Shown here piece after piece: positions 1-58,265 of a stretch of 58,265 nt of DNA. Under the pieces are notes generated by a model. The model was not told where the DNA came from. It did not search any database and saw nothing but the letters and a program-made list of their open reading frames with translations. Every line of letters starts with the position of its first letter. Within the stretch, counting starts at the first letter, position 1. The stretch is taken from assembly GCA_002790195.1 (NCBI GenBank), contig PFUR01000071.1, forward strand, positions 2,365 to 60,629, written 5' to 3'. Made by a program: the position numbers and the translations under genes. The stretch is from Flavobacteriales bacterium CG_4_9_14_3_um_filter_40_17 (GTDB lineage Bacteria; Bacteroidota; Bacteroidia; Flavobacteriales; Flavobacteriaceae).

Positions 1-76
1 GTTTATATTTTTGGTGCATAGATTTCCAAAAATTTCACCAAACCTTAAAAAACCCTATTTTTGTCAAAAAACAATC

Positions 77-898
77 ATGGCACTACGCAAATGGGAAACG
101 ATTAAAACCTACTCAGACATCCTGTTCGAATATTTTGAAGGCATTGCCAAAATCACCATCAACCGCCCGGAAGTGTATAACGCTTTTCGCCCCGAAACAA
201 ACTTTCAGATGCTCGACGCCATTGATTGTTGCAAAGAGCGAACCGACATTGATGTGGTGGTATTCACCGGTATTGGCGACAAGGCTTTTTGCAGTGGCGG
301 CGACCAAAACGTGAAAGGCACTGGCGGCTACATTGGCGAAGACGGCGTGCCGAGGCTCAACGTGCTCGACTTGCACAAAAAAATCAGGGAAATCCCCAAA
401 CCGGTTATCGCTATGGTCAACGGCTACGCTATCGGCGGCGGGCATGTGTTGCATGTGGTCTGCGACCTCACCATCGCCTCCGAAAATGCTATCTTCGGCC
501 AAACCGGCCCCAAAGTAGGCAGTTTTGACGGTGGTTTCGGATCTTCTTATCTCGCACGCCATGTGGGGCAGAAAAAAGCCCGCGAAATCTGGTTTTTGTG
601 CCAACAGTATTCTGCACAAGAAGCACTTGAAATGGGTATGGTAAACAAAGTTGTACCACTTTCTGCACTCGAAGATACTGTGGTCAAATGGTGCAAAATC
701 ATGCAGCAAAGAAGCCCATTGGCGTTGCGTATGATCAAACGGTGCTTGAACGCCGAACTCGATGGGCAACACGGCCTGATGCAGCTCGCTGGCGATGCCA
801 CCCTGATGTATTACCTGACTGAAGAAGCACAAGAAGGTAAACGCGCTTTTTTGGAAAAAAGAGCCCCCGATTTCAAACAATACCCTAAATTTCCGTAA
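77..898 (+). CDS. menB: 1,4-dihydroxy-2-naphthoyl-CoA synthase
   Basis: Crotonase-fold enzyme that closes the second ring of the menaquinone precursor, converting o-succinylbenzoyl-CoA to 1,4-dihydroxy-2-naphthoyl-CoA in the cytoplasm. The 273-residue product begins [10 protein letters not shown], carries the CoA-binding/oxyanion stretch [11 protein letters not shown], the [10 protein letters not shown] loop and the family-typical ending [11 protein letters not shown]. The reading frame is open upstream to position 11, but the ATG at 77 fits the usual MenB start. menA follows after 26 bp, so the two form a menaquinone operon; other men genes are not in the window. Family identity is secure. 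Confidence 0.96.
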
Positions 899-924
899 CT
901 ACACCAGAAAAATCCTTCCCTTCG

Positions 925-1833
925 ATGAACCAAAAAACAAAAACATGGCTGTCGGCCGCTCGTCTGCGGACTCTTCCGCTTTCGGTTTCCGGCATTTTGG
1001 CCGGCAGCGCTATGGCATACCGTGCCGGATATTTTGACCGTACAGTTTTTGTGTTGGCCTTGCTTACCACTGTCAGTTTTCAGGTGTTGTCGAATTTTGC
1101 CAATGATTATGGCGATGGGGTAAAAGGCACCGACAACGATCGTAGAATCGGCCCGGCCCGAGCACTCCAAAGTGGTTTGTTGACGGCTAAAGAACTCAAA
1201 AACGGCATCGTGGGCATGGTGCTGCTCTCCCTTCTTTTGTCTGTTTGGGTCGTCATCGAAGCTTTCGGGGAAAAATATTGGTCCTTTTCGCTTTTGTTTA
1301 TTGGCTTGGCAATTGGCTCTGTGGTGGCCGCTATCAAATATACAGTTGGCGACAAAGCCTATGGTTATCAAGGCTTGGGAGATGTGTTTGTCTTTCTCTT
1401 TTTTGGGTTGCTGGCTGTCGTGGGCAGCTATTTTTTGTTTGCTAAAACTATCGAAACCCGGGTGTTCTTTCCCGCAACCGCAATCGGGCTTTTGAGTACC
1501 GGCGTGTTGCACCTCAACAACATGCGCGACCGCATTCCGGATGCCTCAGCGGGGAAAAATACGCTGGCCGTACTCTTGGGTGCAAAAAAAGCCAAGTATT
1601 ATCACACTTTTCTCATCCTCGGGGCAATGGTTGCCATGCTGGTTTTTGTTTTGATTGAGTTTGAAAGTTATGCGGATTGGCTTTTTATGATAGCCTTTAT
1701 CCCGATGGCGATTCATCTGAAAACGGTTTTGAAAAATCAGGTTTCAAAAAATTTAGATCCTGAATTGAAAAAATTGGCACTCAGCACTTTTTTGTTGGCT
1801 TTGCTGTTTGCGGTAGGGTTGGTTTGGGGGTGA
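925..1833 (+). CDS. menA: 1,4-dihydroxy-2-naphthoate polyprenyltransferase
   Basis: Integral-membrane UbiA-family enzyme that attaches the isoprenoid tail to dihydroxynaphthoate, the step after MenB (following thioester hydrolysis) in menaquinone synthesis. The 302-residue protein opens with a typical MenA N-terminus (TWLSAARLRTLPLSVSGI), has the first aspartate motif NDYGDGVKGTDND near residues 55-70 and a second polar loop (NNMRDRIPDASAGKNTLA) that is the MenA version of the second prenyl-diphosphate site. About eight hydrophobic segments are visible. It lies 26 bp downstream of menB in the same direction. Confidence 0.95.
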   Translation: MNQKTKTWLSAARLRTLPLSVSGILAGSAMAYRAGYFDRTVFVLALLTTVSFQVLSNFANDYGDGVKGTDNDRRIGPARALQSGLLTAKELKNGIVGMVLLSLLLSVWVVIEAFGEKYWSFSLLFIGLAIGSVVAAIKYTVGDKAYGYQGLGDVFVFLFFGLLAVVGSYFLFAKTIETRVFFPATAIGLLSTGVLHLNNMRDRIPDASAGKNTLAVLLGAKKAKYYHTFLILGAMVAMLVFVLIEFESYADWLFMIAFIPMAIHLKTVLKNQVSKNLDPELKKLALSTFLLALLFAVGLVWG

Positions 1834-1853
1834 AAACAGGCTCATATTAACCG

Positions 1854-1865
1854 TTATCGCGATAA
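1854..1865. promoter_or_regulatory. Perfect 12-bp palindrome, possible operator
   Basis: TTATCGCGATAA is a perfect inverted repeat ending 55 bp before the start of the decayed antitoxin gene. Type II antitoxins usually repress their own promoter through such palindromes, so this may be the relic operator. That role is inference; a chance palindrome is possible. Confidence 0.35.
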
Positions 1866-1920
1866 ATTAGGTGTGATTTTATGTCAATAAATATAGTGCT
1901 TTTGGTTAAAATAGGTTGAA

Positions 1921-2160
1921 ATGAAAATCGAGATTCAACGTAAAAATATTGTTCACAGAATTTTAGAGGTTCAAAACTCAAAACTGCTAAATAAAATTGA
2001 GGAGTTGTTGGATACTGAAACTTGTTCGTATAGAGCAGAAGGGAAACTACTTTTAAAAAAGGAATAAACAAATTATCTAAAGCAAATTATGATAGCTTCG
2101 GATTCAGTAGAAGAGGGTTATGATACGAATTCGGTGAGTGAGAAAATTGTCAGGAGATGA
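1921..2160 (+). pseudogene. Decayed type II antitoxin-like gene
   Basis: Reading from the ATG at 1921 gives MKIEIQRKNIVHRILEVQNS and onward, the helical style of small Bacteroidota antitoxins paired with RelE/ParE toxins. An in-frame TAA at 2065-2067 interrupts the frame after 48 codons, where the sense would read KKE-(stop)-TNYLKQI. Beyond it the same frame stays open for 30 more codons to a TGA at 2158-2160, which overlaps the toxin ATG in the ATGA arrangement typical of these operons. One C-to-T change (CAA to TAA) would explain the stop. The alternative is a real 48-residue protein. Confidence 0.6.
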
Positions 2161-2448
2161 AAGCTGTCATTTGGTCTGAAAACTCCGTTCAATCCATGCA
2201 AAGTGTATATGGTTTTATTCATGTAAGATGCCCCGAAATGCGGAACATGTTATTGACACCTTGTTTGATATCGGTGATGATCTGAATAAATTTCCTGAGA
2301 GAAATCCAAAAGATCCTATTTTCAATTCAAATAAAATAAGGTTTTTTCCAAAATGCAATTTTAAGATTGTACATCGCATTGAAAAAAAAAATCTATACAC
2401 TCGATTTTTTTTTCAACTCGACAAGATTTAGATAAGTTTTTCCTTTAA
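2157..2448 (+). pseudogene. Frameshifted RelE/ParE-family toxin remnant
   Basis: Three reading-frame pieces join into one RelE/ParE-like toxin. The ATG at 2157 begins MKAVIWSENSVQSMQSVYGFI. A frameshift near 2216-2228 moves to the frame reading NAEHVIDTLFDIGDDLNKFP and then NFKIVHRIEKKNLYTRFF. A second shift in a run of nine T at about 2404-2412 moves to the frame ending RQDLDKFFL and a TAA at 2446-2448. These blocks match the usual toxin order: an N-terminal WSE..., a helix with DTLFDLGD, KIVYRI and a terminal RQ.P.KL-like tail. The toxin is therefore probably inactive, unless the homopolymer shift is a sequencing error. Confidence 0.7.
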
Positions 2449-2482
2449 AATCAAATAGATTAACTTTGTCAAAACAGTCAGG

Positions 2483-2719
2483 ATGAAAACTGCAGAAGAC
2501 TATCAACACCTTTACACAGGCTCAGCCGTTTTGTGTCTGGGAATGAAAAATGCGTTGCAAGAACGAGGCATCAATGCAGTTACCAAAGACGAGTTTGAAT
2601 CGGCTCGGTTGGGCGGTTTTGGCAGTCTCCCGGATATGCAGGATTTGTTTGTGAGAGCTGACGAGATGGAAATCGCAACGGAGGTGAAAAATGTTTTTCT
2701 GCAAGAATTAAAATATTAA
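2483..2719 (+). CDS. DUF2007-like small protein
   Basis: A 78-residue cytoplasmic protein with no signal peptide or membrane segment. Its pattern (YTGSAVLCLGMKNALQERGI, a KDEFESARLGGF turn, then LFVRADEMEIATEV) resembles the DUF2007 'putative signal transducing protein' fold, a small ferredoxin-like domain of unknown role. It ends 3 bp before the convergent end of the ABC-F gene. No function can be assigned; a protein-binding or sensing role is sometimes proposed for the family but nothing here tests it. Confidence 0.7.
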   Translation: MKTAEDYQHLYTGSAVLCLGMKNALQERGINAVTKDEFESARLGGFGSLPDMQDLFVRADEMEIATEVKNVFLQELKY

Positions 2720-2722
2720 TTT

Positions 2723-4354
<1,632 letters not shown>

Positions 4355-4374
4355 TCAAAATTTTTTTAGGTTTG

Positions 4375-4382
4375 CAAAAGTA
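4375..4382 (-). promoter_or_regulatory. Putative -7 box for the ABC-F gene
   Basis: Read on the minus strand this is TACTTTTG followed by C, matching the Bacteroidota -7 consensus TAnnTTTGC, about 23 bp upstream of the ABC-F start. I see no clear -33 TTG at the usual 19-21 bp spacing, so this is a partial match. Confidence 0.4.
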
Positions 4383-4412
4383 AGCAATTTTAGAGGCTTT
4401 GCGGGTGCTACA

Positions 4413-4432
4413 TGTTAAAATTTAATTTAACA
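4413..4432. promoter_or_regulatory. Palindrome TGTTAAA-N6-TTTAACA
   Basis: A perfect 7-bp inverted repeat with a 6-bp spacer sits in the shared upstream region of the ABC-F gene and the divergent thioredoxin-fold lipoprotein gene. Its right arm is part of the first of three TTAACAGC direct repeats. It could be a regulator-binding site; the regulator is unknown. Confidence 0.35.
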
Positions 4433-4458
4433 GCCATTTAACAGCGATACTTAACAGC
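4427..4458 (+). repeat. Three TTAACAGC direct repeats
   Basis: TTAACAGC occurs at 4427-4434, 4438-4445 and 4451-4458, start-to-start spacings of 11 and 13 bp, close to one helical turn each. The last copy ends 6 bp before a -7-like box at 4465. The layout suggests an operator for the downstream lipoprotein gene, by inference only. Confidence 0.45.
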
Positions 4459-4464
4459 TTCATA

Positions 4465-4472
4465 TACTTTTG
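4465..4472 (+). promoter_or_regulatory. Putative -7 box for the lipoprotein gene at 4510
   Basis: TACTTTTG matches TAnnTTTG and lies 37 bp before the ATG at 4510. No TTG is visible at the standard -33 position; that place is occupied by the TTAACAGC repeats, which would fit a regulated promoter needing an activator. Confidence 0.4.
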
Positions 4473-4509
4473 TTTACTTAGTAGTTAAGTATAAATTTAA
4501 TTTGATTGA

Positions 4510-5910
4510 ATGAGAATACTCTTACCTTCATATTTTCTCTTGTTTGTTTTGTTCGCCTGCAATAAAAAATCCGATTCGAATAAAGACGTTTACTTTGGTG
4601 GAGTCGTCATCAATCCGTATGACGAATGGGTCTATCTTTTTGAAGGCGAAAAAGTTATTGACTCGGTTTCGTTGAATGAGGACAACACTTTCATGTTTCA
4701 CTTTAAAGAAATACCCATGGGTTTGTACCGATTTGTTGTCAAACCTGAATACCAGTATGTATTTTTTGAACCCGGAGACAGTTTGATGGTTTATCTCAAT
4801 ACTTTAGACTTTGATGAATCGTTGGTTTTCTCTGGTGATGGAAATGAGAAAAATAATTTTCTGTCCGAGATTTTCCTGCAAAATGAAAAAGAAACAGACA
4901 AAATCATCAGTTTTTATCAGTTGTCCGCCCATGATTTTGTGCGTAAAATGGATTCTTTAAGAACGATTAAAATGGTTGAATTGAGCAAATTGAAAAGCGA
5001 AATAGCAATATCCGAACGTTTTGAAAAAGTGGCAATCGGGAGTATAAATTTTATAAATTTCAGAGCAAGAGAACTCTATCCGTTCATCAACGCTACTCAC
5101 ATAGAGACGGGTTCGCTAAACTTACCGAAAAGCTATTACGACTTTCGTAAAGAAGTCAGTATGGACGACACCATCTTCATGTCCTATTATTCGTACAAAA
5201 AGTATTTGGTTTCATATTTGAATAACGTTTCCTACTTCAAATGTTTGGCCGATTGCAAAAGCCAACCCATTTCTTCTAAATTTTCAGTACACCACAATCT
5301 GCATAAATTGTCATTGATAGACAGCCTAGTTATCAATCCGGCTATCAAAGACATGTTACTTCAAGATAGTGCGGTTTCTTTTCTTATCAATGAAGAAGAC
5401 AGCTCATCCTTGAGCGTATTTATAAGCAAATTTGATAAAATTGTTCGGAATCAGCGAATAAAAAAGGAGATTGATGTGTTGGCAGAAAACGTATCAAGAA
5501 TATCCAAAGGGAGCAATCTACCCGAAATTTGGGTAGTTAATGCGAAAGGTGAAAGCATCAACCTAACACAAGTGTTGAAAGGGCATGAAGCTGTCATCTG
5601 TTTTTGGGATTCGAATTTAATTGGGCATTTCAAAAACGAACATGAAAAAATAGCAACGTTCAAACAAGATTATCCAAAAATAAAATTCATAGCCATCAGT
5701 ACTTCAACTAACCACGAGCAATGGCTGGGCGAGATTTCAGACAACAGATTGGATGTGAATACAGAATTCAGGGCACTCGATTTCAAAAAATTATCCGAGG
5801 ATTTGGTGATTAAAAACATCACAAAAACCTTTCTAATCAATGCTGACGGAACCATCAAAGACTCGTCCCTCAATTTTTTTGACCCTGCTTTTGAGACTTT
5901 TTTGAAATAA
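4510..5910 (+). CDS. Thioredoxin-fold (TlpA-like) lipoprotein lacking CxxC
   Basis: A 466-residue lipoprotein: the signal peptide ends in LFAC with lipid-attachment Cys17, so it sits in the periplasm on a membrane. Residues about 28-110 resemble the beta-rich N-terminal domain often found before TlpA domains (DUF4369-like). The middle is helical. Residues about 335-466 read as a thioredoxin/TlpA fold (a WVVNAKGESINL start, AVICFWDSNL, KFIAIST, TKTFLINADGTI). The redox motif WCxxC is replaced by W366-D-S-N-L, so disulfide chemistry is not expected. It is convergent with the DUF3810 gene, 2 bp apart. Role unknown; a binding or scaffold function is more likely than a reductase. Confidence 0.8.
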   Translation: MRILLPSYFLLFVLFACNKKSDSNKDVYFGGVVINPYDEWVYLFEGEKVIDSVSLNEDNTFMFHFKEIPMGLYRFVVKPEYQYVFFEPGDSLMVYLNTLDFDESLVFSGDGNEKNNFLSEIFLQNEKETDKIISFYQLSAHDFVRKMDSLRTIKMVELSKLKSEIAISERFEKVAIGSINFINFRARELYPFINATHIETGSLNLPKSYYDFRKEVSMDDTIFMSYYSYKKYLVSYLNNVSYFKCLADCKSQPISSKFSVHHNLHKLSLIDSLVINPAIKDMLLQDSAVSFLINEEDSSSLSVFISKFDKIVRNQRIKKEIDVLAENVSRISKGSNLPEIWVVNAKGESINLTQVLKGHEAVICFWDSNLIGHFKNEHEKIATFKQDYPKIKFIAISTSTNHEQWLGEISDNRLDVNTEFRALDFKKLSEDLVIKNITKTFLINADGTIKDSSLNFFDPAFETFLK

Positions 5911-5912
5911 AT

Positions 5913-6971
5913 TTACTTTTCGATTTGGCCGTAAGCAACCACCAATCCGACAACATAATTGTAACTTTTGATGCCTTGTTTTTGTTGGTTTGCTTTGAGA
6001 TAAGTGTCAAAAGTTTTTGCAAAAACCGGCTCAAAAGGGTTTTCGTATTTCTTCCAAAAATCAATGGATTCCTGGTAGTTTTTAAGGATTCCTTTGTTTA
6101 CTTTTTTTAAGTGATATTCGAAACTTTTAGGGTCGCGCCGGGCAAGTTCGTTTAAGCAATAGCGCAAGGCAAAAGTGTAACCAGCGTAGCGAAAATAGGC
6201 ATTTGGATGATGGATGGCTCCCAAATACCCCACAAAATTAGCTTCGTTTTCTGCCGCATAACCCAATTGATGCGCTTGTTCGTGCAAAACGGTGATGGGC
6301 ATTTTATTCAACGGCATGATGCCGCCCACCTGTGCTTCGTTGGTAATCGGATTCAAGTAACCACTAAATCCCATGTAAGTGAGTGGTGTGCTGTAAGTTG
6401 ATGTCTTGAGGTTTGGCCGGGTGAGTCTAAATTGTGGCAGCGATTCAGACAAAGATTGATATCCCAAAAAAGAACGTTTATAAATTTCGCCCCTTTCATA
6501 GGGAATATCGACCCGGAGGGTGTCGTTTTTTGCTAAAAGAATTTGCAACGTGTTGCTGTTTTCTGTCAAAAATCCAATGGTTTTTTCAAGTTGTTCGGTA
6601 CTGTATTCAGGATTGATTTGCATTGATTTGTGAATCGGAAGCCGGTAATAATTAAATCCCCAAAACGTCAAGAAAAGCGCATAGACAACTGTTACGGAAA
6701 CCAAAATAACAGAGAAAAACCACTTTGGCTTCCGGTAGGCATCTTTAAAATGAAGTACGAACCAACGAATCACCAAAACAACCGAGAAGATGTAGATGAA
6801 ATCGCCGAACGAAAATGGCAGCCAACCGAAAATCGTGCGCAATCCGGCGGAGAGAACCGGATAAATGCCCTTGCTGTAATAGGATTCGACTAATTCGGGA
6901 AACAGCGAAATCATTCGCGTGCCGAAAATCATGGCAACAAACAATAAGAAGAAATAACGTGTGTGCTTCAA
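5913..6971 (-). CDS. DUF3810 membrane protein with HExxH motif
   Basis: A 352-residue protein with three hydrophobic segments in the first 110 residues (about 6-25, 55-75, 87-108) followed by a soluble domain. That domain holds HEQAH at 230-234 and a downstream ENEAN at 241-245, the pattern of a gluzincin-type zinc metallopeptidase. This arrangement matches the DUF3810 family, widespread in Bacteroidota and of unknown substrate. Topology suggests the catalytic domain is attached to the inner membrane. It stands between a lipoprotein gene and porX, with 161 bp to porX. Confidence 0.85.
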   Translation of the reverse strand: MKHTRYFFLLFVAMIFGTRMISLFPELVESYYSKGIYPVLSAGLRTIFGWLPFSFGDFIYIFSVVLVIRWFVLHFKDAYRKPKWFFSVILVSVTVVYALFLTFWGFNYYRLPIHKSMQINPEYSTEQLEKTIGFLTENSNTLQILLAKNDTLRVDIPYERGEIYKRSFLGYQSLSESLPQFRLTRPNLKTSTYSTPLTYMGFSGYLNPITNEAQVGGIMPLNKMPITVLHEQAHQLGYAAENEANFVGYLGAIHHPNAYFRYAGYTFALRYCLNELARRDPKSFEYHLKKVNKGILKNYQESIDFWKKYENPFEPVFAKTFDTYLKANQQKQGIKSYNYVVGLVVAYGQIEK

Positions 6972-7009
6972 AATTTACTATTTATCAGTCTCGAATGTCA
7001 GTTAAATCT

Positions 7010-7080
7010 AAAGAATCGAAAAAATCGTTAATCTTCAATCTTCTATCGTAATTCACAATTCGTAATTCATAATCACCCAT
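7010..7080. repeat. AT-rich degenerate intergenic repeat
   Basis: The spacer between porX and the DUF3810 gene contains near-tandem copies of an AATTC-rich unit: GTAATTCACAATTCG followed by GTAATTCATAATC. Simple repeats of this kind are common in Bacteroidota intergenic DNA. No coding potential is seen. Confidence 0.4.
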
Positions 7081-7132
7081 CGTTTTCCCCACAAATTACA
7101 AATCTAACATATCTTCTCAATATTTTAATACT

Positions 7133-8686
7133 TCATTTCGGTTCCAAAATCACAAACGGTATGATGACTTCTTCCAAAGAAATGCCACCGTGTTGGTATG
7201 AGTTTTTGTAGTAATTCACATAGTGGTTAAAATTGTTCGGATAGGCCAAAAACAAATCGGACTTGGCAAAAATATAGGAGCTGCTCATATTGGTTGTCGG
7301 CAAGCGGATGTCTTTCGGATTTTTGATGGCATACACATCTTTGTTGTCATAGGTCAGGCTTCGCCCGGTTTTGTAGCGGAGGTTGAGGCTGGTTTCGCGG
7401 TCGCCGACCACCTTGGTAGGCGTTTTCACGTTGATGGTGCCGTGGTCGGTGGTTATGATAAGCTGGAAATTCATCTTTTGTGCCTGTTGGATAATGTCTA
7501 TCAGAGGTGAGTTTTTAAACCAACTCAAGGTCAGTGAACGATAGGCTTTATCATTGGATGCCAATTCTTTGATAACTTCCGTTTCGGTTTTTGCGTGGGA
7601 AAGCATATCGACAAAGTTGTACACCAACACCGAAAGATCAAACTCTTTTTGTTCGGAGAATTTTTCCGCAAATTTTTTGGCAAAATACAAGTTGGTTACT
7701 TTGGTGTAATGATGTTTGATGTTGTTGAGGCCCAATCGTTTGATTTGGTGTGTGAGCAACTCGTTTTCAAACAAATTTTTCCCGCCTTCCTCCACGTCAT
7801 TTTTCCAATATTGGGGATACAGTTTTTCGATTTCCGAAGGCATCAATCCGGCAAAAATCGCATTTCTAGCATATTGAGTGGCCGTGGGAAGGATGCTGAA
7901 AAAGGTTTTTTCCTCCATTTTTTTATAATAAGGGGCGATGGTCGATTCGATCACTTTCCATTGGTCATAACGGAGGTTGTCTATCACAACCATCAAGACG
8001 GGCTTGCCCTTTTTGATTTCCGGCACGGCATATTCCCTGAAAACCGTGTGCGACATCACCGGGCTGTTTTTGGGATTGTCAAACCAGTTTTTATAATTTT
8101 TTTCGATGAATTTGAAGAATTGCAGATTGGCTTCATGCTTTTGGGATTCGAGTATTTCTACCATCGAATTGTCTTCGATGTCTTCGAGCTCTATTTCCCA
8201 ATAAATCAATTTTTGATACAATGAACTCCATTCTTCAAACGAATTCACCGATGCCAATTCAATGGCAATATTTCTGAATTCCTGCCGATAGTTTGAAGCT
8301 GTTTTTTCAGAAACCAAACGGGTGTGGTGCAGATTCTTTTTTAAAGTCAATAAAATCTGGTTTGGGTTAACCGGCTTGATGAGGTAGTCGGCTATTTTTG
8401 AACCGATTGCATCGTCCATGATGAGCTCTTCCTCACTTTTGGTAATCATCACCACCGGGATCAAATTTTTGATTTCTTTGATTTCAGACAGTGTTTCCAA
8501 ACCCGAAAGGCCGGGCATGTTTTCATCCAAAAAAACAATGTCAAAATCTTGTTTTTTAATTTCTTCAATGGCTTCCGCACCGCTTTCGCAGGTGTGCACC
8601 AAATAACCTCTTTGTTCGAGAAAGATGATGTGCGGTTTGAGAAGGTTTACCTCATCATCTACCCAAAGTATCTTAATTGGATTCAT
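7133..8686 (-). CDS. porX: PorX, response regulator with PglZ phosphatase domain
   Basis: A 517-residue two-domain regulator required for type IX secretion gene expression and gliding in studied Bacteroidota. Residues 1-125 are a CheY-like receiver with acidic pocket D10/D11, phospho-acceptor D54 (FLDENMPG) and K83 (ITKSEEE). The rest is an alkaline-phosphatase-superfamily PglZ domain with LMVVIDNLRYDQW, LVYNFVDMLSH and IITTDHGT metal-site motifs. Known PorX proteins pair with histidine kinase PorY and the sigma factor SigP; PorX of some species hydrolyses oligoadenylates. No porY, sigP or structural por gene is in this window. The protein has no output DNA-binding domain. Confidence 0.95.
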   Translation of the reverse strand: MNPIKILWVDDEVNLLKPHIIFLEQRGYLVHTCESGAEAIEEIKKQDFDIVFLDENMPGLSGLETLSEIKEIKNLIPVVMITKSEEELIMDDAIGSKIADYLIKPVNPNQILLTLKKNLHHTRLVSEKTASNYRQEFRNIAIELASVNSFEEWSSLYQKLIYWEIELEDIEDNSMVEILESQKHEANLQFFKFIEKNYKNWFDNPKNSPVMSHTVFREYAVPEIKKGKPVLMVVIDNLRYDQWKVIESTIAPYYKKMEEKTFFSILPTATQYARNAIFAGLMPSEIEKLYPQYWKNDVEEGGKNLFENELLTHQIKRLGLNNIKHHYTKVTNLYFAKKFAEKFSEQKEFDLSVLVYNFVDMLSHAKTETEVIKELASNDKAYRSLTLSWFKNSPLIDIIQQAQKMNFQLIITTDHGTINVKTPTKVVGDRETSLNLRYKTGRSLTYDNKDVYAIKNPKDIRLPTTNMSSSYIFAKSDLFLAYPNNFNHYVNYYKNSYQHGGISLEEVIIPFVILEPK

Positions 8687-8691
8687 ATGCT

Positions 8692-8699
8692 TATATTTG
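8692..8699 (+). promoter_or_regulatory. Putative -7 box for the HD hydrolase gene
   Basis: TATATTTG matches TAnnTTTG and ends 22 bp before the TTG start at 8722, a normal distance for a short leader. A TTG lies at 8677-8679 but only 12 bp away, so the -33 element is doubtful. Confidence 0.35.
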
Positions 8700-8721
8700 T
8701 TTTTAAATTGACGAATTCACT

Positions 8722-9966
8722 TTGAAAAAATCTGACAAACTCAAGTTATTTAACGACCCAATTTACGGTTTTATTTCCATACAGGATACGCTTATTTTTG
8801 AATTGATAGAACATCCTTATTTTCAAAGGTTAAGACGGATTACACAGATGGGGCTTTCCTATTTGGTTTATCCAGGTGCACACCACACAAGGTTTCACCA
8901 TGCCTTGGGATGTTACTACCTGATGCAGAAAGCAATCCGACTGCTCAGATTCAAAAATATTGAAATAAGCTCGGAAGAAGAACAAGCACTGTTAATCGCT
9001 ATCCTATTGCACGACATTGGCCACGGGCCATTTTCTCACGCCATGGAAAGCAGCATAGCCGAAGGCGTTCATCACGAAGATATTTCACTCAAGTTTATGG
9101 AAAAACTCAATCGGGAATTTTCCGGAAAATTGACGCTTGCCATTCAAATTTTCAAGAAACAACATCCCAAAACATTTCTGTGCCAATTGGTTTCCGGCCA
9201 ATTAGATATTGATCGGATGGATTATCTGAAACGCGACAGTTTCTTCACAGGTGTTTCCGAAGGCAACATCAATTCCGAACGGATTATTTCAATGCTCAAC
9301 GTGCATGACAACGAATTGGTTGTTGAAGAAAAAGGGATTTTTTCCGTTGAAAAATTCCTCATGGCTCGAAGATTCATGTATTGGCAAGTCTATCTACACA
9401 AAACCAGTGTAGCTGCCGAATTGCTTCTCACCAATACGCTCAAGCGCGCCAAAGAATTGGTAGATAAAAAACAAACAATCAATGCATCAAAAGCCTTGTC
9501 TTTTTTTATTCAAAACTACGTGTCAGAAGAAAATTTTGACGAAAAAACCATTGCTGTTTTTTCGCAAATAGATGATTATGATATCATTGCCGCCTTGAAA
9601 GATTGGCAACATCACGATGATTTTGTACTGTCAACCTTGTCTCGTATGTTGTTAAATCGCAAGCTTTTTAAAATTAAAGTGAAAGACCGCCCTATTTCAG
9701 ATAAAGCCTACCACTCGCAGTTAGCCAATGTAACTTCCGATTTTAAAATCACGGAGAAAGAGGCTGCATTTTTCGTCGTACGCGGGCAAATGACTAATTT
9801 GGCCTACAACGACAAGATTCAAAGCATCCACATCATCAGCAAGCAAAAAAAAATATTCGATTTGATTAATACGCCGGAAAAACTGATTGTCAGTTTTTTA
9901 ACCGAGCCGGTCAACAAGTATTATCTTTGCTTTCCGAGTTACCAAACTATCACAGAAATTTCCTAA
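8722..9966 (+). CDS. HD-domain phosphohydrolase (SAMHD1/dGTPase-like)
   Basis: A 414-residue cytoplasmic metal-dependent hydrolase. The N-terminus DPIYGFISI, HHTRFHHALG (54-63, first metal His), the HD pair in LLHDIGHGPFSH (97-98) and LDIDRMDYLKRDSFFTG (distal Asp) are hallmarks of the HD family related to dNTP triphosphohydrolases and SAMHD1. The exact nucleotide substrate is not predictable. The start is a TTG codon at 8722, directly after a -7-like box; no ATG exists near it. It immediately precedes lpxD (10 bp), as in many flavobacteria, so the lipid A operon may be cotranscribed with it. Confidence 0.9.
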   Translation: MKKSDKLKLFNDPIYGFISIQDTLIFELIEHPYFQRLRRITQMGLSYLVYPGAHHTRFHHALGCYYLMQKAIRLLRFKNIEISSEEEQALLIAILLHDIGHGPFSHAMESSIAEGVHHEDISLKFMEKLNREFSGKLTLAIQIFKKQHPKTFLCQLVSGQLDIDRMDYLKRDSFFTGVSEGNINSERIISMLNVHDNELVVEEKGIFSVEKFLMARRFMYWQVYLHKTSVAAELLLTNTLKRAKELVDKKQTINASKALSFFIQNYVSEENFDEKTIAVFSQIDDYDIIAALKDWQHHDDFVLSTLSRMLLNRKLFKIKVKDRPISDKAYHSQLANVTSDFKITEKEAAFFVVRGQMTNLAYNDKIQSIHIISKQKKIFDLINTPEKLIVSFLTEPVNKYYLCFPSYQTITEIS

Positions 9967-9976
9967 TTTTGCCAAC

Positions 9977-11005
9977 ATGAAATTTACAGCCGCACAAATT
10001 GCAGGAATATTAGACGGTGATGTCGAGGGTAATCCAGACATCGAGGTTTCTAAACTCTCCCGTATTGAAGAAGGTACAGCAGGTTCGCTTACTTTTCTGT
10101 CCAACCCGAAATACACACCATTTATATATTCTACAGAAGCCTCTATAACCATTGTTGATAAAAACTTCATCGCCGAGGAAACGCTCAAAACGACCTTGAT
10201 AAAAGTGGATGATGCCTACAAGTCTTTCTCCAAGTTGTTGGAATATTACAATTTGGTAAAAATGAACAAGCAAGGTATAGAGCAACCCAGTTTCATCGAT
10301 AAGTCTGCAACAATTGGAGAAGATTTTTACCTTGGTGCCTTTGCCTATGTGGGTGAAAATGTAGTTGTTGGCAAACGGGTGAAGATTTATCCGGGTGTTT
10401 TTGTAGGCGACAATGTAAGTATTGGAGATGATGTTGTGATATTTGCAGGTGCAAAAATCTATTCAGAAACCGTGATTGGCAATTTTTGTGTCATTCATTC
10501 TGGTTCGGTTATCGGCGCAGACGGTTTTGGATTTGCCCCAGACGACAGCGGTGTTTTTACAAAAATACCACAAACGGGGAACGTGCTTTTGGAAGATTTC
10601 GTCGATATCGGTGCCAACACCACCATTGACCGCGCGACCCTCGGTTCGACTATCATTCGAAAAGGAGTGAAATTAGACAATCAAATTCAGATAGCACACA
10701 ATGTCGAAATTGGTGAAAACACCGTGATTGCAGCGCAAACCGGAATAGCAGGTTCTACCAAGATAGGCAAAAATTGTATGATAGGCGGACAAGTGGGGAT
10801 AGTCGGACATCTCAAAATCGGAAATAATGTTAGGGTTCAGGCTCAATCAGGTATTACTCGAAACGTGAAAGACAACGAAGTTTTGCAAGGCTCACCAGCT
10901 TTGGGATATGCAGACTATAACAAAGCCTATGTGCATTTTAAGAACTTCCAAAAAATTGTGGAACGCCTCAATACATTGGAAAAAAAAATGAAAGAAAATG
11001 ATTGA
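9977..11005 (+). CDS. lpxD: UDP-3-O-acylglucosamine N-acyltransferase
   Basis: Third enzyme of lipid A synthesis: it transfers a hydroxyacyl chain from ACP to the free amine made by LpxC. The 342 residues have the N-terminal uridine-binding domain with SLTFLSNPKY (Asn43), then a left-handed beta helix of hexapeptide repeats. The catalytic histidine is H241 (DNQIQIAHNV) and the second conserved histidine H278 (GIVGHLKIG), both equivalent to the E. coli pair H239/H276. A helical tail closes the protein. It overlaps the next gene by 8 bp, so translation is coupled. This is the canonical LpxD of the two in the window. Confidence 0.96.
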   Translation: MKFTAAQIAGILDGDVEGNPDIEVSKLSRIEEGTAGSLTFLSNPKYTPFIYSTEASITIVDKNFIAEETLKTTLIKVDDAYKSFSKLLEYYNLVKMNKQGIEQPSFIDKSATIGEDFYLGAFAYVGENVVVGKRVKIYPGVFVGDNVSIGDDVVIFAGAKIYSETVIGNFCVIHSGSVIGADGFGFAPDDSGVFTKIPQTGNVLLEDFVDIGANTTIDRATLGSTIIRKGVKLDNQIQIAHNVEIGENTVIAAQTGIAGSTKIGKNCMIGGQVGIVGHLKIGNNVRVQAQSGITRNVKDNEVLQGSPALGYADYNKAYVHFKNFQKIVERLNTLEKKMKEND

Positions 11006-12413
11006 AACGGTATCCGTCAAGCAAAAAACCATTGCTTCAGAAATCAGTATGACTGGCGTTGGGCTACATACCGGTAAAAATGTAACACTAACTTTCAAAC
11101 CGGCACCTGAAAACAACGGTTTTACCTTTGTGAGAAAAGACTTGGAAGGTTGTCCGGTGATCGAAGCCGATGCAATTTACGTCAACAACACCCAACGCGG
11201 AACCAACCTCGAAAAGTTAGGTGTCAGAATACAAACATCCGAGCACATACTCGCGGCTTTGGTCGGTATGGATGTGGATAACGCCATTATCGAGCTGGAT
11301 GCTTCAGAACCGCCTATCATGGACGGCTCTTCTAAATTTTTTGTGGAAGCCATCGAAAAAGTAGGCGTGATTTCACAAAATGCTTGCAGGGAAGAATATG
11401 TAGTTACGGATGTCATATCTTTTACTGACGAAGATACCGGAAGCGAAATCATTGTGATGCCGGCAGATGAATACCAGATTACCACCATGGTCGATTTTGG
11501 AACCAAAGTATTGGGAACACAAAATGCAACCTTGAAGCACCTGAGAGATTTTAAAGAAGAAATATCCAGCGCGAGAACATTCAGTTTTCTGCATGAATTG
11601 GAAATGTTGCTCGACAACGGGCTTATCAAAGGAGGTGACCTGAACAATGCCATCATCTATGTCGATAAACCCCTCTCGAAAGATATTTTAAATAAGCTTA
11701 AAGGAGTTTTCAAAAAAGATAATTTAGCCATTAAACCCAATGGTATTTTGGATAATCTGACGTTGCATTATCCCAATGAAGCTGCCCGGCATAAACTTTT
11801 GGATGTGATGGGTGATTTAGCCCTTATCGGCATGCGAATCAGAGGTAAGATAATCGCCAACAAGCCAGGTCATCACGTGAATACCCAATTTGCCAAAAAA
11901 CTTTCTAAAATGATTAAGAACGAGAAACGCAATTATATTCCCAAATTCGATTTGAATCAACCTCCGTTGATGGACATCAATCAAATCATGAAGATATTGC
12001 CACATAGGCCACCCTTTTTGCTTGTGGACAGAATCATCGAAATGTCTGACAAACATGTGGTGGGAATGAAAAACGTAACCATGAATGAGTCTTATTTTAT
12101 CGGGCACTTTCCAGACGCGCCCGTGATGCCCGGAGTCCTCCAGATTGAAGCCATGGCACAATCAGGTGGTATCTTGGTGTTGAGTACCGTACCCGATCCT
12201 GAGAATTACTTGACTTTGTTTATGAAAATGGACAATGTCAAATTCAAACATCCGGTTTTGCCGGGTGATACACTCATATTTAACCTAAGTTTAATTTCGC
12301 CTATAAGGCGTGGCATTTGCCATATGCAGGGTTATGCTTATGCCAACGGCAAACTCACTTGCGAGGCCGAACTGATGGCACAAATCGTCAAAAAAACCAA
12401 ACAACTTTCATGA
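10998..12413 (+). CDS. lpxC: LpxC-FabZ bifunctional protein
   Basis: A fusion of UDP-3-O-acyl-N-acetylglucosamine deacetylase (LpxC, residues about 1-310), the committed step of lipid A synthesis, with 3-hydroxyacyl-ACP dehydratase (FabZ, about 325-471) of fatty acid elongation. LpxC zinc ligands are visible in SEHILAAL and HKLLDVMGDL; the FabZ active site is in IGHFPDAPVMPGVLQIEAMAQ (His and Glu). The fusion is characteristic of Bacteroidota and joins the two activities that compete for the shared hydroxyacyl-ACP pool. It starts within the end of lpxD and its stop overlaps the lpxA start (ATGA). Confidence 0.96.
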   Translation: MIETVSVKQKTIASEISMTGVGLHTGKNVTLTFKPAPENNGFTFVRKDLEGCPVIEADAIYVNNTQRGTNLEKLGVRIQTSEHILAALVGMDVDNAIIELDASEPPIMDGSSKFFVEAIEKVGVISQNACREEYVVTDVISFTDEDTGSEIIVMPADEYQITTMVDFGTKVLGTQNATLKHLRDFKEEISSARTFSFLHELEMLLDNGLIKGGDLNNAIIYVDKPLSKDILNKLKGVFKKDNLAIKPNGILDNLTLHYPNEAARHKLLDVMGDLALIGMRIRGKIIANKPGHHVNTQFAKKLSKMIKNEKRNYIPKFDLNQPPLMDINQIMKILPHRPPFLLVDRIIEMSDKHVVGMKNVTMNESYFIGHFPDAPVMPGVLQIEAMAQSGGILVLSTVPDPENYLTLFMKMDNVKFKHPVLPGDTLIFNLSLISPIRRGICHMQGYAYANGKLTCEAELMAQIVKKTKQLS

Positions 12414-13204
12414 ATCAACCTTTAGCATACGTTCATCCCGGCGCAAAAATTGCAAAAAATGTTGTGATTGAGCCATTTACAACCATACATAACAATGTGG
12501 TGATTGGAGAAGGCACATGGATTGGATCAAATGTTACCATCATGGAAGGAGCCCGAATAGGCAAAAACTGCCAAATTTTCCCCGGTGCCGTTATCTCGGC
12601 TATTCCACAAGATTTAAAATTTAATGATGAAGAAACCACCGTCGAAATTGGTGATCATACTATCATCCGTGAATTCGTAACCCTCAACAGGGGAACAGTC
12701 GATCGAATGCGGACTGTCATCGGCAATCATTGTTTGTTGATGGCCTATACCCACGTTGCGCATGACTGCATCATCGGTGACCATTGTATTTTTTCAAACA
12801 ACAGTACCTTAGCAGGACATGTCACCGTCGGTGAATATGTGATTTTAGCAGGAATGACCGCCGTTCATCAGTTTTGCCAAATCGGCAGCCATGCTTTCGT
12901 GACAGGAGGTACGTTGGTCAGAAAAGATGTGCCCCCTTTTGTCAAAGGAGCACGCGAACCCATGTCGTACGTAGGCATCAACTCCATCGGATTGAGAAGA
13001 CGTGGTTTTTCCAGTGAAAAAATTCATGAAATACAACAGATATATCGGCTTTTGTACCAACGCAATCACAACAATTCACAAGCGGTGGAAATCATAGAGG
13101 CCGAAATGGAAGCCACACCCGAGAGAGATGAAATATTACAATTCATCCGAAATTCGAAGAGAGGGATTATGAAAGGTTATTTAAGAAACAGTAATAGAGA
13201 TTAA
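12410..13204 (+). CDS. lpxA: UDP-N-acetylglucosamine O-acyltransferase
   Basis: First enzyme of lipid A synthesis, adding a hydroxyacyl chain to the 3-OH of UDP-GlcNAc. The 264-residue trimeric left-handed beta helix starts MNQPLAYVHPGAKIAKNVVI, keeps the catalytic histidine in YTHVAHDCIIG, and ends in the usual helical C-terminal domain. The ATG at 12410 overlaps the lpxC/fabZ stop by 4 bp; the longer open frame upstream lies within lpxC and is not used. efp begins 4 bp after its stop. Confidence 0.96.
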   Translation: MNQPLAYVHPGAKIAKNVVIEPFTTIHNNVVIGEGTWIGSNVTIMEGARIGKNCQIFPGAVISAIPQDLKFNDEETTVEIGDHTIIREFVTLNRGTVDRMRTVIGNHCLLMAYTHVAHDCIIGDHCIFSNNSTLAGHVTVGEYVILAGMTAVHQFCQIGSHAFVTGGTLVRKDVPPFVKGAREPMSYVGINSIGLRRRGFSSEKIHEIQQIYRLLYQRNHNNSQAVEIIEAEMEATPERDEILQFIRNSKRGIMKGYLRNSNRD

Positions 13205-13208
13205 TAAA

Positions 13209-13775
13209 ATGGCAAGTACATCAGATATCAGAAACGGATTGTGTATCAAATACAACCACGACATTTATAAAATCATTGAATTTCTTCATGTCAAACCCGG
13301 AAAAGGGCCTGCTTTTGTCCGTACCAAACTCAAAAGCCTGACCAACGGGAAGGTATTGGACAACACCTTTTCTGCCGGGCACAAAATTGAAGAAGTGCGC
13401 GTCGAAACGCACAAATACCAATTTTTATACGCCGAAGGCGATTTGTTCCACTTCATGCACGTGGAAGATTTCAACCAAATATCGCTTGATAAAAATATTT
13501 TGGATGCACCGGATTTGCTCAAAGAGGGCGAAAACGTGATGGTTATTACCAACACCGAAACCGGCTTGCCGCTGTCTGTGGATATGCCGGCAAGCGTGGT
13601 GCTCGAAGTGACTTATACCGAACCGGGTGTGAAAGGCAACACCGCTACCAACGCCACCAAACCTGCCAAAGTAGAAACCGGAGCAGAAATAAATGTACCA
13701 CTGTTTATCAATGAAGGCGACAAAATAAAAATTGATACTGTCAAAGGGGTTTATTTAGAACGCGTTAAAGAATAG
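13209..13775 (+). CDS. efp: Elongation factor P
   Basis: Translation factor that rescues ribosomes stalled on polyproline. The 188 residues contain the three beta-barrel domains; the loop HVKPGKGPAFVR carries the tip lysine that contacts the peptidyl-transferase centre, and the C-terminus ends with the family-typical INEGDKIKIDTVKGVYLERVKE-like segment. It follows lpxA by 4 bp, so it belongs to the lpx transcript. No EpmA/EpmB-type modifying enzymes are in view. Confidence 0.96.
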   Translation: MASTSDIRNGLCIKYNHDIYKIIEFLHVKPGKGPAFVRTKLKSLTNGKVLDNTFSAGHKIEEVRVETHKYQFLYAEGDLFHFMHVEDFNQISLDKNILDAPDLLKEGENVMVITNTETGLPLSVDMPASVVLEVTYTEPGVKGNTATNATKPAKVETGAEINVPLFINEGDKIKIDTVKGVYLERVKE

Positions 13776-13850
13776 ATTCTATCGTTATTTATAAACTTAA
13801 AATTTTTATATTTTTGGTAAAATAATTAATCAATTAAAATATTGATATTT
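13776..13850. other. AT-rich spacer with a -7-like box
   Basis: This spacer contains TATTTTTG around 13809-13816, matching TAnnTTTG, about 35 bp before the ATG at 13851. It suggests the following small gene has its own promoter rather than depending on the lpx operon. No -33 TTG is evident. Confidence 0.3.
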
Positions 13851-14300
13851 ATGAAATTAGCATTGATATTTTTTATTTTACTACAAGTTCATTTTTGTTT
13901 TTCACAAATTAAAGTTATTGATTATGAACAACCCGAGCTTATCGGTGAGATTGCGCCAATGGGTGAAACTCACATATCTTGCAAGAAATCTGGTGAAAGT
14001 TATATATTTACGTACCAAGACGTTAAATTTGAGCATATAAAAGCCTATAAATCATTTAGTTTTGAAGATAAAGAGGGTTCATTCGATGCCCTCTATAACA
14101 TTATTATGACTGGTTTTGAAAAAATACCAGATAAAGACATAATGATTGAAATTCCAGAAGGAATTTTATTCATCAAGTTTATAAAGACTTTAGGTGTAAC
14201 TAACGTTCGGTTTCAACATGTTTATGCTAACGGTGAAGTTTCAGGTTTCACAATTTGGCTAACAAGAAAGAAGATTAACAAATTATTTGGGAAAAAATGA
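13851..14300 (+). CDS. Secreted protein of unknown function
   Basis: A 149-residue protein with a clear N-terminal signal peptide (MKLALIFFILLQVHFCFSQ) and no lipobox, so it is exported to the periplasm or beyond. The mature part is a mixed alpha/beta domain; no catalytic motif is recognised. An ATG nine bases upstream is in frame but the start at 13851 gives the cleaner signal peptide. The gene is markedly AT-rich and lies in an AT-rich insert between efp and the second lpxD, both parts of an otherwise familiar gene order. It may be a recent acquisition. Confidence 0.7.
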   Translation: MKLALIFFILLQVHFCFSQIKVIDYEQPELIGEIAPMGETHISCKKSGESYIFTYQDVKFEHIKAYKSFSFEDKEGSFDALYNIIMTGFEKIPDKDIMIEIPEGILFIKFIKTLGVTNVRFQHVYANGEVSGFTIWLTRKKINKLFGKK

Positions 14301-14592
14301 ATTTTCAATGAACAAATACTTAAAAGATTTGTTTTTGAATACTTTTTGCTGAATAAAAAAAATGCAAAAAATCAATGAGATAAAACTATTTTTGAAAATA
14401 TTTTTTGAAAAAAGATTGTCGTAATAAAATTTTGATAGTTTTAGATATAGCTTATGAGAAATCATTTGAAAATAAAAAACGGAAAAATACAGAGCATAAT
14501 TATTTATTACAGTAAAATTGTGAGGATTAAGTTAGAGTAGAAAATATTAAAAAATAAATTAAACGTAATATTTTAAAAGTCAATTTATAACA
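14301..14592. other. AT-rich non-coding stretch
   Basis: This 292-bp region is very AT-rich with runs of A and T and several stop codons in all frames. TATTTTTG-like strings occur near 14386 but such matches are expected by chance at this composition. I see no gene, hairpin terminator or RNA in it. Confidence 0.5.
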
Positions 14593-15525
14593 ATGAAATT
14601 TCCCAAACCCCAACAACTGCAAGACATTGCCCGTTTGATTAACGCTGAATTTGTTGGCGCACCAGATTTTCAAGTTTTGGGGATGAACGAAATACACGTG
14701 GTAGAATCCGGCGATATTGTTTTTGTCGATCACCCGAAATACTACGACAAAGCCTTGCAATCTGCCGCAACTATTATCCTCATCAACAAGGATGTGGAAT
14801 GTCCCGAAGGAAAAGCCTTACTCATTTCGGACGACCCGTTTCGGGATTTCAACAAACTGACCCATCATTTTAAGCCTTTTCAGCCTACCCATCAGTCTAT
14901 TGCCTCATCGGCCAAAATTGGGAAAAATACCATCATCCAACCCCATGTTTTTATCGGCAACGATGTGGTGATTGGGGATAATTGCGTGATTCATCCCAAC
15001 GTAACCATTTATGACGGCTGCATCATCGGCAATCATGTAGTCATTCATGCCGGAACGGTTTTGGGTGCCGATGCTTTCTACTATAAAAACAGGCCGGAAG
15101 GATTTGACCAGCTCAAATCTTGCGGTAATGTCGTGATTGAAGACCACGTCCACATCGGAGCCGTCTGCACCATCGATAGAGGCGTGACGGGAAGCACCAC
15201 CATCAAAGAAGGTTCGAAGATTGACAACCAAGTACAAATTGCCCACGACACCGTGATTGGTAAAAAATGCCTGATTGCATCACAAGTGGGCATCGCCGGA
15301 TGCACGATTATCGAAGACGAGGTGACGCTTTGGGGACAAGTAGGTATCATCAGCGGCATCACCATCGGGAAAAAAGCCGTTGTTTTGGCACAAAGCGGCG
15401 TTTCTAAATCTTTGGAAGGAGGGCAGGTCTATTTTGGATATCCTGCCGGAGAAGCCAGAGAGAAATACAAAGAATTGGCATCTATCCGCCAAATACCAAA
15501 GATTATTGAGAAACTTAAAGGTTAA
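14593..15525 (+). CDS. LpxD-like acyltransferase paralogue
   Basis: A 310-residue second member of the LpxD family: N-terminal uridine-binding-like domain, then a left-handed beta helix. The catalytic histidine is kept (H218 in DNQVQIAHDTVIG). Two other substrate-site positions differ from the canonical LpxD at 9977: the nucleotide-contacting Asn becomes His47 (DIVFVDHPKY), and the second active-site histidine becomes Gly255 (GIISGITIG). GADGFGF has changed to GADAFYY. It is likely an active acyltransferase with altered acceptor or acyl-chain choice; a role in lipid A or another acylated amino sugar is inference. It sits 82 bp before sucD. Confidence 0.85.
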   Translation: MKFPKPQQLQDIARLINAEFVGAPDFQVLGMNEIHVVESGDIVFVDHPKYYDKALQSAATIILINKDVECPEGKALLISDDPFRDFNKLTHHFKPFQPTHQSIASSAKIGKNTIIQPHVFIGNDVVIGDNCVIHPNVTIYDGCIIGNHVVIHAGTVLGADAFYYKNRPEGFDQLKSCGNVVIEDHVHIGAVCTIDRGVTGSTTIKEGSKIDNQVQIAHDTVIGKKCLIASQVGIAGCTIIEDEVTLWGQVGIISGITIGKKAVVLAQSGVSKSLEGGQVYFGYPAGEAREKYKELASIRQIPKIIEKLKG

Positions 15526-15553
15526 ATTATTCGATATTTTATACTTGATGTTT

Positions 15554-15561
15554 TACCTTTG
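15554..15561 (+). promoter_or_regulatory. Putative -7 box for sucD
   Basis: TACCTTTG matches TAnnTTTG and lies 46 bp before the sucD ATG. No -33 TTG is found at the standard distance, so support is partial. Confidence 0.3.
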
Positions 15562-15607
15562 AAAAAATTATAAATAGATCTAATATTTTCTTTAAATACC
15601 CATTAAA

Positions 15608-16480
15608 ATGAGCGTTTTAGTCAACAAACATTCCAAGATAATTGTACAAGGGTTTACCGGAAGCGAAGGTACTTTTCACGCCGAACAAATGATTGAATAT
15701 GGCACTGACATAGTAGGAGGCGTTACGCCCGGAAAAGGCGGCCAAACCCATTTGGGCAAACCGGTTTTTAATACGGTTAAAGATGCCGTAGATCAGGCAG
15801 ATGCCGATACATCCATCATTTTCGTCCCGCCGGCTTTTGCAGCCGATGCCATCATGGAAGCGGCTGACGCGGGCATCAAAGTCATCATCACCATTACCGA
15901 AGGAATCCCTGTTGCCGACATGGTGAAAGCTTATGCATATATCCAACACAAAGATTGCCGATTGGTCGGGCCTAATTGCCCGGGAGTCATCACCCCCGGA
16001 GAAGCCAAAGTGGGCATCATGCCCGGGTTTGTTTTCAAAAAAGGGACGGTCGGGATTGTCTCTAAATCAGGAACGCTGACTTACGAAGCTGCCGACCAGG
16101 TGGTCAAACAAGGATTGGGTATCACGACGGCCATCGGTATTGGTGGCGACCCCATCATCGGAACGACAACCAAAGAGGCGGTTCAACTTTTGATGAATGA
16201 CCCCGAAACCAACTGCATTGTGATGATTGGCGAGATTGGCGGCCAGCTGGAAGTTGATGCGGCACGTTGGATTAAAGCCAACGGAACCAAACCCGTAGTC
16301 GGCTTTATTGCCGGCGAAACTGCTCCCAAGGGGCGTACCATGGGGCATGCCGGAGCTATCGTGGGCGGCGCAGAAGACACTGCCGAAGCCAAAAAGCGCA
16401 TCATGCGCGAGTGTGGCATCCACGTGGTGAATTCACCTGCCGAAATCGGCAAAAAAGTGGCCGAGGTGATGAAGAAATAG
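15608..16480 (+). CDS. sucD: Succinyl-CoA synthetase alpha subunit
   Basis: Alpha subunit of the TCA-cycle ligase that makes nucleotide triphosphate from succinyl-CoA. The 290 residues show the CoA-binding Rossmann start ([16 protein letters not shown]), the GPNCPG loop and the phosphohistidine region [13 protein letters not shown]. It is full length. The beta subunit gene sucC is not adjacent, as usual in flavobacteria where the two subunits are encoded apart. Two hairpin terminators follow. Confidence 0.96.
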
Positions 16481-16553
16481 ATTTTTATCAGGTGGTTAAA
16501 TGATATATTTAACATGTAAAAAACATCGTTTAAAATGATTTCTACTTCTGTCA

Positions 16554-16600
16554 CTTCGAGCGCCCGCCTGAATGACAAAATCGGGCAGGCAGTCGAGAAG
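16554..16600. repeat. Imperfect palindrome, REP-like
   Basis: The stretch pairs CTTC with GAAG at its ends and, inside, GCCCGCCTGA with TCGGGCAGGC (9 of 10 positions pair, counting one G-T), around a 9-base loop. The CTTCGAG / GTCGAGAAG ends are typical of dispersed intergenic palindromes in Bacteroidota. Only one copy is seen in this window. Confidence 0.45.
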
Positions 16601-16655
16601 CAACTTTACTCGACCTGACACTTAAACTATTCAGGTTTTGAAAAGGAATATAAAT

Positions 16656-16681
16656 AAAAAGCGGCTTCAAAGCCGCTTTTT
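16656..16681. terminator. Intrinsic terminator after sucD
   Basis: AAAAAGCGGCT and AGCCGCTTTTT form a perfect stem around a 4-base loop (TCAA), with A and T runs on the two sides. It can work in both directions, ending sucD on the plus strand. Confidence 0.8.
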
Positions 16682-16762
16682 ATTTGAAAAGCAATTGATG
16701 TTTTGACCCTAATAAATTTTACCGAATGCACTTAGCATACAATGGCCTTTGAAGTGTTTCGC

Positions 16763-16795
16763 AAAAAAAAAGCAGGCCTTTTGAGCCTGCTTTTT
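16763..16795. terminator. Bidirectional terminator between sucD and rplY
   Basis: AGCAGGC (16771-16777) pairs with GCCTGCT (16785-16791) around a 7-base loop, preceded by nine A and followed by five T. It lies 26 bp past the rplY stop and most likely ends the prs-rplY transcript on the minus strand, while acting as backup for sucD. Confidence 0.8.
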
Positions 16796-16820
16796 GGTAA
16801 AATGATTTTTAATCCGAAAT

Positions 16821-17423
16821 TTATTTCTTTTTAGGTGAGGTAGCTTCTTTGGCAGCGTCTTGTGCGGCTTTCAGCGCAGCACGAGATACTTTCACCTGGC
16901 ACACAACCGTGTTGTCCGGATGTAGAATCTTGAAGTTATCTGTTTTCAATTCTGTTACATACAAACGATTTCCCATTTCCAGCGAATTGATGTTTACCTC
17001 CACATAATCAGGGAGGTTTTTAGGAAGCGATTTGACTTTCAACTTACGGTTGTTGAGTACCAAAGTACCTCCCGACAAAATACCGGGTGCTTTCCCGACA
17101 ATCTTCACAGGTACTTCGAGGGTAATTTCTTTATCTTCAAACAAGCGGTAAAAATCTACGTGCAAAATTTTATCGTTGATTGGGTGAAACTGAATATCTT
17201 GAAGGATAGCCGCTTGTTTTTTCCCGTCTTCGAGTACAATCTCTACTGTATGTACGTCAGGAGTGTAAATTAAGCTTTTAAATGCAGGCTCATCTGCCGA
17301 AAAATGCAAGGGTTGGTCTCCTCCGTATAACACGCAAGGAACCTGTCCAGCATTACGTAAGGCTTTGCTTGATACTTTGCCCACGCTTTCTCTTTTAGAT
17401 CCGTTGATGGTGATTGACTTCAT
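16821..17423 (-). CDS. rplY: 50S ribosomal protein L25 (Ctc form)
   Basis: The 200-residue long form of bL25 (L25/TL5/Ctc): an N-terminal 5S-rRNA-binding barrel ([28 protein letters not shown]) and a C-terminal beta domain ending about residue 180, followed by a lysine/alanine-rich tail. It binds 5S rRNA in the large subunit. It follows prs by 66 bp in the same direction, a common pairing, and is followed by a hairpin terminator. Confidence 0.95.
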
Positions 17424-17489
17424 GTGTAAATATTAAAAATTAAATTATTCTTGGCAGTTCCCATACCGAAAGATAAGGTACTGTTGTTA

Positions 17490-18431
17490 CTACATTAAAA
17501 ATTTCGAACTGATCGAGGTGTTCGAGTGCACGCGTTTCATCACATCGGCAAAAAGCGCGGCAGCACTCACTACTTTAATTTTGCTGCACGGGTATTTTAG
17601 CGGGATGGAATCGGTGACAATCAATTCAGCGAGCAATGAGTCTTCGATGCGTTGTGTTGCATTGCCCGATAACAGCGGATGCGTGCAAATAGCGCGAACG
17701 CTCAGTGCGCCTTTTTCCATCATCACTTCAGCTGCTTTGACCAAAGTTCCGGCTGTGTCAACCATGTCATCTACCAATACTACATTTTTCCCGGTGACTT
17801 CGCCAATGAGTTCCATGTGTGAAATGATGTTGGCTTTTTTGCGCTGTTTGTAACAAACCACCACATCGCTCTCTAAAAATTTAGAGTATGCATAGGCTCT
17901 TTTAGAGCCACCCATATCGGGTGAAGCTATCGAGAGGTTTTCTAAATTCATTTTTTTGATGTAGGGCAAAAACAAGGTGGAAGCAAACAAGTGATCGACC
18001 GGTTTTTCAAAAAATCCTTGTATTTGGTCTGCATGTAAATCCATGGTGATGATGCGGGTAGCTCCGGCAGCTTGCAACAGATTAGCTACCATTTTGGCAG
18101 CAATCGGCACACGCGGCTTGTCTTTCCGATCTTGGCGAGCCCAACCAAAATAAGGCATAACAGCCGTAATGTGACGGGCAGATGCACGCTTGGCAGCATC
18201 AATCATCAATAGCATTTCCATCAAATTGTCTGAATTCGGAAACGTAGATCCAATCAAAAACACTCTGCCTCCTCGAATGGATTCTTCAAACGAAGGCTGA
18301 AACTCTCCATCGCTGAAGGTTTCGACCGAAACTTTCCCGAGGGGTTCACCGTAAGCTTCTGCAATTTTTTCCGCAAGCTCCACACTTTGGCGGCAAGCAA
18401 AAATCTTTGGTTCAGGCTCTGTAAAAGGCAT
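17490..18431 (-). CDS. prs: Ribose-phosphate pyrophosphokinase
   Basis: Makes PRPP from ribose 5-phosphate and ATP, feeding purine, pyrimidine, histidine, tryptophan and NAD synthesis. The 313 residues include the ATP loop region FGWARQDRKDKPRVPI, the divalent-ion motif TMDLHADQIQGFF and the PRPP-binding loop VLVDDMVDTAGT. It is full length and first in a two-gene unit with rplY. Confidence 0.96.
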   Translation of the reverse strand: MPFTEPEPKIFACRQSVELAEKIAEAYGEPLGKVSVETFSDGEFQPSFEESIRGGRVFLIGSTFPNSDNLMEMLLMIDAAKRASARHITAVMPYFGWARQDRKDKPRVPIAAKMVANLLQAAGATRIITMDLHADQIQGFFEKPVDHLFASTLFLPYIKKMNLENLSIASPDMGGSKRAYAYSKFLESDVVVCYKQRKKANIISHMELIGEVTGKNVVLVDDMVDTAGTLVKAAEVMMEKGALSVRAICTHPLLSGNATQRIEDSLLAELIVTDSIPLKYPCSKIKVVSAAALFADVMKRVHSNTSISSKFLM

Positions 18432-18481
18432 CTCTTTGATGATATTTCGTTTGAATTCAGTCAGCGACTGAAAATGAGGTG

Positions 18482-18489
18482 CAAATGTA
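18482..18489 (-). promoter_or_regulatory. Putative -7 box for prs
   Basis: On the minus strand this reads TACATTTG followed by C, a full match to TAnnTTTGC, about 50 bp upstream of the prs start. The -33 element is not obvious. Confidence 0.4.
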
Positions 18490-18625
18490 AAGATTTATTT
18501 GAATTTATCGAACTTCTGTGACTGCTTTCTTTCTTTAATATTTTAAAAATATCGTAGCAAAGATAGATCGGACGATTTTCCCTCATAAAAGAGTTACCTA
18601 TACGATTTTAACAACCATCGTAAAA

Positions 18626-18910
18626 TCAAAGAATTTTGTTTTTGGGGATGTAGTATTTTCCATTCAAATTTTCGTCGAAATCATCGATATTGGTGGGTTT
18701 TGTCAACTTGGGTTTTTTTGTAGAAACCGACTTTCGCCATTCATCAAACCGATCTTTGGGTAATTTTTTCCTTAGGATGTCTATCACTTCATTTTCCGAA
18801 ATACCAAACTCTATTTTAAGGGTCTGAAAGGGATTTTTTTCTTCTAAAGCCATCTCGACAATGCGTGTAAGTTGCGATTCGTCAAGTTGCAATCTTTTGC
18901 TTTTTCTCAT
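18626..18910 (-). CDS. DUF2805 (TIGR03643-like) small protein
   Basis: A 94-residue basic cytoplasmic protein. The core (ESQLTRIVEMALEEKNPF, FGISENEVIDILRKKLP, FDEWRKSVSTKK) fits the DUF2805 family, which looks like a helix-turn-helix-type domain with conserved E-x-P-F and W-R-K positions. No experimental role is known to me. The C-terminal 25 residues are an extension beyond the usual core. It stands alone between prs and the AraC gene. Confidence 0.75.
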   Translation of the reverse strand: MRKSKRLQLDESQLTRIVEMALEEKNPFQTLKIEFGISENEVIDILRKKLPKDRFDEWRKSVSTKKPKLTKPTNIDDFDENLNGKYYIPKNKIL

Positions 18911-19051
18911 GATGTGCCAAAAAAGGGATACTTAAATTTTAGACAATTTTAATTAAAAAAAATGAATCTATGAAATTTGATGATTTTTTTAACGCATTGT
19001 TCTCTAATCCAAAGGATAAAAAACATGATTTTGAAGGAATTGTATCCGATT

Positions 19052-19897
19052 TCAGCTCCTCAAATACCTATTTTTGAATGTAGAAGGGTTTTCCCCAATC
19101 CATTTTTTAAACAATTTATTGAAATAGGAAAGGCTTTCAAAACCAACAGCATAACACGTTTCCGTGACCGATTTGTCTTGAAGCAACATTGTTTTGGCCT
19201 GGTTAATCCGGTATTGGTTGACAAAATCTGTAAACGTCATTTTGGTTTGTTTCTTGAAGTATCGGCAAAAAGTAGCTGTGTTCAAATGAACCCTTTGGGC
19301 AACCTCGTTCACGTTGGTTTGGGTTTGGTAGCGTTCGTAGATGTAATCGTAGATCTCTGCCATACGGATTTTGTCGTTGTAAAAAAATCGGACGCTGGTG
19401 TCAGAATCATTCAGCACGGATACCTCGTCCGAATGCGCAAGCATATCAAAGATGGAAATCAATTCTAACAGCTGAGCCAAATGATTGAGTTTGGATATTT
19501 CTGCCAATCTATTTTTGACAAGTTCTTTGGTTTTTCCGTAAAACGACAAGCCGTACATCGACTGATCAAAAAGTTTTCTTATCGAAACAAATTCTGGGCT
19601 TTGCGAGAGAGAAGTTCCCAAAAAATCTTCTTTGAGTTGCAACACAATCTGATTGTACTCGGTTTGCAATCCGTAATCAAAGTTGAGATGCGGAATGTTG
19701 GAGCCAATCAGCACCAAATCACTTTCCAAATAGCTCGACACATGTTGGCCTACATGCCGGATTCCTGTTTGCGCCTCGATGTAAACCAACTCAATCTCCG
19801 GATGATAATGCCATAAAAATTTGTTGCGCAAACTGGGTTTGAAAAGCCTGAATGAACGCCCTTTTTCAATCTCAATCATTTCCCGAATTATTTTCAT
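19052..19897 (-). CDS. AraC-family transcriptional regulator
   Basis: A 281-residue regulator: an N-terminal cupin-like sensing domain (HYHPEIELVYIEAQTG near residue 30) and a C-terminal AraC DNA-binding domain with two helix-turn-helix units (VNEVAQRVHLNTATFCRYFK and VTETCYAVGFESLSYFNKLF). It is transcribed away from the dioxygenase/SDR pair with a 146-bp shared upstream region, so it probably controls that pair in response to a small ligand. The ligand is unknown. Confidence 0.92.
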   Translation of the reverse strand: MKIIREMIEIEKGRSFRLFKPSLRNKFLWHYHPEIELVYIEAQTGIRHVGQHVSSYLESDLVLIGSNIPHLNFDYGLQTEYNQIVLQLKEDFLGTSLSQSPEFVSIRKLFDQSMYGLSFYGKTKELVKNRLAEISKLNHLAQLLELISIFDMLAHSDEVSVLNDSDTSVRFFYNDKIRMAEIYDYIYERYQTQTNVNEVAQRVHLNTATFCRYFKKQTKMTFTDFVNQYRINQAKTMLLQDKSVTETCYAVGFESLSYFNKLFKKWIGENPSTFKNRYLRS

Positions 19898-20043
19898 AAC
19901 TTATATTTTCCTCTAAAATAGATAAAAATTAATATAAAATTAGATAATAAAGTCAATATAGAGCAAATAAAAGTCATAGATGAAACAATCACCAACTTTC
20001 ATTTTACAGAATTTTGCTTCACTAACCTATAAAAATTATAAGC

Positions 20044-21009
20044 ATGAACCCAAAAACCGCCGGCTCGTACAATGCGCACAAAGACATTCCGGGCAATCCG
20101 TCAACTGCCAAAAGCAGTAATATCAAACTCAACAACCGCAGCAACGGGAAACCCCTAAAAGTGTTGAGCGAAGCCGACTGGGCGTTTTGGATTGCTAACG
20201 GCTATGTTGTTATCAAAAATGCTGTTTCAAAAAAACAAGCAAGGCAAACCGCCGATTTTTTGTGGGAATTTGAAGAAAAAGACCCAAATAATCCCGACAC
20301 TTGGTACACCGCTCCCAGAGCAAACATGGAAATGAAAGAACTTATTGGCACCGGCATGGTGGAAGTTTACAACAACCAGCATCTTTGGGACAACCGGCAA
20401 TCGCAACGTGTTTACGATGCTTTTACAGACATTTGGGGAACAGACAAACTTTGGGTAACCATCGACCGGGCAAACCTCAATTTTCCTATCCGACCCGGGC
20501 ATGAATACAAAGGATTTATCCATTGGGACTATGATCCGGAAACCAAACCTCAAAACGTGCAAGGCGTGTTGGCGCTTGCCGATCAAATGGATGAGAATAT
20601 GGGTGGATTTCAATGCATTCCTTGGCTTTACCGAAATTATGAAACATGGAAGAAAACACAATCAGTAGATCGCAACCGGTTTCAACCCAATGTCAGTGGT
20701 TTGGAAGACAAATTGGTTAAAGTAAAACTCGAAGCAGGTGATTTGTTGATATTCAATAGTTTGCAACCGCATGGAATCCGTCCAAATCGCAGTATTGATA
20801 AAGTGCGGATAGCGCAATACATCTCCATGATGCCAGCAGAAGAAGACAATGAGCCTCTCCGTCAATGGCGCATCAATTCGTGGAAAGAACGCATTGCACC
20901 GGAAGGCTATGCTTTTCCCGGAGATCCACGAAAATTTGAGCAAAACAAATACGAAAGAGCCGTCCTAAACGAATTGGGCAAAAAATTGTTGGGATTGGAA
21001 AAATGGTAA
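20044..21009 (+). CDS. Phytanoyl-CoA dioxygenase family protein
   Basis: A 321-residue Fe(II)/2-oxoglutarate-dependent oxygenase of the PhyH family. The iron triad is visible: H160 and D162 (GFIHWDYDP) and H243 (LQPHGIRPN), with the following Arg likely to bind 2-oxoglutarate. PhyH-family members hydroxylate many small molecules, so the substrate is open. The first 35 residues are poorly structured. It starts the operon with the SDR gene 16 bp downstream, divergent from the AraC gene. Confidence 0.88.
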   Translation: MNPKTAGSYNAHKDIPGNPSTAKSSNIKLNNRSNGKPLKVLSEADWAFWIANGYVVIKNAVSKKQARQTADFLWEFEEKDPNNPDTWYTAPRANMEMKELIGTGMVEVYNNQHLWDNRQSQRVYDAFTDIWGTDKLWVTIDRANLNFPIRPGHEYKGFIHWDYDPETKPQNVQGVLALADQMDENMGGFQCIPWLYRNYETWKKTQSVDRNRFQPNVSGLEDKLVKVKLEAGDLLIFNSLQPHGIRPNRSIDKVRIAQYISMMPAEEDNEPLRQWRINSWKERIAPEGYAFPGDPRKFEQNKYERAVLNELGKKLLGLEKW

Positions 21010-21025
21010 ATTTTAAAGAGTAAGA

Positions 21026-21820
21026 ATGGATTTAAAATTAAAAGGCAAGCGCGTTTTTATCTCGGGATCTACTTCCGGTATTGGTTTTGCGACGGCCAAG
21101 CTTTTTGCCAGAGAAGGTGCTTCAATTATCTTAAACGGGCGGACAGAAGCTTCCGTTTCAAACGCTGTGGATGCTGTCAAAACTGAAATTTTCGGGGCTA
21201 ATGTATCGGGTATTGTGGCTGATTTTGCTCAAAAAACATCGGTTGATAGTCTGCTCAATCAATTAAATTCAATCGATATACTCATCAACAATGTCGGGGT
21301 TTTTGCGTCACAATCTTTTTATGATACGCCGGATGAAGATTGGTTTCGTATGTTAGAAATCAACGTGATGAGCGGTGTGCGTTTGTCACGTGCGCTTTTT
21401 CCGGAGATGCTTCGCAAAAAATGGGGCCGGGTTATTTTTATTTCGAGTGAATGTGCACAGTTAGTGCCTCCGGATTTGTTGGCATACAGTGCAACCAAAG
21501 CCTCTTTACACGCAGTTTCACGCGGATTGGCACAAATGGCCAAGGGAACGGAAGTCACCGTCAACACCGTGATGCCCGGTTCTACTTTGTCTGAAGGTGC
21601 AGAGCGGTTTTTGGAAGAAGCCGCAACAAAACAGCACACTTCAAAAGAGGCAGTAACAACCGATTTTTTCAAAAATGTCCGAACGCCTTCGCTGTTGCAG
21701 CGGTTTTTGACCGTAGAAGAGATAGCTTCCACCATCGTTTATTTGTGTAGTGAAAAAGCAGTCGGCATCAATGGATCGACTGTCAAAATTGATGGCGGCT
21801 CAACGGGAGGGGTATTTTAA
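21026..21820 (+). CDS. Short-chain dehydrogenase/reductase
   Basis: A 264-residue classical SDR oxidoreductase using NAD(P)H. The nucleotide motif is SGSTSGIGFA (13-22), NNVG lies at 88-91, and the catalytic set N113, S140, Y154, K158 is complete (IFISSEC, YSATK). The terminal GINGSTVKIDGGST segment is typical. It is the second gene of the AraC-linked pair and probably oxidises or reduces the product of the neighbouring dioxygenase. Exact substrate not predictable. Confidence 0.9.
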   Translation: MDLKLKGKRVFISGSTSGIGFATAKLFAREGASIILNGRTEASVSNAVDAVKTEIFGANVSGIVADFAQKTSVDSLLNQLNSIDILINNVGVFASQSFYDTPDEDWFRMLEINVMSGVRLSRALFPEMLRKKWGRVIFISSECAQLVPPDLLAYSATKASLHAVSRGLAQMAKGTEVTVNTVMPGSTLSEGAERFLEEAATKQHTSKEAVTTDFFKNVRTPSLLQRFLTVEEIASTIVYLCSEKAVGINGSTVKIDGGSTGGVF

Positions 21821-21824
21821 ATGT

Positions 21825-21909
21825 TAGGTGAATAGTGTTAAGTGCTGAGTGGAAAGTTGAATTGTTATATTGACACATTTTTACATTTTCAAATTTCCGC
21901 ATTTTCAAA
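21825..21909. repeat. Degenerate intergenic repeat at convergent gene ends
   Basis: Between the SDR and GSCFA genes lie short near-repeats: GTTAGGTGAATAGTGTTAAGTGCTGAG, then TTGACACATTTTTACATTTTC and two copies of ATTTTCAAAT. The ACATTTTCAAATT core recurs at 30979-31012. Confidence 0.4.
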
Positions 21910-22866
21910 TCAACATTTCATCTTCGGAAACCGCTTTTTCAACGAAAGGATTTGTTGGTTCAAATCGAATAAAAATTGTTTATACTTAACTGAATTGGTA
22001 TCAAAAGGTTTGTGAGCCAATGCTTTTTGTATGCTATCCACTTCATTCATCACCGCATAGGCAGTTGCTGAAATTTGTGTTTCCCGAAACCGCTTCCAGA
22101 TATAATCGATGGCAGTTTGGTTTGGATGAATCATGTCTTCGGAATAAAACCGGTAATCGCGCAATTCGTCCATCACGATTTCATAGGCAGGAAAATAGGT
22201 GACTGCATCTGAGAATGGCGCGTTGTTGATAGTGTGGTGCAGGGCGTAGATTAAATGAGCTTTGCTCAACTGATTCTCCACAAATCCGTCTTTGAGATGA
22301 CGCACTGGCGAAACAGTAAATAGGATTTTCACAGTCGGATTAACGCTGCGGATGTGGGATAAAATCGACTCCAAACTCTGCCGGATTTGTTCAACGGGCA
22401 GCAATTCTTTCTGAAACGCTTTTTGCTGGATTTTGTGGCAATTGGCAACGATTTCATCCCTTTCCAAATGCCTGTAAACCCATGCTGTGCCAAGCGTGAT
22501 GAATACATGGGTAGCCGTATGGAAGTCCTTTTGTGTTTTGGCCAATGTGTGATTCAACTGTTCCAAAAACCGATTTTTATCAGTTTGGCTCAATTCCGAA
22601 TGTACGTCAAATGAATGCCACTGCTCGTTGTGAAAAAAAAGGTCTTTTTCAGAAAAAGCATCTTGATTGACCGCTTTCGAGATCAATTTTTCTATCGCCG
22701 GCGGATGAAACAAAATCCCAAACGGGTTGATGGTATTTTCAAATTTGAAATAGCTGAATTTATGGCCGATGTTTGCCGCAAAACATGACCCCAGGCAAAC
22801 TATTTTCGAATGATAATCAATCGGGTGATTACTGTTTGAAAGCGGAATTTTAGTGGTGAAATTCAT
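21910..22866 (-). CDS. GSCFA-domain protein
   Basis: A 318-residue protein with the defining motif LGSCFA at residues 25-30 and further blocks NPFGILFHPP, FITLGTAWVY, FTVSPVRHLKDG and DMIHPNQTAIDYIW. GSCFA proteins have an SGNH/GDSL-like hydrolase fold: the Ser in the first block and the DxxH pair near the end (DMIHP) look like the catalytic set. The substrate is unknown. It follows alaS by 9 bp and is probably cotranscribed with it. Confidence 0.88.
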   Translation of the reverse strand: MNFTTKIPLSNSNHPIDYHSKIVCLGSCFAANIGHKFSYFKFENTINPFGILFHPPAIEKLISKAVNQDAFSEKDLFFHNEQWHSFDVHSELSQTDKNRFLEQLNHTLAKTQKDFHTATHVFITLGTAWVYRHLERDEIVANCHKIQQKAFQKELLPVEQIRQSLESILSHIRSVNPTVKILFTVSPVRHLKDGFVENQLSKAHLIYALHHTINNAPFSDAVTYFPAYEIVMDELRDYRFYSEDMIHPNQTAIDYIWKRFRETQISATAYAVMNEVDSIQKALAHKPFDTNSVKYKQFLFDLNQQILSLKKRFPKMKC

Positions 22867-22875
22867 GGGTATATT

Positions 22876-25509
22876 TTATACCAAATAATCCTTCGCGCGT
22901 TCCAATACTTTGGGGATACCGCCCGGGTTTTTTCCTCCCGCTGTTGCAAAAAAGGCTTGGCCGCCACCACCGCCGTGGATGAGTTTGCCGAGTTCACGAA
23001 CGACTTTTCCGGCATCATAACCACGTTTTTCTACCAATTCTTTTGAGATGTAGCAAGTGAGCATCGCCCTGTCGCTGTCTTGTTGGGTTGCCAGCAGAAC
23101 AAACAGATTGTCATGCGATTTGCCTAACTCAAACACCAAATCTTTGAGGGCATTTTGCTCTAAATCGATTTTTTTTGCTAGAAATTTTACCCCGTTCAGT
23201 CCTTCCAATTCAGTTTCCAATTCATCTTTCATGCCCAATGCTTTCTCCCTCAAAAGTGCGTCTATTTGTTTTTTGAAATTGTTGTTTTCTTCCAGTATAA
23301 GTTGCATTGCTTTTGTGGGTTGGATTGGATTTTTGAGCAACTGTTTGATTTCGTCCAACTGCTTGCTTTGTGTTTCATAATAGGCTTTTACGGCATCAGA
23401 AGTAATGGCTTCAATTCTTCGGATTCCGGCTGCGACTGCGCCTTCGCCCACAATTTTGAAATACCAAATGTCTCCCGTGTTTTTCACGTGGGTACCGCCG
23501 CACAATTCGATGCTTTTGCCAAATCGGATAGCACGCACACTATCGCCGTATTTTTCTCCGAACAATGCCATCGCGCCTTCGGCTAAAGCTTCGGCAAACG
23601 GGACTTTTCTTCGTTCTTCCAACGGCAGGTTTTCCTCGATTCGTTCATTGACAAATTGCTCTACTTTTTGCAGTTCTTCATCCGTCAATTTAGCAAAATG
23701 CGAAAAGTCGAAACGCAGGTGGTTGGGCGAGACCAAAGAACCTTTTTGCTCGACATGTGTGCCCAACACTTCGCGTAAAGCCTGATGCATCAAGTGGGTG
23801 GCCGAATGGTTTGCTTCACTCAGTTTGCGGAGTTTGGCATCTACTTTAGCCGTAAAGGTTTGTTGCGATTTTTTAGGAAGAGAATCGGTGGTGTGGACTA
23901 TCAGGTTGTTTTCTTTTTTGGTGTCGATAATTTTGATTTGTTCATGGGAGGAAACCAAAACACCCTGATCGCCAACTTGTCCGCCACCTTCCGGGTAGAA
24001 AGGGGTTTCGTCCAACACGATTTGATAGAGCTTACCGTCTTTTTTTGAGTCTATTTTTCGGTAGCGTACGATCTTTGACTGACATTCCAAGCGGTCGTAG
24101 CCCACGAAGTTGGTTTCACTTTTATCAATAAGTATGATCCAATCATCTTTTGAAATTTCCGCAGCCGCTCTCGATCTACTTTTCTGTTTTTGCAGTTCGG
24201 CCTCAAAAGCTTCGGTATCCAAATCATATCCATTTTCGCTGAGAATAAGTGCGGTTAAATCAATAGGGAAGCCGAAAGTATCGTATAATTCAAATGCCTT
24301 GACACCAGAAAGTGTGTTTCCGTTCATGTCTTTTATCAAATCGTCCAAAAGATGCAAACCTTGTTCAAGTGTTTTCAAAAAAGACTGTTCTTCTTCGCGT
24401 ATCACATTGATGATGAGATTTTTTTCTTTGATAAGTTCGGGGAAAACTGTGCCCATTTGCCCATGCAAGGTTTCTACTAATTGGTAGATAAAAGCTTCTT
24501 TTTGGTGGAGGAAAGTGAAGCCGTACCGGATTGCTCTGCGTAGTATGCGTCGAATCACATAGCCGGCACCGGTATTGGATGGCAGCTGCCCGTCTGCGAT
24601 TGAGAAAGTTACGGCTCGAACGTGATCCGCAATGACTCGTATGGCAATGTCGGTTTCAGTTTCTTTGCCGTAAGTTGAATGGGTTATTTTTTCAATTTTT
24701 CGAATCAACGGTGTGAACACATCCGAATCGTAGTTGCTTCTCACACCCTGCAAAACCATGCAAAGCCGTTCGAAGCCCATGCCGGTATCGATGTGTTTTG
24801 CGGGTAGGTTTTCAAGTGTGCCATCTGCTTTCCGGTTGTATTCCATGAACACCAAGTTCCAAATTTCCACCACCTGCGGATGGCTTTGATTGACCAAATC
24901 CTTTCCCTGAATTTTTGCTTTTTCTTCGGCAGAGCGAATATCGACATGTATTTCAGAACAAGGGCCACAAGGGCCTTGGTCGCCCATTTCCCAGAAATTG
25001 TCTTTCTTGTTGCCCAGCAAAATACGATCTTCAGTTAGGTGTGTTTTCCAATGATTATAAGCTTCCGAATCGCGTTGCAGGCCTTCGCTTTCATCTCCTT
25101 CAAAGATGGTTACATACAAAATCCCTTTGTCGATTTTATAGACCTCTGTGAGCAATTCCCAAGCCCATGCGATGGTTTCTTTTTTAAAGTACCCGCCGGA
25201 CGGATTGGCAGGGTCGCCAAAACTCCAGTTGCCCAACATCTCAAACAAGGTATGGTGGTAGGTGTCAATCCCGACTTCTTCCAAATCGTTGTGTTTGCCC
25301 GAGACGCGAAGGCATTTTTGCGTGTTGGCAACACGTTTATAAATGGGTTTTTCAGTTCCTAAGAAATAGGATTTAAATGGGTTCATCCCGGCATTGGTGA
25401 ACATCAAAGTCGGGTCATTTTTAATTACCATGGGGGCAGAAGACACGATTTGATGTGATTTTTGACGGAAAAAATCGAAAAAGGTTTGTCTGATTTCTTT
25501 TGAATTCAT
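22876..25509 (-). CDS. alaS: Alanyl-tRNA synthetase
   Basis: Class II synthetase charging tRNA-Ala, with editing. The 877 residues contain the catalytic domain (motif 1-3 region 1-260), the tRNA-recognition domain, the editing domain with the [12 protein letters not shown] zinc/editing motif and its partner CGGTH, and the C-terminal C-Ala domain with the glycine-rich [14 protein letters not shown] stretch. It is full length. The divergent gene is an M23 peptidase, a gene order common in flavobacteria. Confidence 0.97.
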
Positions 25510-25560
25510 CGGATAGGGTCGATTGGTATTAAAACTTTCAGTTTACTGAAAAACAATTTT

Positions 25561-25568
25561 TATATTTG
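25561..25568 (+). promoter_or_regulatory. Putative -7 box for the M23 peptidase operon
   Basis: TATATTTG matches TAnnTTTG and lies 49 bp before the ATG at 25618. On the other strand CAAAAATA at 25601-25608 reads TATTTTTG and could serve alaS. Neither has a clear -33 TTG. Confidence 0.35.
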
Positions 25569-25617
25569 TTCGTTTAAGCGCTGCAATCGCAATTGCATTG
25601 CAAAAATAGAATAAATT

Positions 25618-26595
25618 ATGGCTGAGGTAAAATATTATTACGACCACGAAACTTTGTCGTACAGAAAGATTGACCCGAAACCCGGAAGAAAATTTAGAAA
25701 CATCTTCTTATTTCTTTTTTCTTCTTTGCTTTTTGGACTGATGGGGCTTTTTGTCATTCTCAATATTGATGTGTTTAAAACCCCAAAAGAAATAGCACAA
25801 GATCGTGAGTTGAACAATCTAAAACTCCAATTTCAGATACTCAATAAAAAAATGGAACAAGCAGAAAGCGTGTTGAGTAATATTGAAGATCGAGACAACA
25901 ATTTGTATCGGGTGTATTTTGAAGTTGATCCGATTCCATCTGAACAGCGAAAATCGGGTTTTGGTGGGGTCAATCGTTACAAAAACTTGGAAGGGTATGA
26001 AAATTCTGAATTGGTGACAAGCACAGCGCGCAGGCTCGATGTGTTGTACAAACAGTTGGCCGTTCAGTCAAAATCATTGGACGAAATTAAGAAATTAGCA
26101 GCAGACAAAGAAAAGTTGTTGGTAGCCATTCCGGCTATTCAGCCTTTGAGTAATGAAGATTTGACACACATTGCTTCTGGTTTTGGGTGGCGATCTGATC
26201 CGTTTACCAAAGTTCGAAAAATGCATTGGGGTATTGATTTTACAGCACCCAAAGGAACTCCTATTTACGCCAGTGGAGATGGTGTTGTGTTATCGGCAGA
26301 CAACACGCTTTCCGGATATGGCAACCACATCGAAATCGACCACGGATTCGGTTACCGAAGTTTTTATGCGCATTTGTATAAATACAATGTCAAAAGAGGC
26401 CAGCACGTCAGAAGGGGTGACATCATCGGTTTTGTTGGAAGCACAGGCCGTTCGGAAGCACCCCATTTGCATTATGAAATTTACAAAGACGGTATTCGTA
26501 TCAATCCGATTAACTTCTACTACGGCAGCATGACTGCAGAAGAATTTGCCGAAATTCTCAGAAGGGCTTCTTTAGAAAATCAATCGCTTGACTAA
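25618..26595 (+). CDS. M23 family metallopeptidase
   Basis: A 325-residue murein endopeptidase-like protein. One membrane-spanning segment (about 28-50) anchors it to the inner membrane; a coiled-coil stretch follows (about 60-95, 135-165), then a lysostaphin-type M23 domain at about 190-300. The zinc ligands are present: HWGID, and the HLH of APHLHYEIY. It likely cleaves or regulates peptidoglycan crosslinks in the periplasm. It opens a run of five same-strand genes, with the MerR gene 1 bp downstream. Confidence 0.93.
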   Translation: MAEVKYYYDHETLSYRKIDPKPGRKFRNIFLFLFSSLLFGLMGLFVILNIDVFKTPKEIAQDRELNNLKLQFQILNKKMEQAESVLSNIEDRDNNLYRVYFEVDPIPSEQRKSGFGGVNRYKNLEGYENSELVTSTARRLDVLYKQLAVQSKSLDEIKKLAADKEKLLVAIPAIQPLSNEDLTHIASGFGWRSDPFTKVRKMHWGIDFTAPKGTPIYASGDGVVLSADNTLSGYGNHIEIDHGFGYRSFYAHLYKYNVKRGQHVRRGDIIGFVGSTGRSEAPHLHYEIYKDGIRINPINFYYGSMTAEEFAEILRRASLENQSLD

Positions 26596-26596
26596 G

Positions 26597-26926
26597 ATGA
26601 ATGTAGAGCTAACTAAAAAATTGTATTACGGAATTGGCGAAGTAGCCAAGGCTTTTGGGGTCAATACTTCTTTAATCCGATTTTGGGAGAAAGAATTTGA
26701 CGTGCTTCAGCCCAAAAAGAATGCAAAAGGTGATCGGAAATTTACTCCCGAAGATGTAAAAAACATTGAGCGGATTTATCATTTAGTCAAGGAAAAAGGA
26801 TTTACCTTAGCCGGGGCAAAGGAGCATCTGAAGGTTGAAAAGAAAAAGCCTTTGGAAAGTTTTGAAATTATACAGAAATTAGAATTTGTCAAAAGTGAAT
26901 TAATCAAAATTAAAAATCAACTCTAA
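26597..26926 (+). CDS. MerR-family transcriptional regulator
   Basis: A 109-residue protein with the MerR winged helix (YYGIGEVAKAFGVNTSLIRF, WEKEFDVLQPKKN, FTPEDVKNIERIYHLVKEKG) and only a short C-terminal helix, so there is no metal or drug sensing domain. The ATG at 26597 is preferred over an in-frame TTG at 26588 that overlaps the M23 stop. Its fixed position after the M23 gene in flavobacteria suggests a link to cell envelope functions, but its targets are unknown. Confidence 0.9.
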   Translation: MNVELTKKLYYGIGEVAKAFGVNTSLIRFWEKEFDVLQPKKNAKGDRKFTPEDVKNIERIYHLVKEKGFTLAGAKEHLKVEKKKPLESFEIIQKLEFVKSELIKIKNQL

Positions 26927-26938
26927 ACTAACATAATC

Positions 26939-27538
26939 ATGAAAAAAGGTCTTATAGCCCTAATTATAGTCGCTGTCATTGGTTTGATTGCTTATTCGAG
27001 CATCAAAGGATTTTACAACAAAGCCATCACGATGAATGAAAACGTTTCTAAATCTTGGGGAAATGTACAAACCTCTTATCAACGCAGGAATGACCTGATT
27101 GGCAATTTGGTCAAAACAGTACAAGGCGCGGCAGATTTTGAGCGAACCACACTTACGGCCGTGATTGAAGCTCGCGCTAAAGCAAGTTCAGTGACTATCG
27201 ATCCGGCCAACATCACGCCCGAACAATTGGCGGCATTCAACCAAGCACAAGGCGGTTTAAGTAGCTCTTTATCCCGTTTGTTGGTAACAGTCGAGCGGTA
27301 TCCAGATTTGAAATCCAATCAGAATTTCCTTAAACTTCAGGACGAGCTGACCAGCACAGAAAATACGATTCAAACAGCTCGTGTACGTTACAACGAAGCT
27401 ATCGAGCCTTACAACAACCACATCAAAACGTTCCCAAACAATTTATTTGCTGGTTGGTTTGGTTTCTCTGGCAAACCTTACTTTGATTCTGAGCCAGGTG
27501 CCGAGAAACCGGTAGATGTCAATTTTGATTTTAAATAA
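26939..27538 (+). CDS. LemA family protein
   Basis: A 199-residue protein with one N-terminal membrane helix (about 5-22) and a long helical domain starting NENVSKSWGNVQTSYQRRND, the LemA signature. The C-terminus has the family-typical NNLFAGWFGFSGKPYFDS. LemA proteins are membrane-anchored with the helical domain outside; their molecular role is unclear. It is directly followed (0 bp) by a TPM-domain gene, a widely conserved LemA-TPM pairing. Confidence 0.95.
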   Translation: MKKGLIALIIVAVIGLIAYSSIKGFYNKAITMNENVSKSWGNVQTSYQRRNDLIGNLVKTVQGAADFERTTLTAVIEARAKASSVTIDPANITPEQLAAFNQAQGGLSSSLSRLLVTVERYPDLKSNQNFLKLQDELTSTENTIQTARVRYNEAIEPYNNHIKTFPNNLFAGWFGFSGKPYFDSEPGAEKPVDVNFDFK

Positions 27539-27979
27539 ATGTCAAAAGTTGAGCAATTTCTAACAGCAGCTGAGGAAACGGAAATTATAGAAGCGATTCG
27601 TTTGGCTGAGAAAAATACTTCTGGTGAAATCCGGGTGCACATCGAAAAAAAATGCCCAAAAGATAAACCGTTTGACCGATCGGTTGAAGTTTTCCACTTG
27701 CTCAAGATGAATCAAACGAAACTGCGCAACGGGGTTCTGTTTTATGTGGCAGTAACCGACAAGAAGTTTGTCATTTGTGGCGATGAAGGAATTGACAAAG
27801 TTGTGCCCAAAAATTTTTGGGAATCGACCAAAGATGTTGTAACCGGTTTTTTTAAAGAGGGTCAATATCAAGCAGGATTGGTTGCGGGAATTCACGAAGC
27901 CGGCGTGCAACTCAAAACGCATTTCCATTATTTAGAGGATGATAAAAACGAACTCAGTGATTCGATATCCAAAGGATGA
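27539..27979 (+). CDS. TPM-domain protein (cytoplasmic type)
   Basis: A 146-residue protein lacking a signal peptide or membrane segment. It contains the TPM (DUF477) fold: EIIEAIRLAEKNTSGEIRVHIE, RNGVLFYVAVTDKKFVICGDEGID, FFKEGQYQAGLVAGIHEAG. TPM domains occur in Psb32/YgcG proteins; some have phosphatase activity. It begins on the base after the lemA stop and overlaps the next TPM gene by 4 bp, so the three are translated together. Confidence 0.9.
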   Translation: MSKVEQFLTAAEETEIIEAIRLAEKNTSGEIRVHIEKKCPKDKPFDRSVEVFHLLKMNQTKLRNGVLFYVAVTDKKFVICGDEGIDKVVPKNFWESTKDVVTGFFKEGQYQAGLVAGIHEAGVQLKTHFHYLEDDKNELSDSISKG

Positions 27980-28767
27980 AAAACACACCCGAACAATTCC
28001 GTTTTAAGCTGGTTGCACTACTTTTTTTATGTTTGGTTCAGTCCGGTTTTGCACAGTTCGATATTCCCAAGAAACCGGCATTGAAAACCAGTGTTTACGA
28101 CTACTCAAACTTACTTTCACCAACCGAAAAAACTGCTTTAGAACAAAAACTCATTCGTTATTCCGACACTACTTCCACACAAATTGTTGTGGTCATTGTG
28201 CCGGACATAAAAGGAGAAAACATCGGTTTATTATCTGCCAGATGGGGGCAAGCTTGGGGGGTCGGCCAAGCCGCAGAAGACAATGGTGTGTTTGTGCTGC
28301 TGGCGGAAAAAGAAAGGCAAATTTGGATATCACCCGGCTACGGCTCAGAAGAAGTCCTGACAGCCGGCATCGTTGGTGAGATAACGCGCAACGTGATTAT
28401 CCCGGAGTTCAAATCGGGGAGTTATTACAGTGGTTTAGACAAAGGAACAGATGCCATTATTCAAGTTCTTGCCGGAAAGTACAAAGGCCAACGAATCAAA
28501 GATAAACCCCAAGGCCCACCGATATTACTGATTGTAATCGTCGTTGTTGTCATCTTATTTCTCATTTCAAGAGGAAATAAAAACAATCGCAACAACAAAG
28601 GAAAGATGGGAGGCCCCAGCCTTATGGACGTAATCATACTTTCCAGCATGGGCCGGGGTGGTTTTGGCAGTGGCAGCTCAGGCGGCAGTTTCGGTGGCGG
28701 TGGAGGTTTTGGTGGTGGCTTTGGCGGTGGCGGTTTTAGTGGAGGCGGAGCCGGCGGCAGTTGGTGA
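27976..28767 (+). CDS. TPM-domain membrane protein with Gly-rich tail (YgcG-like)
   Basis: A 263-residue protein: signal peptide (to about residue 24, ending SGFAQ), extracytoplasmic TPM domain (35-165, with VYDYSNLLSPTEKTALEQKL and ERQIWISPGYGSEE), a membrane helix at about 175-193, and a cytoplasmic tail that ends in GGGGFGGG-type repeats. This is the standard YgcG layout. Together with LemA and the short TPM protein it probably forms one membrane assembly, by inference from conserved gene order. Confidence 0.93.
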   Translation: MKNTPEQFRFKLVALLFLCLVQSGFAQFDIPKKPALKTSVYDYSNLLSPTEKTALEQKLIRYSDTTSTQIVVVIVPDIKGENIGLLSARWGQAWGVGQAAEDNGVFVLLAEKERQIWISPGYGSEEVLTAGIVGEITRNVIIPEFKSGSYYSGLDKGTDAIIQVLAGKYKGQRIKDKPQGPPILLIVIVVVVILFLISRGNKNNRNNKGKMGGPSLMDVIILSSMGRGGFGSGSSGGSFGGGGGFGGGFGGGGFSGGGAGGSW

Positions 28768-28954
28768 ACTTGTTTATAGAAAACACAAGGGCTTAGCTGT
28801 TGTTTTCGGTTGTCTGTCGATTAATTTCGGTTGTTGGTAGAAAATCTTTTTTCTCTAATATTTAACAAACTATCTTTACATAAGTTATAATTCTGTGCAA
28901 TAACTGCCTGTTTGATGCATTTGATTTTGTTTCATTTATTTTGTTTTAAATTCT

Positions 28955-28980
28955 TAAACGGGGTGCTTTCATCCCGTTTA
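28955..28980. terminator. Hairpin upstream of nagB
   Basis: TAAACGGG and CCCGTTTA pair perfectly, and the stem extends by a wobble and an A-T pair to a 6-base loop (GCTTTC). It lies 188 bp past the TPM operon and 41 bp before the nagB start. The T-run after it is short, so it may be either a terminator or a leader hairpin of nagB mRNA. Confidence 0.5.
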
Positions 28981-29021
28981 TTGCATAAAAAAGAGAATAA
29001 GCAACTATAAGACTAACCAAT

Positions 29022-30953
29022 ATGACTTTAAAAACATTTGATTATCAGTCGATAGCCTATCGAGAAGCCGGCAAATTTGAAGAAACTCGATTTGAAAAAA
29101 TCCACAATGTTATTTTCAACTCCTCCGATGAGGGATCTATAGTTGTGGCACAAGAAATAGCCACACTTATCAGAGAAAAACAACAAGAAAACAAGAAAGT
29201 TGTGTTGGGATTGGCTACCGGTTCTTCACCCATGAAAGTTTACGAAGAATTAGTCCGGATGCATCGTGAAGAGGGTTTGAGTTTCCAAAATGTGATTACT
29301 TTTAACTTGGATGAATACTTCCCGATGGAAAAGAGCGATATGCAAAGTTATCACTATTTCATGCATGAACATCTTTTCAATCATGTTGACATCAGGCCGG
29401 AAAACATTCACATACCCGATGGCACAATACCGCAAGATGAGCTCTATCAATACTGCATCGATTATGAAATGCAAATCAAAGAAGCCGGAGGTTTGGATTT
29501 TCAATTATTGGGTATCGGTCGTACAGGGCATGTAGGATTTAACGAACCCGGCTCGCACTTCAACTCCAGTACGCGCGTCATCACCCTTGACCACATCACG
29601 CGGGTAGATGCTGCCCCGTCTTTTTTAGGAATCAACAACGTCCCTCGAAAAGCGATAACCATGGGGATTGGATCTATTCGCAAAGCCAAACGAATTGTCC
29701 TGATGGCTTGGGGATCCAACAAAGCTTCTATTATCAAAGAAACCATCGAAGGTGAAGTGTCCGCTGAAGTTCCGGCAACCTATCTGCAACATCATAGTAA
29801 CACAACTTTTGTGTTGGATGAGGGAGCAGCAGCAGATTTGACTCGAATCAAAACGCCTTGGTTAGTCACTTCTTGCGTATGGACAGACCAGCTCAGGCGA
29901 CGGGCTATATTATGGCTTTGTGAAAAAGTAAACAAGCCCGTACTCAAACTCACCGATAAAGATTACAACGACAACGGTATGTCTGGCTTGTTGGCTGAGC
30001 AAGGGCCGGCTTATGATTTGAACATTCAAATGTTTAATACACTTCAAAGAACCATCACGGGATGGCCCGGTGGCAAACCGAATGCAGACGACAGCAACAG
30101 GCCCGAACGCGCTTTGCCAGCCAAAAAACGAGTGATTATTTTCAGCCCGCACCCGGATGATGATGTGATTTCGATGGGTGGTACTTTCGACAGATTGGTA
30201 GAACAAGGGCACGAAGTCCACGTGGCCTACCAGACTTCAGGGAACATTGCCGTATCAGATGAAGAAGCGTTGAAATATGCAGAAGTAGTTGTAGAAATTG
30301 AGAATAAGTCTGATTCAGAGATGCATAAAATCATCGATGCGCTCAGAAACAAATACACCAATTCAGATATAGACCATACCATCAGAAAACTAAAAGGCCT
30401 CATTCGGAGAAAAGAATCTTTATCAGCTACCCGTTTTTTGGGGCTGCCCGATAATCAAGTACATTTTTTGGATTTACCGTTCTACGAAACCGGAACCATT
30501 AAAAAGGGCAGGTTGACGGAAGAAGACTTTTCTATCATGACCCGTTTGGTTTCTAAAGTCAGGCCACATCAAATCTATGCTGCGGGAGATTTAGCCGATC
30601 CACATGGCACCCACAAAATATGTTTGGATGCCGTTTTCGAATCACTGCGCAGGCTCAAAGATGAAAATTTCATGAAAGACTGTTGGCTGTGGCTCTATCG
30701 TGGTGCCTGGCATGAATGGGACACACACGAAATAGAAATGGCCGTTCCGATGAGCCCCGATCAAGTGCTCAAAAAACGAAGAGCTATTTTTTACCATCAA
30801 TCACAAAAAGACGGTGTCATGTTTCAAGGAGATGACGAACGCGAATTTTGGATACGGGTAGAAGACCGCACTCAACAAACCGCCGACAAATACAACGCGC
30901 TGGGTATGGCTGAATATGCTGCCATGGAAGCTTTTAAGCGGTATCATTTTTGA
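29022..30953 (+). CDS. nagB: Glucosamine-6-phosphate deaminase fused to PIG-L/LmbE domain
   Basis: A 643-residue two-domain protein. Residues about 20-300 are NagB-like: LGLATGSSPMKVYEELVRMH, VITFNLDEYFPM (Asp97, Glu98) and LGIGRTGHVGFNEPGS with H170 and E175. The aspartate next to the catalytic histidine in E. coli NagB is Thr168 here. Residues about 370-640 are a PIG-L/LmbE deacetylase-type domain with the zinc motif SPHPDDD (H377, D379, D380) and a distal H in DPHGTHK. Such fusions are typical of Bacteroidota. The likely role is amino-sugar catabolism from cell wall or chitin sources, with the second domain perhaps removing an N-acyl group. Confidence 0.92.
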   Translation: MTLKTFDYQSIAYREAGKFEETRFEKIHNVIFNSSDEGSIVVAQEIATLIREKQQENKKVVLGLATGSSPMKVYEELVRMHREEGLSFQNVITFNLDEYFPMEKSDMQSYHYFMHEHLFNHVDIRPENIHIPDGTIPQDELYQYCIDYEMQIKEAGGLDFQLLGIGRTGHVGFNEPGSHFNSSTRVITLDHITRVDAAPSFLGINNVPRKAITMGIGSIRKAKRIVLMAWGSNKASIIKETIEGEVSAEVPATYLQHHSNTTFVLDEGAAADLTRIKTPWLVTSCVWTDQLRRRAILWLCEKVNKPVLKLTDKDYNDNGMSGLLAEQGPAYDLNIQMFNTLQRTITGWPGGKPNADDSNRPERALPAKKRVIIFSPHPDDDVISMGGTFDRLVEQGHEVHVAYQTSGNIAVSDEEALKYAEVVVEIENKSDSEMHKIIDALRNKYTNSDIDHTIRKLKGLIRRKESLSATRFLGLPDNQVHFLDLPFYETGTIKKGRLTEEDFSIMTRLVSKVRPHQIYAAGDLADPHGTHKICLDAVFESLRRLKDENFMKDCWLWLYRGAWHEWDTHEIEMAVPMSPDQVLKKRRAIFYHQSQKDGVMFQGDDEREFWIRVEDRTQQTADKYNALGMAEYAAMEAFKRYHF

Positions 30954-30969
30954 GTTTTTAAAAATTTCG

Positions 30970-31030
30970 ACATTAGTAGTTGGCACATTTACAAATTGCT
31001 ACATTTTCAAATTGATACATTAGCATGTTT
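30970..31030. repeat. ACATTTTCAAATT-type intergenic repeat
   Basis: The spacer between nagB and pyrH holds TTGGCACATTTACAAATTG followed by CTACATTTTCAAATTG and ATACATTAG, three degenerate copies of one roughly 17-bp unit. The same core occurs after the SDR gene at 21868-21910. Confidence 0.45.
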
Positions 31031-31050
31031 TCTTGCCAATAAACTTTCCC

Positions 31051-31082
31051 TTGATTTCTCAACAAAGGAATTGTTATATTTG
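31051..31082 (+). promoter_or_regulatory. Promoter for pyrH-frr
   Basis: TTG at 31051-31053, a 21-bp spacer and TATATTTG at 31075-31082 followed by C match both halves of the Bacteroidota housekeeping promoter. The pyrH ATG is 22 bp downstream, giving a short leader. This is one of the two best promoter matches in the window. Confidence 0.6.
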
Positions 31083-31104
31083 CAAAACCTTCTTTTAAAA
31101 AATC

Positions 31105-31812
31105 ATGCAATACAAACGAATACTTCTCAAACTTTCCGGTGAAGCCTTGCTGGGAGAAAGACAATACGGCATTGATCCAAAAATTTTATTGTACTATGCC
31201 CAAGAAATCAAATCTGTAATCGAACAAGGAATAGAAGTGGCAATTGTCATCGGAGGAGGAAATATTTTCAGGGGCGTTTCCGGTGCAAGCAATGGTTTGG
31301 ATCGCGTGCAAGGTGATTATATGGGCATGTTGGCAACAGTTATCAACGGTTTGGCTTTGCAAAGTGCCCTAGAAGATGCAGGCTTGCAAACACGCTTGCA
31401 AACTGCTATCAAAATGGAGGCCATGGCCGAACCTTATATCCGAAGAAGGGCAGTCCGGCATCTCGAAAAAGGCAGGGTAGTTATCTTCGGTTCGGGAACT
31501 GGAAACCCTTATTTTACAACCGATACGGCGGCTGTCCTTCGCGCAGTTGAGATTGATGCCGACGTGATATTAAAAGGAACCCGGGTTGATGGGGTTTATA
31601 ATGTCGATCCCGAAAAAGACGAAAATGCAGTGATGTTCGATTTGATTTCTTTCAACGATGTGTTGAAAAAGGGGTTGAAAGTGATGGACACAACCGCTTT
31701 TACTTTGAGCCAGGAAAATAATTTACCGATTATCGTGTTTAACATGAACAAGCCCGGCAATCTCCTCAAAATCATGGCCGGAGAACAAATAGGAACAAAA
31801 GTAACACATTGA
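31105..31812 (+). CDS. pyrH: UMP kinase
   Basis: Phosphorylates UMP to UDP, feeding RNA, DNA and UDP-sugar synthesis. The 235-residue amino-acid-kinase-fold protein shows [21 protein letters not shown], the [15 protein letters not shown] loop and [13 protein letters not shown]. It is full length. frr follows by 42 bp, the usual pyrH-frr pairing. Confidence 0.97.
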
Positions 31813-31854
31813 TTAATCTAAGAAAATACCTTAAATTTTAAAAATTTTTAAGTG

Positions 31855-32418
31855 ATGAACGACGAAATTGAATTTATTTTAGATTCGGTAAAAGAATCGA
31901 TGGATTTAGCTCTTGAACACCTTGAAAAACAGTTGGTAAACATCCGGGCGGGGAAAGCAAGCCCCGCCATGCTGGGAAGTGTATATGTCGATTATTATGG
32001 TGCAAGCACACCGCTGTCGCAAGTGTCGAATATCAACACGCCTGACGGGCGTACCCTCACTGTTCAACCTTGGGAGAAAGCGATGTTGACGATTATCGAA
32101 AAAGCCATTATCGTTGCCAATTTGGGTTTCAACCCGATGAACAACGGTGAAAGCATTATCATCAATGTGCCACCACTCACTGAAGAACGCAGAAAAGATT
32201 TGGTCAAACAAGCCAAAGCCGAAGCAGAGGACGCTAAGATTAGTGTCCGATCAGCACGAAAGGACGGAAATACCGAGGTGAAAAAATTAGAAAAAGACGG
32301 CCTTTCCGAAGATTTGGCAAAAGATGTTGAGCAGGATATTCAAACCTTGACCGACCAATACATCAAAAAAATTGATGATGTACTTATGGTTAAAGAAAAA
32401 GAAATATTAACCGTTTGA
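31855..32418 (+). CDS. frr: Ribosome recycling factor
   Basis: Splits post-termination ribosomes together with EF-G. The 187-residue protein has the tRNA-mimic three-helix bundle (LEKQLVNIRAGKASPAML, the domain II VDYYGASTPLSQVSNI, and SVRSARKDGNTEVKKLEKDG). The ATG at 31855 is chosen over the GTG three bases earlier. It ends 35 bp before the DUF5686 gene. Confidence 0.97.
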   Translation: MNDEIEFILDSVKESMDLALEHLEKQLVNIRAGKASPAMLGSVYVDYYGASTPLSQVSNINTPDGRTLTVQPWEKAMLTIIEKAIIVANLGFNPMNNGESIIINVPPLTEERRKDLVKQAKAEAEDAKISVRSARKDGNTEVKKLEKDGLSEDLAKDVEQDIQTLTDQYIKKIDDVLMVKEKEILTV

Positions 32419-32453
32419 CCCCAATTTACGAGCAAAGCTCAAACCCCTAAAAA

Positions 32454-34967
32454 ATGCGCAAATTTATCTTTACTCTGTTGGGATGTCTGTGCATTTCGCC
32501 CCTTTTTTCTCAAAACAAAATAATCGGTTTTGTCAAAGACATGGCTTCCAATAAGCCACTTCCTTTTGCGACCATCCTAATAAATAACAGTATCAGCGTC
32601 ATAACTGATGCTGAAGGGAAATTTGAAATTACCTTGACCAACGAAACCAAAGAGGTGAAAGTTTCCTATTTGGGTTTTGAAACGCAAAAAATTTCGCTCA
32701 CTCCACAGACAAATTTTTATCAAGTTAACCTCAATCCAAAAATTGAAAATTTAGCCGAAGTAACTGTTTATGCCCGCGACAATGCGGCACTTCGGTTGCT
32801 TAAAAAGGCTGTAGCCAAACAAGACGAAAACAATCCCGATAAGAAAGCAAACAATTATCGGTATGATGCCTATGAGAAGATTTTGGTGACTGCGAACCTA
32901 GATTCGGTAGCTCGTTGGATTGACCAGTACGCGCCACTCTCCGAGGAAGGTATTTTTTCAAAAGCAGATTCGGTAGATTTTCAACTCATCAATTCGCTTA
33001 AAAAAAATCATCTTTATATCAGTGAGAAAATATCGACTGTAAATTTCACTAAAAAGGCTGGCCGTTCGGAAGAAATAAAAGCCTATCGGATGGGTGGATT
33101 TAAGGAGCCTGTCTATGAAGTGCTGGCGGTTGATTTGTTATCCTTATCTTGGTACAAACCACGTTATACGCTCTTGGGTACTGAATACAGAAACCCTTTT
33201 TCCCCACAAGGGTTAAAAGATTATTATTTCCAAATTACCGACACGATACTGGTTGAAAACAGGCCGGGTTACGTGATTAATTTTAGGCCTCAAAATGCAG
33301 ATTTGCCAGGAGGCATGCAGGGGACCTTGTTTATTGACACCCAATCGCTCGCCTTGCAGAGAGTCATTATTCAGGTCGATGGAGGCATCAGCATCAAGGC
33401 AACGCAAGATTTTACTTACTTAAAGGTGGAAAACCTTTGGTTTCCAGCATCTAAAGGATTGGTCATCAGGCAGGGAGATGCCAACCAACGAATCGAATTG
33501 TTGGGAGGGGGTGTTTCATACAAACCTGAAAACGCAACCGATAGCTTACATTTAGATGCCGTCAAAAGCCCAACCAAATTGGTGTATTTCACGGCTAAAA
33601 CCACGGTGAACAATTTAGAAGTAAATCAATCCATCGGTTTTAAACCTTCTTCTTACGATATTGTTTTAGAAAAAAATGCAGATAAGCTGTCTGATTCGGA
33701 ATGGCAAAGATTGCGTCCTGAACCCGGAACGGCGAGAGATACAGAAACCTATCGGGTGTTGGACAGTTTGGTTAAGGCCGAGAAAGTAGAGAAAAAAATC
33801 AATTTGGCCAGAAAAGTTTTGGCAGGCTGGTATCCTACAAAATATATAGATTGGGATTTGCGGACGCTCGTCAAATACAACAATTTTGAAGGTTTCAGGA
33901 CGGGTTTGGGTTTTTTGACCAACGAAATTTTTTCAAAGCGCTTCAGATTGGAAGGGTATGGTGTTTACGGGTTTAAAGACACTTCCTTAAAATACAGTTT
34001 TGGCGGAGCCGTAAAAGTTTTTCCTGAGACAAATACTTGGGCGGGAATTAATTGGGTGGATGATTTGCAAGAAGTTGGCAACACGGTTTACTTGACTGAT
34101 CAGCGAATTTTCTCCTTGTTCGAGCCACGTTTGTTTAACATCGAGTTGTTTTATGACACCCAGATTTTGAGTGCCTTTGTCGAATACGATTTTTCTCCAC
34201 AACTGTTTTCAAAGTTTCAAATATCGACCGGAGATTTTTTCACCAAATTTGATTATACTTACCGAAATGATGGAAAATCATTCAATTTTTATCAATTGGG
34301 GACTATCACCTGGTCTTTTCAGTACAACCCGTTTAGCCGGTTTGTGAAAACAAACAGAGGGAAACTCGAAGTCAAACAGGGTTTTCCGAAGTTTTCTTTG
34401 CAGTTGACCAAGAGTATCGACGGATTCCTCTCAGGCGATTTCAATTTTTTCAAAGCGGAAGGCCGTGTGTTGCACGAAATCAAACATTTAGACCATACCA
34501 CGACGACCTTTTTGTTCGAAGCAGGTTGGGGGACAGGCGACATCCCGCTCACGCATCTCTATCACGCTTCGCCCAATAATCCGACGGATAGCAGAATATT
34601 GAAACGTTTTTCCGTGACAGGCAGAAATAGCTTTGAAACCATGTTCTTCAATGAATTTTTCTCGGACAAATATGCCGCTTTTCACCTCAAACACAAACTT
34701 AACCGATTCAATATCACCAAAAAATTCAGGCCTGAACTTACTTTGATTTCGCGTGCTGCCATCGGCGATGTTTCTAACACACAAAAACATATAGGCATCG
34801 ATTTTAAATCCCTTCAAGATGGTTTCTTAGAATCCGGTTTTGAACTAAACAAATTGTACAAAGGTTTTGGCTTGAGTTTTTTCTATCGCTATGGACCGAA
34901 TAAGTTGCCCAATTTTGACGACAATCTTTCTTTTAAATTTACTTATTATTTCAGTTTCGGTTTGTAA
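32454..34967 (+). CDS. DUF5686 outer-membrane protein with carboxypeptidase-like domain
   Basis: An 837-residue exported protein. A signal peptide ends near residue 20 (ISPLFSQ). Residues about 22-105 form a carboxypeptidase-regulatory-like beta sandwich (IIGFVKDMASNKPLPFATIL, ITDAEGKFEI). The remainder matches the DUF5686 family and ends in alternating beta strands with a terminal aromatic (YYFSFGL), consistent with an outer-membrane barrel. DUF5686 proteins are Bacteroidota-specific and functionally unassigned. It may be cotranscribed with frr (35 bp) but has no functional link to it. Confidence 0.85.
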   Translation: MRKFIFTLLGCLCISPLFSQNKIIGFVKDMASNKPLPFATILINNSISVITDAEGKFEITLTNETKEVKVSYLGFETQKISLTPQTNFYQVNLNPKIENLAEVTVYARDNAALRLLKKAVAKQDENNPDKKANNYRYDAYEKILVTANLDSVARWIDQYAPLSEEGIFSKADSVDFQLINSLKKNHLYISEKISTVNFTKKAGRSEEIKAYRMGGFKEPVYEVLAVDLLSLSWYKPRYTLLGTEYRNPFSPQGLKDYYFQITDTILVENRPGYVINFRPQNADLPGGMQGTLFIDTQSLALQRVIIQVDGGISIKATQDFTYLKVENLWFPASKGLVIRQGDANQRIELLGGGVSYKPENATDSLHLDAVKSPTKLVYFTAKTTVNNLEVNQSIGFKPSSYDIVLEKNADKLSDSEWQRLRPEPGTARDTETYRVLDSLVKAEKVEKKINLARKVLAGWYPTKYIDWDLRTLVKYNNFEGFRTGLGFLTNEIFSKRFRLEGYGVYGFKDTSLKYSFGGAVKVFPETNTWAGINWVDDLQEVGNTVYLTDQRIFSLFEPRLFNIELFYDTQILSAFVEYDFSPQLFSKFQISTGDFFTKFDYTYRNDGKSFNFYQLGTITWSFQYNPFSRFVKTNRGKLEVKQGFPKFSLQLTKSIDGFLSGDFNFFKAEGRVLHEIKHLDHTTTTFLFEAGWGTGDIPLTHLYHASPNNPTDSRILKRFSVTGRNSFETMFFNEFFSDKYAAFHLKHKLNRFNITKKFRPELTLISRAAIGDVSNTQKHIGIDFKSLQDGFLESGFELNKLYKGFGLSFFYRYGPNKLPNFDDNLSFKFTYYFSFGL

Positions 34968-35105
34968 AAATAAGCTTGATTCTACAGGTTATTTTAAATC
35001 AAAAACGTACATTATGTCGATAGAATCCAACCTTTAATCGAAAAGAATTTTATTATACAATTGGCCGAAAATATCCGTATTATCTTCGGGTAAAAAATTT
35101 GGGAA

Positions 35106-35483
35106 ATGGTGCTGAAAACAATAGAAACCGATTTTGTAAAATTAAATTTTTACGAGCGTTTCGTCATAGCGGAGTTGAGCGAAGGGATTGACATTGATGA
35201 AAACATTGTGGATATCTTGATTCAATATTCCATTGAATTTTATGGAGATAATCCTTTCGGATATATCTCTAACCGGATTAATTCGTATTCGATAAACCCG
35301 GTTATTTATTTCAAATTATCTAAAATTAAAAACTTGGTTGCTTTTGCCGTGGTCTCTACAAGAATGATTGTTTCATACAATGTGCAGATAGAAAAAGCTT
35401 TTATGTCCAAACCTTTCGAACTGTTTGACAATTTGGATGAAGCGGTAAATTGGGTAAATCAATTAGTAAACAACCATTGCTGA
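35106..35483 (+). CDS. Small conserved-looking hypothetical protein
   Basis: A 125-residue soluble protein with alternating strands and helices (FVIAELSEGIDIDENIVDILIQYS, PVIYFKLSKIKNLVAFAVVS, KPFELFDNLDEAVNWVNQ). The final segment resembles the C-terminal helix of SpoIIAA/STAS-like proteins that end in D-x-x-E-A-x-x-W, so a STAS-like fold is possible. I do not recognise a specific family. It is convergent with the methyltransferase at 35489, 5 bp away. Confidence 0.65.
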   Translation: MVLKTIETDFVKLNFYERFVIAELSEGIDIDENIVDILIQYSIEFYGDNPFGYISNRINSYSINPVIYFKLSKIKNLVAFAVVSTRMIVSYNVQIEKAFMSKPFELFDNLDEAVNWVNQLVNNHC

Positions 35484-35488
35484 GCTAA

Positions 35489-36217
35489 TTAAGCCAGTTT
35501 TTCTTTTTCCAACCGTTTCAATCGTTGTTCTTTTTTCTTGAAAAAACGAATGGTAAAATAGCCAAGTGTAGCGATTGCAAAACCCCCCAAAAAAGCCAGC
35601 CTGTTTTCTAAGTAATATTCTTTACCGATTATTAAATAGAAATTGTATAGTGTTACTAAGATGGCTCCGCAAATCCAAACATAGGTGGTGTTGTATTCTT
35701 TGTAAATCATTTTTTTGAAATCGAATTTTTGGCCGCTCAAGGTTTCGCCGAGTCCTTTAAAATTGGGAATCCAACGGTTTACATGCAAGCAATATTCATC
35801 GAAACTATCGCCGTATTGCCCTCTCAAATAATTTTCTTCGGCACGCACGATTGCTTGATAGACAAACACGAAAAATGGCACCATCACCAATAGGTAGAAA
35901 TAGGAATTTGACAAAATCCCCATGCCCAAAATCATCAAAATATTCCCCACATACATTGGGTTTCTACAATGTGAGAATAAGCCTTCGGTCACTAAGCCGT
36001 CTGCGTAGATACGGCGATTCCGCCCGCCTCTGACGATATAGGCCAAACCGATGGTTGTGAACCGAATGCCTTGTCCAATCAGCACGACCAAAAAGCCTAA
36101 AAGTAACATGATTTTATAATCTGTCGTAACCCTGGGTGAGGGCACAAACATCATCGCGTAAAAAAAAGGGAATAGATAATTTCTGTGTCTAAAGAAGAAG
36201 TTTCCGAGTTTGACCAT
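35489..36217 (-). CDS. Isoprenylcysteine/phospholipid methyltransferase-like membrane protein
   Basis: A 242-residue membrane protein with several hydrophobic segments and the ICMT/PEMT-family SAM-site pattern: SHCRNPMYVGNILM around residue 95, then RAEENYLRGQYGDSFDEYC and VNRWIPNF. These enzymes methylate prenylcysteine, phospholipids or other lipid-like acceptors; the bacterial substrate is usually unknown. A further hydrophobic hairpin at about 180-225 is an extension. It lies 24 bp downstream of the CmoA-like gene, in the same direction. Confidence 0.8.
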   Translation of the reverse strand: MVKLGNFFFRHRNYLFPFFYAMMFVPSPRVTTDYKIMLLLGFLVVLIGQGIRFTTIGLAYIVRGGRNRRIYADGLVTEGLFSHCRNPMYVGNILMILGMGILSNSYFYLLVMVPFFVFVYQAIVRAEENYLRGQYGDSFDEYCLHVNRWIPNFKGLGETLSGQKFDFKKMIYKEYNTTYVWICGAILVTLYNFYLIIGKEYYLENRLAFLGGFAIATLGYFTIRFFKKKEQRLKRLEKEKLA

Positions 36218-36241
36218 GATAGATTTTATGTAGTTTATATT

Positions 36242-36967
36242 TTATTTTACGGCAATCATTCCTGAAAAATTATACCATTTGAAAAACACATCGATAAACC
36301 GAAAGCCGGCTTCTGCAAAAAGTTCTTCATTCTCTTTGAGGCGATACGGTATCAACACATTTTCGAGTGCTTCGCGTTTTTTGGATATTTCCGTTTCGCT
36401 GTAGTCATTTCTTTTTTTGAATTCATAGTAATGTTTAATAAATAAACGATTGAACATCGAGTCTTCACCCAATACTTTTTCGAGTATGATAACCGCGCCA
36501 TTTTCGGGAAGTTGTTCGTAAATATCTCTGATAAGTTTGCTTCTGCGCAAAGGCCTGACAAACTGAAGTGTCAAACAAAGGATGACCACCGTTGCATTTT
36601 CCAACTCGATGCCTTTGTTTAAATCCGCATCCACCAAAACCACCTTGCGCCCTGGGATGGCCTTGTCTAAATTGGTACGGCAGGTTTTGAGCATTTCAAC
36701 AGACTCGTCAACACCGACAAAGCCAATGCTGGGATCTAATTTGGAGTGTATGGCCATCATGGTTGTCCCGGTTGAACAGCCTAAATCATATACATTGGTT
36801 CCTTTGACAGCAAAATCTGCCGTCAAATCGGCTATCATACTTTGCATTTCGAGGTAAAAAGGAACGGAACGGACGACCATATCGTCAAATACTTTGACTA
36901 CAGATTCGTTGAATTCAAAATCAGAAACCTTTAAATTCGGATCGGAAAAAACCTTGTCTTTGCTCAT
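36242..36967 (-). CDS. cmoA: CmoA-like carboxy-SAM synthase / methyltransferase
   Basis: A 241-residue class I SAM-dependent enzyme. Motif I is DLGCSTGTT (61-69), followed by GFVGVDESVEML and a run FNESVVKVFDDMVVRSVPFY near residue 20 that is typical of CmoA. CmoA makes carboxy-S-adenosyl-methionine from prephenate and SAM, used by CmoB to build cmo5U at tRNA position 34. No cmoB gene is visible here, and its neighbour is a membrane methyltransferase. CmoA is the best call; a related methyltransferase remains possible. Confidence 0.82.
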   Translation of the reverse strand: MSKDKVFSDPNLKVSDFEFNESVVKVFDDMVVRSVPFYLEMQSMIADLTADFAVKGTNVYDLGCSTGTTMMAIHSKLDPSIGFVGVDESVEMLKTCRTNLDKAIPGRKVVLVDADLNKGIELENATVVILCLTLQFVRPLRRSKLIRDIYEQLPENGAVIILEKVLGEDSMFNRLFIKHYYEFKKRNDYSETEISKKREALENVLIPYRLKENEELFAEAGFRFIDVFFKWYNFSGMIAVK

Positions 36968-37046
36968 AAAAATTGAAATAATTTACAAAATAACGTTCTA
37001 TTTGTTTTGCCCATTCGCTACAAATTATTTTTAAGCGAATCTTAAT

Positions 37047-37544
37047 TTAAAAAAATGCACTTTGATGCTGCCAAAAAACCCAAAGGTAAATAAATAAAAA
37101 TGTTAATGAAACCAAAAACTTCATAAATCCGGAAGCTATCAATCCTATGAATGAACCAAAAGCTGCCTTCAAAGATTGTTGCAAGTCCTGTTGGTGCATC
37201 CACTCGCCTACAAAAGCACCCGCGAATGCGCCAATTAAAAACCCCAACGGGATTGGGATAAAAAGCCCGGCTACCAACCCGATGGTTGCGCCCCAAGCGC
37301 CCGATTTACTGCCACCAAAAAATTTACTTCCGGCTGCAGGTATCCAATAATCTAAAATGCTTACAACGACTGTCACAAAAAGCGTAATCCCCAAAATCCA
37401 CCAATTCATCGGTACGGAGCTTGTCAAATAAAGAACCAACAAACCCAACCAACTCATTGGAGGTCCAGGTATTACAGGAAGAAAGCTGCCGAAAAGCCCC
37501 AGTATCGCCAACACAAAACCGGCAACCAACAAGGCGATGTCCAT
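37047..37544 (-). CDS. DUF456 membrane protein
   Basis: A 165-residue protein with about four membrane segments and glycine-rich helices (GATIGLVAGLFIPIPLGFLIGAFAGAFVGEW), the DUF456 signature. These small integral membrane proteins occur widely and have no assigned role. It is transcribed with the CmoA and methyltransferase genes' strand but 79 bp upstream of cmoA, possibly in one transcript. Confidence 0.85.
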   Translation of the reverse strand: MDIALLVAGFVLAILGLFGSFLPVIPGPPMSWLGLLVLYLTSSVPMNWWILGITLFVTVVVSILDYWIPAAGSKFFGGSKSGAWGATIGLVAGLFIPIPLGFLIGAFAGAFVGEWMHQQDLQQSLKAAFGSFIGLIASGFMKFLVSLTFLFIYLWVFWQHQSAFF

Positions 37545-37655
37545 ATTGAATTTTTAAAGTTGATAAAATTATAAAACTTAGCCGGAAGAATCGATTTTTA
37601 TTTTGGGAATATTTCTTTCAAAAAATTGTAATTTTAAACGCTTTTTTAACTTTCG

Positions 37656-38129
37656 ATGACTTTAAAACAGACCACTTTCTTTTTAATTTTTCTTTTGATG
37701 TTTTTGTCATCATGTGAATCTTTTTTTCAAAAAAAAATTCATTCGGAAGAATTTTTGCGCGAACAAGAAAAAACCATTCAATGGAACGAAGTCGATACGT
37801 TTCCAATTTTTGAAGGTTGCGATGAGCTGGCATCGAAAAAAGTGCAAAGAAGTTGTTTTGAACAGTATGTGAGCAAACAATTATCCGCCAAAATTTCAAG
37901 CGAATTCAGTTATTACAAAACATTTTTGGATACACTTTATTTGAATATCTTGGTAAACGAGCGTGGTGTTTTGAGCGTCGAAAAAATAGAAAGCATGAAC
38001 CAAAACAAATTACTCGACTCACTCATCAGGCAAAGCATAGCAGAATTGCCAAAGCTTTATCCGGCTCAAAAAAGGGACATTCCGGTGGCCTGTAAGTTGC
38101 GTCTGCCTTTGATAGTTCGTTTGAAATGA
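37656..38129 (+). CDS. Small lipoprotein, TonB-C-like
   Basis: A 157-residue lipoprotein with signal peptide and lipobox LSSC (Cys20). The mature region reads WNEVDTFPIFEGCDELASKK, then RSCFEQYVSKQLSAKI and YLNILVNERGVLSVEKI. The 'FPxFEGC ... CF ... L' pattern and following strand resemble the small TonB-C-like proteins of flavobacteria, with two cysteines that could bond. It lacks the transmembrane and proline-rich parts of an energy transducer, so the function is unknown. Confidence 0.65.
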   Translation: MTLKQTTFFLIFLLMFLSSCESFFQKKIHSEEFLREQEKTIQWNEVDTFPIFEGCDELASKKVQRSCFEQYVSKQLSAKISSEFSYYKTFLDTLYLNILVNERGVLSVEKIESMNQNKLLDSLIRQSIAELPKLYPAQKRDIPVACKLRLPLIVRLK

Positions 38130-38229
38130 GAGTATCGATTCTCATAACTTGATCTGAACCTTTATTTAATAAAACCTTAAAATGTTTAAAGTTATAATCA
38201 CTTATTTTTACAAGATTAATACCATTAAA

Positions 38230-39894
38230 ATGAAAAATGCACTCCTGACTTTTTTTACCTTACTCACGCTGACAACTTTTGGACAAGCAAGCGTAGATTT
38301 AACGGCCGATTCAAATTCTAAAACAACCAACCCCAAATTAATTGTAGGCATAGTGGTCGATCAAATGCGGTATGACTACTTGACCCGTTTTTACAGTCGT
38401 TTTGGAGAAGGAGGTTTTAAACGTCTGATGAGCGAGGGATTCAATTGTCAAAACAATCAATTTAACTATATTCCAACCTATACCGCTCCCGGGCATGCTT
38501 CGATTTTCACCGGGACAACACCTGCCACTCATGGAATCATAGGCAATAATTGGTATGATAAAGAAAGCAATGAAGATGTGTATTGTGTAAATGATTCAAT
38601 ATATAAAACTGTTGGAGCTTCAGACAAATCAGGACAAATGTCGCCCCATAGGCTAAGTGTAAATACCGTCACAGACCAATTGCGATTGCACACGCAATTT
38701 CGTTCCAAAACAATTGGGATTGCCATTAAAGACCGCGGCGCAATCTTACCCGCCGGGCATACGGCCAATGCGGCTTTTTGGTTTGATGGCGATGAGGAAG
38801 GCAAATGGATAACAAGTACTTTCTATATGGAAAAACTCCCCGATTGGGTTGTCAAATTTAACCAATCCGGAAACACAGAATCTTACATGAAACCTTGGAA
38901 TACGCTTTATGATATAAAAACATATACCGAAAGCGGCTCGGATGACAATACCTATGAAGGACTTTTCAAAGGTGAAACAAAACCTGTTTTTCCTCACGAC
39001 TTACCCAAACTCAGGAAGAATAACAGAAATTTTGAAATACTGAAAAGCACGGCATTTGGCAATTCAATCACCACCGATTTTGCTATTGCCGCCATCAAAG
39101 GTGAGCAACTTGGCAAAGGAAACGAAACCGATTTTCTGACTCTGAGCTTTTCTAGTACGGATTACGTAGGCCACATGTTTGGCGTAAACTCCGTTGAGGT
39201 GGAAGACACTTACTTGCGTTTAGATTTAGATATAGCTAAAATATTGTCATCTCTCGATGCAGAAGTTGGGAAAGGGAATTACACTGTTTTTCTTACTGCC
39301 GATCATGGTGCTGTGGATGTGCCGGCCTACTTGAAGGATCATAAAATTCCGGCGGGCTATTTTGATTCGAGTGCTTTTAAGAAGTATCTGAATGAATTTT
39401 CCGTCCAAAAATTCGATGGAAATCAATTAATCAAAGATGTTTCCAACAAGCAGGTTTTTTTAGACGAAAAATTGATAGACGAGAAAGGCTACGATTTGGA
39501 TGATGCAGAAGAAGGCTTTGCACAAGCCATTCTCAATTTTCCTAAAATAGCCGAAGTTTATACCGCAACTGCCATGCGAAACACCGATTTTTCAAAAGGT
39601 GCAGCCAGTCTTTTGCAAAATGGATACAATCAAAAACGTTCCGGAAACATTCTATATACACTCAAATCAGGAGTGATTTCTTATACAAAAACAGGTTCAA
39701 CTCATGGTTCCGGATATGACTATGACACCCATGTACCACTACTTTTCTACGGTTGGGGAATCCGCCAAGGGAGTACGGTTCAAAAGACAGAAATTACCAA
39801 CATTGCACCGACAATTGCAGCACTTTTAGGCTTAGAAATGCCGGACGGTACAACCGGGGTTCCGCTTGAGTTTGTGTTGGATAGGATTAATTGA
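38230..39894 (+). CDS. pafA: PafA-type alkaline phosphatase
   Basis: A 554-residue secreted phosphatase of the alkaline-phosphatase superfamily, hydrolysing phosphomonoesters to release phosphate. The signal peptide is MKNALLTFFTLLTLTTFGQA. Catalytic features follow PafA of Elizabethkingia closely: metal ligand D44 (VVDQMRYDY), nucleophile T85 (YTAPGHAS), GNNWYD at 105-110, KDR in the loop AIKDRGAILPAGH, and TADHGAVDVP. The open frame extends 16 codons upstream, but ATG 38230 gives a proper signal peptide. Its end overlaps the convergent glycosyltransferase gene by 8 bp. Confidence 0.93.
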   Translation: MKNALLTFFTLLTLTTFGQASVDLTADSNSKTTNPKLIVGIVVDQMRYDYLTRFYSRFGEGGFKRLMSEGFNCQNNQFNYIPTYTAPGHASIFTGTTPATHGIIGNNWYDKESNEDVYCVNDSIYKTVGASDKSGQMSPHRLSVNTVTDQLRLHTQFRSKTIGIAIKDRGAILPAGHTANAAFWFDGDEEGKWITSTFYMEKLPDWVVKFNQSGNTESYMKPWNTLYDIKTYTESGSDDNTYEGLFKGETKPVFPHDLPKLRKNNRNFEILKSTAFGNSITTDFAIAAIKGEQLGKGNETDFLTLSFSSTDYVGHMFGVNSVEVEDTYLRLDLDIAKILSSLDAEVGKGNYTVFLTADHGAVDVPAYLKDHKIPAGYFDSSAFKKYLNEFSVQKFDGNQLIKDVSNKQVFLDEKLIDEKGYDLDDAEEGFAQAILNFPKIAEVYTATAMRNTDFSKGAASLLQNGYNQKRSGNILYTLKSGVISYTKTGSTHGSGYDYDTHVPLLFYGWGIRQGSTVQKTEITNIAPTIAALLGLEMPDGTTGVPLEFVLDRIN

Positions 39895-40738
39895 AAATTT
39901 TTCCGTAAATTTTTTTCCATCTGTATTTACGATGAAACTTGCCTTGATCTTGGGTGAGTAATTTGGGTTGATTCGATATCCATGCACTAAAATAACCTCT
40001 GATTGCATTGAAAAAATAAACCATACTTTTTTTGCGCCAAGCCAATTTTAAAACAGCAATTTTGGTTAGGAACAATCCGTAATGCAAGCGGTAAAAAACT
40101 TCCCCTTGAAGACTGCCAGATTTGGTTTGATACCTTTCCCCTGTTGGTTTGAGATGTTTGGCGAGCAAACGGATGTCCGTTTTTATTTCCCAGCCAAAGT
40201 ACCGGACGAGTATTTCATCTAAAGTGTCCCAGCCCATCGCTTCCTGAAGCCCGCCGATAGCCGTGAAACATTCTTTTCGATAGGCTTTGAGCGCACCGCG
40301 GATGTGATCGGTATCGGTAAGGTTTTCCACCACCCATTGCCCTTCTTTTTCGACACAGGCAAACCCGGCAGTCATGCCGATTTTCGGATTGCTTTTAAAG
40401 TGGTGGGTGATGGTTTCCAAATAGTTTTTTGGCAACAAAATATCGGCATCTAATTTCATCAGGATGTCGAAATCTTCATCCAACCGGCGAAGGCCTTCGT
40501 TGAAAGCGCGAATTACTTTTGCTCCAGGTCGATGAACGGGTTCGGATTTTGTGGAAACAACTTTTAACCAAGGATGCTTTTTTGAAAATGAATTTGCCAA
40601 CTCCAATGTGCCATCCTTAGAAGCATCATTTACTACGATGACTTTTTGGGGCAAAAAAGTCTGTTCGGCAAGCGACTCAAGTGTCTGATGTAAAAATTCT
40701 TCTTCGTTATGTGCGGGAATGACGATGTAGATTCTCAT
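39887..40738 (-). CDS. Family 2 glycosyltransferase
   Basis: A 283-residue GT-A-fold enzyme with the GT2 start IYIVIPAHNEEEFLHQTLES, VIVVNDASKDGT and the nucleotide-sugar/metal motif MKLDADILLP. The C-terminus continues with GWDTLDEI (a variant of the ED motif) and basic segments but no membrane helix, so it is probably cytoplasmic or peripheral. It is last in a three-gene cluster with a methyltransferase (overlap 4 bp) and a KAS III enzyme. The sugar and acceptor are unknown. Confidence 0.88.
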   Translation of the reverse strand: MRIYIVIPAHNEEEFLHQTLESLAEQTFLPQKVIVVNDASKDGTLELANSFSKKHPWLKVVSTKSEPVHRPGAKVIRAFNEGLRRLDEDFDILMKLDADILLPKNYLETITHHFKSNPKIGMTAGFACVEKEGQWVVENLTDTDHIRGALKAYRKECFTAIGGLQEAMGWDTLDEILVRYFGWEIKTDIRLLAKHLKPTGERYQTKSGSLQGEVFYRLHYGLFLTKIAVLKLAWRKKSMVYFFNAIRGYFSAWISNQPKLLTQDQGKFHRKYRWKKIYGKIFN

Positions 40739-41262
40739 GATTTTTTTCTTTCCGCATAAACTGCGTAATATCGCGGTGTGAAATGCCGCAGCAAAGGCCG
40801 GAATCCGATTTTACCGGCTGGATGTGTCCATTTTTTTCGCGCTTTGATTTCCCAACCCGCTTTTTCCAACAGCCAGTCGAATTGCCAGTCTTCAAATTCG
40901 TGGAAGTGCCTGTCCCAAGGGTCGGTTTTACTTCTGTAAGCAGGCGAAAACCACAACCGTAAAGGAACGGTTGCAACGAGTTTTCTGGCTTTTATTTTAG
41001 ATAAAATGGAAAAGGGAGACAACAGGTGTTCGAAAATTTCAAATGCTGTCACCACTTCAATATTCGGATTTAAGACGGATTCAGTATAACGATCCAAGTC
41101 CTCCCCTTGGGTGTTGAATACCCGATAACCTTCATCTTGCATGATTTCAGAAAATGGGTTCTTAACACCTAAATCCAAGACAATAGAACCTTGCTTGATG
41201 TGGGTTTTTAGAAAATCAAGTGTTTTGTCGAAGCGTTTTTTTGGAAAGCTTTTTTCGTACAT
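40735..41262 (-). CDS. SAM-dependent methyltransferase
   Basis: A 176-residue class I methyltransferase of the type-11/12 group. SAM motif I is VLDLGVKNPFSEIM, the acidic end of strand 2 is in FNTQGEDLD, and the later FEIFEHLLSPF is the usual motif of methyltransferases acting on lipids or glycans. The ATG at 41262 is chosen over an upstream in-frame ATG at 41286 that would overlap the KAS III gene. Middle gene of the cluster; substrate unknown. Confidence 0.82.
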   Translation of the reverse strand: MYEKSFPKKRFDKTLDFLKTHIKQGSIVLDLGVKNPFSEIMQDEGYRVFNTQGEDLDRYTESVLNPNIEVVTAFEIFEHLLSPFSILSKIKARKLVATVPLRLWFSPAYRSKTDPWDRHFHEFEDWQFDWLLEKAGWEIKARKKWTHPAGKIGFRPLLRHFTPRYYAVYAERKKS

Positions 41263-41263
41263 G

Positions 41264-42322
41264 TTAAAATTGGTACACCATGGCATTGATGTTCATGCCG
41301 GCACCTACACTTGCAAAGATAACAATATCGCCATTTTCGATGGACTGGTTTTCTATTTTTCCGCTTGTGATCAAATCGAGTAAGGTCGGGATTGTGGCTA
41401 CCGAACTGTTTCCGAGCTTGTGGATACTCATGGGCAACACACCTTCAGGCATATCCATACCATACAACTTATAAAATCGCTTGACAATGGCTTCATCCAT
41501 CTTTTCGTTGGCTTGGTGAATAAGGATTTTTTTTACTTTTTCTATACCGATTCCGGTCTTGTCCAAACAAGCTTTCATCGCAGAAGGAACGTTTATGCAG
41601 GCAAATTCATAAATCTTCCTGCCATTCATTTTGATGTATTTCGTGTCGGGGCTGAGGGTCTTGTTAAATGAACTACCATAGTATAAAAAGTAAGCCTCTT
41701 CGTAGGTGTATGTAGCAGATTCGTGATTCAGGATGCCGGTATTTTCTTCTGTCGCAGATACGACAGCCGCACCGGCCCCATCGGCATAAATCATGGAGTC
41801 CCGATCGTATTTGTCGACAATCCTCGATAGTGTTTCAGAGCCAATCACCAAGCATTTCTTAGCAATACCACTCTTGATAAAAGCATTTGCTTGAATCATC
41901 GCTTGAATCCAACCCGGGCAGCCGAAGAGAATATCGTAGGCAACACATTTCGGGTTTTTAATACGCAAAGCGTGTTTCACGCGTGATGCCAAACTAGGCA
42001 GCGTATCAGACTGGTTTGTGCCAAATTTTACATCGCCAAAATTGTGGGCAACGATGATATAATCTAACTCTTCGGGGTCAATATTTGCATTTCCTATCGC
42101 TTTTTCAGCTGCAAAAAAACCAAGATCGGAAGAGTTTAGGTGATTTTTGGCGTACCTTCTTTCCTGAATACCGGTAATTGCTTGAAATTTTTCAATTATA
42201 ACTTCATTTGAAATGCCAAAACCCTTGCCTTGGTCATTTAAAAACTCGTGCCGAATAAACTGTTCGTTATTTTCTATTTCGGACGGGATATAGCAACCTG
42301 TCCCGATAATTTTAGCGTTCAT
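41264..42322 (-). CDS. KAS III-like 3-oxoacyl-ACP synthase family protein
   Basis: A 352-residue thiolase-fold enzyme with the full KAS III triad: C135 (DILFGCPGW), H269 (LIHQAN) and N305 (LGNSS), plus the terminal GAGMNINAMVYQF. It is a paralogue-type FabH-like enzyme: KAS III homologues with a methyltransferase and glycosyltransferase usually make or modify a special acyl chain rather than start bulk fatty acid synthesis. It is first in the operon, with a small AACAAA-TG-TTTGTT palindrome directly upstream of its start. Confidence 0.88.
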   Translation of the reverse strand: MNAKIIGTGCYIPSEIENNEQFIRHEFLNDQGKGFGISNEVIIEKFQAITGIQERRYAKNHLNSSDLGFFAAEKAIGNANIDPEELDYIIVAHNFGDVKFGTNQSDTLPSLASRVKHALRIKNPKCVAYDILFGCPGWIQAMIQANAFIKSGIAKKCLVIGSETLSRIVDKYDRDSMIYADGAGAAVVSATEENTGILNHESATYTYEEAYFLYYGSSFNKTLSPDTKYIKMNGRKIYEFACINVPSAMKACLDKTGIGIEKVKKILIHQANEKMDEAIVKRFYKLYGMDMPEGVLPMSIHKLGNSSVATIPTLLDLITSGKIENQSIENGDIVIFASVGAGMNINAMVYQF

Positions 42323-42325
42323 AAC

Positions 42326-42339
42326 AACAAATGTTTGTT
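42326..42339. promoter_or_regulatory. Palindrome AACAAATGTTTGTT upstream of the KAS III gene
   Basis: Perfect 6-bp arms around TG, 3 bp before the start codon, in the ribosome-binding region. A -7-like box, TACCTTTG on the minus strand, is at 42350-42357. The palindrome could be an operator or an mRNA structure; neither is proven. Confidence 0.3.
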
Positions 42340-42531
42340 AGTTTACAATCAAAGGTAACAAATAAAAAAAAATGTACATTGTGCATGCATAATAAAAATT
42401 ACAATGCCCAACTTCAAAGTTTGAGTTGAATTTAATTGCAAATCCGAACGAGATTTGTCAACCGCTGGATGCTTAGCCGATTAACAATTTTGTAGAAAGT
42501 CTCTATTTTAGTCAATGTACACTTTAATTGC

Positions 42532-45378
42532 CTACGATTCTATATAGGCTTCTGTGGGTGTGCAAGAACAGATTAAATTACGATCTCCATAGGCATCATC
42601 CACCCTTCTCACACTTGGCCAAAATTTATTTTCAGAGACAAAAGGCAATGGGAAAGCCGCTTGTTCCCGTGAATATGGAAAATCCCAATTGGTTGAAGTC
42701 AACATCTTTAATGTATGAGGCGCGTTTTTAAGAGCATTATTTGGTTCGAAAGCCGCTTCGTCAATTTCCTTGCGGATAGAAATCAATGCATCACAAAACC
42801 GATCTAATTCCGCGAGGCTTTCACTTTCTGTAGGTTCTATCATCAAAGTACCGGCAACGGGAAACGAGACCGTGGGTGCGTGGAATCCGTAATCCATCAG
42901 TCGTTTGGCGATGTCAGTTACTTCCACGCCGTTTTTCTTGAACGGACGGCAATCTACAATCATCTCGTGGGCTGCCCGGCCTTTTTCACCGGCATAAAGT
43001 ACTTCAAAGTGGCCTTTCAATCTTTCCTTGATATAATTCGCATTGAGGATGGCGTAACGGGTTGCTTCTGCCAAACCTTTTGCGCCCAACATGGAGATGT
43101 AAGCATACGAAATCAGGCAAACCATGGCACTTCCCCAAGGTGCGGCTGAAACAGCGGTTATGGCTGAATCTCCACCGGTTTCGACCACCGGATTCGAAGG
43201 AAGAAAAGGGGCTAAATGAGCTGCTACACAAATCGGCCCTACACCCGGACCTCCTCCTCCATGCGGAATGGCAAAGGTTTTGTGTAAATTCAAGTGGCAA
43301 ACATCCGCGCCGATGGTTGCAGGATTGGTCAAGCCGACTTGCGCATTCATGTTGGCACCATCCATATAAACCTGCCCGCCGTTTTGGTGGATTATACGGG
43401 TAACTTCCCGGATGGTCGATTCGAAAACACCATGTGTAGATGGATATGTAACCATCAAAGCGGCAAGCTTATCTTTATGTAGCATTGCTTTTTCTCGAAT
43501 ATCTTCTACATCAATATTTCCTTCCGTGGTTGTTTTTGTAACCACTACTTGCATACCCGCCATCACTGCTGATGCCGGATTGGTTCCGTGAGCAGAAGAA
43601 GGGATCAAACAGATGTTGCGTTGCGATTCTCCGCGCGCTTGGTGGTAGGCACGAATCACCATCAAGCCCGTATATTCACCTTGCGCACCCGAATTGGGCT
43701 GAAGTGAAGTGGCCGAAAACCCCGTAATTATATTGAGTTGTTGTTCTAATTTTTTCAAAACTTCTTGGTATCCTTGTGCTTGTTCGGCAGGTACAAAGGG
43801 ATGAATTTGTCCCCATTGCGGCGAACTGAGTGGCAACATTTCGGCGGCGGCATTCAGTTTCATCGTACAAGAACCCAAAGAAATCATCGAGTGATTGAGT
43901 GACAAGTCTTTTCGTTCTAATTTTTTGATGTACCGCATCAAATCGGTTTCCGAATGATAAGACTCGAATACATCTGCGGTCAGAAAATCACTTCCTCGGA
44001 TTAATTTTCCCTGAATCGGGCTATTCATTTCTTGAGATTCTTCCGAAGTTATTTCTTTGCCTGTCAATTTTGAAAAAACAGCGATGATTTGATTCAAATC
44101 TTCAGTTGTAGTTGTTTCATTCAAAGAAATAGCTACATGATTGGCATCCGGGTAATGAAAATTTATCTGTTGATTTTCGGCAATGGTTTTAACTTTAGCA
44201 GCATCTGATTTAAGCAAAAGGGTGTCAAAATAAACGGAGTTGTATTGTTTTATACCTAATTTTTGCAAAGCGGAATTAAGCGTGATTGTGCTTCTATGAA
44301 TCTTATTCACAATAAACTGCAATCCTTTTTTACCGTGATAAACTCCGTACATTCCTGCCATCACTGCAAGTAACACCTGAGCAGTGCAGATATTGGAGGT
44401 AGCTTTATCTCTTTTGATGTGTTGCTCTCGGGTCTGAAGTGCCATGCGAAGTGCGAGGTTGCCGTCTGTATCCTTTGAGATTCCGATAATTCGACCCGGA
44501 ATACTGCGCTTATAGTTTTCTTTGGTTGCGAAAAATGCGGCGTGTGGCCCGCCGTAACCCAACGGAATGCCAAAGCGTTGCGAAGTACCGACGACTGCAT
44601 CTGCATTAAACTTGCCTGGAGGGGTGAGTAATACCAAACTCAACAGATCGGTAGCAAAAGAAACTTTGATATCTTTTTCGTGGGCTTGATGTACAAAATC
44701 CGAAAAATCATATACTTGGCCGTGCTTGCCCGGATACTGAACCAATGCGCCAAAATAATCTGTAGTTAAATCAAATTTCTCATGGTTGCCAACAACCAGT
44801 TCGATGCCCGAAGGCAAAGCTCGTGTTTGAAGTACAGATAGGGTTTGAGGCAATACTTCTTCGGAGACGAAAAACTTGAAAGTGTTTTTCAATTTTTGTT
44901 CGCGTGTCCGAAGGTCAAAAAACATGGCCATGGATTCGGCAGCGGCAGTGCCTTCATCAAGGAGTGAAGCATTTGTTATTTCCATTCCGGTAAGATCAAT
45001 AATCATCGTTTGATAATTCAGAAGTGCTTCCAATCTTCCTTGAGAAATCTCTGCTTGATATGGAGTGTAGGCGGTGTACCAACCGGGATTTTCCAAAATA
45101 TTCCGTTGGATTACGGCCGGCATGATGGCAGGGTGATAGCCCAAACCAATATAATTTTTATACAACTTGTTTTTTGCACCCAAGGTGTGAATGTGGTTTA
45201 GAAAACCATTTTCGTTAAGTGCCTCCGGTAAATCCAAATGTTTTTGGAGTCTGATTTCATCAGGTATGGTCTGGGAAATCAGTTCTTCGAGACTGTTGCA
45301 ATGAATGGTTTGTAACATTTTTGGGAGATCGCTTTCGCGTGGGCCGATGTGGCGAAGGGCAAATGAATCTGGATTCAT
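42532..45378 (-). CDS. gcvP: Glycine dehydrogenase (decarboxylating), P protein
   Basis: PLP-dependent subunit of the glycine cleavage system, decarboxylating glycine and passing the aminomethyl group to GcvH. At 948 residues it is the long, fused form with both halves. The start SFALRHIGPRESDLPKML, the ENPGWYTAYTPYQAEISQGR block, and the PLP lysine in HLNLHKTFAIPHGGGGPG are present. It is alone here; gcvT and gcvH are not in the window. A -7-like box (TAATTTTG, minus strand) lies at 45398-45405. Confidence 0.97.
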   Translation of the reverse strand: MNPDSFALRHIGPRESDLPKMLQTIHCNSLEELISQTIPDEIRLQKHLDLPEALNENGFLNHIHTLGAKNKLYKNYIGLGYHPAIMPAVIQRNILENPGWYTAYTPYQAEISQGRLEALLNYQTMIIDLTGMEITNASLLDEGTAAAESMAMFFDLRTREQKLKNTFKFFVSEEVLPQTLSVLQTRALPSGIELVVGNHEKFDLTTDYFGALVQYPGKHGQVYDFSDFVHQAHEKDIKVSFATDLLSLVLLTPPGKFNADAVVGTSQRFGIPLGYGGPHAAFFATKENYKRSIPGRIIGISKDTDGNLALRMALQTREQHIKRDKATSNICTAQVLLAVMAGMYGVYHGKKGLQFIVNKIHRSTITLNSALQKLGIKQYNSVYFDTLLLKSDAAKVKTIAENQQINFHYPDANHVAISLNETTTTEDLNQIIAVFSKLTGKEITSEESQEMNSPIQGKLIRGSDFLTADVFESYHSETDLMRYIKKLERKDLSLNHSMISLGSCTMKLNAAAEMLPLSSPQWGQIHPFVPAEQAQGYQEVLKKLEQQLNIITGFSATSLQPNSGAQGEYTGLMVIRAYHQARGESQRNICLIPSSAHGTNPASAVMAGMQVVVTKTTTEGNIDVEDIREKAMLHKDKLAALMVTYPSTHGVFESTIREVTRIIHQNGGQVYMDGANMNAQVGLTNPATIGADVCHLNLHKTFAIPHGGGGPGVGPICVAAHLAPFLPSNPVVETGGDSAITAVSAAPWGSAMVCLISYAYISMLGAKGLAEATRYAILNANYIKERLKGHFEVLYAGEKGRAAHEMIVDCRPFKKNGVEVTDIAKRLMDYGFHAPTVSFPVAGTLMIEPTESESLAELDRFCDALISIRKEIDEAAFEPNNALKNAPHTLKMLTSTNWDFPYSREQAAFPLPFVSENKFWPSVRRVDDAYGDRNLICSCTPTEAYIES

Positions 45379-45495
45379 AAAATGAAAATATTTTTCACAA
45401 AATTACAGATTATAAATTCTTTTTTAACCGATTTTGACAAAACATTTAGGGATATTTATCAACTGCTTTTGTTAGAATTTGGGTATTTTTGAAAG

Positions 45496-46299
45496 GTGAA
45501 TATATTTTATAAAATTTTCGATTTTTACATCCGATCAAGTCTTCATGTTGCTTTGGCAATAACTTGCCTCTCAGCGAGTACTTTTCTTGATAGAGGTGAA
45601 GGCGTCAATTTTTTTTTAGCGGTTTTTATATACTCGGCTGCGGTTTTGGCGTATAACTTTGCAAAATACGCAACTTTGCCACTTATGGTTTTGAAAAAGC
45701 AAAAGGGAGTCTTGATGATTAGTTTTATGGCTTTCATTTCGGCAGCTGTATTTGCTTTTTTTCTGCCAATCAAAATATTTTGGTGGAGCTTGCTTTTTTC
45801 GATGCTGACTTTGTTTTACAGTTTTCCGGCACGACCTGATATCAAAAATTTCAGGAATCGTTTTGGTGTTAAAGCCTATTTGATTGCTATTTGTTGGTCG
45901 GGTATTTGTGTGGGACTTCCACTGCTTTATCTGGATGTGGATTTTGATTATCAAGCTTTGTCCGCCTTGTTGGAAATTTTTCTTTTTGTTTTGGTTTGGC
46001 TTATTCCATTTGACATTCGGGACATGGAGACAGATCACAAAGATTTGGGGACAATTCCAATGGTTTTAGGTATTAGAAAAACAAAGATAGTCGGAAGTAT
46101 ATTGTTGTCGCTCATTGTGTTTTCTAACCTTATTAGTGGTGGATTGGCGTGGAATTCGATTTATTTGATCTGTTTGTTATCTGCGTTTTTTTTGTGGAAG
46201 GCACAAAAAAAACAATCGAAATACTTCAGTTCCTTTTGGGTAGAAAGCATTTCGATTGTTTGGTTTTTAATCGAGTATTTCAATAAGTTCAGTGGGTAG
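45496..46299 (+). CDS. UbiA-like prenyltransferase homologue
   Basis: A 267-residue membrane protein with about eight helices, related to the UbiA superfamily. The second diphosphate-binding motif is kept as FDIRDMETDHKDLGT (D173, D176, D180, D183). The first motif, normally NDxxD, reads N54-F-A-K-Y and lacks both aspartates. The lack suggests a changed or absent prenyl-transfer function. The start is GTG at 45496. Its end overlaps the convergent zinc-finger gene by 11 bp. Confidence 0.78.
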   Translation: MNIFYKIFDFYIRSSLHVALAITCLSASTFLDRGEGVNFFLAVFIYSAAVLAYNFAKYATLPLMVLKKQKGVLMISFMAFISAAVFAFFLPIKIFWWSLLFSMLTLFYSFPARPDIKNFRNRFGVKAYLIAICWSGICVGLPLLYLDVDFDYQALSALLEIFLFVLVWLIPFDIRDMETDHKDLGTIPMVLGIRKTKIVGSILLSLIVFSNLISGGLAWNSIYLICLLSAFFLWKAQKKQSKYFSSFWVESISIVWFLIEYFNKFSG

Positions 46300-46585
46300 A
46301 ATTTAATTCTTTTTCAAATTTTATCCGAATCAATTCTTTTGAATTTAAATCGAGTTTTTTAGGAGGATGTGAAATTCCAACACGATTAAACAAGTCGGAA
46401 AGTTTTTGATTTTTTTTAGAATATGCCCGACAGTAATCACAATAAAACATGTGAATTTTTAGCCTGACTTTTTCCCAAAATGTGAGTTCGCCATATTGTC
46501 TTTTGTCACAAGCTAATCCGGCTTCATCGCAGGAATAGAACAATTTTTCTTTGTGATTTTGATCGTGATTGTGGTTGTGTTTCAT
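46289..46585 (-). CDS. His-rich zinc-finger protein, putative anti-sigma factor
   Basis: A 98-residue soluble protein that starts MKHNHNHDQNHKE, a histidine-rich stretch, followed by SCDEAGLACDKRQ and KIHMFYCDYCRAYSKK. The last is the HxxxCxxC zinc motif of ZAS anti-sigma factors. The gene lies 14 bp downstream of an ECF sigma gene, so it is probably its regulator, sensing metal or oxidation. An upstream in-frame ATG at 46627 would overlap the sigma gene; the ATG at 46585 avoids this. No membrane segment is present. Confidence 0.75.
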   Translation of the reverse strand: MKHNHNHDQNHKEKLFYSCDEAGLACDKRQYGELTFWEKVRLKIHMFYCDYCRAYSKKNQKLSDLFNRVGISHPPKKLDLNSKELIRIKFEKELNSTH

Positions 46586-46599
46586 TATAATTTTTTCTT

Positions 46600-47169
46600 T
46601 TAAGCGTACCAACTTTTTTCTAGGCAATCCATCAGTTGCAACCTTGCACGGTGGATGATAACCCAGAGATTTGACGGGGTGATATCTAGCTCCTTACAGA
46701 TAATTTCAGTTTCAAAACCTTCGACGGTTTTCATTTTAAAAATGGTTGCTTGCTTCTCCGGAAGCTTGTCCATACACTTGTTGATAGCTAATCCGAGTTC
46801 AACGTTTTCCATCTCTGATTCTGCATTGCCGTCTAAGTGATAATCGGCTACACGTTCTTCCAACCATTCTCCTTCATTTTCCGTATCGTCATTGTAGGTG
46901 ATTCGAACTTCTGCTTTGCCTTTTTTGGAATTTATTTTTCGATAATAATCGATGATTTTACGTTTTAAAATAGAGATAAGCCAAGTCCGCTCGGAAGCTT
47001 CTCCTTTAAAATTCTTCATGGCTTTCAGGGCGGACAAAAAGGTTTCTTGCACCAAATCTTTGGCAACCTCATCGTCATTGACTTTTACGATGGTATAGTT
47101 AAAAAGATAATCAGAATAAGCATCAATCCATTTATTTGGGTCGAGGGTTTGTTTTTCCAATTCGTTCAT
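46600..47169 (-). CDS. ECF-type RNA polymerase sigma factor
   Basis: A 189-residue group 4 sigma factor with region 2 (NYTIVKVNDDEVAKDLVQETFLSALK, SERTWLISILKRKIIDYYRK) and region 4 (INKCMDKLPEKQATIFKMKT, ICKELDITPSNLWVIIHRAR). It is paired with the zinc-binding small protein at 46289. The long charged linker between the regions (about 90-130) is wider than usual. Its targets are not known. Confidence 0.92.
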   Translation of the reverse strand: MNELEKQTLDPNKWIDAYSDYLFNYTIVKVNDDEVAKDLVQETFLSALKAMKNFKGEASERTWLISILKRKIIDYYRKINSKKGKAEVRITYNDDTENEGEWLEERVADYHLDGNAESEMENVELGLAINKCMDKLPEKQATIFKMKTVEGFETEIICKELDITPSNLWVIIHRARLQLMDCLEKSWYA

Positions 47170-47323
47170 AGTCTGCGTTTTATCTTTTCTAAGCTTTCAA
47201 AAGCAATCTTTTTTTGAAAATTTTGAGCAACTTGAAAAGTTAGTTGGTTTAGTTTCCCAAAGTAAACACTTTTATCTAATTTTTCGACAATCCTAATTGT
47301 TAAAAATACGACTACGCTGGATG

Positions 47324-49348
47324 TCAGTTTGAAATTCCGGCTCTTCTCAACAGCGCGTCCGGGTTTGGCTCCGCCCCGCGGAATCGTTTATACAAAACCA
47401 TCGGATGTTCGGAACCGCCTTTTGACAGGATATTTTCTTTAAAACTTTTTGCGGTTTCTGCATCAAAAACACCTTTTTCTTTAAACAACTCAAAGGCATC
47501 GGCATCCAAGACTTCTGCCCATTTGTAGCTGTAATAACCCGCTGAATAACCACCTTGAAAAATATGCGAAAAAGCGGTGCTCATGCATGATTCGGCTACT
47601 TCCGGATAGAAATCTGTCTCGCTGAAAACCGTTTTTTCGATGGTTTTCAAATCGGAAAAATGTTCGGGGTTTTCGGCATGCCATTTCAGGTCGAGCAGGC
47701 CAAAACTGAGTTGGCGCAAGGTTTGCAAACCCTGCATAAAAGTAGCGGCCTTTTTGATTTTCTCGATGTAAGATAACGGCAGTATTTCTCCGGTCTGATA
47801 ATGTTTGGCAAACAATTCCAAAGCTTCTTTTTCGTAACACCAATTTTCCAATACTTGACTTGGTAATTCTACAAAATCCCAATAAACGTGCGTACCGCTC
47901 AAACTCGGATATACGGTGTTTGCCAACATCCCGTGCAAGGCGTGGCCAAATTCGTGAAAAAGGGTCGTGACTTCGTTGAAAGTGAGCAGTGAAGGTTTGG
48001 TTTTGGTCGGGCGGGAAAAGTTACAAACAATCGAAATATGTGGCCTTTCGTGTGTATTTCCTTTTCGATATTGTGGTTTGTAGGAAGTCATCCACGCGCC
48101 GTTCCGCTTGCCCGGCCGCGGGTGAAAATCAGCATAGAAAATCGCAATAAGGTTGTTTTTATCGTCCGTAATCCGAAAGGTTTTGACTTCTTCGCAGTAT
48201 TTGTCAATATCGTAAACTTCTTCAAAATGAAGTTGATACAGTCGATTGGCAACCGTGAATACGCCTTGCAAAACATGTCCTAAAACGAAATAAGGTTTGA
48301 GTTGTTCATCGTCAAAATCGTATAATTTTTGTTTGAGTTTTTCGGTGTAGAACGCTGCGTCCCATTTTTCCAAACGTTCAATATCGCCTGATTCTTTGGC
48401 GAATTTTTTCAATTGTTGAAACTCTTCTTGTGCTTTTTGTTTCGACTTTTTGAGCAGTTCGTTTAAAAAATCTTTGGCTTTTTCGGGCGATTGTGCCATG
48501 CGTTCTTCCAACACGTAATGCGCGTGGGTTTTGTAGCCTAAAAGTTGCGCCCTTTCATGTCTTTTGCGCACAATTTGCAACACAATTTCCCGATTGTCGT
48601 GCTGTGCTTTTTGGTAGGCACGTGTGGCGTAGGCTAAAAACAATTCTTTGCGCAAATCGCGGTTTTCCACATAGGTCATAAACGGTTGGTAGCTCGGAAA
48701 ATCTAAAGTGAAAACATAGCCTTTTAAGTTCTGTTTTTCAGCCAATTGTTGGGCAGCTTCCAAAGCCGATTCGGGTAAGCCTTTCAGTTTAGACACATCG
48801 GTTATATGCAATTGATAGGCTTGCGTTTCGGCCAAGACGTTTTCGCCAAATTGTAAGCTTAGCTTCGACAATTCAGAGTCCAATTGCCTGAGTATCTCTT
48901 TCTTTTCTTCGGTCAAATTGGCACCATTCCGGGCAAAACTCTTGTATTTTTTATCGAGCAAGGTTTTTTGTTCGGCGGTCAGTTTTAGTTTTTCTTTTTG
49001 CGCGTTTACTTTTTTAACGCGCTCAAATAGGGCTTGATTGAGCGCAATATCATTGGAAAAGGCCGTAAGCAGCGGTGATATTTCCTGTGCAAGTTTTTGA
49101 ATTTCCGGAGTGGTTTCGGCACTGTTCAGGTTATAGAAAATACTTGTGATTCGATCGAGTTGCTTGCCGGAATAATCCAACGCTTCGATGGTGTTTTCAA
49201 AGGTAGGCTCTTGCGGATTTTCGATGATGGCATCGATTTCTTTTTGGGTGTTGGCGATTTCTTGTTGAACCGCGGGCAGAAAATGTTCCGTTTTGAGGCT
49301 TGCAAACGGAGTGGTTTCAAAGGGTTTGAGGAGTGGGTTTTGGGTCAT
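47324..49348 (-). CDS. M3 family oligopeptidase
   Basis: A 674-residue zinc peptidase of family M3 (oligopeptidase A / peptidyl-dipeptidase Dcp group), which cuts short peptides inside the cell or periplasm. HEFGH is at 465-469 with the distal Glu in DFVELPSQVLENW. There is no signal peptide, so it is cytoplasmic; the sequence has the Dcp-like YYSYKWAEVLDADAF near the end. Full length for the family. An inverted-repeat element lies in the 197-bp gap to purE. Confidence 0.93.
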   Translation of the reverse strand: MTQNPLLKPFETTPFASLKTEHFLPAVQQEIANTQKEIDAIIENPQEPTFENTIEALDYSGKQLDRITSIFYNLNSAETTPEIQKLAQEISPLLTAFSNDIALNQALFERVKKVNAQKEKLKLTAEQKTLLDKKYKSFARNGANLTEEKKEILRQLDSELSKLSLQFGENVLAETQAYQLHITDVSKLKGLPESALEAAQQLAEKQNLKGYVFTLDFPSYQPFMTYVENRDLRKELFLAYATRAYQKAQHDNREIVLQIVRKRHERAQLLGYKTHAHYVLEERMAQSPEKAKDFLNELLKKSKQKAQEEFQQLKKFAKESGDIERLEKWDAAFYTEKLKQKLYDFDDEQLKPYFVLGHVLQGVFTVANRLYQLHFEEVYDIDKYCEEVKTFRITDDKNNLIAIFYADFHPRPGKRNGAWMTSYKPQYRKGNTHERPHISIVCNFSRPTKTKPSLLTFNEVTTLFHEFGHALHGMLANTVYPSLSGTHVYWDFVELPSQVLENWCYEKEALELFAKHYQTGEILPLSYIEKIKKAATFMQGLQTLRQLSFGLLDLKWHAENPEHFSDLKTIEKTVFSETDFYPEVAESCMSTAFSHIFQGGYSAGYYSYKWAEVLDADAFELFKEKGVFDAETAKSFKENILSKGGSEHPMVLYKRFRGAEPNPDALLRRAGISN

Positions 49349-49378
49349 TTTTTAGGTAACATTTTGAGTAATGGTTTA

Positions 49379-49520
49379 TGTCACAAAGCTACACCAAGAC
49401 TTACACAAAGCGACACAAAGATTTGATTGCGATATCTTTTATTTTATCAATAGATTTTTTTCTTTGTGTTTTTTGTGACTTCTCAGTGATTTTTGTGTAA
49501 CAGCTTTTTTTGTCACAAAG
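49379..49520. repeat. CACAAAG-type inverted repeat flanked by 10-bp direct repeats
   Basis: The region between the M3 gene and purE carries CACAAAG motifs in two opposed arms: 49381-49421 (ACTTACACAAAGCGACACAAAG) and 49460-49505 (its complement, with CTTTGTGTTTTTTGTGAC and TTTTTGTGTAAC). TGTCACAAAG occurs in direct orientation at 49379-49388 and 49511-49520. Similar CACAAAG-rich intergenic repeats are common in Bacteroidota. It may be a dispersed palindromic repeat or a small MITE-like unit; no open reading frame is inside. Confidence 0.5.
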
Positions 49521-49545
49521 TTAGATTTTGCAGGCTTCGTTATTT

Positions 49546-50040
49546 TTAGTTGCTTTTTTTAATTTCAGCTGAACCCTTAATAACTTTCGCTTTTAAACTT
49601 TCTTTGTAGGCATCGAGTTTCGTTTGTACACTTGCATCAAACACCCCGATGATTTGTGCTGCCAAGATGCCTGCGTTTTGCGCACCGTTGAGAGCCACTG
49701 TGGCAACCGGCACTCCGGCGGGCATTTGAAGAATAGACAGAACCGAATCCCAACCGTCTATGCTGTTGCTACTTTTTACCGGCACCCCAATGACCGGCAA
49801 AGAAGTGAGCGATGCCACCATCCCGGGCAGATGCGCCGCACCTCCGGCTCCGGCGATGATGACCGAAATGCCGTTTTGGCGGGCGTTTTTAGAAAATTCA
49901 AAAAGTTTCTCAGGTGTCCTGTGGGCGGAAATTATGTCAACTTCGGTGGAGACACCAAAGGTTTTTAAAATATCGACGGCAGCCTGCATGACCGATAAAT
50001 CGCTGCTGCTGCCCATGATAACGGCTATTTTGTGCTTCAT
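49546..50040 (-). CDS. purE: N5-carboxyaminoimidazole ribonucleotide mutase
   Basis: De novo purine enzyme that moves the carboxyl group of N5-CAIR to C4 to give CAIR. The 164 residues contain IMGSSSDLSVMQAAVDILK, ISAHRTPEK (catalytic His), GAGGAAHLPGMVAS and PVIGVPVKS. The start at 50040 is chosen: the open frame extends 11 codons upstream, overlapping the putative promoter. A -7-like box, TACCTTTG on the minus strand, lies at 50058-50065. purK is not in the window. Confidence 0.95.
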   Translation of the reverse strand: MKHKIAVIMGSSSDLSVMQAAVDILKTFGVSTEVDIISAHRTPEKLFEFSKNARQNGISVIIAGAGGAAHLPGMVASLTSLPVIGVPVKSSNSIDGWDSVLSILQMPAGVPVATVALNGAQNAGILAAQIIGVFDASVQTKLDAYKESLKAKVIKGSAEIKKSN

Positions 50041-50174
50041 AATGGGGGATTTTGCAACAAAGGTATTAATCAAATTCTATTTTACCCTTGTAAAACCAAA
50101 AAGTTGCATTTGCTTTTTGAATCTAGGTCTGTTCAACTTCCCTTTCTATTGCCGATAATTTCCCCGCCATTGCC

Positions 50175-50182
50175 TATCTTTG
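50175..50182 (+). promoter_or_regulatory. Putative -7 box for argS
   Basis: TATCTTTG followed by C matches TAnnTTTGC and is 26 bp before the ATG at 50209. A TTG is at 50149-50151, 23 bp upstream, slightly more than the usual spacing. It supports the ATG at 50209 as the argS start. Confidence 0.45.
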
Positions 50183-50208
50183 CCGCTTCAAAAGATGTAA
50201 CACAACCC

Positions 50209-51978
50209 ATGGAAATTCTGATACAGCAAGCCGTCAAAACTGCATGCATAAACCTTTTTCAAGTCGATATTGACCAAGTCGATGTGCAACCCACCAAATC
50301 TGATTTTGAAGGGGACCTCACGGTTATACTTTTCCCCTTGCTCAAATACGTCAAGAAAAACCCACCGCAGTTGGGTGAAGAAATAGGCGCTTTTCTCGTG
50401 AAAGAAATCGAAGCGGTCGAAGGTTTCAACGTCATCAAAGGTTTTTTGAATCTCACCATTTCCGACACCTATTTTTTCAATTTTTTCAAGTCCATACAAG
50501 GCGACAAACATATTGGCATCGCACCAATTGACGAAAACGCACCGGCTGTGATGGTCGAATATTCATCGCCCAACACCAACAAGCCACTGCATCTCGGGCA
50601 TATCCGCAACAATCTTTTAGGCTATTCCGTAGCTGAAATCCTCAAAGCTTCCGGTAAAAAAGTCTATAAAACCCAAATCATCAACGACCGCGGTATCCAT
50701 ATTTGTAAATCGATGTTGGCTTGGCAAAAATTTGGCAAAGGCGAAACGCCGGAATCTTCCGGATTGAAAGGGGATAAACTCGTTGGGAAATATTATGTCT
50801 TGTTCGACACAACATACAAGTCACAGATTGCTGAACTCATGAAAAATGGTTTGACTGATGAGCAGGCCAAAAAGCAAGCACCCATCTTGCTCGAAGCACA
50901 AAAAATGCTTCAACTTTGGGAAGGCGGCGACCCGGAAACTGTTTCGCTGTGGAAAATGATGAACGGTTGGGTTTACAAAGGATTTGAAGAAACTTATAAG
51001 AATCTCGGGGTCGATTTTGATACCTACTACTACGAAAGCGATACCTATCTTTTAGGGAAGGATGTGGTGCAAATCGGACTCGATAAAGGCGTGTTTGAAA
51101 AAGACCCCGACGGTTCGGTATGGATAGACCTAACGGGTGAAGGTCTTGATCGAAAAATCGTGTTGCGCAGCGATGGCACTGCCGTTTATATGACGCAAGA
51201 CATCGGCACGGCCATCCAACGCGTAAAGGATTATCCTGATGTCAAAGGTATGGTTTATACGGTTGGAAACGAGCAAGACTACCATTTCAAAGTGTTGTTT
51301 CTCATCTTGAAAAAACTCGGTTTCGATTGGGCCGAAAACCTTTTTCACCTCAGCTACGGTATGGTCGATCTGCCTTCCGGAAAAATGAAAAGCAGGGAAG
51401 GAACTGTTGTAGATGCCGATGATTTGATGGACGAAATGACTCAAAGTGCGGCGGCCATCACCGAAGAATTGGGCAAACTCGATGATTTTGACGAAGAACA
51501 GAAGCAAGTACTTTTCAAATTGATTGGTTTGGCGGCTTTGAAATATTTTATCCTCAAAGTAGATCCCAAAAAGCGCATCTTGTTCAACCCCAAAGAGTCC
51601 ATCGATTTTCAGGGGAATACCGGTCCGTTTATCCAATATACCTATGCACGGATCCGGTCTATTTTGCGCAAATCCGGGAAAACGATAGAAGCAACTTTTC
51701 CGAATGAGCTCCATCCAAGAGAAAAAGAAATACTTAAAACACTGCGTTATTTTCCGAGAACGGTGCAGGAAGCAGCCGAACAATTCAATCCCGCTTTGGT
51801 GGCAAATTACGTATATGAATTGGTAAAACTTTACAATTCTTACTATCAGGCCGTACCCATACTGAGTGTGGAAGATACTGCAGTCCGAAATTTCCGGGTA
51901 CAGCTATCGGAGACTGTTGGTTTAACAATTAAAAATGCTTTTGCCTTGCTGGGAATTACAGTACCAGATCGGATGTAA
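50209..51978 (+). CDS. argS: Arginyl-tRNA synthetase
   Basis: Class I synthetase charging tRNA-Arg. The 589 residues have the N-terminal Add-1 domain, SPNTNKPLHLGHIRNN (the HIGH motif), the KMSKS-like SGKMKSREGTVV and the DALR anticodon domain. The frame is open for 59 codons upstream of the ATG at 50209, but MEILIQQAVKTACI is the family start and a promoter-like box lies just before it. It is convergent with the TonB receptor gene, 5 bp apart. Confidence 0.97.
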   Translation: MEILIQQAVKTACINLFQVDIDQVDVQPTKSDFEGDLTVILFPLLKYVKKNPPQLGEEIGAFLVKEIEAVEGFNVIKGFLNLTISDTYFFNFFKSIQGDKHIGIAPIDENAPAVMVEYSSPNTNKPLHLGHIRNNLLGYSVAEILKASGKKVYKTQIINDRGIHICKSMLAWQKFGKGETPESSGLKGDKLVGKYYVLFDTTYKSQIAELMKNGLTDEQAKKQAPILLEAQKMLQLWEGGDPETVSLWKMMNGWVYKGFEETYKNLGVDFDTYYYESDTYLLGKDVVQIGLDKGVFEKDPDGSVWIDLTGEGLDRKIVLRSDGTAVYMTQDIGTAIQRVKDYPDVKGMVYTVGNEQDYHFKVLFLILKKLGFDWAENLFHLSYGMVDLPSGKMKSREGTVVDADDLMDEMTQSAAAITEELGKLDDFDEEQKQVLFKLIGLAALKYFILKVDPKKRILFNPKESIDFQGNTGPFIQYTYARIRSILRKSGKTIEATFPNELHPREKEILKTLRYFPRTVQEAAEQFNPALVANYVYELVKLYNSYYQAVPILSVEDTAVRNFRVQLSETVGLTIKNAFALLGITVPDRM

Positions 51979-51983
51979 ATATT

Positions 51984-54548
51984 TTAAAAAAACAGCCGAA
52001 AACTCACGTTAGGTGTAAGTCCAAGAGAATGGTTGTCAATACGTTGTATGGAAGATATGTTGTTTCTTGTTTGAAGGGTATAATAACTGTTCAGTATGTT
52101 TTTTTCATCCAATACATTTAGAATTGACAATCCGGCAACCGCACGAAAGCGGCTGATAAAAAATTGGTAGTCAGCCGAAAAATCAGCTCTTGAAAAATCG
52201 GGCAAGGTGCTGCTGTTGGGTGATTGAAAATTGATGGTTTGGAAAGCACCCGGATTTGAGATAGGTTCATCCGTATTGGGTTCGGTGAAAGGTTTTCCGG
52301 TTCGCCATTGATATCCGAATGAGAATTTGAAATTTTTGATCTTGTAGTTAGTTATCAGGCTCAATGAATGTTTGACATCTTGGTTGTTGGGAATTCGCGA
52401 AGGTGTCAGGCTGTCAAAAGTAATATGGTTGTCTTTGTAGGCGTAGGCTGCGGATACTGAAAAATCGTGAATTTTTTTGTCAATCAAAATTTCTACTCCT
52501 TTAATGTCATACTTACCTTCAAGTTTTTGGAATTGCAGTTGATCTTGAAAACCTTGATTGGACGAGGTGATTTCGTCCACGCTTTTTAGAAATCCGGTTA
52601 GGTTGATTATCCAATTTTTTTGCGAATAATTGATGTCAAACGATGCCTGACGACTGTGGACGACCGGAAATTCTTCTCCGTTTGCCAATGTCCAACGCCT
52701 TTTTTCAACACCGAGAAAGTCTTCCTGCAAATCGATGGTTTGCGTAGTGGTTTGGTGTTTGAGTTCGCCCATGAGTTGGATAGAAAAAGCAGGCGACAAT
52801 TTTTGATACATGTTGAGCCGAGGTTCAAAAATCCACTCGTCAAAATCTTCGATGTAACTTGCACGGACACCGGCAGTAGTCTTGAAGCCGAAATTGCTGA
52901 AATAATTTGTTTCTGAATAAGCAGCGTGTTCGGTCAGGACATTTTTTATACTGCTTGAAAAGAAAGGGTTGTTGACTTCTTGGAGGTTGGTTATGCCGGT
53001 TTCCACAACCTGATAGCCAAAATTTAAGTTTATCCGGTTGTTCCAAAAATAGTTAAAGTTGGCTTTTGCGGAAGTTTCCAAGACTTCGTTTTTTTGTTTG
53101 AGGCTCTGGTTGGATTGAAGGTTAAAATTGACAGCATCTAAGTTGTAGTTGGTGTAGTAAGCATTCAAATTTATCCGCCAGCGTTCATTCATTCTGATGA
53201 GCCCTTCCAATCCCAAAGCAATATTTTCTTGTTCTAACCTGCTTGTCTTGCTTTCGTCTTCATCGTCATCTTCGTCATCGGTATCTATTATCTTTATAGA
53301 TTCTTTGATGCTTAGTGCATTGTCAAATTTGAATATGTTAATTCTAAATTTTATATATTCATTGAAGTCGAGAAACAATTTTGCATTGAGGTCGTAAAAG
53401 TTAAAACTTTCCGAGGAAGAAAAATTATCATTCGGATTCAAATTATCTTTAGCTAAAGCCTTTGAATCTTGAAAAGCGCGTTTAAAATATTCGTCGTAAG
53501 TGGGCGTGTTAAAAAGGTTGTTAATTGATCGCCTGCCCGATATTTGTAGGCCTATATTTTTGGAGAAAGGAGCTAAAAGATAAGCGTCGGCATTAATCAG
53601 ATTGATGCCTGCGCCACCTTTTGTTTTTGCAGGCAATTTCTGGCTTGTTTTGAAGTCGAGCATACCGGAAACACCATCGCCGTATTGGGCGGAAACCCCG
53701 TTTTTATACACGTTGATTTCCTCTGTCACATAAGGGTTCATCGAAGAGATTAAACCAAAAAAATGACCGGTTTGGTACATCTTGATGCCATCCCATAGTA
53801 CCAAATTTTGGTCATTCGTGCCTCCGCGAATGTTGATGGTAGAAACTGTTTCGTTGATGCTTTCGATTCCGGGAAGTTTTTGCACAATTTGCAGGATATC
53901 TGGCTCAATCAAGCCGGGGAGCATACCATAATCTTTGGTTTTGATAAGCAAACTTCCGTCAGATTTCAGGTTGAGACCGGAAGTCAATACGTTCTGCACA
54001 ATGACTTCTGTCAACAATTGGATTTTAGAATTGAGTAATGCGTTTTTGCAGGGCTTTTCATCGTTAAAATAGGATGCGGGAATCAACTTTTCTTCATATC
54101 CGAGATGACGAATGGTTAAAATCGCATCGACTCCGACTTCTGTCAAATTAAAAAAACCATCTTGGTCAGAAATTGTGTTGTTACCTACTTTTGAATCTAT
54201 AATATAGGCTTCCGAGATGGGTTCACCCATATTGCCTACCAATCTTCCGCATACGTTGTTTGTAGTTTTTCCTCTTGCGATGACGGCTATATTTTTATCA
54301 TTGAGGATGGTATAGCTGAAATTCGTGTTTGATCGGAGGAAGGAAATCAATTCGGGCAATGACAGTGTTGATTTTGGGCGTAAAACAAACTCCGATTCTA
54401 AGTCGCTGTTTCGATAGGAGAATCTTACATCATGCGTATTTTCAATCTCTTGCAAAAAGTCAACCAAAGAAACCCGCTCTTGTGCGAACAAGACAGAGCT
54501 GAAAAGGAAAAAAATGACAACAATTTGCTTTAGATTAATTTTCGGCAT
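51984..54548 (-). CDS. TonB-dependent receptor with STN and carboxypeptidase-like domains
   Basis: An 854-residue outer-membrane transporter. The signal peptide ends at FAQ (residue 23). A FecA-type STN signalling domain is at about 25-92 (VSLVDFLQEIENTHDVRFSY), then a carboxypeptidase-like beta sandwich (98-178), the plug (183-300, with INIRGGTNDQNLVLWDGI) and the barrel ending in VSFRLFF. A strikingly acidic segment, DTDDEDDDEDES (422-433), lies in what should be an extracellular loop. There is no adjacent susD, so this is a FecA-like receptor for a small ligand. The start at 54548 overlaps the FecR stop by 14 bp. Confidence 0.92.
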   Translation of the reverse strand: MPKINLKQIVVIFFLFSSVLFAQERVSLVDFLQEIENTHDVRFSYRNSDLESEFVLRPKSTLSLPELISFLRSNTNFSYTILNDKNIAVIARGKTTNNVCGRLVGNMGEPISEAYIIDSKVGNNTISDQDGFFNLTEVGVDAILTIRHLGYEEKLIPASYFNDEKPCKNALLNSKIQLLTEVIVQNVLTSGLNLKSDGSLLIKTKDYGMLPGLIEPDILQIVQKLPGIESINETVSTINIRGGTNDQNLVLWDGIKMYQTGHFFGLISSMNPYVTEEINVYKNGVSAQYGDGVSGMLDFKTSQKLPAKTKGGAGINLINADAYLLAPFSKNIGLQISGRRSINNLFNTPTYDEYFKRAFQDSKALAKDNLNPNDNFSSSESFNFYDLNAKLFLDFNEYIKFRINIFKFDNALSIKESIKIIDTDDEDDDEDESKTSRLEQENIALGLEGLIRMNERWRINLNAYYTNYNLDAVNFNLQSNQSLKQKNEVLETSAKANFNYFWNNRINLNFGYQVVETGITNLQEVNNPFFSSSIKNVLTEHAAYSETNYFSNFGFKTTAGVRASYIEDFDEWIFEPRLNMYQKLSPAFSIQLMGELKHQTTTQTIDLQEDFLGVEKRRWTLANGEEFPVVHSRQASFDINYSQKNWIINLTGFLKSVDEITSSNQGFQDQLQFQKLEGKYDIKGVEILIDKKIHDFSVSAAYAYKDNHITFDSLTPSRIPNNQDVKHSLSLITNYKIKNFKFSFGYQWRTGKPFTEPNTDEPISNPGAFQTINFQSPNSSTLPDFSRADFSADYQFFISRFRAVAGLSILNVLDEKNILNSYYTLQTRNNISSIQRIDNHSLGLTPNVSFRLFF

Positions 54549-55455
54549 GCAATACAACCTTTTTGTCAGCAATAAAACGATAAGTAAGTTTTAGAGGTAA
54601 ACAAATTGTTTTTAAGGCTAAATCTAAGTTTCCTCTCTTAAAACTTCCTGTAAATCGTTGATCTAAACTTACTGTGGAATCAACGTCGATTTGAAGATTG
54701 TATTGTCTTTTGAGCTCATCTAAGACTATTTGTAACGATTCATTTTCAAAATTGCTTACTCCCGTCGTCCAAAAAGGAGCTTTTGCCACTATGCTCGAAA
54801 GTACCAAAGTGCCGTCTGTGGATAGTTTTACGCATTTTCCGGGTGTCAACCGAATGATTTCACGACCGTGAGAAACATCCACCTTCCCTTGATAACATTC
54901 TACTTCAAATAGGTTTTCACGCTGATTTACATTGAATTGTGTACCCACAACTTGTACATTTCCAAGAGATGTTTGTACCGTAAATTTTCCCCCTTTTGAA
55001 ACCTTAAAATAAGCTTCGCCTTCCAGATGAATCAAACGTTTTTTATTCCAATTATTTTTTTGATAGGATAATTTTGAACCTGCATTGATGAGAACTTCAG
55101 AGGCATCGGGCAGGACTATTTCCGATTGTTGGGCATAGGCAACTTCAATCACACTAGGCCTGGTTTGAAAGAAATAATAAACACCAACCAAGGCGATAAG
55201 AATGGCCGCATAGCGGTAAACCTTTTGAAAGGTAAAAAGTTTGTACACCTTTTGGGGCTGATTGCGTTTGGCAATTAACTTTTCATAAGCTTTTTCTAAC
55301 TCATATTCCGGCGTAGCCAAATGGGAAGCCGCTTGGCTTATTTGAATATATTCCAACAATTCAGGATCATTTTTGATGGCAGCTATATCGCTTTCGTCTG
55401 CCTCTGCATTGAGCCACCGATTCAACAATTCTTTCTGTGTAAAATTCAAGTTCAT
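54535..55455 (-). CDS. FecR family anti-sigma factor
   Basis: A 306-residue membrane regulator. The N-terminal cytoplasmic part (1-85, EADESDIAAIKNDPELLEYI) would hold the sigma factor. One membrane helix is at about 86-105 (YAAILIALVGVYYFF). The periplasmic part is the FecR domain (EIVLPDASEVLINAGSKLSY, LEGEAYFKVSKGGKFTVQT, and GTQFNVNQRENLFEVECYQG) followed by a DUF4974-like region that contacts the receptor's STN domain. It is the middle gene of the signalling operon, 54 bp after the sigma gene. Confidence 0.94.
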   Translation of the reverse strand: MNLNFTQKELLNRWLNAEADESDIAAIKNDPELLEYIQISQAASHLATPEYELEKAYEKLIAKRNQPQKVYKLFTFQKVYRYAAILIALVGVYYFFQTRPSVIEVAYAQQSEIVLPDASEVLINAGSKLSYQKNNWNKKRLIHLEGEAYFKVSKGGKFTVQTSLGNVQVVGTQFNVNQRENLFEVECYQGKVDVSHGREIIRLTPGKCVKLSTDGTLVLSSIVAKAPFWTTGVSNFENESLQIVLDELKRQYNLQIDVDSTVSLDQRFTGSFKRGNLDLALKTICLPLKLTYRFIADKKVVLHAEN

Positions 55456-55509
55456 TTTCTTGGTTTTAGTATAATAACCCTTTAAGTGTGTTTTACCCTA
55501 CCCGGTAGT

Positions 55510-56034
55510 TTAAATATTTCCAATTTCCTCCCTCAAAACCATCAGGGCGTTGTGTATCCGTTTTTCGACTGCTTTCACGGAAATCTGCAAATGTTCTGCA
55601 ATTTCTACATATTTCATTCCTTCAATCCGGTTCAGCAAAAAAGCAGTCCGCTGTGCCTCTGATAAATTTGCTATCGAGTTTTCTAATTTGGTTTTAAACT
55701 CTTCTGTTTCTAAAATAAACTCAGGCGACTCGTTGGTGTGTTTTTTGGTGCTTTGGTTTCCGAATTTTAATTTCACTTTTTGATGTGCCACCTCATTGAG
55801 TGAAAGATTTGTAGCTATCGTGTATAAATAGGATTTGGCCTTACCGTAAGGTACTTTAGAACAATTCTCCCACAATTTAATAAAAGCTTCCTGAACAACA
55901 TCTTCGGCTTTTTCAAGATTGCCAAATTTGAAATAGATATAGTTGCGGATTTTTGGTGCCAATTGATTGAAAATAGATTGGTAGAGCCTGTCTTCACACA
56001 CATTTTGCGTTATTTCAGTAGGGTTTGACTGCAT
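55510..56034 (-). CDS. ECF RNA polymerase sigma factor, FecI-like
   Basis: A 174-residue sigma-70 family factor (Bacteroidota RpoE-like group) with region 2 (QLAPKIRNYIYFKFGNLEKAEDVVQEAFIKLWE) and region 4 (IANLSEAQRTAFLLNR, EIAEHLQISVKAVEKRIHNAL). First gene of the sigma/FecR/receptor operon, in the usual order. It is held inactive by FecR until the receptor binds ligand. The divergent lipoprotein gene starts 109 bp away and is a candidate target. Confidence 0.95.
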   Translation of the reverse strand: MQSNPTEITQNVCEDRLYQSIFNQLAPKIRNYIYFKFGNLEKAEDVVQEAFIKLWENCSKVPYGKAKSYLYTIATNLSLNEVAHQKVKLKFGNQSTKKHTNESPEFILETEEFKTKLENSIANLSEAQRTAFLLNRIEGMKYVEIAEHLQISVKAVEKRIHNALMVLREEIGNI

Positions 56035-56143
56035 AGTTTTTGTAAAAAATGTGCGTAAAGTTAAAAAAATTAACCATGAAAGTAGGGTATTGCCGAAGTT
56101 GTTTGTTACACTTTCAAATCAGAATCACAAAATCTTACCCATT

Positions 56144-57604
56144 ATGAAAAAATTTGTAAAACACCTTAGTTTATTGTTCTTGATTCCGCTGGCTTTGGCA
56201 AGTTGCCAAACTGACCGTGCAGACATTGTTTCTCAAAACCCAGAAACAACTATCACAGCAAATTCAGAAACTGCCGCATTGCTTACACTTAGTGCCCAAA
56301 ATGATGGAACAGTCGATGATTTCATCGATGGATTGAGTGCAACATCCGTTAATTTTCCTTATGTGGTTGATCTAAATGGTCAGTTAACCACCATCACATC
56401 TGAAAGTTCTTTGTTGCAATTCAAACAAAGTGTACAAGCCTCCGGGAATTTCAACCCGATTAGCATGGTTTTTCCTGTCGTAGTTCGTTCAGATGATCAT
56501 GCTGAAAAGGAAATCAGCAACGAAGCCGAATTTGATGATCATTTGCGAAAAGAAAATGATGAATCAGAAAACAAATTTAGAAGCAGAATCAACTGTTTTA
56601 GATTCAATTTTCCTATTACCTTGTTGACTTTCAACACCAACCAAGAGCAAACAGGAAGCGTAGTTGTCAGTACCAAAAAGGAACTTTTCGCCTTTTTCAC
56701 TCAACTTCCCGCCAGCGTTGTTGTAAACATTCAATACCCCATCAGTATAACTTTCAAAGATGAGTCGACACTGCAAATCGAGAGCAATGAACAACTCCGT
56801 CGCGTGTTGTTGGAATGTAGGGATGATGACAAAATTAGCGATGACGATACCATCGATGATGACATTCGCGGTGATTTGTTAGACCAAGCCATCAATTTAC
56901 AACGCACCCTATTGACCGCAGATTGGACCATCGCAAAATTTCTAAACAATGGAAACGACCGTACAGCTGTTTATCAAAATTTGAAATTTGAATTTTTCAG
57001 AGGTGGAGCCATCAAGGTTTCTGCAACAGACCGGACGGCTTTCGGAAGATGGGAGATTAATAAATCTGACAATAATGGACTCGAACTCGAATTGAAATTC
57101 AGAGATGAAGTCCAAGTGTTAGAAGTTCTTGACGAAGATTGGTTGGTCTTAAACTTTACCAACACCCATTTAGAACTATCCAAAGAAGGTGACCTCCTTA
57201 CTTTTGAAGGAACACCAAACGGTGGAGTAACCGTCGATCCTGTTGACCCTGCCCCAACACCAGATGCAGCTGCTTTCAAAGAGGCACTAACGGACGGAAG
57301 TTGGAATGTCGAAAGCTTTAGCCAAGCCGGTGTTGACATCACTACTCAATTCGCCGGATTCAGCTTGTCTTTCACCGCCACCGGCGTAGTTACAGCCACC
57401 CGCGGAGCCGAAGTTCGCGTCGGAACTTGGGCGACTGAAACCAGCTTTACCGGGCTCGAACTCAATTTAGACTTGGAAGATGTCAGCCCGATTGACGAAC
57501 TCGATGAAGATTGGTTGGTACTCGAATTCAGCAACACCCGCATTGCCCTCAAACATCGCAACGGAGATGGCAGGATAGATGAATTGATTTTCAGTAAAAA
57601 TTGA
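56144..57604 (+). CDS. Repeat-built, aspartate-rich lipoprotein
   Basis: A 486-residue lipoprotein, lipid attachment at Cys21 (LALASC). Four degenerate repeats of about 30-35 residues are visible at about 70-98, 108-135, 154-186 and 197-224, each with a F/Y-P-strand followed by a helix containing S/N-x-E-x-L. An acidic linker (DDDKISDDDTIDDD, 227-240) follows. Then two homologous domains of about 105 residues (248-355 and 374-485) share LDEDWLVLNFTNTHLEL / LDEDWLVLEFSNTRIAL. I know the repeat type from uncharacterised Bacteroidota lipoproteins. The upstream frame is open, but ATG 56144 gives the proper signal peptide. Its setting suggests a surface partner of the receptor operon; a calcium- or metal-binding role is inference. 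Confidence 0.8.
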   Translation: MKKFVKHLSLLFLIPLALASCQTDRADIVSQNPETTITANSETAALLTLSAQNDGTVDDFIDGLSATSVNFPYVVDLNGQLTTITSESSLLQFKQSVQASGNFNPISMVFPVVVRSDDHAEKEISNEAEFDDHLRKENDESENKFRSRINCFRFNFPITLLTFNTNQEQTGSVVVSTKKELFAFFTQLPASVVVNIQYPISITFKDESTLQIESNEQLRRVLLECRDDDKISDDDTIDDDIRGDLLDQAINLQRTLLTADWTIAKFLNNGNDRTAVYQNLKFEFFRGGAIKVSATDRTAFGRWEINKSDNNGLELELKFRDEVQVLEVLDEDWLVLNFTNTHLELSKEGDLLTFEGTPNGGVTVDPVDPAPTPDAAAFKEALTDGSWNVESFSQAGVDITTQFAGFSLSFTATGVVTATRGAEVRVGTWATETSFTGLELNLDLEDVSPIDELDEDWLVLEFSNTRIALKHRNGDGRIDELIFSKN

Positions 57605-57629
57605 GATAATAATTTTGGTTGGTTAGTTA

Positions 57630-57663
57630 AAAACGGTTGCTGTCTTCGGATGGCAACCGTTTT
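57630..57663. terminator. Intrinsic terminator after the lipoprotein gene
   Basis: AAAACGGTTGC (57630-57640) pairs with GCAACCGTTTT (57653-57663), an 11-bp perfect stem around a 12-base loop, with T residues at the end. It lies 26 bp after the lipoprotein stop and before the ffh promoter. Confidence 0.8.
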
Positions 57664-57684
57664 GTTATAGATGAAATACACCAA

Positions 57685-57715
57685 TTGCTTCTTCCTTTGT
57701 TTTATTTTATCTTTG
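57685..57715 (+). promoter_or_regulatory. Promoter for ffh
   Basis: TTG at 57685-57687, a 20-bp spacer and TATCTTTG at 57708-57715 followed by C match both parts of the Bacteroidota housekeeping promoter. The ffh ATG follows 23 bp later. One of the two best promoter matches in the window. Confidence 0.6.
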
Positions 57716-57738
57716 CCATCCATTTTATTTTCAAAAAC

Positions 57739-58265
57739 ATGTTTGACAATCTGTCCGAAAAAATCGATAAAGCACTCCACTTGCTGAAAGGCCACGGAAG
57801 CATCACCGAAATCAATGTTGCCGAAACACTCAAAGAAGTCCGCCGTGCCTTGGTGGATGCAGACGTTAACTTCAAGATAGCCAAAGATTTTACAGCCTCG
57901 GTCAAAGAAAAAGCCCTCGGGCAAAACGTGCTGAAAACTTTGCAGCCCGGTCAGTTGATGGTTAAAATTGTCAAAGATGAGCTGGCTGCGCTGATGGGTG
58001 GGGAAGCTTCCGGTATCAATCTTTCCGGAAATCCATCTGTCATCTTGATGTCGGGCTTGCAAGGTTCCGGAAAAACCACTTTCTCTGGAAAATTGGCGCT
58101 CTATCTCAAAATGAAAAAATCAAAAAAAGTACTGCTAGTCGCTTGCGATGTCTATCGCCCGGCAGCCATCAACCAACTTCAGGTAGTCGGAGAGCAAATA
58201 GACGTGGCGGTTTTCACGGACATTGATAATAAAAACCCGGTTGACATTGCTAAAAAAGCAGTAGC
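57739..58265 (+). CDS. ffh: Signal recognition particle protein Ffh (5' part, runs off the window)
   Basis: The first 175 codons of the SRP GTPase that targets membrane proteins co-translationally with 4.5S RNA. The N domain (MFDNLSEKIDKALHLLKGHG, EVRRALVDADVNFKIAKDF) and the start of the G domain (GLQGSGKTTFSGKLALYL, LLVACDVYRPAAINQL) are present. The remaining G domain and the RNA-binding M domain lie beyond the window end, so the entry is partial by position, not by damage. Confidence 0.96.
   Translation, partial: MFDNLSEKIDKALHLLKGHGSITEINVAETLKEVRRALVDADVNFKIAKDFTASVKEKALGQNVLKTLQPGQLMVKIVKDELAALMGGEASGINLSGNPSVILMSGLQGSGKTTFSGKLALYLKMKKSKKVLLVACDVYRPAAINQLQVVGEQIDVAVFTDIDNKNPVDIAKKAV

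Follow-up and report, generated by a model that had tools for sequence, protein, structure and literature searches.

An important question raised by this locus is whether a lipoprotein gene lying back to back with a complete set of surface-signalling genes is just a neighbour or belongs to the same system. In the window, i.e. the 58,265-nucleotide stretch of a flavobacterial contig analysed here, the genes for a TonB-dependent receptor/transducer (open reading frame 51984-54572; 854 amino acids counted from the ATG at 54548, i.e. 51984..54548), a FecR anti-sigma factor (54535..55455; 306 amino acids) and an ECF sigma factor (55510..56034; 174 amino acids) all lie on the minus strand, and a gap of 109 bp separates the sigma factor gene from a divergent gene on the plus strand (56144..57604), which encodes a modular lipoprotein of 486 amino acids with a signal peptide. 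The true start of the latter is taken to be the ATG at 56144, because this fits the lipobox LASC with Cys21; a mechanically assigned GTG start at 56051 was rejected as too early. All four genes are as the preliminary description of this DNA had them. Its statement that the set lacks SusD and any transporter stands in so far as neither kind of gene directly adjoins the set, since it is flanked by argS and ffh, and no SusD family member was found in a Pfam search of the four genes and these two flanks; 'any transporter', however, was loose wording, because the receptor itself belongs to a transporter class. In the corresponding assembly (2.69 Mb, 99.49% complete), a FecR search gave one match at E ≤ 0.001.

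The sigma factor matches Pfam Sigma70_r2 and r4_2 above their cut-offs and NCBIfam sigma70-ECF with 83.2 bits (cut-off 42.9), and stays slightly under the cut-off of TIGR02985 (123.4 versus 126.4 bits). The FecR protein, matched by Pfam FecR above cut-off (E = 9e-18, 64.9 bits), shows a single hydrophobic segment as a hydropathy peak at residues 82-98 and closes with a FecR_C match (residues 235-301; E = 2e-12, 47.5 bits). In the receptor, an N-terminal FecR_C/STN-like region is followed by a CarbopepD_reg_2-like domain (E = 4e-7; 30.5 bits, slightly under the cut-off of 32.2), a Plug (E = 6e-10, over cut-off) and the barrel. The N-terminal signalling-type domain of the window receptor is only a weak FecR_C match (E = 0.004, below cut-off); across 30 receptors this region matches FecR_C in 19 (best E = 2.7e-7) and STN in two. 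The alignment of the receptor with 29 relatives (A2) has a mean column identity of 49%.

Is the lipoprotein a constant companion of this set? The lipoprotein is paired with sigma factor, FecR and receptor in the 31 systems of a training set, and among 56 further lipoprotein genes used as a test set the pairing was found in 46, i.e. in 40/40 first-fetched loci and in 6 of the other 16; among new lipoprotein genes scoring at least 110 bits it was kept in 45/45. Seen from the other side, 37 genomes contain 31 receptors of at least 950 bits, 30 of which face a divergent lipoprotein, with the remaining one at a contig end. Outside the family, the lipoprotein stands beside FecR and receptor in 6/7 loci, four times divergently and twice co-directionally. 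The co-occurrence survey that had been proposed for the pair across Bacteroidota thus found it conserved, and the proposal of a linked system, which hinged on the two loci being neighbours in relatives, is not refuted. The sigma-lipoprotein gap exceeds 310 bp in 5/74 systems, and where a genome carries more than one cassette, every copy retains the pair. Because the set recurs across the family and in some distant relatives, the cassette looks like a real sensing or uptake system.

The edges of this conservation are less regular. Of the 16 lipoprotein relatives fetched later, most of them weaker, eight lack both the motif (see below) and the cassette, among them L190 from outside the family, and no cassette was found at L061-L068, which are weak or lipocalin-only matches, L061 having just a distant sigma factor gene beside it. 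In nine more distant family receptors accompanied by sigma factor and FecR, the lipoprotein is divergent in L069, L123 and L126, divergent at a distance of 1.3 kb in L122 and co-directional in L128; it was not found beside L121, L124, L125 and L127, where small open reading frames were also searched. In L129-L133 the receptor is present and sigma factor or FecR was not detected nearby. L034 lies on a short contig, and the idea that L138 and L149 had lost FecR and receptor was disproved.

Common control of both divergent units is what the promoter regions point to. An unusual promoter element, AGG-N17-TGT[TC], faces the lipoprotein gene and, separately, the FecR-receptor unit. Defined on the training loci and then applied to new loci, it precedes the lipoprotein gene in 28/31 training and 35/40 test regions and FecR in 28/31 and 38/38, respectively, whereas shuffled test regions give means of 0.92 (lipoprotein) and 0.81 (FecR) with a maximum of 4; the strict motif occurs in 0/31 training and 1/40 test lipoprotein regions when these are read on the reverse strand. 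The 17-base spacing is found in 26/31, and other spacings from 10 to 24 reach at most 7. The window itself belongs to the three training systems without the motif before FecR: its predicted sigma-dependent promoter for the lipoprotein (56082..56107, plus strand) reads GTAGGGT-N14-TTGTT, and that for FecR-receptor (55475..55501, minus strand) GTAGGGT ... GGTTA, with GGTT replacing TGTT. In multi-copy genomes, the lipoprotein promoter matches the FecR promoter of its own locus in 20/20 systems from 8 genomes (permutation fraction 5e-5), and promoter types, which include TGTT, TGTC and CAGG forms, track the sigma factor tree with 10 changes versus 38.4 in shuffles, a number as low being reached in 0/200. 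In G285 and G320 the FecR-receptor unit is parted from the sigma factor gene, yet FecR keeps its own copy of the motif. Outside the family, the motif precedes the lipoprotein in 0/7 loci and FecR in L198 only.

The sigma factor gene itself seems to be read differently. On its side, TAnnTTTG, which the available part of PMC9723704 presents as the flavobacterial sigma-A -7 box, occurs in 31/71 regions, compared with 6 on the lipoprotein strand and a shuffle mean of 7.6 (maximum 16); in the 109-bp gap of the window there is no exact TAnnTTTG for the sigma factor gene. Across 11 genomes, GTAGGGT-N14-TTGTT has 46 sites versus 11 for a reversed control, part of which precede mixed genes and others have no open reading frame close by. 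In the window's own genome the numbers are 4 versus 2, and a pattern written from the two window sites gives three matches versus five for its reversed control, so that single promoter sites are not significant alone. With so small an excess, a regulon beyond the locus was rejected, and the only possible remote targets put forward are L063 and L181, two further lipoproteins of the same make-up that are encoded at distant positions, likewise with the motif. That the lipoprotein is a target of the adjacent sigma factor, as the preliminary description had suggested, is strongly supported in silico, because the pair is conserved and the same ECF-type promoter is predicted before the lipoprotein and FecR-receptor genes.

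The lipoprotein itself has no match in Pfam and none near any cut-off in NCBIfam. Its structure model (pLDDT 85.3, pTM 0.46) makes the predicted domains firm and not their arrangement. A first pair of FP repeats (56348..56578; about residues 69-145) and a second pair forming a C-FP-FP-C unit (56591..56836; about residues 150-231), both delineated by structure models and matches to a repeat-unit profile (A4), are followed by an acidic linker, RDDDKISDDDTIDDDIR (56819..56869; residues 226-242, with pLDDT below 50 at 231-242), and two predicted barrels with the small lipocalin-like fold, all on the plus strand. In the model, barrel 1 (56909..57217; residues 256-358) matches 4qrl (Z 11.8, rmsd 2.1, 95 residues aligned) and barrel 2 (57269..57601; residues 376-486) matches 4zgf (Z 11.2, rmsd 2.9, 104 aligned). 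The FP-repeat module is the conserved part of the lipoprotein, and what follows it is exchangeable, the C-terminal modules being lipocalin-like, Kazal-like, extra FP units or none. For the FP module, Foldseek against the PDB and a search of a viral structure library gave nothing at E ≤ 0.001, VIA at best Z 5.1 over 45 residues, and its sequence no PDB match at E ≤ 10; this is a weak absence, and a new fold is not claimed. At least two acidic residues at positions +2 to +7 are present in 30/32 lipoproteins and resemble the lipoprotein export signal in the available part of PMC5080379; CQTDRAD in the window protein, which includes the lipid Cys, is a weak version of it.

Overall, we favour, with a probability of roughly two in three, a FecIR-type surface-signalling cassette with an added lipoprotein output, in which the FP module acts beside the receptor and exchangeable modules confer specificity. 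An ordinary housekeeping promoter would provide the sigma factor, which FecR would hold inactive at the inner membrane. By analogy to FecIR and Fox, a ligand arriving at the TonB-dependent receptor would make the periplasmic signalling domain alter its contact with FecR and thereby free the sigma factor. The latter could then serve the two AGG-N17-TGT[TC] promoters recognized by comparison, one raising FecR and receptor and the other the divergent lipoprotein. Exported to the cell surface, as the acidic residues beside its lipid Cys suggest, the lipoprotein would most likely place its constant FP module next to the receptor to hold or present the ligand in the manner of SusD-, HmuY- or BtuG-like lipoproteins, and its lipocalin-like or Kazal-like modules would supply the binding specificity. 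The earlier idea of the lipoprotein as a capture partner of the receptor is plausible.

Known systems share parts of this organization. As far as the available text of PMC11637429 and PMC9249621 describes cell-surface signalling by FecIR/FecA and Fox in Proteobacteria, the cassette has in common with them the ECF sigma factor, a FecR-domain anti-sigma factor with one hydrophobic segment, a TonB-dependent receptor, here with a putative signalling-type region at its N-terminus, and a predicted sigma-type promoter before the receptor unit; it differs by a second predicted sigma-type promoter facing a divergent modular lipoprotein, by the promoter sequence AGG-N17-TGT[TC] and by having no adjoining gene for a periplasmic or inner-membrane transporter. 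With SusCD and polysaccharide utilization loci carrying sigma-FecR pairs it shares the Bacteroidota order of sigma factor, FecR and receptor as well as a lipoprotein accompanying the receptor, which here, however, is divergent and of another family, with no SusD-like protein in the four genes and two flanks. In BtuB-BtuG and HmuR-HmuY, too, a TonB-dependent receptor has its own surface lipoprotein, a likeness by description only to the putative surface lipoprotein here, but the cassette would be controlled by an adjacent sigma/FecR pair. Like the dual-membrane anti-sigma factors (Dma) in the available part of PMC13088901, FecR here would be a Bacteroidota anti-sigma factor linking outer membrane and cytoplasm. 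In Dma the anti-sigma factor itself carries a C-terminal barrel and the sigma factor is of the ECF21 type, whereas the 306-residue FecR ends in FecR_C, with the barrel in a separate receptor, and a Dma identity was thus rejected. The predicted C-terminal barrels share their fold with Bacteroides lipocalin-like lipoproteins (4qrl; DUF4847, 4zgf) and potempin E, but the window protein has no sequence-family match and its barrels sit within a larger FP-module protein. No description of the pair was found among the literature matches listed (titles and abstract openings, with subscription literature little covered). By sequence comparison, FecIR-type signalling would be the known component, and the divergent modular lipoprotein under a second sigma-type promoter the new one.

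Alternatively, the lipoprotein might be an output only, i.e. a surface effector such as an adhesin, inhibitor or shield made upon sensing, with no contact to receptor or ligand. This is a possible though less probable reading: it would fit the variation of the C-terminal modules, the remote L063 and L181 and the two genomes that keep sigma factor and lipoprotein together with FecR-receptor elsewhere; yet the FP module adjoins FecR-receptor in six of the seven other-family loci, also in changed order, an arrangement that a direct partner would explain no less well.

A narrower version, in which potempin-like lipocalin and Kazal-like modules shield the cell as a surface protease inhibitor and the receptor senses protease products, seems improbable. 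Potempin E (8ehd) is among the fold matches of the predicted barrel 2 (Z 10.8, rmsd 3.0, 93 aligned), but other matches tie with it and the fold is common to many unrelated functions. Among the Kazal-like fragments of relatives, one matches Kazal_2 at E = 6e-4, though under the Pfam cut-off (20.2 versus 22.8 bits), a second has E = 2.3 and two have no match; L126 and L069 repeat a C-x-C...PVC pattern, but neither whole protein has a Pfam match at E ≤ 0.1. Moreover, many of the lipoproteins have neither a lipocalin-like nor a Kazal-like module.

Very improbable is the initial suggestion that one cation or cationic ligand is bound by both an acidic receptor loop and the lipoprotein linker. Both stretches exist: the lineage-specific loop DTDDEDDDEDES (53250..53285, minus strand; residues 422-433 in the 854-residue numbering) is acidic at 10/12 positions, matched in 0/5000 shuffles of the same protein, and linker residues 227-240 at 9/14 (76/5000). 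Both are acidic in the window genome and its sister species L032, whose receptor loop reads SGDDNDDDDNQ (it was left out of A2 because a contig end cuts its receptor gene), and the linker is acidic in 22/32 lipoproteins. In A2, however, no stretch of comparable acidity occupies this position in any of the other 29 receptors; the sequence there in L033, from the same genus, is ENEENTR. The loop is thus confined to the genus and relatives keeping the acidic linker lack it, so that the two features do not go together in most relatives and a shared acidic ligand is rejected as a conserved principle. Finally, neutral synteny, with vertical inheritance merely keeping the lipoprotein between sigma factor and ffh, is hardly credible: the cassette often has a stable place close to argS, ffh and what we take to be folD (the frequent ones among the annotated recurrent neighbour families, which include no recurring transporter), but several-cassette genomes keep the pair in every cassette, other families keep it in changed order and, inside a genome, promoters agree locus by locus.

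What does such a cassette mean for these bacteria? Bacteroidota possess many receptors whose ligand is not known and few known sigma factor regulons, and the cassette bears on both; since its promoter code can be read and its lipoproteins form a family for which Pfam and NCBIfam yielded no model, its regulon and ligand are directly testable. Tentatively, C-FP-FP-C could be an undescribed receptor-partner domain of Bacteroidota, beside the SusD-like and HmuY/BtuG-like kinds, which couples FecR-signalling receptors to exchangeable heads, while a private, sigma-matched promoter code in the window's family would run several pairs without cross-talk. Should the FP module prove to be a partner of the receptor, a role would follow for many uncharacterized lipoproteins beside sigma-FecR-receptor genes, and the cassette may also yield orthogonal sigma-promoter pairs.

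In the window, the genes for the ECF sigma factor, the FecR anti-sigma factor and the TonB-dependent receptor occupy the minus strand and the lipoprotein gene the plus strand, the two being divergent with 109 bp between the sigma start and the lipoprotein gene, as the preliminary description had claimed. A mechanical call of GTG 56051 as the lipoprotein start was rejected; the real start is at 56144 and yields a lipobox with Cys21. This cassette, which is flanked by argS and ffh, contains the single FecR gene found in a FecR search of the organism's own assembly. It often sits in a stable locus: when 50032–58263 was compared with the loci of relatives (29 loci), ffh-like ORFs were near the cassette in 16, argS-like ORFs in 9 and ORFs which we take to be folD-like in 15. 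Elsewhere in the window (46289–47169, minus strand), there is a second ECF-type sigma factor of 189 aa with Sigma70_r2 and r4_2 domains. Next to it comes a 112-aa protein containing a cysteine/histidine-rich motif, which has no Pfam match at E ≤ 0.001 and is perhaps the corresponding anti-sigma factor.

Genome comparison links the cassette to the lipoprotein. Sixty genomes of the order, the organism's own among them, were searched with the protein: 24 of the 37 from the window's family, taken to be Flavobacteriaceae, yielded the lipoprotein, as did none of the 23 from the order's other families. Among 38 inspected loci, 28 contain 30 divergent sigma–lipoprotein systems with FecR and receptor genes behind the sigma gene, which together with the window make up a training set of 31; in locus L069 the divergent lipoprotein is visible only by profile, L034 was too short to be counted, and no cassette was present at eight loci (L061–L068) with weak or lipocalin-only matches. 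Two near relatives, the sister species (L032) and a member of the same genus (L033), are metagenome-assembled Bacteroidetes. A reverse search from the receptor agreed on the pairing: 31 receptors in 37 genomes score at least 950 bits, and 30 of these belong to lipoprotein-paired systems, the 31st (G010:C54) stopping at a contig edge. The next ten receptors (413–781 bits) include the truncated receptor of L032; with the nine others, which have sigma and FecR genes, the lipoprotein is divergent in four cases (once 1.3 kb off), co-directional in one and absent in four, a count from which the lowest-scoring L129, lacking sigma and FecR, was excluded.

A profile of the N-terminal module of the lipoprotein matched 45 of 296 genomes of the order. 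The first 40 new loci were all divergent (the gap in L160 being some 2 kb), and the other 16 comprised six divergent loci, one co-directional locus from another family (L184), one with the promoter only (L181) and eight with neither promoter motif nor cassette. Across the phylum, a sample of 395 genomes gave 40 with matches; 35 belong to the window's family and had already been seen, and in all five loci outside it the lipoprotein adjoins FecR and receptor genes (four divergent, one co-directional), with no sigma gene detected in one of them, L202. A search with the repeat unit only again gave 40/395, using a profile built with the distant proteins included. The pair is kept in six of seven out-of-family loci (these five, L184 and L190), L190 being the exception. 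The median sigma–lipoprotein gap over 74 systems is 115 bp, with 69 of them at ≤ 310 bp. Linkage of the cassette and the lipoprotein is in this way shown by comparison.

The full lipoprotein was modelled with a pLDDT of 85.3 and a pTM of 0.46, and its N-terminal module alone with 90.4 and 0.81. In the prediction this module has four beta-rich repeats, with a helix after each one, that pair up as two FP–FP units. Both prolines and both cysteines are invariant over 26 such units, which were chosen to start and stop at cysteines, a choice that bears on the cysteine invariance; the first unit of the window protein is without the two cysteines. FP units alone make up the distant relatives of about 220 residues, suggesting that the FP module is the constant part of the lipoprotein. 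The two C-terminal barrels of the predicted model are lipocalin-like, with fold matches to 4qrl (Z 11.8, rmsd 2.1, 95 residues aligned), 4zgf (Z 11.2, rmsd 2.9, 104 aligned) and, on a par with further entries, potempin E (Z 10.8, rmsd 3.0, 93 aligned). No Pfam match was obtained for the window protein, and its two NCBIfam matches are both far under cut-off; 32 members compared with both databases gave single-member matches only.

Variations on this architecture occur. At L066 (9392–9859, plus strand) and L035 (8155–8631, minus strand), small lipoproteins (~155 aa) match the lipocalin-like part only; in several loci such a protein comes directly after the main lipoprotein. FP units are united with Kazal-like cysteine-rich modules at L126 (5469–6965, minus strand) and L069 (8934–10382, plus strand); one of four such fragments matched at E 6e-4, under Pfam's cut-off, and the whole proteins had no match at E ≤ 0.1. 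At L191 (6155–7153, minus strand), where a cassette adjoins, repeat-unit matches overlap every ~110 bases as tandem half units.

Two acidic stretches, receptor residues 422–433 and the lipoprotein linker (residues 227–240), had been proposed to bind a shared cation or cationic ligand. Both are present at these places. The acidic receptor loop is seen in the window and its sister L032 and, as judged by eye, in none of the 29 other receptors aligned with that of the window, whereas 22 of the 32 lipoproteins have an acidic linker (≥ 7 of 13 residues). This makes joint binding by the two segments an unlikely basis for the system.

A predicted promoter motif, AGG-N17-TGTT, precedes the lipoprotein in 26 of 31 training regions and occurs in none on the opposite strand (300 shuffles: mean 0.5, maximum 4); other spacings from 10 to 24 never exceeded seven regions. 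It also precedes FecR in 25 of 31 systems (25/32 with L069). Variants account for several misses: both promoters of L036_5599 and L046 read TGTC, and FecR is preceded by GGTT in the window and in L032. The TGT[TC] form covers 28/31 training systems at either position, and in newly fetched test loci 35/40 before the lipoprotein and 38/38 before FecR (strict TGTT: 30/40 and 31/38; 200 shuffles of TGT[TC]: means 0.92 and 0.81, maxima 4). Both motifs were present in six of six further systems and in three of three among the more distant receptors; across the seven out-of-family loci the motif was seen solely before FecR of L198.

Sigma genes are faced by TAnnTTTG in 31 of 71 cases (lipoprotein strand: 6/71), a box described in excerpts of a Flavobacterium psychrophilum start-site study as the -7 element of flavobacterial sigma-A (PMC9723704). 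The six motifs named there, compared as text and not as logos, do not include AGG-N17-TGTT, and that study's ECF-type motif has a CGT box (PMC9723704). In excerpts on F. johnsoniae, sigma and FecR genes are induced under phosphate depletion (PMC8115612), with no link to this cassette found in that text.

Lipoproteins with this domain type also lie at remote sites, in L063 (9423–10019, minus strand; a long DDGYY repeat ahead of a single lipocalin-like stretch) and L181 (5454–6962, minus strand); each has GTAGGGT-N14-TTGTT or a like site upstream and may be an additional target of such a sigma factor. Related sigma–FecR–receptor sets at L124, L125 and L127 carry the same promoter before FecR, with no FP lipoprotein found at these loci; at L124 and L125 an outward-facing promoter precedes a related 130–135-aa gene some 300 bp on.

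Comparison further shows that the paired promoters match their sigma factor. In eight genomes with several systems, the FecR promoter that the lipoprotein promoter most resembles is the one at the same locus in 20 of 20 cases (permutation fraction 5e-5). Where both motifs could be compared (62 of 74 systems), paired promoters share the base before AGG in 59 and the TGTT or TGTC state in 61. Mapped onto a phylogeny of 74 sigma factors, FecR-promoter types, which were grouped by hand with 'not typed' as one class, require 10 changes compared with 38.4 when shuffled, and the CAGG type forms one group (support 100/99); since this result includes relatedness, the within-genome match is the cleaner test. 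Even where the FecR–receptor unit lies ~7.5 kb from the sigma gene (genome G285) or on another contig (G320), a promoter is retained 47–49 bp before FecR, although a few more matches to the motif fall within these stretches. By analogy with FecIR/Fox systems, as excerpted (PMC11637429; PMC9249621), FecR would control the sigma factor and the receptor would signal, and the lipoprotein may be exposed at the cell surface, to judge from excerpts of an export-signal study (PMC5080379).
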